A stretch of 64,000 nt of DNA from Ianthella basta (Eukaryota > Porifera > Demospongiae > Verongiida > Ianthellidae). A model generated the notes under the pieces. It saw only the letters and a program-made list of their open reading frames with translations, was not told the DNA's origin and did not search any database. Position 1 is the first letter of the stretch. Each line of letters begins with the position of its first letter. The stretch covers positions 2,443,379 to 2,507,378 of the forward strand of contig OZ025877.1 in assembly GCA_964019415.1 (NCBI GenBank). Direction: 5' to 3'. The translations under genes and the position numbers were made by a program. Of the stretch, positions 1-64,000 are shown one piece after another.

Positions 1-460
1 ACACATTGTGCAAGAGGTTCTAAGCATTGCTCACACACTCGCCTACCCATATCCTATTACACTGAAATATGTAGCAAAGAGATAGCGACAAGAATACATT
101 TAACACACAGTCTACTACAACACAGGTGGGGACGGACAAGAATCTGACACTACAGGGTGCAACACACATCCACACCATGTACTGGAATACAACTCAACTT
201 CACTACACGCACTGGGCAGTGTTGTGGGTATGTGATCAACAGGGCATGGTGTTGACAGTGGGCACAGCTACAAATTGAATGTAGGTGGGTGGAGCTATGC
301 TATACAAGTTCAATTCAATAAGGTACCATGCATTCAGGAGAATAGAACCGTAATTCCATCTGTGTCACACTTCACATGCAGAGGAGTGAAATGTTAGGTT
401 GTTATCTGTCTGTGTAGTGTTGTGTACATTTGGCTGTGAGTTTATTGGTCTACATCATAA

Positions 461-539
461 CATACACACACACACACAAATGCACAAGCACACACACAGA
501 CACAGACACACACACATGCACACACAGACACACACACAC

Positions 540-595
<56 letters not shown>

Positions 596-737
596 ACACA
601 CACACCACACACACACACACCACACACACACACACCACACACACACACACACCACACACAGACACACACCACACACACACCACACACACCACACACACAC
701 ACACACACCACACACACACACACACCACACACACACA

Positions 738-816
<79 letters not shown>
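461..816. repeat. CA microsatellite, interrupted
   Basis: About 355 bp of (CA)n with regular CCA interruptions, as if a longer unit had been amplified. Confidence 0.95.
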
Positions 817-819
<3 letters not shown>

Positions 820-1798
820 GGATACATAGATTTAGCATGCAAGTGTCTGACATTACAACTGTGGGAATATGAGTTTGACAGTAAGAGGGCTAGTGGGGGG
901 GCTGACAACACCAGGCAGAGTATGTGTGAAAGCAAGCATGTGTAAGAGTGACAGAGAAGGCAGGAGTGATGGAGAGAGGGACAGAGTGAAGGATAGCACA
1001 CCTACAGACATGCACACAGGGTGACACGGAGCAGTAAAAGGCATGAAAAAAGGTGAAACTTGATACCTCTAACATTTCTATGGAGCACACAAGAACGTAG
1101 CAGAACAAACAACCCCTTAGTTTCAATATCCCTCAGCACTGTCAAAGGTTAGGCCTGACCAGGTTCGTCCAAGTAAGAGACCTTTCACAGGAGGAATGCT
1201 AATGACCTCTGCTCTCCAGTTACAGGTGATTCAGTCATCATTCAGTGTGCACTGACAGGAAGCACAGCTCTGGATCAGTGATCCAGTAAGTGATCTCATG
1301 CACAGCATGGCAAATATGGGACTCCAGACATCACAAGGACAGCCATTTCACAGTTCTGATCTCAGAGTACAAAAGTCACTCTAGTTGTATGGTCTCCCCC
1401 TTGCTTAGGATGGAGGCAAGGGTCACCTTGCTGCCATGCTAGGCTATTAAATCAATGACATGATATCAGACCTTTTACAGCAATAGATACAGCCTATGAC
1501 AACACTATGTGTGGGAAGCATGTGTCACAGTGTGTCCACACATGGTCAGAGATGATCTTTTCAACAGTCTAATCTACATGATCACATTGCTACACCTTAG
1601 GTAAGGCAATAGATGTCAGAGAAAGGAATTGGGGATATATCAGTAGTGACAGAGCCATGAGCGGACAGCAGGTGTAACTGCTCCTTGGATGGGGAGGATA
1701 AGGCAACACAGTGTAACATTGCCCTGTAAGGGCGTGTACACAACATACCATTGCCTGGGATGCCATAACACCAGGTGGGATAAACACTACAGTCAACA

Positions 1799-1809
1799 TC
1801 ACACACACA

Positions 1810-1870
<61 letters not shown>

Positions 1871-1890
1871 CCACACACACACACACACAC
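1799..1890. repeat. CA microsatellite
   Basis: (CA)n, about 90 bp, in the region left of sideroflexin exon 3. Confidence 0.95.
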
Positions 1891-2699
1891 CGTGTGTGCT
1901 GGTATCTATCATCTGTGTGCACCAGTGTTCTCTCCACAAGTGCAGGTCCAAACAATGTAACCTGGAGCTGGACACACACTTACTGTGTGCACTGACTATG
2001 ATGCACACATCACAAGCACTTCTGACACTGTGAAGAGAGCGATTAGTGATCTAAGGAAGGCCACATGAAGAGATACAAATGAACAGCAGAAGGCACATGA
2101 GGATTACAAAGACACTATTCCCTTTAGGAGTTTGTAGATCCAAGGTAAGGCTGGTGGGTGTTGGCATAGAGGAGACTGGGTGTGAAAAGCATTGGGGAAG
2201 TTACACAACAAGTCAGTACAGAATTAGAAATATCCAATAATATCCCCTGAGGCCCACTTTCACATCTCCCAGACCCCAACACACATCACCTCCAGTTCAG
2301 ATATGCAAAGTAACTCCCAAAGATCTACCCATCCTCCAGGAATGCAATTATAAGAATATTCATTGGTAGTTGTACTAACATCCGTTGCTGGCTAAGCAAA
2401 CATTACCAAATTAGGTCATAAAGTAAAAGTCACATGCCCTTGGAGATATGGCCTGAGCTACTGCAGTGAAGAGGAGAGGTCACTGCATCAAGTCAGGGGG
2501 TCCATGTTTGCTCCACAGTATATCAACACATTATCATGGGCAACAATAACACTAAACAATCTCAAGGCTCTAGCATTTCTGATCTCAGAGTGTGTCAAAC
2601 ACACCCTGTGTGCACTGGCAATGCTGATATGGAGAAGTGGAGAGCGCATAGGCTAAGTCAACCCCTGTCTCCCTCACTGGACTGCCAGCAACTGCTCCT

Positions 2700-3050
2700 T
2701 ACATCATACACCCACCCCTCCCCTTCACATCCCTATCCACCCTTCCCACCCCTCCCCTTCACATCCCTAATCCACCTTCCCCACCCCTCCCCTTCACATC
2801 CCTCATCCACCCTCCCCACCCCTCCCCTTCACATCCCTCATCCATCCTCCCCACCCCTCCCCTTCACATCCCTCATCCATCCTCCCCACCCCTCCCCTTC
2901 ACATCCCTCATCCATCCTCCCCACCCCTCCCCTTCACATCCCTCATCCACCCTCCCCACCCTCTCCCTCACATCCCTCATCCATCCTCCCCACCCCTCCC
3001 CTCTCACACCCCTATCCACTCTCCCACCCCTCCCCTTCACACCTGTTACA
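2700..3050. repeat. Pyrimidine-rich minisatellite
   Basis: About ten units of roughly 33-36 bp built on cacccctccccttcacatcc. Open in one frame by chance. It lies left of sideroflexin exon 3. Confidence 0.9.
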
Positions 3051-3411
3051 TATACACCCTCCCCACCCACCACCACACACCTTCCCTTCACACCTCTACC
3101 CACACCTCTTCCCATGACACATGTATACCCTACATGTGTCAAATAACTATTCTAATACATAATAATCCTTCAAAGGATGTATTCATACCAACACATCCGT
3201 CGCGCACACCTACAACCATTCCATTCAGCTGCTAGCCCATACACTCCACATGGCATCACCTGCTGAAGGAGCATAGCCGGCATACCTTCAATGATTCCTA
3301 TCTGATACAGTACCACATGAAATCACAACAAGTGAAGCAGTTGGAGTTCTGGGAATCCAAGAGCGAGTCCCTTTGTACGTACTGCACTTGTCTGGATTGC
3401 TAGACCCATCC

Positions 3412-3535
<124 letters not shown>

Positions 3536-3538
3536 AAC

Positions 3539-13483
<9,945 letters not shown>

Positions 13484-13621
13484 CTTGTTCCACAAATAGA
13501 GATGACGTAATGCTAGGTTGAGTATATAAGCCACAATGCGCGCCAGGGCCTGGCAACGAGGTCGCAGATCTCAAGTTTTCATTCGAACAGTTGTACGATT
13601 AAAGAACGCACTACAGTTATC
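13484..13621. promoter_or_regulatory. Divergent promoter between sideroflexin and MAP kinase phosphatase
   Basis: Only 138 bp separate the two start codons. A CRE-like TGACGTAA lies at 13503-13510 and a TATA box, tatataag, at 13523-13530, oriented for the phosphatase and about 90 bp before its ATG. Upstream, at about 13288-13295, is a CACGTG E-box in sequence that is sideroflexin intron 1. CREB/ATF sites with TATA boxes are typical of immediate-early phosphatase genes such as DUSP1; control by CREB here is inferred from the sites alone. Confidence 0.7.
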
Positions 13622-15225
13622 ATGGACACTACAAGTTATGCATCTCCGGACGATTCCTGCTGTTTCATCCCTTCGGATTTTGTAGCATCTCAGATCAGAT
13701 GCCCCATTCGGAGTCAGAAGTGTGTTTTGGTTGATGTTCGCCCTCACCGGGAATATCTGGAAAGCCACGTCAGAGGGGCAGTACATCTTCACCTGAACTC
13801 TATGCAACTGAGGCGACTGACCAAGGGCGTCTCAGAACTGGACACCATCCTAACGGATGAGCGCTGTAAAGAAGTGTTGAAGAAGCGTTTCTCGCGTGAT
13901 GTGGACTTTGTGTTGTACGATGACAGCTCCTGTGAAGACAATTTAGTTTCTGACACAAAGACCTACACGAACATTCTACAGAAAGGCAGGCAGGGGAACC
14001 TACTTGTACTTAACGGTGAGCTACGTCGTCTTGCCTCTCGCGCACGCGCGCTAAACATCTTAGAAGCCCACCCCAGCGGGCAAAGGAGATTCATTGTTTT
14101 AAAGCTTTTCTTCTCTGTTCATTCATTTTAGGAGGCTTTCGGGCTTTCAAGACCAACCACCAGTGTCTCTGCCAGACCACGAGGCGAATGAATGGGCATT
14201 GCAGAGTCAAGCCGCCTACGCTGTCCCTTACGGGGTCGCCGAAGACAGCGCCTTGTCTCAGGGAAGATATTCTCTCCAGCCCTCGTCTCCCAACCCTCCC
14301 GCCGACTCAGATCCTTCCCCACCTCTTTCTAGGGATGGCGCGCGACTCGTCGAACCTCCCTAACCTAGAAGACCTCGGGATAACGGCCATCATGAACGTG
14401 AGTAGCTCCTGCCCCATCCATTTCGACGACAAGTTCAAGTACATGCGTATCTCGGTGGAAGACGCCTATGACGAGGACCTACTGTCGAGGTTCAAGGAGG
14501 CTGCCTCCTTCATCGGTGAGTGTGTACACACTGACACTTCCGTGTAGCGTTTCTCGACCGCGTGTGGCGTTTCTCAAGCGTGCCGTGCTAATTGCCTTTT
14601 ACCGTGTTCTGTCCACTTTGTCCTTGTAGATTCCGTCAAGAGTGAGGGCGGTCGCGTCCTGGTACACTGCTTCGCTGGCATATCGCGCTCTGCCACCATT
14701 TGTATCGCCTACCTGATGCTCACTCAAGGGCTCAGCATGCACCAGGCCTTGGAGTTCACACGTCGCAAGCGCCCTTGTGTCTCCCCCAACTTCAACTTCA
14801 TGGGACAGCTCCTCAGCTTTGAGAACCAACTGCAGAAGGAGTGCCTAGCAAAGGTCACAGACACCTGCTTGGTTGACACTGACGTTGGTGGCTCATGTCC
14901 ACTGCTTCCTCCATCTTACATGGAGGTGGGAGACATGACTAGCTGTCCCTTGGAGGAAGACGAGGACATGTGCACAGAGACCCCGACACCCACAACCCCT
15001 AAGCAACGACCAGGATCGCTTAATCTCTCTTCTTCATCTCTTGAGAGCAGAAGTGCTGGAAATTCTCCTAGCAAGAGGAAGGGTCTGTTGGGCCCGTGTA
15101 TTGACTCAACACGCCGACAGGCTACCTTGCGTTCAAGTACAGGTCTATCTGTGTCTGATACAATGCTACATTGCTCCTCACCAATTGAACTACAGACGAT
15201 GCAACAAACTGCCACCAGAGCTTAG
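13622..15225 (+). CDS. DUSP (MKP-type): MAP kinase phosphatase (dual-specificity, rhodanese + DSPc)
   Basis: Predicted to remove phosphate from Tyr and Thr of MAP kinases. Exons 13622-14015, 14132-14515 and 14630-15225 join in frame to 457 residues; the introns are 116 and 114 bp with GTGAG donors. Residues about 20-140 form a CDC25/rhodanese-like domain (VLVDVRPHREYLESHVRGA) with a basic LRRLTKG stretch at the position of the kinase-interaction motif, then LYDDSS and VLNGGFRAFK as in MKPs. Residues about 195-340 are the phosphatase domain: PHLFLGMARDSSN, then the P-loop HCFAGISRSAT (HCx5R), then PNFNFMGQLLSFE. The catalytic Asp is probably in VEDAYDED. The C-tail is Ser/Thr/Pro-rich, with several SP/TP sites that could be MAPK targets. 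The length is somewhat above DUSP1 (367 residues). Its assignment to one MKP subgroup is open. Confidence 0.95.
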
Positions 15226-16378
15226 AAGAGGACATGCTTGTATCTTGTGCGTGTGTGTGTGTGCGTGCGTGTGTGTGTGTGTTGTCCAGATTTTTATCAT
15301 TGCATGAAATTGTCTGTTGACTTAGATGTGACTGACGGTTATATGTTTCCCCTTCCCCTGTGCTGTAAACTCTTTTACTTTTCTCCTCTAATTTTGCTTT
15401 CTGAAGAATTTCTCTTAGCACGATTGTGCTGTTTTTTTTTTCAAGAAAGTGTGAGTCGTGCATGTAGCACTGAAATCAACACACATGCACCATTAGACTA
15501 AGACATAACCAATGCTGGATGCACAAACACGGTAACAAGGATAGACAGCCTGTGCTGTTGCCCCGGCTCAAAGGGCCAACACTATTGTTGTGGGTAGCAC
15601 ATAGGTGTTGACAAGTTGAGAATTAGCAGCTAAACTGGATACCATGTGGCAATGCATAGGTATCGACATGCAGATGACATGCCTGGTGATTATTACATGG
15701 AACGATGGCTTCACTGGACAGCGTAATTAGCGGTTGTGGCTTTTCACTGTGTGTGAATGCAACAGAATTGCTGCATCATTGTGTTGCGACTGAGCTGTGC
15801 TTGCAGAAGACATGCAAGACCCCTCCTAGCTGTGTGTGTTGTAAGGTGAGCAGGCCCAGGCATGCATTGTCAGCTTGTCAAACTTGCTACATGCCCAGTC
15901 AGTCCGTATGTGTGCTGTGTCATTCATCACTTGTGTCATATCATGGACGCAGCAACAGGCGACATGCATTCCAGTCAAGCTGATGTAGACTACCTGATCA
16001 TGTGCCCCTTGCCAGATGGACTTGATCACGACATTGACCTTTGCCAAGTGTATTCATGAGACATCACCTCTTCACACTGCATGCCAATCGCCTTCAGTGT
16101 GTAGATAAGATAACTGTCCAATGTTAATGATGTATAGCACTGTTTGTATTAGCTACCCATCTCTCTTTCAGCACACTGCCATGCACTAGCCCACTCCTTG
16201 TGTACCATCACGCACGCACATTTGACCTCTCGCTCCAAGCGAGACGTGCATATGGTCATGCACTCTTCGAATTCATCTCTCTATGCACACATATTTTGTA
16301 CACACTCGTACAAAACATTTCTAATCCGCTCTGTCAACACACATGAAATCACGCATACACCACGTACACACACACACA

Positions 16379-16413
<35 letters not shown>

Positions 16414-16500
16414 ACACACCATCCATTTATCCATGCTCTGCTTTCACTTTCCAGTGGTGCAGGCCACATCCAGAAAGAACATATTGACTGGGGTGGGGGG
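15226..16500. other. 3' flank of phosphatase gene
   Basis: AT-balanced non-coding DNA with a short GT array at about 15246-15281 just after the stop codon, presumably in the 3' UTR. No further gene was recognised. Confidence 0.5.
16370..16412. repeat. CA microsatellite
   Basis: Short array left of the C2H2 fragment. Confidence 0.9.
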
Positions 16501-16529
16501 AGAGGATGCTGGTGAGATCCCTCCCTCCA

Positions 16530-16714
16530 CCCTGAACACTTGGCTTGGCAAAAAGGGTTTCTTCTACACAACTTCACATGATTCTTAAGGCCTTGCCTCT
16601 TGTATTGACCATCACAGTGTGGGCAGGTCAGGGCCTTCAGGGCTGAGTGCCTGTGTTTCTGTCTCTGGTGGTTAACAAGTCCAGCTTTGTTTTGGGCATG
16701 GAAGGTGAGAGAGT

Positions 16715-16720
<6 letters not shown>
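16530..16720 (-). pseudogene. C2H2 zinc-finger fragment, possibly the 3' end of a retroelement ORF
   Basis: The minus strand reads TFHAQNKAGLVNHQRQKH, then ALTCPHCDGQYKRQGLKNHV and KLC. This is one finger with its first cysteines lost, followed by CPHC...H...C. Zinc-knuckle pairs of this AGLVNHQR style occur at the C-terminus of some metazoan non-LTR reverse transcriptases. No start, splice context or longer ORF supports a host gene, and CA arrays flank it on both sides. Confidence 0.35.

Positions 16721-16772
<52 letters not shown>
16718..16772. repeat. CA microsatellite
   Basis: Short array right of the C2H2 fragment. Confidence 0.9.
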
Positions 16773-16775
<3 letters not shown>

Positions 16776-17479
16776 TCCTTCCATGCTGTTCACTGCCAAA
16801 AACTTAGACGGGCAGAAACACACTGCCTGCAGCCTCCCAACAAGCAGCAGCCTTGGGGCTGGGAATAGTGGCTACACCATGCACATGTGTTGAAGAGGTG
16901 TTGTGCAGAGTGAAGAATGGTATAGGAACCAACCTTTAGCTTAGTGACTGACTTCAACATTCTTCAACGTTCCTCTCCTTCATGGTACTCAAGACAGACA
17001 TGAGCGGCAGACTCCGCTGACAAGTGGGCACACATTCCAGCAGGCAATTCTTGTGTTATGCGTGCCATGAAACAGTGAGTCTGTCCTTCTATATTCTCCT
17101 TGGTTTTACTGGCTTTCATTTTCTGTGCACCCATGGATGCATGTAGATCAGTATGGGACGCTGGTCCATCTGACCCCAGTTGTGCCATTAGCATGATCAG
17201 AGTCAAGGTCCCAAGGATCACCACTTAGAGGTTGCACAACAAGACCCCCCCCTCACACACACTCAGCTTCTCTTCTGAACTCCTTATTCATATGGACATT
17301 GGGCAAGATATAGGATGATGCATGTGCTATAGAGGCCTTCTAACAGTTGGTGATGAACACTAGCTATAGCTAGCTCTCCACTTTGCGTGGCCTGGACATG
17401 TACATCCATTAAATAATATCCAGCCATGACCACACACAGTGCATGCACATGCATGCACCACTAGATTCAGCCAACTTCT

Positions 17480-18000
17480 TGAGCTCATCATGCTTGAGAT
17501 TCGGAGCCAGGGGATATATCAGGAGAAGCTAGCTGAGTCTGTATGTAAGCATGCATGTAATTAATGTAGCTGGCTAGCTAGCTATAGCTAGCAATGTGCA
17601 TTCATTGATGTCATATGTGCTCATAATTATATGCGTGCAACATAGCTCATCACATCAAGTACATGCACTGCACAGTTATAATTCATTTAATTAAGAATAT
17701 CTATGAAAATTGTGATACACGGTGTGTTGTGTTGTACAAGATAAAATATCAATACATTAATTAAGGATGTGCACTCAGCAAAACTATATCAGAACATGCT
17801 CTCGATCAAACAATAACTGACAAAATTACTGGAAAACTATAACTACCACAAATATCATTATCTTGCAAACAAATTAAAACAAAATTAATGCAGCCTGTAC
17901 ACTTTACACACACACCACATTAAACAGTATAGTAACCTTATTTAATGCACAAAATAATGCAAAGTCTATAAAACTTTAATCAATACTGAATTATGCATGT
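17480..18000. other. AT-rich 3' flank of the adaptor gene
   Basis: AT-rich DNA immediately 3' of the adaptor stop. A minus-strand ATTAAA near 17973 could serve as poly(A) signal; no coding potential was seen. Confidence 0.4.
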
Positions 18001-18082
18001 CGAGCAATACTATTGAAATGTACAAGGCAGAGTGGGTCCCAAAGTGGAGAACAGCGAGGTGTCCACACACACACACACACCG

Positions 18083-37834
<19,752 letters not shown>

Positions 37835-37879
37835 CACTCTGTGGAAAAGACCACGAACAGTAATACAATATAACTACAG

Positions 37880-38450
37880 CCCAACACACCACACAGCACA
37901 CTACACAGCACACTACACAGCACACTACACAGCACACTACACAGCACACTACACAGCACACTACACAGCACACTACACAGCACACTACACAGCACACTAC
38001 ACTGCACACTACACTGCACACTACACTGCACACTACACAGCACACTACACAGCACACTACACAGCACACTACACAGCACACTACACAGCACACTACACAG
38101 CACACTACACAGCACACTACACAGCACATTACACAGCACACTACACAGCACACTACACAGCACACTACACAGCACACTACACAGCACACCACACAACACA
38201 CCACACAGCACACCACACAGCACACCACACAGCACACCACACAGCACACTACACAGCACACTACACAGCACACTACACAGCACACTACACAGCACACTAC
38301 ACAGCACACTACACAGCACACTACACAGCACACTACACAGCACACTACACAGCACACTACACAGCACATTACACAACACACTACACTGCACACTACACAG
38401 CACACTACACAGCACACTACACAACACACTACACAACACACTACATCAAT
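37880..38450. repeat. 12-bp satellite
   Basis: About 47 tandem units of acagcacactac with sporadic variants (actgcacactac, acagcacaccac). Because 12 is a multiple of 3 it stays open in all frames, giving false repeat ORFs. It ends about 45 bp before the first mapped adaptor exon. Confidence 0.95.
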
Positions 38451-38741
38451 CATCAGTAAGCAGATACTGAAAGAGCACTGAAATATGCAGTACACAGGGA
38501 GTGGTATGGCCAAAAGCAAATAACTAAGCGAGGTGGACATCTTCACTTTGGAGAGAGTGGGCATGTTCCAACACACTTTATAAACAGTCATGTGGATTGG
38601 GTCATGAGTGCTGGAGAGTAGTGTGTGTCTGTGTGTGCATGTACATACATGGACAGCATGAGACTCATTGCCACGTACGTAGCTACAGTCACAGATCAAT
38701 AGAGAGGCTTTGTACATACGTATAGGATGTGTGCATGTGTT

Positions 38742-38755
38742 ACAGTGTGTGTGTG

Positions 38756-38817
<62 letters not shown>

Positions 38818-38839
38818 CATGTGTTACAGTGTGTGTGTG

Positions 38840-38892
<53 letters not shown>

Positions 38893-38900
38893 ATGTGTTA

Positions 38901-38999
<99 letters not shown>

Positions 39000-39000
39000 G
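38742..39000. repeat. GT microsatellite with repeated higher-order unit
   Basis: Three blocks, each introduced by gcatgtgttacagtgtgtg, show amplification of a roughly 80-bp unit followed by GT slippage. Confidence 0.95.
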
Positions 39001-39325
39001 TGTTTCATCACCATGCAGCTGTCATAACTTCACACTGCTTCACACTGCATATTTACTAAAACACACACAAGCACAACTATCAGGAAATGGGTTTGACCAC
39101 TCACTTTGTCCTCACAACTAAACTGAATGCCACCAACATAGCACACACACACGGCACACACACAATGCATACAGATGCATATACACTTTAGGAACACCAT
39201 ACAATCATGCATCCTCGAGTACCAAAGAAGGGGATAGAGGACAGTGGATGAATAGATGACCACAACTTCACACAGTCAAGCACCGGTCAGTCAGGGATGA
39301 GCCAGTAACATACACAACACAACAC

Positions 39326-39429
<104 letters not shown>

Positions 39430-40145
39430 TGGTATCCCCACTACCCAGTGATGTCAGGGCACCACTCCACAGCTACTAGAGCAATTCCTTATAAGGACAT
39501 GAGGCTCTACCTCACACCATGACATACCAAGCTCCCATCTCACACAAACCAAGTCACCAGTCAACACAACAGAAGAGCTGTTTGAAGAGTGTACACCATA
39601 TACCATGAATGGTGGGCATTGGGTAAGCATACGCATAACGTTAACACATATGTCCCACAGTGTGTGTAACTAAACACACAGAGAAATTCCATTACTGCTC
39701 ACTTGGTACGCACATACACACATACGTACAGACACACGCACGCACGGTCTACACTATGTACACACACACTCCACAGCACGTCATTAAACGAAAGCTGCAA
39801 TTAAGAACTACATGATACCACAACTGTATTCAATAACATGACACAACCACTAAGGAGAGCTGTAATATGAGCAGTGATGAGCTAAGAGAGATGATGTGCT
39901 AGGAAGTACGTAGCTATTCAACTGACAAGCTGGAAGCTATCACAAAGGGCATCGTACCAATTGTGAATTTTAGTAAGCTGCAAATCTGACAGAATGGTAC
40001 ATCTGACAAGCTTGTACTGGCCAAACGTCTTGCAGCCTTGTACACTTGTTTCAAGGTTAATAGTCGCAATTTGACATTTGCATTCTGCACTCACTCACAA
40101 GATTAAAGTGTTGCAAGGTAAATGTCACAGCAAAATGTTATAACA

Positions 40146-40243
<98 letters not shown>

Positions 40244-41050
40244 CACACTTATGTATGTGTGTTCATGTGATCAAGTGCATAGCACACTGTAGAATTAGGA
40301 CAAGAATTGACTATAGGAATGAGCCTCTACAAAACATGCACAAATCACGATATCCTAATAAGGAGCTAAAAATGATGCAAATGTTTGACATCAACACACT
40401 ACATATGTACGTATGTGACACTGAGGGTGCTAAGATAGGGGGATTTTGTTGCTTCTTGCTCAGCGCAAGACTGTGGAAGAGATCATATAGAGATGTTCCT
40501 TTCTCATCTGTTCTGATTTACCCTACTACGTATCTGTGCTAGTCAACACATCACTCGAGTGCACAATGCCATGTTGAATGTGATAGAGATCCATTGATCC
40601 AGGTTACTATAGCAACAAACTGAGGGGACTACCAGCAAATACTGCAAGCATTATACATTCATTGGATTGTGGGGACGCCAATCTAGACCACGGGCGGCTC
40701 AAGGCTAGGGCGGGCAGCACTACACAAGCGATCGCCATTCAGCATGATCTGCGCATTCACGTTGCACAGATGTACATATCTACGCACGCACTCAAACATT
40801 AGTGACAATGGCAGGATGTACACTACACGCCGACGAATGGCAGGTTTGACGGTCACTCTTTACACCAAGCCAATGGGAAACCCTTCCATTGGCTCCTACT
40901 CCAGTTGCTATGGTATCAAGACGCCTTACATGCTTCCACATTTACCTTAAACGTTCTTTGTGACCTGCCAATCCCTTTCTTGTCTGGAAGTGTGACTAGG
41001 AGAGCAAACACAGTGACCACGTCCAGTTCCTAACTTCTGGTGCCACGGAG
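39430..41050. other. Intergenic region before GTPase 1
   Basis: Apart from the CA array no gene is visible. It may hold the undiscovered 5' exon of the adaptor and the GTPase promoter. Confidence 0.4.
40147..40240. repeat. CA microsatellite
   Basis: Perfect (CA)n of about 94 bp in the intergenic region before GTPase 1. Confidence 0.95.
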
Positions 41051-41154
41051 GTGTGGGGGGCGTTGACGCGTGTAGCTCGATTCAATTGCGTGAGACACGG
41101 TGCAAAACGCAAAGCAAGAGCAAGGGTCACGTTACTATCACGTGGCTCTTTGCT

Positions 41155-41826
41155 ATGACTCCGAAGAGGACGTGCACCTTCAAAGTGGTCATTCTAGGCC
41201 CTCCACGTGTGGGAAAGAGCGCCCTCTTGAAACAGATGTGTTGGGGAAAGCCTATTTCCGAAGCTGAAATGCCCTCAGGAGTTTCTGTTGGCCGAGAAGC
41301 GGGTGGCGGCAGTAAAGACATGAGTGAGAAGGAGTTTGAAATTGGTCACGACTCTGTGGTTGTTCTAAAGGTGTGTGACGCCGTGGGTTTTGATCCCATC
41401 GCGATAACGTCTCAGTTCTACAAAGAGTCGGTTGGAATAATTTTCGTGTATGATAGCACTGCGAAGGAGCCATTGGATGGGATGCAAGCAATTGAGGAGA
41501 AATGCAAAAAGGAAATCGACGAATTTGAGTCGGTGATATGTTTCCTCGTCGCCAACAAGATTGATGATGAGAACCATGATCCTGCGAGCATCAAGTGTGG
41601 AGAGCAGTATATGATTGTTCACAAGAACATGTATTCCGAGTTCTTCCAAGTTAGCGCAAAGAGTGGAGATAATGTTGACAAGATGTTCCAGCGGATGGCA
41701 GAATTACTTCTGGAACGCCACAAAAGGGGAGCTATACAACCTGTCCGTCACAGGGACTCTGTGGTTGTGTTGAGGTCTGCATCATCATCTTCCAGCTCTC
41801 AAAGGAAGGCAAGTTGTGCATGTTGA
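41155..41826 (+). CDS. Atypical Ras/Rab-like small GTPase 1
   Basis: Single exon, 223 residues. P-loop GPPRVGKS at residues 15-22; switch II DxxG as DAVG at 75-78 followed by FD, so the Gln of the usual DTAGQE is missing; NKID at 134-137; VSAK at 166-169; C-terminus SCAC, a CxC that suggests Rab-type geranylgeranylation. No clear switch I Thr is visible; the region holds a Gly/Ser-rich insert. Intrinsic GTP hydrolysis is therefore predicted to be weak. The ORF is open to an upstream ATG at 41053, but family similarity begins at 41155 (KRTCTFKVVILG). It is paralogous to the next gene in tandem. Confidence 0.9.
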   Translation: MTPKRTCTFKVVILGPPRVGKSALLKQMCWGKPISEAEMPSGVSVGREAGGGSKDMSEKEFEIGHDSVVVLKVCDAVGFDPIAITSQFYKESVGIIFVYDSTAKEPLDGMQAIEEKCKKEIDEFESVICFLVANKIDDENHDPASIKCGEQYMIVHKNMYSEFFQVSAKSGDNVDKMFQRMAELLLERHKRGAIQPVRHRDSVVVLRSASSSSSSQRKASCAC

Positions 41827-42292
41827 CTGGTGATGAGACGGCTTAAATAGAGCAGTGGAATTTAATTTATTATTCTGGTCCTTTTAATATGTTTTAAATT
41901 CATTTCATTTCTCATTTTGCTTCTAAAGCGCAGGTTTTGTAAGGCAGTGATCAGTTATGTATTCTTTGAGTCAACCATTTTTAATTTAGAGGTGTGAAAA
42001 ACTAACATTTGTTTACTCGGTACTTTAGAATTTGCTCCTGTTATAAATTCACAATGCTATTCATGTCAATCACATCTTCCACCACCAATGAATGGTCCTT
42101 CCCATCTGCAGTTCAAACATAATGCTATGTCCAGGGAGGGCTGTGTGCCTGAATGGTTACTTGTATGTATGTACCACTCCATTTGCTTATAATCCTATAC
42201 CCATATATGCCAAATGTGTACATGTGCATGCATTTGACGATGATCTTTGTCACCACAGCAATTTTATAGAATAAGCATGCTAGTACATTAAT

Positions 42293-42298
42293 AATAAA
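42293..42298 (+). promoter_or_regulatory. Candidate poly(A) signal of GTPase 1
   Basis: AATAAA about 470 bp after the stop codon of the first GTPase, in AT-rich sequence before the second gene's promoter. Confidence 0.5.
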
Positions 42299-42624
42299 AT
42301 GTCAGCTGTTATGCAATCCTTTGTCAGACCTCAGTTCCCAAAGTATTGCTGTGTAAGTTTCTAGGAAGTCAGGTGTAGAGGGCATTGCAATAGTCTACAA
42401 AATGGCAGTCTATCTACATGGGACTACAGGGCTATGGTATGTAGCTATGTAGCTACAATGGAGTAGCTAACAGACTGAACAGCTAGCCATGGAGATTGCA
42501 GAGCTGGAGTTGTGGGCTTGGCTGTGCGGTGAAGTGCTCATGTGAAGCATTCATAGACGTGGTTTTTAGACCAAGGGCTAAACGGTCTAGCTAGCAAGAG
42601 TAATGATGCAAGAGGCTAACTGAT

Positions 42625-42641
42625 CACGTGATTATCACGTG
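42625..42641 (+). promoter_or_regulatory. Paired CACGTG E-boxes upstream of GTPase 2
   Basis: Two CACGTG cores, each in a TCACGTGATTA context, at 42625-42630 and 42636-42641, 11 bp apart (one helical turn) and about 25 bp before the ATG. Each matches a bHLH-Zip (USF/MITF/TFE) site. A related ATCACGTGG lies just before GTPase 1 at about 41138-41146. Confidence 0.5.
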
Positions 42642-42663
42642 ATTAGTATCTTGCTCCACAGTG

Positions 42664-43323
42664 ATGAAGACGTATGCTTTCAAAGTTATCATTGTTGGCG
42701 GTCAGCGTGTGGGGAAGAGCGCTCTCCTGAAGCAGATGTTTCTGGAAGAGCCTCTATCCGAAGCAGAAATGTTGTCCGAATTTGATGACCAGCAGGGCGC
42801 GGATGGGAGCAGCAAAGACATGAAGAAGAAGGAATACAAGATCGACAACGACTCGACGGTTATTCTAGAGGTATGGGACGCAGTGGGGTATGGTGGAGAT
42901 TCAATAACGTCTCAGTTCTACAGAGAGTCAGTTGGTGTGATCCTCGTGTACGACAGCACTGCGTGCGATTCGCTGGAAGAGCTGCGACCTATTGAAGACA
43001 AGTGCAGAGACGTTCTCAAGGAGTTTGAGTGTGTGACATGCTTCCTCGTAGCCAACAAGATTGATGACGCGGACAGTGATCCTCAGAACATCACATATGG
43101 AGAGCAGTATAAGAATCGACACAGGGACATGTATTCCGAGTTCTTCCAAGTTAGTGCAAAGTGTGGGACTAATGTCGACAAGATGTTCCAGCGGATGGCA
43201 GAAGTACTTCTGGACCGCCACAAACGGGGAGCTATACAACCTGTCCGCCACAGTGACTCTGTGGTGGTGTTGCGTTCTACAGGGTCATCTCCGGCTTCTC
43301 AGAAGTCAAATTGTGACTGTTGA
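42664..43323 (+). CDS. Atypical Ras/Rab-like small GTPase 2
   Basis: Single exon, 219 residues, clearly paralogous to the gene at 41155 along its whole length. P-loop GGQRVGKS, switch II WDAVGYGGDS (DxxG kept, catalytic Gln absent), NKID, VSAK, and tail SNCDC with a CxC for prenylation. ATG 42664 was chosen; the preceding ttgctccacag resembles a 3' splice site, so a 5' UTR intron is possible. Shared features with its neighbour, such as the RHKRGAIQPVRH block and the switch II change, show they arose by tandem duplication after the loss of Gln. Confidence 0.9.
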   Translation: MKTYAFKVIIVGGQRVGKSALLKQMFLEEPLSEAEMLSEFDDQQGADGSSKDMKKKEYKIDNDSTVILEVWDAVGYGGDSITSQFYRESVGVILVYDSTACDSLEELRPIEDKCRDVLKEFECVTCFLVANKIDDADSDPQNITYGEQYKNRHRDMYSEFFQVSAKCGTNVDKMFQRMAEVLLDRHKRGAIQPVRHSDSVVVLRSTGSSPASQKSNCDC

Positions 43324-43566
43324 CCCAAGAAATGAATTGTTGAAAGGATCAGTTTAATCCTGCTGAATTTGACCAATTTTGTATAATAGTTGCTTTCATT
43401 TTGTAACTTTGCTTCAAGCACATCTTTACATCTTTGTCAGTTATTGGGACCAATTGCATTCTGCCGTACATCTGTCAACCAGGCAGAGAGAATATTGATG
43501 TTTCACATTACTTCTTATTGGAATCATGTATTTGGAGTTTAAAATTCATGCATGTAAATGAAATTC

Positions 43567-43599
43567 GTTTGTCTACCACCAGCATGGCGGTAGACAAAC
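43567..43599. repeat. Short hairpin next to a telomere-like motif
   Basis: Inverted repeat with 14-nt arms (gtttgtctaccacc / ggcggtagacaaac, one mismatch) around a 5-nt loop. At about 43609-43634 the sequence reads ccctagcc then two or three CCCTAA units, an interstitial telomeric-type motif. Confidence 0.55.
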
Positions 43600-44015
43600 A
43601 AACTCGAACCCTAGCCTTAACCCTAACCCTAACACTGTAGCTATTATGTTTAATTTTGCTTTAAATTTGCTATCTTAGCATTTCTAGGATTTTATGCAGT
43701 TTAGCTACATGCATAGAATTTGCATTGGGTGCATTTTTGGTTGTTCCTCACATGAGTATATGCAGATCTGGAAATGGAGTCGCACGTCGCAAGTTCAAGA
43801 CACATAGCTAAGGCTAAGTTAGGTCTACACAAACACAAAACTGATGTACACATTGCTAGCTAAACCATAGCACAGTACTACCTACACACAACAGGAACTG
43901 CATGCACAGTGCTGTGTAGCTATATGCCAGTTGTCATGGCCCATGCAAGTGAAATAGCTAGCTCACGTGCCCCCTCGTGGGGTGGCAGGCAGTGGTCAGG
44001 GAGGGCGGAGCTATC

Positions 44016-44022
44016 TATAAAA
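44016..44022 (+). promoter_or_regulatory. TATA box of the CCCH/Roc-COR/AlbA gene
   Basis: tataaaa lies about 185 bp before the ATG at 44202. A 5' UTR intron ending at ctcatgcag near 44168 is likely. Confidence 0.45.
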
Positions 44023-44201
44023 TGGCGGTATATCGAGGCGCAATGTTTCTTGTGTATTCCAAAGTACTTTATAAGTGAAAGTAAGTTGTATTATAGATTT
44101 AATAGATGGTGATGGCTGTGTTTCCAATAATTCTGTCTCTTCATAAATCGAACTTGTTCCTCATGCAGCTGCATTCCTCAAAGTGTTTGGTGTGACCAAG
44201 A

Positions 44202-46531
44202 ATGGATTCAAGGGCAGTCCCTCGCGCTCAAGCTGGCAAAGGGATTCCTATCATTCGGCGGAGACCGCCCATACCACGGTACACCAAGTATGAACGATGC
44301 CCAAATAGAGTACCTTGTCCACGTGGATCAAACTGCACCTTTGCACATTCTGAGGAAGAGTTACATCACTGGTTCAGAAACAGGCTGGAGGAAGAGCCTA
44401 GATTACAACCGTCCAAAGGAGCAAGGCCGCCGTATCAGATGTGCAAGAATGTCCAGGAAGCTGGATACTGTTCTTACGATGTCCGCTGTAACTTCCCACA
44501 CTCGAGGAAGGAGCTGGAAGCCTGGTCACAAGGAAGGTATTAATGCAGTACCACCACAATCAAGTACTATATCATGATAGCTGTACACTTGGTGCTAGAC
44601 ACTGAAAGCAGTACTATTTGCCATGAATGTTTCATGGCTCTGGGGAACTGAGTTATGTAGTTACCACATACCCCACTAGACTGCTAGCTAGCTTACTGCA
44701 CAAGGGTGAAAAAATGTCAATAAAAAAGTGAAATGTTATATGGAGGATTAAGGTTCATGCATGTAGCGCCAAATGTTGTGGCTCTGGTAAACAGGTGTGA
44801 CCTAATGTATAGTGCAAAAGTTTCGCAGGACAGTATTTTTGTGAATCTTAAAATTTTGGCTCAAACTATAATTTTCACGTGAAAAATTTTGCATTTTGTG
44901 AGATGCAGGTAAGCCATGTCCCTATACAATGGCAGTGTAAAGCAAGCAATGACGTTGAAGCGCTTGGAGCCATTGCTATGGCTGTGTTGATGACAGCATC
45001 ATTTGTACAAAGTGTGGTTAGGTACGCCTGTACCTGCTTATTGAGCTCACTTCCAAACAACAATGGACGACCTCTTTTCTTGTCTACTAGTTCCTTCACA
45101 GCCATATCTTTAGCTACCTGCTTTCTTATTCTTCGCCAATTCTACCTCGTACTTCTTCCAAGTTCGCACACTGCTGTCCTTGAGAGGACGGCCAGGGAAC
45201 GCTTTGGAAAGGAATTGTACGGCCGCTGTTACACCGTGCTCTGCTGTCCTTTTCCAAATACAAGCCTTTTCTGAGTAAAGTACTTGTACGCTCTGCATTG
45301 TGAACTGCAGGCAGTATTCTCTTTGTTCGCATCGGTGCTGATGACCTTCTTCACCTCTTTATTGGCAGCTATGATGGTGGATGCCGGTACTACTGTTGAC
45401 AGCAAACTGTCTGGCATCGGTAGCACTGAACCAGGGTGCATGAAGTAGTCGTACAGACAGATTACCCGTAACGGCTGTAAACTTTAGGGTGGCAGGTGTA
45501 GCAGTAAACACTCAACGATGAGATCACGAGCATGAGGCACTGTGCCTTCTGAGCATGCACAGCTAGGCTAGATCGGCTGCGGTATATACATAGTAAATTA
45601 GTTACAGGCAACTATGCCATCATCTGTCTTAGATCACCACCCAATGTATAAGCATAGAGTTATACAAAATATTCACGGGGAATATTTTTGTGAATTGTAA
45701 TCTATCCGTAAAATTCGCAAAAATTGTGCTCCTCGAAAATTTTGTGCCATGCGGTACTTCATAATTAAGAGTCATTATTTAGCACCTGACTGTTTGGTAT
45801 GCAGTTGTGGTTATCCATTACTTAAGTGTGCTTTGTCTATTTTCAGTATTATCCAGGAAAGCACGGAGGTGTCTATTCGACCAAGACCTATAATCAGCCC
45901 CCTTGTTCGCTATGAGCTCTGCACGAACAAGCCACCTTGTCCACATGGCACGGGCTGCACTTTTGCTCACTCTAAAGAAGAGTTACGTCACTGGTTTCAG
46001 AGCAGGGTAAAGGAAGAACCGAGACAAGAACATCCAGCAGGGGTGGCACCAGAATACAAAATGTGTACGAATGTTGAGAAAAGTGGCTACTGTCAACACG
46101 ATGTACACTGTCACTTCCCGCACTCCAAAGAAGAGCTGGATGCCTGGCAGAAAGTTGAGCACAGACCCCGTACCACTTTAGACAAGTATATGCCACAATT
46201 GGCCAATGAAGATTACACACCAGTGAAGTAAGTACTACCATGTCATCTCATCTATAATAGTGTAATGACCTTCTCCTTTGACAAGCAAATGAATGAATGG
46301 CTTGTACACATCTATCTTGTAGTATTGCCGAGCACAGAACACAATCACAACATGCTGAGGGGGTACTGCTCAGCCAACTGTCCAGAGAATGGCCAAGGCT
46401 AAAGTGAGTTTTCGATGTGCGGTTTAGCTCCTTTTGATTCCAAGCTGAATCCTATGAATATTTTTATTTTTATTTATTTAGATCCAGCCAATCACAGCCT
46501 CAGAGTACAGGAGCGTCCTCAGAAGCCTCAG
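44202..46531 (+). CDS. Composite gene exons 1-4: four CCCH zinc fingers
   Basis: Finger 1 CPNRVPCPRGSNCTFAH (Cx5Cx5Cx3H), finger 2 CKNVQEAGYCSYDVRCNFPH (Cx8Cx5Cx3H), finger 3 CTNKPPCPHGTGCTFAH, finger 4 CTNVEKSGYCQHDVHCHFPH. Each is followed by an S(E/K)EEL.W or SRKELEAW helix, the fingerprint of CCCH modules in HELZ/HELZ2 and ZC3H7. Exon 1 plus exon 2 are an internal duplication. Reading through the exon 1 donor gives GRY and a stop, so an unspliced short two-finger form is possible. Exons 3 and 4 encode a Gln/Ser-rich linker. Confidence 0.85.
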
Positions 46532-49500
46532 GTGAGATTTTATACACGAGTGGTCAGTTGTCTGTTGGGTGATATACCATATTTGTCTCCAGTCGCCATG
46601 CAGACTCAGATGGAGTCTGAGTCTTGTTTGAGGCTGAAGTTCACTGAGTTGTTCATTGCACTAGAGTTCCTGTGTCAACCTTTCACAGGCTCCCTCAATC
46701 TATGCATGCAGACACTGATATTGCCTCATACTCAGGCTGTCCATGATATTGTTGTAATGTACACATGATTGCTGTTAGACTATGATGCAACAAAATTACT
46801 GCAGTATGAATGGTCACGTTTGCCACCTCTGATTCGACTTATACCATCTCTGGTAGCTACTAGTTAGTTATGGTTAACTTTCAGCAACGTAGCTGCGACA
46901 AGCTTGGAGTGAAAGAAACTTGCGTACTGTTCTGAGGTATGTCTTGGGAGCTGGGCCTTGCAAGGTCGTTGCCATGCAGTTTACACTGCTGTTTGCTACT
47001 CGGCTATCATTCTGTCGTCATTTCTAGGTAGATCTCACCAGCATAGTCCTTCCCCGTATTGGCAGTGGTTGCTATCATAGTCTGAACACCTTAGACTGAG
47101 AACCGTTGGCGTCTACGGGATTTATATCACCTTGGAAACCGATAGAGGCCCTTGCACGTTGCATGCAGGCCTAAAAAAGTAGGTTTCCCATACACGGTGT
47201 TCTAAATCCTGTAGACACCTCGGATCTCAGTCTAGCCCATGTATATGTATGCATGAGTATAATATAACTAGGCATATGCTAAGTGCATAAGAATTGCCTT
47301 GCAGCATGAACAGTACGTGGCCAGTACATGTACAAGTGTAATGTGATGTTACAGACTGGAGCTGTCTTAGTAGCCAAGCGCCTTGTTTGTTACTGCCAAA
47401 GCTCCTCAAGCCTGAACTGCCACTGCTTGTCCGTCGCTGTGGCCAGTAGCCTTGCGCCATTCTGCCGCATTCACTTCTAGCCTGGCCTCTCTGCCCCGCT
47501 GTCTCCCTGTCAAGTTGCGCCCACCGTCTTGCAGCATGGCCCCCTCGGCGTGCTGGACACAGCTGTGTTGTTGCTATTCCCAGCTGCTCTCCTTCTGTGC
47601 CCCTCTTCCGCGGAAGCATGCCGGCAAAGATGAGCGGCCGAACAGGAGCAGAAGACAAGCCGTCATGTGATGGAGTCACATGCGCTGTCACGTGTTGTGC
47701 GATACATAATTCGGATATATATACGTATATCGCCGAGGCTCGAATAGACAGCGATCAATGGCCTCACTTCGCTCGCTTACGCTCGCTGCTCAGCAATTAT
47801 GGCACAATTACAATCCTTGAAGGTTTTTTTCCAGTTTTGAAATTCCCTGAGCTTACCATTATGAAATTTGTGGCAAGGTAGTTGTAAGACAAAGGATGAA
47901 TATAATGGAGTAAAATGCAACTAATAATTATAATAATGGACTGAAGGCATAATTCTACCCACATGTTCTCCACGTCTTCTCCCATGCACAGAGTGGCAGT
48001 TAGCGTACAAAGAATCCCTTGACAGGCATGGCTCCGTGGACGTGGATGTGAAACGATGCATCTTTGTTGGCACCCCGTCGGTAGGAAAGTCCTCCCTGAA
48101 GCACCTCCTCGTGCACAACGCGCCCAAGGCCGTCAAGAAGAGCACCGCTGTAATGGAAGCACCAGAGGTAGTCACAGAACGTTACGCTGTGGGGGAGTTC
48201 ACCTCTGAGTGGCAGCCAGTCACAGATGACGTAATGGAAAAGTCTCTTCACAAGTGCATTGCAAAGAAGGAGTATAATGATGAACATACGTATCCAGAAC
48301 TACAGCAACCTGTGGAAGAAGAAGCTGTAGACGGACGCACTTCTGAAATGTCAGTAGCTTCGGCAGACTCCCAGGCACTTGAGCGTATGTCTACAAAAAA
48401 TGAAGTTGTTGCTCTGCTTGAGAAGCATCGTCCCATCTTACCAGAAAGACTGGGAAAGAGCATCAAGCTGCAGCGCGCATCATTCATCCACCTGCTTGAC
48501 ACAGGTGGTCAGCCGTCTTTTCAGGATGCCCTCCCCCTCCTTTTGAATGCCCCGTGTACGTACATTCAGGTATTCAACGCATCCCGTGATCTGGACCAGC
48601 CTGTCCCCATCACCTATCGCCCCAGTGATGAAGAAGAGACAGAGGAAGATCAGCAGCTCAGTTCAGAGACAGCATGGGACACGATGCTGCGCTCCTTCTC
48701 CAGCATGCAGACCATGGCCCACAAGTGCTCCAAAAAGATGCCAATCTTTCAGCAGAAAGGAAGTCACCCACCAACGCTTCGCATTTTCGTTGTGGGCAAC
48801 TTCAGAGATCAGCTCGTCAAGGAGGGAAGAGAAATGAAGGCGGTAGAGGATATTTGCAAGCGCTTGAAGAAGTTAGAGGGAAAGCCGTATTATCACTCTA
48901 TCCAGGTTAATTCCGCAGGCCAGCCATTTTACCTCATCAACAGCATGGCTGAAAATGAGGATGACAGAGCCTATGTCAAATGTCTCCGTAAAGACATTTC
49001 CAAAGCTGAGTATAGTCTACAGTTGAAGGTGCCTGTGATGTGGTTTCTCTGCATGCAAACCACACGACGTTGCCCACAGAAATTCCTCAGATTCCCGGAT
49101 CTACAAGAATTCTGCTCGAAATGTGGTTTTGTAGATGGAGAAAATGCAGAAAAGCAATTTTCTGCCCTCCTACATCTGTTTTCCCTCCTTGGCTTTTACT
49201 CTTTCTTCAACCTCCGAGGTGTTCCCAATGAAAGCAATTTTGTTTGCACTGACACCGGTGTCTTCCTCAAGGAGGTGTCCAAGCTGCTCGCCATACAGCA
49301 CCACAAGCAACCAAGGTGCTCTGGTGTTAGGAAGTTCCAACAGTATGGCATCATCTCCAGTGAAGATGATGAACTCTTTGAGGAATTGGGCATTAGGAAG
49401 GAGGTGGACCGAAAGTGGTTCCTTGGAGCTCTGGAGCACCTTGGATTGTTGGCGCGCTATTCGGATTCTGGGTATTCTGCTCCATCTTACTTCATGCCTA

Positions 49501-50373
49501 TTGCCCTGCCGCAAGAGAAGATGAAGATGGAAGATCAGGGCACTGTGGCCTCCCTTTGTGTCACCTTTGAATTCCCGGCTGCCACACCCCCTTTGGTCGA
49601 CACAGACCTCCCACGAGGCATTTTCTGCCAACTGGCAGTGAAGCTCAGTAAAGTTGGTTCCTGGAAACCTTTTCCGAAAGCAAGCAATCGCAACACAGTC
49701 AAGTTCAGGTCGGGGAAGTTTGATGTGTACTTGAGGGAAGCACCAGGATTCATCAGCCTCACTCCCTTTCTGGTGGAGGAGTTGGATGGGAAGGATCCAA
49801 TAGCAGAACTCCATGAGCTTTGCAGAGAGATGCGCCACCTATTCTCCAAGGGCCTGGAATCTGCGGCTGATGATGTGTTAGGAGTCCAAGGCAGGCAAGC
49901 AGCCGATCTCGTGTTTGGGTTTGAGTGCTGCTGTGACTGCACTCAGACACCTCATCTAGCAACCCTCAGACAGGCAGCGTCAAAGGGAGACTCCCTGATT
50001 TGCCAAGCCACAGAAGAGGGACGGGACAGCAAACAGGAAGAACAGATTTGGTTCAGTCTAGTAGACTCTAAGGTGAGGAGAAATGGTGGTGATGGAGGTT
50101 CAACAGCTGGAGCACAAGCTATATACTCATGCCAGTATACTGTCCTCGTTCCTTTTCCTGCTACATGATCTTGTGATTCTGTTCTGTGCCCACTACAGCT
50201 TGTGAAGCTAGACAGCATGTGGATCATGGAAAAGCCTTTTGACTCTACCAGATTTGGTGAGTGTGTCAGTGTCTGTCTCATGCACATATGTTATCAGATA
50301 TCAGTAGCTTGTAGAGTAGTCTTCTACTTTAGAGTACTTTCGTTCAGTGTTGATAAATGTACATAGTTGTTGT

Positions 50374-50429
<56 letters not shown>

Positions 50430-51876
50430 GTTTGGTACATGCCAGCTAGTGTGGATCATGTAGTATGACCCAATGGGAAGAGCATAGTTTCCAGATCAGT
50501 TTTAATAGAAGCATGCACGACTACACTTGTACATAAATCCCACTTCTTTATAGCGTATAGCGGGAAATATTGGCGGGCATAAAATTTGGCAGATTTGCCA
50601 TGAAAGGCATTTGGCAGTTTTTAAATTTGGCAGATTTCGTTCCCCAAGACTGATGATGTCACAAAATGGCTATTGACGGCCAAGGAGAAGAGGCTTCGTG
50701 GGCAGTGACTGTCACCACAACAGTCGTGTTCTCAGCATGCTGCATTGCCTTCAACTTCTCTGCAGGTATCGTACTTCAGCCTTCTCGTGGTTGTTTCAGG
50801 CATTGCGAAGTGTCTAGTTGCTCTAGCGGGACCGTTTTTAGCTGCGATTCTTCCTATCTTCGCTCTCTCTTCAGGCGTGTAGCCCGTGTAAGAGCCACGA
50901 GTCACACTGTGCTTCATGTCGACCTTCGCTTGCTCACCAGGCACGAGAGCTTGCCTCACGCTTTTGTTCACGTGTTTTGTCTCCTTCCTTGAGAGAGCGT
51001 CACACTTGAGCACAGGTCCTTCTCTCTGTACATACTTCAACAGCGTCATCTGGCAATCAACTCCAGTGCACATGTGTAATGAACTGCAAGTTACTCATAC
51101 GTATACTTATTGTACTGTATTGCATGTGTTTATAATAGCCGGAAATATTGGCGGGGTTTTAATTTGATGGATTTTCTGAAAACCGCCAAAATTATTGCCC
51201 GCCAATATTTCCCGCTATATGGTATACTGTGACTCCTTCAGTCTCAGCAGCTAGTTTGGCATGGTCGACACAAGCTGGTTTGCACTTTTGATGTTTACCT
51301 GTTCATGTCTATACTTACACAGCAACTGTTGGTGCTCCTGTTGGCCCAGAAACGGATGAACACGAGTACAAGAAACTTATTGTTCCAATTTTCAGGACCA
51401 AGCCTCCTCGGCCCTGTATAGAGACAAGAGATGTCCTTGACATGGTGGCACGTCACCAGAAGGAGATCAACGCCATGCTGAACCACCCCGCCGGAGGAAC
51501 GGTGCACTTTGGCATCCAAGATGAAGGCAACATTGTGGAGGAGGGACTTGATATTGACCAGGATGAAGCCATGGATGCAATTCTAGCACTAGTTGGACAG
51601 ATAGTGCAGAATTTCTTCCCTGCAGTGGGTGCATCGTTCTGGAGTGTTAAACCAGTGAACCTCCTTGACAGCAATGGGAGACAAACTGGACGATGGAGAT
51701 TTGACATCTGTGTGAAACCACACACCCACACGATTGTTTGGCTCGGACGAAACGACACTAAGGCTTACTACCGCCAAGGAGCCTGCAGCCATCCAATGCC
51801 AGCGGATATGCTGGAGGAAAGGATAAAAGGTTCGTTAACTCTCCCTTCTTCCATTAAGCCCCACCCATATGCCTAG
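44202..51876 (+). CDS. CCCH zinc finger - Roc-COR-like GTPase - Schlafen AlbA_2 protein
   Basis: Exons 44202-44536, 45847-46227, 46323-46403, 46482-46531, 47992-50072, 50199-50256 and 51323-51829 (or to stop 51876) join without frame breaks: phases 2, 2, 2, 1, 0, 1. The product is about 1180 residues: two pairs of CCCH fingers, a Gln/Ser linker, a Ras-of-complex GTPase with COR-like winged-helix region, and an AlbA_2 domain as in Schlafens. CCCH fingers bind RNA; Roc-COR proteins are GTP-dependent dimers; AlbA_2 domains of Schlafens are nucleic-acid-binding or nucleolytic and antiviral. The combination suggests a GTP-regulated RNA-binding effector, perhaps in innate defence. I know of no named protein with this order. 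The last donor (aaaag/gttcgt) is weak, so the true end may be the stop at 51876 or further exons. A single transcript is inferred from phase and domain logic only. Confidence 0.78.
44811..45745 (-). mobile_element. Pogo/Tc1-type DNA transposon remnant in intron 1
   Basis: Minus-strand pieces of a DDE transposase N-terminus interrupted by frameshifts: KAFPGRPLKDSSVRTWKK at about 45130-45270 and DKKRGRPLLFGSELNKQVQA at about 44990-45085, typical helix-turn-helix segments of pogo-like elements. Ends are AT-rich with similar stretches (gtatttttgtgaat near 44831, atatttttgtgaat near 45683). The duplicated copy of this intron at 60400-60990 lacks the insert. It is defective. Confidence 0.6.
46532..47991. 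other. Intron 4 of composite gene
   Basis: The first 330 bp are shared with the duplicate at 61685-62003. A CpG-rich block at about 47400-47780 could be a promoter or island; a minus-strand open frame of 154 codons there resembles nothing I recognise. Confidence 0.4.
47992..50072 (+). CDS. Composite gene exon 5: Roc-COR-like GTPase
   Basis: 693 codons. G1 is GTPSVGKSS, G3 is LLDTGGQPSFQD, the G4 position reads VVGNFRDQ (NxxD), followed by VNSAGQP. Downstream, VPVMWFLCMQTTRRCPQ, FCSKCGFVDGENAEKQ, LLHLFSLLGFYSFF and ELGIRKEVDRKWFLGALEHL form the winged-helix part that follows Roc in Roco/MFHAS-like proteins. VASLCVTFEFPAA and RGIFCQLAVKL resemble the COR beta region. A late GFECCCDC with His and Cys could bind metal. 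The exon is one of the longest in the window, a common state for genes of this class in invertebrates. Confidence 0.85.
50199..50256 (+). CDS. Composite gene exon 6 (58 nt linker)
   Basis: Acceptor tgcccactacag and donor g/gtgagtgtg. It encodes LVKLDSMWIMEKPFDSTRF in phase 0 to phase 1, matching the flanking exons. Confidence 0.7.
50373..50426. repeat. GT microsatellite in intron 6
   Basis: Perfect (GT)n of about 54 bp. Confidence 0.95.
50556..51219 (-). mobile_element. DNA transposon remnant with terminal inverted repeats and TA target site
   Basis: Left end tagcgggaaatattggcggg and right end cccgccaatatttcccgcta are exact inverted repeats, each flanked by TA. The minus strand has a 113-codon ORF (50732-51073) with GYTPEERAKIGRIAAKNGPA and RATRHFAMPE, the N-terminal helix-turn-helix region of pogo-like transposases. 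The catalytic domain is absent, so it is a non-autonomous, internally deleted copy about 664 bp long within the last mapped intron of the composite gene. Confidence 0.8.
51323..51876 (+). CDS. Composite gene exon 7: Schlafen-type AlbA_2 domain
   Basis: Begins in phase 1 after acceptor atacttacacag. The core is EINAMLNHPAGGTVHFGIQD followed by EGNIVEEGLDID, corresponding to the GGG(T/V)xxxGI(x)D signature of AlbA_2, then WSVKPVNLLDSNG and AYYRQGACSHPM near the end of the domain, as in Schlafens and Schlafen-like proteins. If the donor at 51830 is not used the ORF ends at 51876 after a further 15 residues. Confidence 0.82.
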
Positions 51877-52434
51877 ACGGCCCCTGCTAGCCATCTGCCC
51901 CAGAGGTTACCTCCGTGTGGAGGTTAGTTTGGTATTGGTAACAGGACTGGGTAGGCTTACCATTAATGTACTGTTACCCGCCTCCTTTCACATGATATCC
52001 TCATGTGCATGGCTGCAGGCCCTGCCTGTTTCGGTAATTAGCTCTCTGAACTGCCCACTTCCGTTTGGTGCCCCTCCCGGCACTGCCTTACTCCTTCCCA
52101 CTTCCGTCTATCCTAATTAGATGGTTTCACATTACCTGCTAGGTCTATTAATTTAGCTTGGGCCCAGTAATTGGCCGTGTCTAAGGGAGCCATTTTGGAA
52201 ACTCACTATCCCTAGACTCGGTCATGTACCAATCACAGTGTCACACTGTCTAGGATCAGGTTTTTTGATTTATGAGAATTCCTTTTAAATCAAAGTATAA
52301 GACTGTAAAATCACAAATACCGATTAACATGAATTAAACACAACCAATAGATGTAAATGTGAAGCCAAATGACACAAGGTGAACTCGTGGCAAGCATGCA
52401 AAGCTATGAACTATGAATACTGGTGGAAAAATCC

Positions 52435-52640
52435 ACCTGTCTCAGTACGTTACCTTCTGTAGCCACTGTGACCAGACGCTCGAGTGTCAATGCAAGCCCC
52501 ATATAACCTCAAGGATGTACAGTATAGGGTTCCTGAAGATTGTGTACCATTGTGTGTATAGCAGGCTATGCTATATGACTTTGGACGCATATGTTTTACG
52601 TACAATTGTAAATGTTCCATTCGACTTCTCTTTATGTATA
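52435..52640 (+). repeat. Segmental duplication A, copy 1
   Basis: About 200 bp nearly identical to 58648-58852, in the same orientation (both contain cagacgctcgagtgtcaatg). Confidence 0.85.
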
Positions 52641-53048
52641 ACTAGCAGGGTGCCCGCCTTCGGCAGGCTTCTGCTATGGTGAGTCGCACAACAGCGAGTC
52701 AGCCCTAGCCAGTTTTGACGTATGTGAGCTGGTAGCAACGGAAGGTACTGCTGCTATATTAATAATAACGACGGCCGAGTTTAAAGTTGATCGTTGAACA
52801 ACAGCGAATCAAACCGTCCAAAAACTGGAAGTCAAGGGAGCGATAATTAATAAAATGGCCGTCAGCCGTGAATGAAAAACCGGAAATAGAAAGATATCTC
52901 TTCAAGAACTGCAAGACGGGCGATTTCAACCCGTGGAGGACACTCGCGGAGCCCCACTTTATAATCCCTGAGAGTTTAGTGGCGATCTGTGCAGTAGTTT
53001 TTGCCCGAAACGCGAACGAACAGACAAACAAACAAACAAACAAACAAA
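52641..53048 (+). mobile_element. SINE-like insertion with ACAA tail
   Basis: Starts actagcagggtgcccgcctt and ends in cgaacgaacagac plus five ACAA/AAAC units. The duplicate at 58845-58880 joins the flanks directly, giving an empty site. No ORF; the 5' GC-rich head and simple 3' tail suggest a short retroposon. I could not identify a tRNA-type A/B box with certainty. Confidence 0.5.
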
Positions 53049-53069
53049 CTGAATTATATATATTGACAA

Positions 53070-53597
53070 TTGTAGATATAATGCATGAGAGTTAATTGAG
53101 TTTGGTGAATCAGATTTTCAATTGGCCAGCTGTAGACTCTACAAATACTGTAGGCACTCTGCATGCATGTATGCAGGAGCCGGCCAGCTGCAGGTGGGCT
53201 GAGGTGGGCTGAGGTGGGCTGAAATTCATAGACAGAGAATGTAGACATTGGTATAATTATGCAAAATATACAATTATAACCTGAGCTTCTTGGTACACAA
53301 CAGGTCATGAATTTTATTAGTATACTTCATCAAGTCCCATGCAGACCCCCACCCCCCAACCACTATAGCTGGTTCATGGTTTACAAAGAAAGACAAAACT
53401 ACATTCATTTTTCACTGCAGCACTTGTCACTTAAGCAGCTGAAGGGCTTGGCAGTACCAAATGACATTACTGAGCTTAGCAGTTTCTATTATTTATCACC
53501 ATTAATTTAGCATCAAACCAATAATACTGTCTAAAATGTTACCATAGCTACCACTGCATCACTTAGGCTACCACAATCTACACTACCTAAACATTCT

Positions 53598-53663
<66 letters not shown>

Positions 53664-53770
53664 CACACGCACACACACACGCACGCACCATTAAAAGGAT
53701 AAGTGATCTCATAGCAATGTGTGCACACATACATGATGGCTATGTTCCCTATAGCTAGGTGTCCACCTAG
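53070..53770 (+). repeat. Segmental duplication B, copy 1
   Basis: About 700 bp shared with 58862-59525 in direct orientation; both carry a CA array followed by the same ccattaaaaggataagtgat sequence. An inverted third copy is split by the Penelope insertion (54680-54856 and 57243-57430). Confidence 0.8.
53600..53690. repeat. CA microsatellite
   Basis: (CA)n with GCA interruptions inside duplication B. Confidence 0.95.
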
Positions 53771-54197
53771 CAAATTACAAAATTGAAAAATTCTACATAA
53801 TGTTATATTGGTGTATTATTTTTGCTTCATTCTTCAATTTAGAGGTAAAATTCAGAGGTAAATTTGTATTAGCTGATAGCGGGACCAGAGCTAAAGCTCG
53901 AAAAAGCAAAAATTTGTCAAAAGCGGATTCGAATTAGGTGGACTACACTGTATATATTTGATTTCCTGAGTGCATGGAGGGAGGGTGGGAGAATGAACAC
54001 TGTCTCCAACAGGGTAGCTACACACTTTACTGGCCAGCTTGGCTGCATGTGTCTATATCTAAAGCCACTGGCAAGTGGTTGCTTTGCCTCCACAGCCTTT
54101 GTGCGCCAGTCTATTAGCACTTCTAGTTGAGGGTGCCCCGTGTGGTGCCCGCTAGCTCAGCCTGCACGCACACCAAGCCCATCTTCTTCCCCCACCT

Positions 54198-54300
54198 TGA
54201 ATTATCGTCGTTGGTCAACACCTGGATTGACGTACTGTGGGATTCTCCCCTTTCTGCCCAGTCTGCCTAAGCCTCCCTGGTCGAGTTAACCTTATTTATG
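54198..54300 (+). repeat. Segmental duplication C, copy 1
   Basis: Shared with 58352-58458 in direct orientation (both contain gggattctcccctttctgcc). Confidence 0.8.
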
Positions 54301-54607
54301 GAGAAGATGCTACCAGCTCATACATGTACATACACGAGATACCACACTTATCCTTTTAATGGCATGTGTACGCGCGTGTGTGTGTGTGTGTGTGTGCGTG
54401 TGCGTGTGTGTGTGCGTGTGTGTGTGTGTGCATGGGTCTTGCAAGCCCATAGATGAGTACCCCTACTGCACGGAGGGGGCCCATGCGACTGGGGTGATAA
54501 GGCTGGTGTCTCCGCAGCCAACGGTGCCACCAATCTTATTGCCACCTGCTGGCTCACCCCATCATGGGGTCCACTTAGCCAAGTCTTGGCTGTGCTATTA
54601 CAAGTAC

Positions 54608-54610
<3 letters not shown>

Positions 54611-54678
<68 letters not shown>
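54611..54678. repeat. GT microsatellite
   Basis: About 68 bp, the inverted equivalent of the CA array in duplication B. Confidence 0.95.
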
Positions 54679-54681
<3 letters not shown>

Positions 54682-54905
54682 ATGTTTTGGTAGTGTAGAT
54701 TGTGGTAGCTATGGTTACTTTTGGACAGTATTATTGGTTTGATGCTAAATTAAGGGTGATAAATAATAGAACCTGCTAAGCTCAGTAATGCCATTCCGTA
54801 CTGCCGAGCCCTTCAGCCACTCAAGTGACAAGTGCTGCAGTGAAAAAATTGAATGTGCAGGGGGAAGTTAACGAGCTTCGAGCGCAGTACTGACTTCAGT
54901 GGGAT

Positions 54906-54941
54906 ACAAGACGTTTCGATCCGTAGATCTTCATCAGTTGT
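54906..54941 (-). ncRNA. Hammerhead ribozyme (left copy)
   Basis: Mirror image of the ribozyme in the right copy, with the same CTGATGA, GATC-TACG-GATC stem II and GAAACGTC elements on the minus strand. Confidence 0.8.
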
Positions 54942-55113
54942 AATACAAAACTTAGGGAAGCGCGACATTAAATAAGGGTGTGTGTGTCATTGAGTGTCAA
55001 AAGTTTGGCGGGGGGTGATGTAATGGGTGCATCTGATTAGGAGTAAAGGGGGTGATAGGCAATAGAATGAATAGGGGTGGGAGGTGAGGTAGGGTGAGGT
55101 GGCCTGGGGTCAG

Positions 55114-56189
55114 TCAAGGGGGAGAGTGAGAAGGAGGCTTGTTCAACAAGGGGAGCCAGGAGGGATTAATGTTAAGTCCACAGTCCAAGTTAGAGGTTTG
55201 GGGTTGCTGGTGGATGTGCAGGGCCTCTAGGACCCTTCTCTTCCAATAGCTACCTTCCTCTTGTTTGACTGTAGCGGCTTCCCAGTTGACCTGGTGCTGG
55301 TTGGTCCAGGAGTGCACAGCAATACCATTCTTGGGGTCATTCTTCTTTACTGCAGTCTTGTGCTCACTGATCCGCTTCTCCAAGGTTCTTCCTGTCTCCC
55401 CAATGTATACACTTGGGCAATCCTTGCATGGTACCTCATAGACTACTCCCTTCTTCTTCCTGTCCGATCTTGGCTGCTTCACCTTCACTAATGAGGATCT
55501 GAGAGTGCTTCGGGATGACGTCACTGTTTTCACTCCCAGTGGTCTGCACATCCTCTCAATTCGCTCACTGACTCCTTTGACATATGGAATGTGTAGGAGT
55601 TTGGGAGGTGACTCAGTTTCTACAATTGTGGTGGTTGGTGTTGTTCTGCCTCTCAAGTTGTTCTTCACTACTGCTCCAGGATAGCCATTGGCCATGAACA
55701 CTCGCCTGAGGTGCTGGATCTCTTGCCATCGCTTTCCTCCCCCGCATACCTTCTCTGCTCTGACTCTCAAGCACTGTACGACTCCTCTGAACACCTTGGC
55801 TGGGTGGTGAGAGTTGAAGTTCAGGTATCTGTCAGTATGTGTCTTCTTGCGGAAGACAGATGTCAGGGCTGAGTTTCCACACCTTTCCAGTTGCACGTCA
55901 AGGAAAGCGATCTTGCCTTCTGCTTCTCTTTCCATTGTGAATTGGATAGAGCGGTTCTGTCCATTGATGTGCTGGTAGAAGGTCTTCAAGCGGTCATCAT
56001 CATGTGGCCAGATGGCAAAGATATCGTCCACGTATCTCAGCCACATCTTGGGCTTGTATGGCGATGTCTCTAGAGCTCGTGTCTCCAGGGCTTCCATGAA
56101 GATGTTAGCTACAACGGGTGAGAGCGGAGAGCCCATGGCTGCCCCTTTCACTTGTTCAAAGAAAGATCCGCCAAACTGGAAGTAAGTCG
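55114..56189 (-). CDS. Penelope-like reverse transcriptase C-terminus with GIY-YIG endonuclease (left copy)
   Basis: The open frame runs on to 56250, but the first 20 codons are antisense to the other copy. The reverse-transcriptase part has AAMGSPLSPVVANIFME and the catalytic YVDD in LRYVDDIFAIW. The endonuclease has GVVYEVPCKDC and VYIGETGRTLEKRISEHK, the GIY-YIG motif with the two cysteines usual in this class. N-terminal RT motifs are missing, so the copy is 5' truncated. The frame is intact. Confidence 0.92.
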
Positions 56190-56191
56190 AC

Positions 56192-56950
56192 TCAGCCCTG
56201 ACATCTGTCTTCCGCAAGAAGACACATACTGACAGATACCTGAACTTCAACTCTCACCACCCAGCCAAGGTGTTCAGAGGAGTCGTACAGTGCTTGAGAG
56301 TCAGAGCAGAGAAGGTATGCGGGGGAGGAAAGCGATGGCAAGAGATCCAGCACCTCAGGCGAGTGTTCATGGCCAATGGCTATCCTGGAGCAGTAGTGAA
56401 GAACAACTTGAGAGGCAGAACAACACCAACCACCACAATTGTAGAAACTGAGTCACCTCCCAAACTCCTACACATTCCATATGTCAAAGGAGTCAGTGAG
56501 CGAATTGAGAGGATGTGCAGACCACTGGGAGTGAAAACAGTGACGTCATCCCGAAGCACTCTCAGATCCTCATTAGTGAAGGTGAAGCAGCCAAGATCGG
56601 ACAGGAAGAAGAAGGGAGTAGTCTATGAGGTACCATGCAAGGATTGCCCAAGTGTATACATTGGGGAGACAGGAAGAACCTTGGAGAAGCGGATCAGTGA
56701 GCACAAGACTGCAGTAAAGAAGAATGACCCCAAGAATGGTATTGCTGTGCACTCCTGGACCAACCAGCACCAGGTCAACTGGGAAGCCGCTACAGTCAAA
56801 CAAGAGGAAGGTAGCTATTGGAAGAGAAGGGTCCTAGAGGCCCTGCACATCCACCAGCAACCCCAAACCTCTAACTTGGACTGTGGACTTAACATTAATC
56901 CCTCCTGGCTCCCCTTGTTGAACAAGCCTCCTTCTCACTCTCCCCCTTGA
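56192..56950 (+). CDS. Penelope-like GIY-YIG endonuclease fragment (right copy)
   Basis: Open from the junction to the stop at 56948-56950, about 252 codons. It lacks the YVDD motif but keeps the whole linker and GIY-YIG domain. Its sequence is the same as the left copy where both exist, without frameshifts or stops, which points to a recent insertion or gene conversion. Confidence 0.9.
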   Translation, partial: SALTSVFRKKTHTDRYLNFNSHHPAKVFRGVVQCLRVRAEKVCGGGKRWQEIQHLRRVFMANGYPGAVVKNNLRGRTTPTTTIVETESPPKLLHIPYVKGVSERIERMCRPLGVKTVTSSRSTLRSSLVKVKQPRSDRKKKGVVYEVPCKDCPSVYIGETGRTLEKRISEHKTAVKKNDPKNGIAVHSWTNQHQVNWEAATVKQEEGSYWKRRVLEALHIHQQPQTSNLDCGLNINPSWLPLLNKPPSHSPP

Positions 56951-57122
56951 CTGACCCCAGGCCACCTCACCCTACCTCACCTCCCACCCCTATTCATTCT
57001 ATTGCCTATCACCCCCTTTACTCCTAATCAGATGCACCCATTACATCACCCCCCGCCAAACTTTTGACACTCAATGACACACACACCCTTATTTAATGTC
57101 GCGCTTCCCTAAGTTTTGTATT

Positions 57123-57158
57123 ACAACTGATGAAGATCTACGGATCGAAACGTCTTGT
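57123..57158 (+). ncRNA. Hammerhead ribozyme in Penelope-like terminal region (right copy)
   Basis: The core is complete: CTGATGA at 57127-57133, stem II GATC-TACG-GATC, GAAA at 57147-57150, and predicted cleavage after CGTC at 57154. Short stem I is ACAA (57123-57126) with TTGT (57155-57158). Penelope-like elements are known to carry such minimal hammerheads in their long terminal repeats. Confidence 0.8.
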
Positions 57159-57514
57159 ATCCCACTGAAGTCAGTACTGCGCTCGAAGCTCGTTAACTTC
57201 CCCCTGCATCGTGAACACGCAGTAATGAACCTCTACAGTATCATTGAATGTAGTTTTGTCTTTCTTTGTAAACCTTGAGCCACTAGTGGTTAAGGGGGTG
57301 GGGGTCTGCATGGGACTTGATGAAGTATACTAATAAAATTCATGACCTGTTGTGTACCAAGAAGTACAGGCTATAATAGATAGGCACTAATTGTATATTT
57401 TGCATATACCAATGTTTACATTCTCTGTCTATGAATTTCTGTGGACCTGGGCCCACCTCATGATCAGCACACCTGCAGCGCCGGCTCCTGTATACATGCT
57501 TACAGAGTGTCTAC

Positions 57515-57518
<4 letters not shown>

Positions 57519-57566
<48 letters not shown>

Positions 57567-57616
57567 CGCGCACACACACACAGCACACACATGCACACAC
57601 ACACATGCACACACAC
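57519..57616. repeat. CA microsatellite
   Basis: About 98 bp with GC and ATG interruptions. Confidence 0.95.
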
Positions 57617-58351
57617 GTACACATGCCATTAAAAGGATAAGTGTGGTATCTCGTTGCTGCGTGCACGAACTGGTTCACTTGCACAAGTCCAACAGTAACT
57701 CAATGAACAATAACCAATGACCTGTACAAGCACATTGCAAGACTGACTACACCTGGTCCTATATCAGTACATATAAGCCAGCAGAAAGTTCTAGATCCTG
57801 ATAAATCACTCAAGGTAACTATGAGATAACCATGCACCAAGACCAAAACATGAAGTAAGACATGAAATAAGGCTACAATCAAGTGCAAGGCCTAGGTAAG
57901 ACTAAACAACAACAGGTTAAACAGGATACTACAATAAGTGATCTCACAGAAATGTGTGCACATATACATGATGGCTATGTTTCCTAGGTGTCCACCTAGC
58001 AAATTATAAAATGGAATAAAAGTGCTGAAAAGACATTGGCTCAAAAGCAGGACAATTTTTGTCTGCTCTCTGCACTTGTGATGCTCACTTGCACATAAAT
58101 ATCAAATGTCAGCATCATTTTGCATGTGTCATTTTATAGCATATGAAATTATACAAGTGTATAGCTATGATATGTATGCATACATATGCATACATATGTA
58201 TCTCATGCTACAAAGTGTATATTTACAAAGACATGGCTTACACATAGTCACCAATATACATCCACGTAACTGCACTATGTGCAAATATACTACAAAACCT
58301 ACATGCTGGACTGAAACAGTGAATAGCCCAGTAGCATAAGATTATTGTAAC

Positions 58352-58458
58352 TATTGAATTACCGTCGTTGGTCAACAGCCGCATTGTACGTGCTGTGGGA
58401 TTCTCCCCTTTCTGCCCAGCCTACCCAAGCCTCCCTGGTCGAGTTAACCTTATTTATG
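58352..58458 (+). repeat. Segmental duplication C, copy 2
   Basis: Partner of 54198-54300. Confidence 0.8.
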
Positions 58459-58647
58459 GCCATAAATATCATTTTTCCTGACAAATGGTAACATAAATGT
58501 AACCCAATTTAGTATTGGTCTGTGTTAACACCTTTCTTTTAGACATGCAGTCTCCTTTGAAAGGAGTCCTTTCCCATTAGTCTGTATTTTATTGGGTGGA
58601 ATGACCCCAATGATGCCAGCATAGCCATTATTGTTATCTTCATGTAA

Positions 58648-58852
58648 GTGTCTCAGTACGTTCCCTTCTGTAGCTACTGTGACCAGACGCTCGAGTGTCA
58701 ATGCAAGCCCCATGTAACCTCAAGGATGTACAGTATAGGGTTCCTGAAGATTGTGTACCACTGTGTGTATAGCAGGCTACGCTATATGACTTTGGACGTA
58801 TATGTTTTACGTACAATTGTAAATGTTCTGCTCGACTTCTCTTTATATAATT
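58648..58852 (+). repeat. Segmental duplication A, copy 2
   Basis: Partner of 52435-52640; lacks the SINE-like insert at its 3' end. Confidence 0.85.
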
Positions 58853-58861
58853 ATAATAATT

Positions 58862-59525
58862 ATAGAATATAATGCATGAGACTTAAGTTTGGTCATCTTC
58901 AATTGGCCAGACTAGCTCTATAAATACTGTAGGCACTCTGCATGCATGTATGCAGGAGCTGGCCAGCTGCAGGTGGGCTGAGGTGCACAGAAATTCATAG
59001 ACAGGGAATGTAAACATTGGTATATGCAAAATACAATTAGTGCCTATCTATTATACCCTGAAGTGGTACACAACGGGTCGTGAATTTCATTAGTATACTC
59101 CTCCTCAAGCCCATGCAGCCCCACTCCACTAGTGGCTCAAGGTTTACAAAGAAAGACAACACTACATTCAATTTTTTCACTGCAGCACTTGTCACTTGAG
59201 CAGCTGAAGGGCTCGGCAGTACCAAATGGCATTACTGAGCTTAGCAGTTTCTATTATTTATCACCATTAATTTAGCATCAAACTAATAATACTGTCTAAA
59301 AGTAACCATAGCTACCACAATCTACACTGCCTAAGCATTCTCTCCCTCACACACACGCACACACACACACACCATCCATTTATCCATGCACGCACGCACA
59401 CACACACACGCACACACGCATGCGCCATTAAAAGGATAAGTGATCTCATAGCAATGTGTGCACACATACATGATGGCTATGTTCCCTTTAGCTAGGTGTC
59501 CACCTAGCAAATTATAAAATGGAAT
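58862..59525 (+). repeat. Segmental duplication B, copy 2
   Basis: Partner of 53070-53770. Part of it (from ggataagtgatctca) also recurs near 57930-58080. Confidence 0.8.
59348..59424. repeat. CA microsatellite
   Basis: Interrupted array in duplication B copy 2. Confidence 0.9.
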
Positions 59526-59902
59526 AAAAGTGCTGAAAAGACATTGGCTCAAAGCAGGACAATTTTAGTCTGCTCTCTGCGCTTGTGATACTCACTTGCA
59601 CATAGCTAAATATTAACTGTCAGCATGTGTCATTTGATAGTGCATGAAATTATACAAGTGTATAGCTATAATATGTAAGCATACATAATTATGTCATGCT
59701 ACAAAGTGAAGACATGGTTTACTCATAGTCAGATCTGCCGTCGAGGAGGGCGTGGCGAAAAACCTCAAGCCGACCGTCCGCCATCTTGGATCTACCGAGG
59801 AAATATACGGCTAAGTTGTTATAGCGGGCGCCCAAGGCTAAGTTCTTGAAGAGGCGAGCGAAGCTAGCCTAAAGATGTCGGGTTGTCACAGTATGCTTCC
59901 GG

Positions 59903-59910
59903 TGACGTCA
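59903..59910 (+). promoter_or_regulatory. CRE palindrome upstream of duplicated CCCH gene
   Basis: A perfect TGACGTCA about 150 bp before the ATG, in a stretch with gccatcttgga (YY1-like) near 59780 and an AT-rich tatatatata near 59936. It is likely the promoter of the second CCCH gene and unlike the TATA promoter of copy 1. Confidence 0.5.
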
Positions 59911-60061
59911 TTATGCCATGTATAACATACAACATATATATATATAGCCATGTTCGTTGATCCGAACTTATTCCTCATGCAGCTGCATAATCATCAGGTG
60001 CATGGTGTGACCATAGATAGTAAAAACCATCTATGGTGTGACCAAGATTCAAGCCGCAAGA

Positions 60062-61684
60062 ATGGACTCAAGGGCAGTCGCTCGCGCTCAAGCTGGCAAA
60101 GCGATTCCCAAGATTCGGCGGAGACCGCCCATACCACGGTACACCAAGTATGATAGATGCCAAAATGGATTACCTTGTCCACGTGGCTCAAACTGCACCT
60201 TTGCACATTCTGAGGAAGAGTTACATCACTGGTTTAGAAGCAGGACGGAGGAAGAGCCTAGATTACAACCGCCCGAAGGAGCAAGGCCGCCGTATAAGAT
60301 GTGCAAGAATGTCCAGGATACTGGATACTGTTCTTATGATGCTCGCTGTATCTTCCCACACTCGAGGAAGGAGCTGGAAGCCTGGTCGCAGGGAAGGTAT
60401 TAATGCAGCATCACCACAATCAAATGCTATATCGTGATAGCTGTGCACTTGGTGCTAGACACTGAAAGCAGTACTATTTGCCATGAATGTTTCATGGCTC
60501 TGGGGGACTGAGCTATGTACTATGCTAGACTGCTAGCTAGCTTACTGCATGCACAAGGGTAAAAAATGTCAATCAAAGTGAAATGTTGTACAGACAGTTC
60601 TTCGCTCCGTGCATGGAAAGCTCAATGTTTTGGCTCTGGTTCGACCTACTTCATGATTCAGAGTCATTATTTAGCGCTGATACGAGATTCTTGAGCAAGA
60701 CACAACTGATAATGATAAATCAATCAAATGCAGGACGTTTGGACCCGAAGGTCTTTGTCAACTGCGTACAGGATGATCCAAGATTCCTGTACGCAGTTGA
60801 AAAAGACCTTCGGGTCGAAATGTCCTGCATTTGATTGATTTATCATTATCAGTTGTGTCTTGCTCAAGAATCTCGTATCATCGTATTATCAACACAACTA
60901 TGAGCCTCTACAATATCATTATTTAGCACCTGAGTGTTTTGGTGTGCAGTTGTGGTTATCCATTACTTAAGTGTGCTTTGTCTATCTTCAGTATTATCCA
61001 GGAAAGCACAGAGGCATCTATTCGACCAAGACCTATAGTCAACCCCCTTGTTCACTATGAGCTCTGCATGAACAAGCCACTTTGTCCACATGGCGTGGGC
61101 TGCACTTTTGCTCACTCTAAAGAAGAGTTACGTCACTGGTTTCTGAGCAGGGTAAAGGAAGAGCCAAGACAAGAACATCCAGCAGGGATAGCACCAGTAA
61201 ACGAAATGTGTGCGAATGTTGAGAAAAGTGGCTATTGTTCATATGACGTGCACTGTCATTTTCCGCACTCCAAAGAGGAGCTAGATGCCTGGAAGAAAGT
61301 TGAACGTAGACCACCTACCACTTTAGATGAGTATATGCCACAATTGGCCAATGAGGACTACACACAAGTGAAGTAAGTACTATACCGTGTCATCCCATCT
61401 GTAAGAGTGTAGTGACCTCCTTCAACAAGCAAATGAATGAACTACTGGCATATTACATGTCTTTCTTGTTGCAGTGTTGCCGAACACAAAACGCAATCAC
61501 AGCATGCTGAGGGGGTATTGCTCAGCCAACTGTCAAGGCCATGGCCCAAGCTAAAGTGAGTTTTCAGTGTGTAATTTAGCTTCCTTTTGATTCCAAGCTG
61601 AATCCTATGAGTATCATTAATTTTATTTATTTAGATCCAGCCAATCACAGGCTCAGAGTACAGGAGTGTCCTCAGAAGCTTCAG
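60062..61684 (+). CDS. Second CCCH zinc-finger gene, 5' duplicate of the composite gene
   Basis: Four exons at 60062-60396, 60992-61372, 61475-61555 and 61635-61684, with lengths 335, 381, 81 and 50 nt as in the gene at 44202 and the same phases. All four fingers are intact (CQNGLPCPRGSNCTFAH, CKNVQDTGYCSYDARCIFPH, CMNKPLCPHGVGCTFAH, CANVEKSGYCSYDVHCHFPH). Amino-acid changes are scattered and no stops occur, so it is probably functional or young. Homology ends near 62003; GTPase and AlbA_2 exons are not found before 64000, so it is either truncated or continues outside. An upstream in-frame ATG at 60038 adds eight residues. Confidence 0.82.
60676..60915. mobile_element. Hairpin-type Penelope terminal-repeat insertion in intron 1 of CCCH copy 2
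   Basis: A 240-bp unit flanked by the 12-bp duplication tcattatttagc (60664-60675 and 60916-60927). The orthologous site in copy 1 (about 45762) has one tcattatttagc and no insert. The unit is an inverted repeat with arms of about 95 bp; each arm has a degenerate hammerhead-like core (GACC-TTCG-GGTC stem, GAAA on one arm) and the right end resembles the end of the full element at 57242 (cctctaca.tatc). Confidence 0.75.
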
Positions 61685-62309
61685 GTGAGATTTGATAGAC
61701 AAGTAGTCAGTTGTCTGTTGGGTGATATACCATATTTGTCTCCAGTCGCCATGCAGACTCAGATGGAGTCTGAGTCTTGTTTGAGACTGAAGTTCATTCA
61801 GTTGTTCATTTCACTAGAGGTTCTGTGTCGGCCTTTCACAGGCTCCCTCAATCTATGCATGTGGACACTGATATTGCCTCATACACAGGCTGTTTGTGAT
61901 ATTGTTGCAATGCAAAAATGATTGTTGTTAAACTATGATGCAGCAAATTGCTGCAATCTTATTGGCTGCATATACCACCTCTGATTCGATTTATACTACC
62001 TCTGGTAGTAGTCTGGCCTGCTAGCCCAACTTTCTGCCCCCTTTGGCAAGCCCTAAATTTGGCCCTGTTCACCCGTTCCCCATCCCTTGCAATGCTCTAT
62101 GTCATAGTTCAGTGTCCCTGGTCCTCTAAAAGTTGGGTGGCAAACCGTTCCCATGCACGGGAGGTTAGAGGGTGAAATTTGTTATTGTTATTGTTATTAA
62201 AGGTGACCCTTCAGCCATGGGCAACAGAGGTCTGTTCGCAAATTGCAAAATTAATTAATAAACAAATAGATAAACCGGGTTAATTTCAGACAAGTAAAAT
62301 GAATAAATG

Positions 62310-62900
62310 CTAAATTAGTCCATGTAGTATGGTTTGATCATGCCCTTGAAAGGCATTAGCGCTTGCAGTTCTGATTGGCATAGGCAGTGAATTCCAGTCA
62401 GTGCCTGCCTTGTAACGAAATGAGTTAGCCATCCAGTTTGATCTAATGCTGGGCAAGTATACATCATTAATTTTCCCTTCTAGCACTGCGCAGACCCAAG
62501 TCCTTATGCGTTCTGAACAGCTTAGCCATGTACCTTGGACAATCACCCAAAATAAATATCTCTTTGTGAGTGCCGCTCGCATCATTTTCTTTCTGTTGCC
62601 TGCTGTCATCCACCCTATAGTTGGGATCTCATTGAGGCAGAGGGACAGTCCCAGCTTTCACCGAGAATCATCCTCATGCCTTTCTTCAGTATCCTGTCTA
62701 GCTTGGTGGCATCCTGCTTACTACATTCTGCCCATACGGCTGCACAGTAATCAAGATGTGGCTGGACTATTGCCTGGCCTTTGGCCTAAACTCTTTTGCC
62801 GTACACGTTCCTTCCTCAGCTGTAGGCTCTTGGAGAACACCAGCGATTCAGTACATTCAGTACACTCTGCAGCACTGCGTCGTAATGCTTTAAACGTTAG
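62310..62900 (-). pseudogene. Non-LTR (CR1/Jockey-like) reverse transcriptase C-terminal remnant
   Basis: The minus strand reads YCAAVWAECSKQDATKLDRI and LKKGMRMILG, then after stops and a frameshift NSFRYKAGTDWNSLPMPIRT and ASANAFQ. These are the blocks near the end of CR1-type reverse transcriptases (tests of WNSLP and RxASS). It is broken by stop codons near 62620. Confidence 0.7.
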
Positions 62901-63041
62901 GTGGCAATCCGTTTGCAGGTGTGTGAGAAAAGTCGGGACAAAGTTCTGCTCGAATTCTCTATGGCAAGAAAGATCTTTAATGGCAACATGGCAACTGCCA
63001 CTGATTAAGATGGCTGCTGTGTGGGGTTAGCGTCGTGCTGC

Positions 63042-63374
63042 TCAGAATAGGCCTGCTTTCAAGAATGATAGTGATCTTGACACATAGCAGCAACAGATGA
63101 GATGATTGGGAAAGTTTTGTAGCAATCCACTTGCTGCCATCAGCGAAGTTTGGTGCACAAGTGTGCTGGACCTAAATGTTTTCCTCTTGGTACTCTGCAA
63201 GAGTAGTTTGTCTCCGAACACCTCTCCCTGATGATGCTCTATATATATAAGGCATAGTGTGGTGCCTCTGAGAAAGTTTGGAAGCAAATCGCTACCGGAT
63301 GCGGGAAGGGCTGGCAGACTAGCTTTCTCAAAATTTAATACTCGTTTGTTTCTTCCTCCTCGGTTTTTGGCCAT
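63042..63374 (-). CDS. Hypothetical ORF, possible gene start
   Basis: A 110-codon minus-strand ORF beginning MAKNRGGRNKRVLNFEK about 110 bp downstream of an AT-rich tatatataaag (63476-63492) that could be a TATA box. No family is recognised; a donor ccg/gtagcg inside could end a first exon. It may be a chance ORF. Confidence 0.25.
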   Translation of the reverse strand: MAKNRGGRNKRVLNFEKASLPALPASGSDLLPNFLRGTTLCLIYIEHHQGEVFGDKLLLQSTKRKTFRSSTLVHQTSLMAASGLLQNFPNHLICCCYVSRSLSFLKAGLF

Positions 63375-63504
63375 TAAAGAATGAAAACCTTATTGTGCAG
63401 CCTACACCACAGCGTCGCAGTGCTGAGCAAGCTCGGTGGGCGGCCGAGAAAAATTGGTACAAAGGTTGCGCTCAACTCTCTTTATATATATAATATATAG
63501 ATAC

Positions 63505-63980
63505 CCACCAGTGCATGTAGCGTAGCTGCACCCATTGTTGGAAGACAACTGTCACCACCACCGCCACTGCCACCACCACCACCACCACCATGTACCACCA
63601 CCACACAGTACAAGTTACAATATGCGGCTCCAGTGTATGTGCCAGTGCTACAAGGACAACACCCACCAGTGCAGCCACCACCATCACCTCCACCACCACC
63701 GTGCACCACCATACAGTCTAAGTTACAATTTCTGTAGCCAGTATATGCGGCTGAACATACTAGGAAAACACCACCAGTACAAGTTACACAGGGTAACCAC
63801 CACCAGTGCATGTAGAGTAGTTGGGAACATTGCTGGAAGGTCACCGCCGCCAGTGCATGTTGCTGATGGTACCCACCATAAGTTCCAGTAGAGTATTTGG
63901 GCTTGTTGGCCACAGCAAACAACAACACTGCAAGTTACAGCTGTGAAGGGCTTAAGGTGCACATAGACTGTTTGCACCAT
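63505..63980. repeat. CCA-triplet low-complexity region
   Basis: Imperfect CCA/CAC triplet runs and repeated phrases such as caccagtgcatgtag. Open in several frames; the minus frame gives a Gly/Cys/Tyr-rich product with CTGG and TGTY repeats, which could be a secreted low-complexity protein but may only reflect base composition. Confidence 0.5.
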
Positions 63981-64000
63981 CTGCTCTCTGAAAATGTGTA

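Follow-up and report, generated by a model that had tools for sequence, protein, structure and literature searches.

A sponge gene that appears to join four CCCH fingers, a Roc-COR GTPase and a Schlafen-type AlbA_2 domain

A single predicted gene of the sponge Ianthella basta appears to unite four CCCH fingers, a Roc-COR GTPase and an AlbA_2 nuclease-type domain. We put at roughly 60% the probability that its product combines an RNA-binding sensor, a GTP switch and an RNA- or tRNA-cutting effector. The gene lies on the forward strand of the window, as we call the whole 64,000-nucleotide stretch analysed (C10:2443379-2507378), and the sponge's own genome (209 Mb, 96 contigs) was searched with its parts. 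Its features, in window positions, are:

44202..44536, + strand: exon 1, start codon and first CCCH doublet
44298-44348, + strand: exon 1 finger a, CX5CX5CX3H
44442-44501, + strand: exon 1 finger b, CX8CX5CX3H
45847..46227, + strand: exon 2, second CCCH doublet; both splice sites kept in C11
45920-45970 and 46064-46123, + strand: exon 2 fingers, CX5CX5CX3H and CX8CX5CX3H
46323..46403, + strand: exon 3, linker; 52% identity to C11 over 25 residues, both splice sites kept
46482..46531, + strand: exon 4, short linker of 50 bp with a phase-1 donor; no C11 counterpart detected
47992..50072, + strand: exon 5, Roc-COR GTPase
48069-48095, 48498-48512 and 48798-48809, + strand: exon 5 motifs, P-loop GTPSVGKSS, DTGGQ and NFRD
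50199..50256, + strand: exon 6, short linker 3' of COR; 60% identity to C11 over 20 residues
51323..51876, + strand: exon 7, AlbA_2 domain; the coding end is the stop at 51876, or a donor after 51830 plus an extra exon
51349-51372 and 51520-51522, + strand: exon 7 motifs, ExxxxExK (ETDEHEYK) and the Asp of GIQD

Translation of the joined exons gives a single open frame of 1179 residues ending at the stop at 51876. All six introns are GT-AG, with phases 2, 2, 2, 1, 0 and 1, and a paralogue on contig C11 has its parts in the same order, so that the initial annotation's proposal of seven exons joined in phase is borne out. Reading on from an in-frame stop, the first ATG met is the one at 44202, taken as the start. 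For exons 5 and 7 the earliest ATG of the open frame (48153 and 51442, respectively) lies behind the P-loop and the AlbA_2 catalytic motif, indicating that both active sites need upstream coding exons. Similarity to C11 ends after 51830, where a possible donor may mark the end of the last exon. No homologue covering more than 60% of the joined protein was found among the 120 listed of 272, and no spliced copy was seen. As a weak hint, database relatives of the Roc-COR exon and of the AlbA_2 exon come from equal-sized contigs (818515; 2192543; 1042708).

The C11 paralogue carries, on one strand and in the order of the window, finger doublets, linker exon 3, Roc-COR, exon 6 and AlbA_2. Identity to the window copy is 65% and 66% in the finger-doublet exons, 79% in Roc-COR, and 72% over 177 residues and 75% over 169 in AlbA_2. 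Nine splice sites occupy the same place with the same phase in both genes (the exon 7 acceptor and the two ends of each of exons 2, 3, 5 and 6). Introns 4 and 6 are mostly unalignable (52 of 1460 and 229 of 1066 bases aligned), and intron 5 aligns at 69%. A chance arrangement is thus disfavoured, since so diverged a paralogue keeps the parts in the same order, on the same strand and with the same splice positions. In C11:4786773-4793519, three finger-doublet exons lie on one strand upstream of the Roc-COR-AlbA_2 exons, the extra doublet being at C11:4793241, and this gene may carry three doublets, or six fingers. Its counterpart of exon 1 is preceded by an acceptor, and is therefore an internal doublet rather than a first exon. 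Some 12 kb separate exon 3 from Roc-COR in C11, and the frames there resemble, by eye, retroelement pieces. Intron 6 of the window gene contains an inverted repeat (50549-51226; 48-bp arms, 85% complementary, 582 bp apart) that looks like a MITE insert.

Three loci on C10 (L039, L040 and L041) are near-identical to the window copy, at 94–100% in exons and 92–100% in introns. Because such similar introns mark segmental copies, we did not take their order as independent proof. In L039, 10 of the 13 exons and introns are 99.6–100% identical, and the exons compared contain neither stops nor gaps that shift the frame. The other two of the three copies read are broken: in L040 a stop interrupts exon 2 and Roc-COR has a gap of 11 bp, and in L041 AlbA_2 contains a stop and gaps of 1 bp and 2 bp fall in Roc-COR and exon 6, respectively. 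L041 was examined from just before exon 2 onwards, and a sequence matching exon 1 at 97% immediately precedes that stretch. Another AlbA_2 copy (L013/L042, C10:2525406) carries Q at the position of the second catalytic Glu, and the 8.4 kb examined upstream of it showed no Roc-COR. Within the window, a frame that reads as a Ras/Rab-like small GTPase (42643-43323) lies immediately 5' of the gene, and at 55117-56947 two facing frames with largely identical stretches look like reverse transcriptase with a GIY-YIG-like end, which we take to be Penelope-like.

Each finger doublet consists of CX5CX5CX3H followed by CX8CX5CX3H, giving the four fingers that had been claimed, and Pfam zf-CCCH matches the joined protein at E 1.9e-6. 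Taken singly, exon 1 exceeds the cut-off (E 7.9e-9) and exon 2 falls under it (E 0.042; 14.2 bits against 20.5). The nearest solved relative of exon 1 is ZFP36L2, named Butyrate response factor 2 (E 3.3e-6), followed by a C3H1-type protein (8.6e-6), Roquin-1 (3.4e-5), TTP (8e-5) and ZC3H7A (1.2e-4); exon 2 has a similar but weaker list, with Roquin-1 on top (7e-4). The fingers had been assigned to a HELZ2/ZC3H7 type: ZC3H7A does match, although ZFP36L2 and Roquin-1 rank higher, and HELZ2 lay outside the comparison. While the finger sequences are alike in ZFP36L2/TTP, Roquin-1 and ZC3H7A, the present gene differs from CCCH mRNA-decay factors and from ZC3H7A in having four fingers in two doublets, fused to a GTPase and a nuclease-type domain. 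ZAP, an antiviral RNA factor, has four N-terminal CCCH fingers together with WWE and PARP-like domains; set beside its general description, the four N-terminal fingers are shared, and the WWE and PARP-like domains belong to ZAP. Across C10, C11, C7, C6 and C3 of the genome the doublet exon has 47 exon-sized matches, of which 44 are strong. One belongs to a second CCCH gene of the same kind at 60062-61683 of the window, with finger and linker exons 78–86% identical, and no Roc-COR exon was found between this gene and the window end.

The predicted fold of exon 5 is clearly Roc followed by COR, with Foldseek TM-scores by query length of up to 0.47, a moderate value. The GTPase motifs G1, G3 and G4 are present, and in an alignment of 73 rows G27, G32, K33 and S34 are found in at least 90%, DTGGQ in 72 and a TFKD/THKD/NFRD-like motif in at least 70. 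By sequence, Pfam Roc scores 17.0 bits, below its cut-off of 27, as do the ten homologues scanned out of 120 (14.6–20.4 bits). No Roco entry appeared at E <= 1 when the Roc-COR profile was compared with solved structures, sequence searches of exons 5 and 7 against solved structures returned nothing useful, the one NCBIfam match of exon 5 was at chance level, and PADLOC gave no match for the three exons scanned. It is thus through the predicted fold that the protein is placed among the Roco proteins, and of the Roc-COR-like GTPase first proposed the fold and motifs hold, but not the Pfam Roc match. The predicted tandem Roc and COR fold is shared with LRRK2, C. tepidum Roco and M. barkeri Roco2; unlike in these, no kinase or LRR is detected by Pfam and the output domain is AlbA_2.

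Exon 7 alone scores 26.3 bits with Pfam AlbA_2 (SLFN_AlbA_2), just over the cut-off of 25.3, so that the proposed likeness to Schlafens stands in the profile search; the joined protein scores 21.5 bits, below it. Among the alignment members, 32 of 33 match SLFN_AlbA_2 at E <= 0.001. The predicted fold matches SAMD9 and the Schlafens, with moderate TM-scores by query length of up to 0.61, and the AlbA_2 profile finds SAMD9 weakly (E 0.01; an unrelated coiled coil scores 0.057). The ExxxxExK motif is kept in 27 of the 30 rows with letters there; at the position of Asp 67, 28 of 33 rows have D and C11 has N. In a third protein search with this profile the weakest of the 72 proteins listed was at 1.6e-8, suggesting that the branch is narrow within reach of the search tool. 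AlbA_2 and ExxxxExK are shared with SLFN5, 11, 12, 13 and 14. However, Schlafens have a two-lobed N-terminal domain, whereas here Pfam detects a single AlbA_2 stretch with no second lobe or helicase; COR occupies the upstream space, separated from exon 7 by about 20 residues of exon 6, and we did not file the protein as a Schlafen because the two-lobed domain is lacking. The SAMD9 family has an AlbA_2 with a Schlafen-like active site, followed by SIR2-like, STAND-like NTPase, TPR and OB domains (PMC5445408, in excerpt). In the joined protein Pfam gave no SIR2-like, STAND-like NTPase, TPR or OB core at E <= 1; the switch is Roc-COR, the sensor would be the CCCH fingers, and AlbA_2 sits at or near the C-terminus.

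On C1, ankyrin-repeat proteins encoded in unbroken frames of 776 to 1497 residues have the same AlbA_2, preceded by the same lead-in, at their end. Pfam places both ankyrin repeats and AlbA_2 over cut-off in all six C1 frames scanned (L044, L046-L050). Counting the finger-GTPase gene, this genome therefore couples AlbA_2 to at least two sorts of partner module, and the domain appears to be a plug-in effector, one type that different sensors feed.

The exons might also represent two neighbouring genes, a CCCH protein (exons 1-4) and a Roc-COR-AlbA_2 gene with a missed first exon. The fingers form a large family of their own at their 47 places, the 12 kb with retroelement-looking frames falls at the corresponding point in C11, and exon 4 was not seen there. 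However, exons 4 and 5 join in phase, the exon 5 frame requires coding sequence upstream of its P-loop, in C11, L039 and L040 finger exons precede Roc-COR and share its strand, and the splice sites of exons 3 and 4 are kept in L039, L040 and L041, those of exon 3 also in C11. Given the phases, start codons and C11 paralogue, we judge separate genes quite improbable. Still less probable, with odds we consider very long, is that the window copy is a functionless, decaying member of a young tandem array, as broken L040 and L041 and the near-identity of L039 might suggest: the exons compared are intact both in the window copy and in L039, and dN/dS against C11 is at most 0.28 in each of the four parts tested (exon 1, 0.10 with dS of 2.0, near saturation; exon 2, 0.26; Roc-COR, 0.17; AlbA_2, 0.28).

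The activity of AlbA_2 is where an alternative has most weight, although we still consider it unlikely: the domain could bind RNA or DNA without cleavage, making the protein a GTP-regulated RNA-binding scaffold or translational repressor. The SAMD9 AlbA_2 was crystallised with DNA (7ksp, in excerpt), the incomplete conservation of Asp 67 and the copy with Q for the second Glu are consistent with binding, and so is the absence of the second Schlafen lobe. Conversely, E-x4-E-x-K is conserved in nearly all rows, in SLFN14 this motif is essential, the contribution of the Asp pair being limited and dependent on the substrate (PMC12215978, in excerpt), and the single AlbA_2 of SAMD9 is itself called a tRNase domain in the title of entry 9o0d.

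Preferring the sensor-switch-effector reading, we start from what is computed directly: the exons join into one frame, the order of the parts is conserved, their folds are predicted, and both the G motifs and the nuclease motif are kept. The N-terminal finger doublets would bind RNA, by their likeness to the fingers of TTP, Roquin and ZC3H7A. This binding, or the GTP state of Roc-COR, would alter the dimer or conformation, and the altered state would bring together or uncover the AlbA_2 domains; a GTP-controlled state change is described for a bacterial Roco protein (PMC5714945, in excerpt). The RNA that AlbA_2 would then cut is most likely tRNA or rRNA, by analogy with SAMD9 and Schlafens, or alternatively the RNA already bound. 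The outcome would be a translation block or decay of the targeted RNA, most plausibly in intracellular defence, and SAMD9L couples RNA cleavage with translation shutdown (PMC11221667, in excerpt). A defence role seems likeliest on family grounds and because the copies are young, multiplied and partly decayed. The GTP-controlled RNA-targeting effector of the initial annotation thus retains the support of architecture, predicted folds and motifs, but HELZ2-type fingers are not specifically supported. A bolder version, tentative and rather short of even odds, would make the protein an innate-immune effector of animals belonging to a class not yet described: finger doublets would sense foreign or stress RNA, an LRRK2-type Roc-COR would signal by a GTP-dependent monomer-dimer cycle, and the C-terminal SAMD9/Schlafen-type nuclease would cut tRNA and stop translation, within a family that swaps sensors (ankyrin or finger-GTPase) in a manner likened to NLR-type and prokaryotic abortive systems.

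A combination of Roco/Roc-COR, Schlafen/AlbA_2 and CCCH was not found in the literature searched, which excludes most subscription papers and all preprints, in agreement with the early view that no named family has this order. The same literature yielded no paper on AlbA_2 with ankyrin in metazoa or on Roco protein evolution in Porifera; a paper on sponge Roco domain architectures, with death and TRADD-N domains, has no CCCH, AlbA or Schlafen in its text, and the sole match for Roc-COR with CCCH was an LRRK2 proximity study. Each part is known and the combination appears new in that literature, SAMD9 being nearest in logic, an NTPase switch with an AlbA_2 nuclease, though not in parts. If our reading is correct, a Roco-type GTPase would drive a nuclease rather than a kinase or scaffold. 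How Roc-COR controls output is a long-standing question for LRRK2, and this would be a compact system in which Roc-COR GTP turnover is readable directly as RNA cleavage. It would also mean that RNA cutting of the SAMD9/Schlafen type has come under another sort of switch, one whose sensors can be exchanged, perhaps in an early-branching animal, sponges not being known to have interferon.
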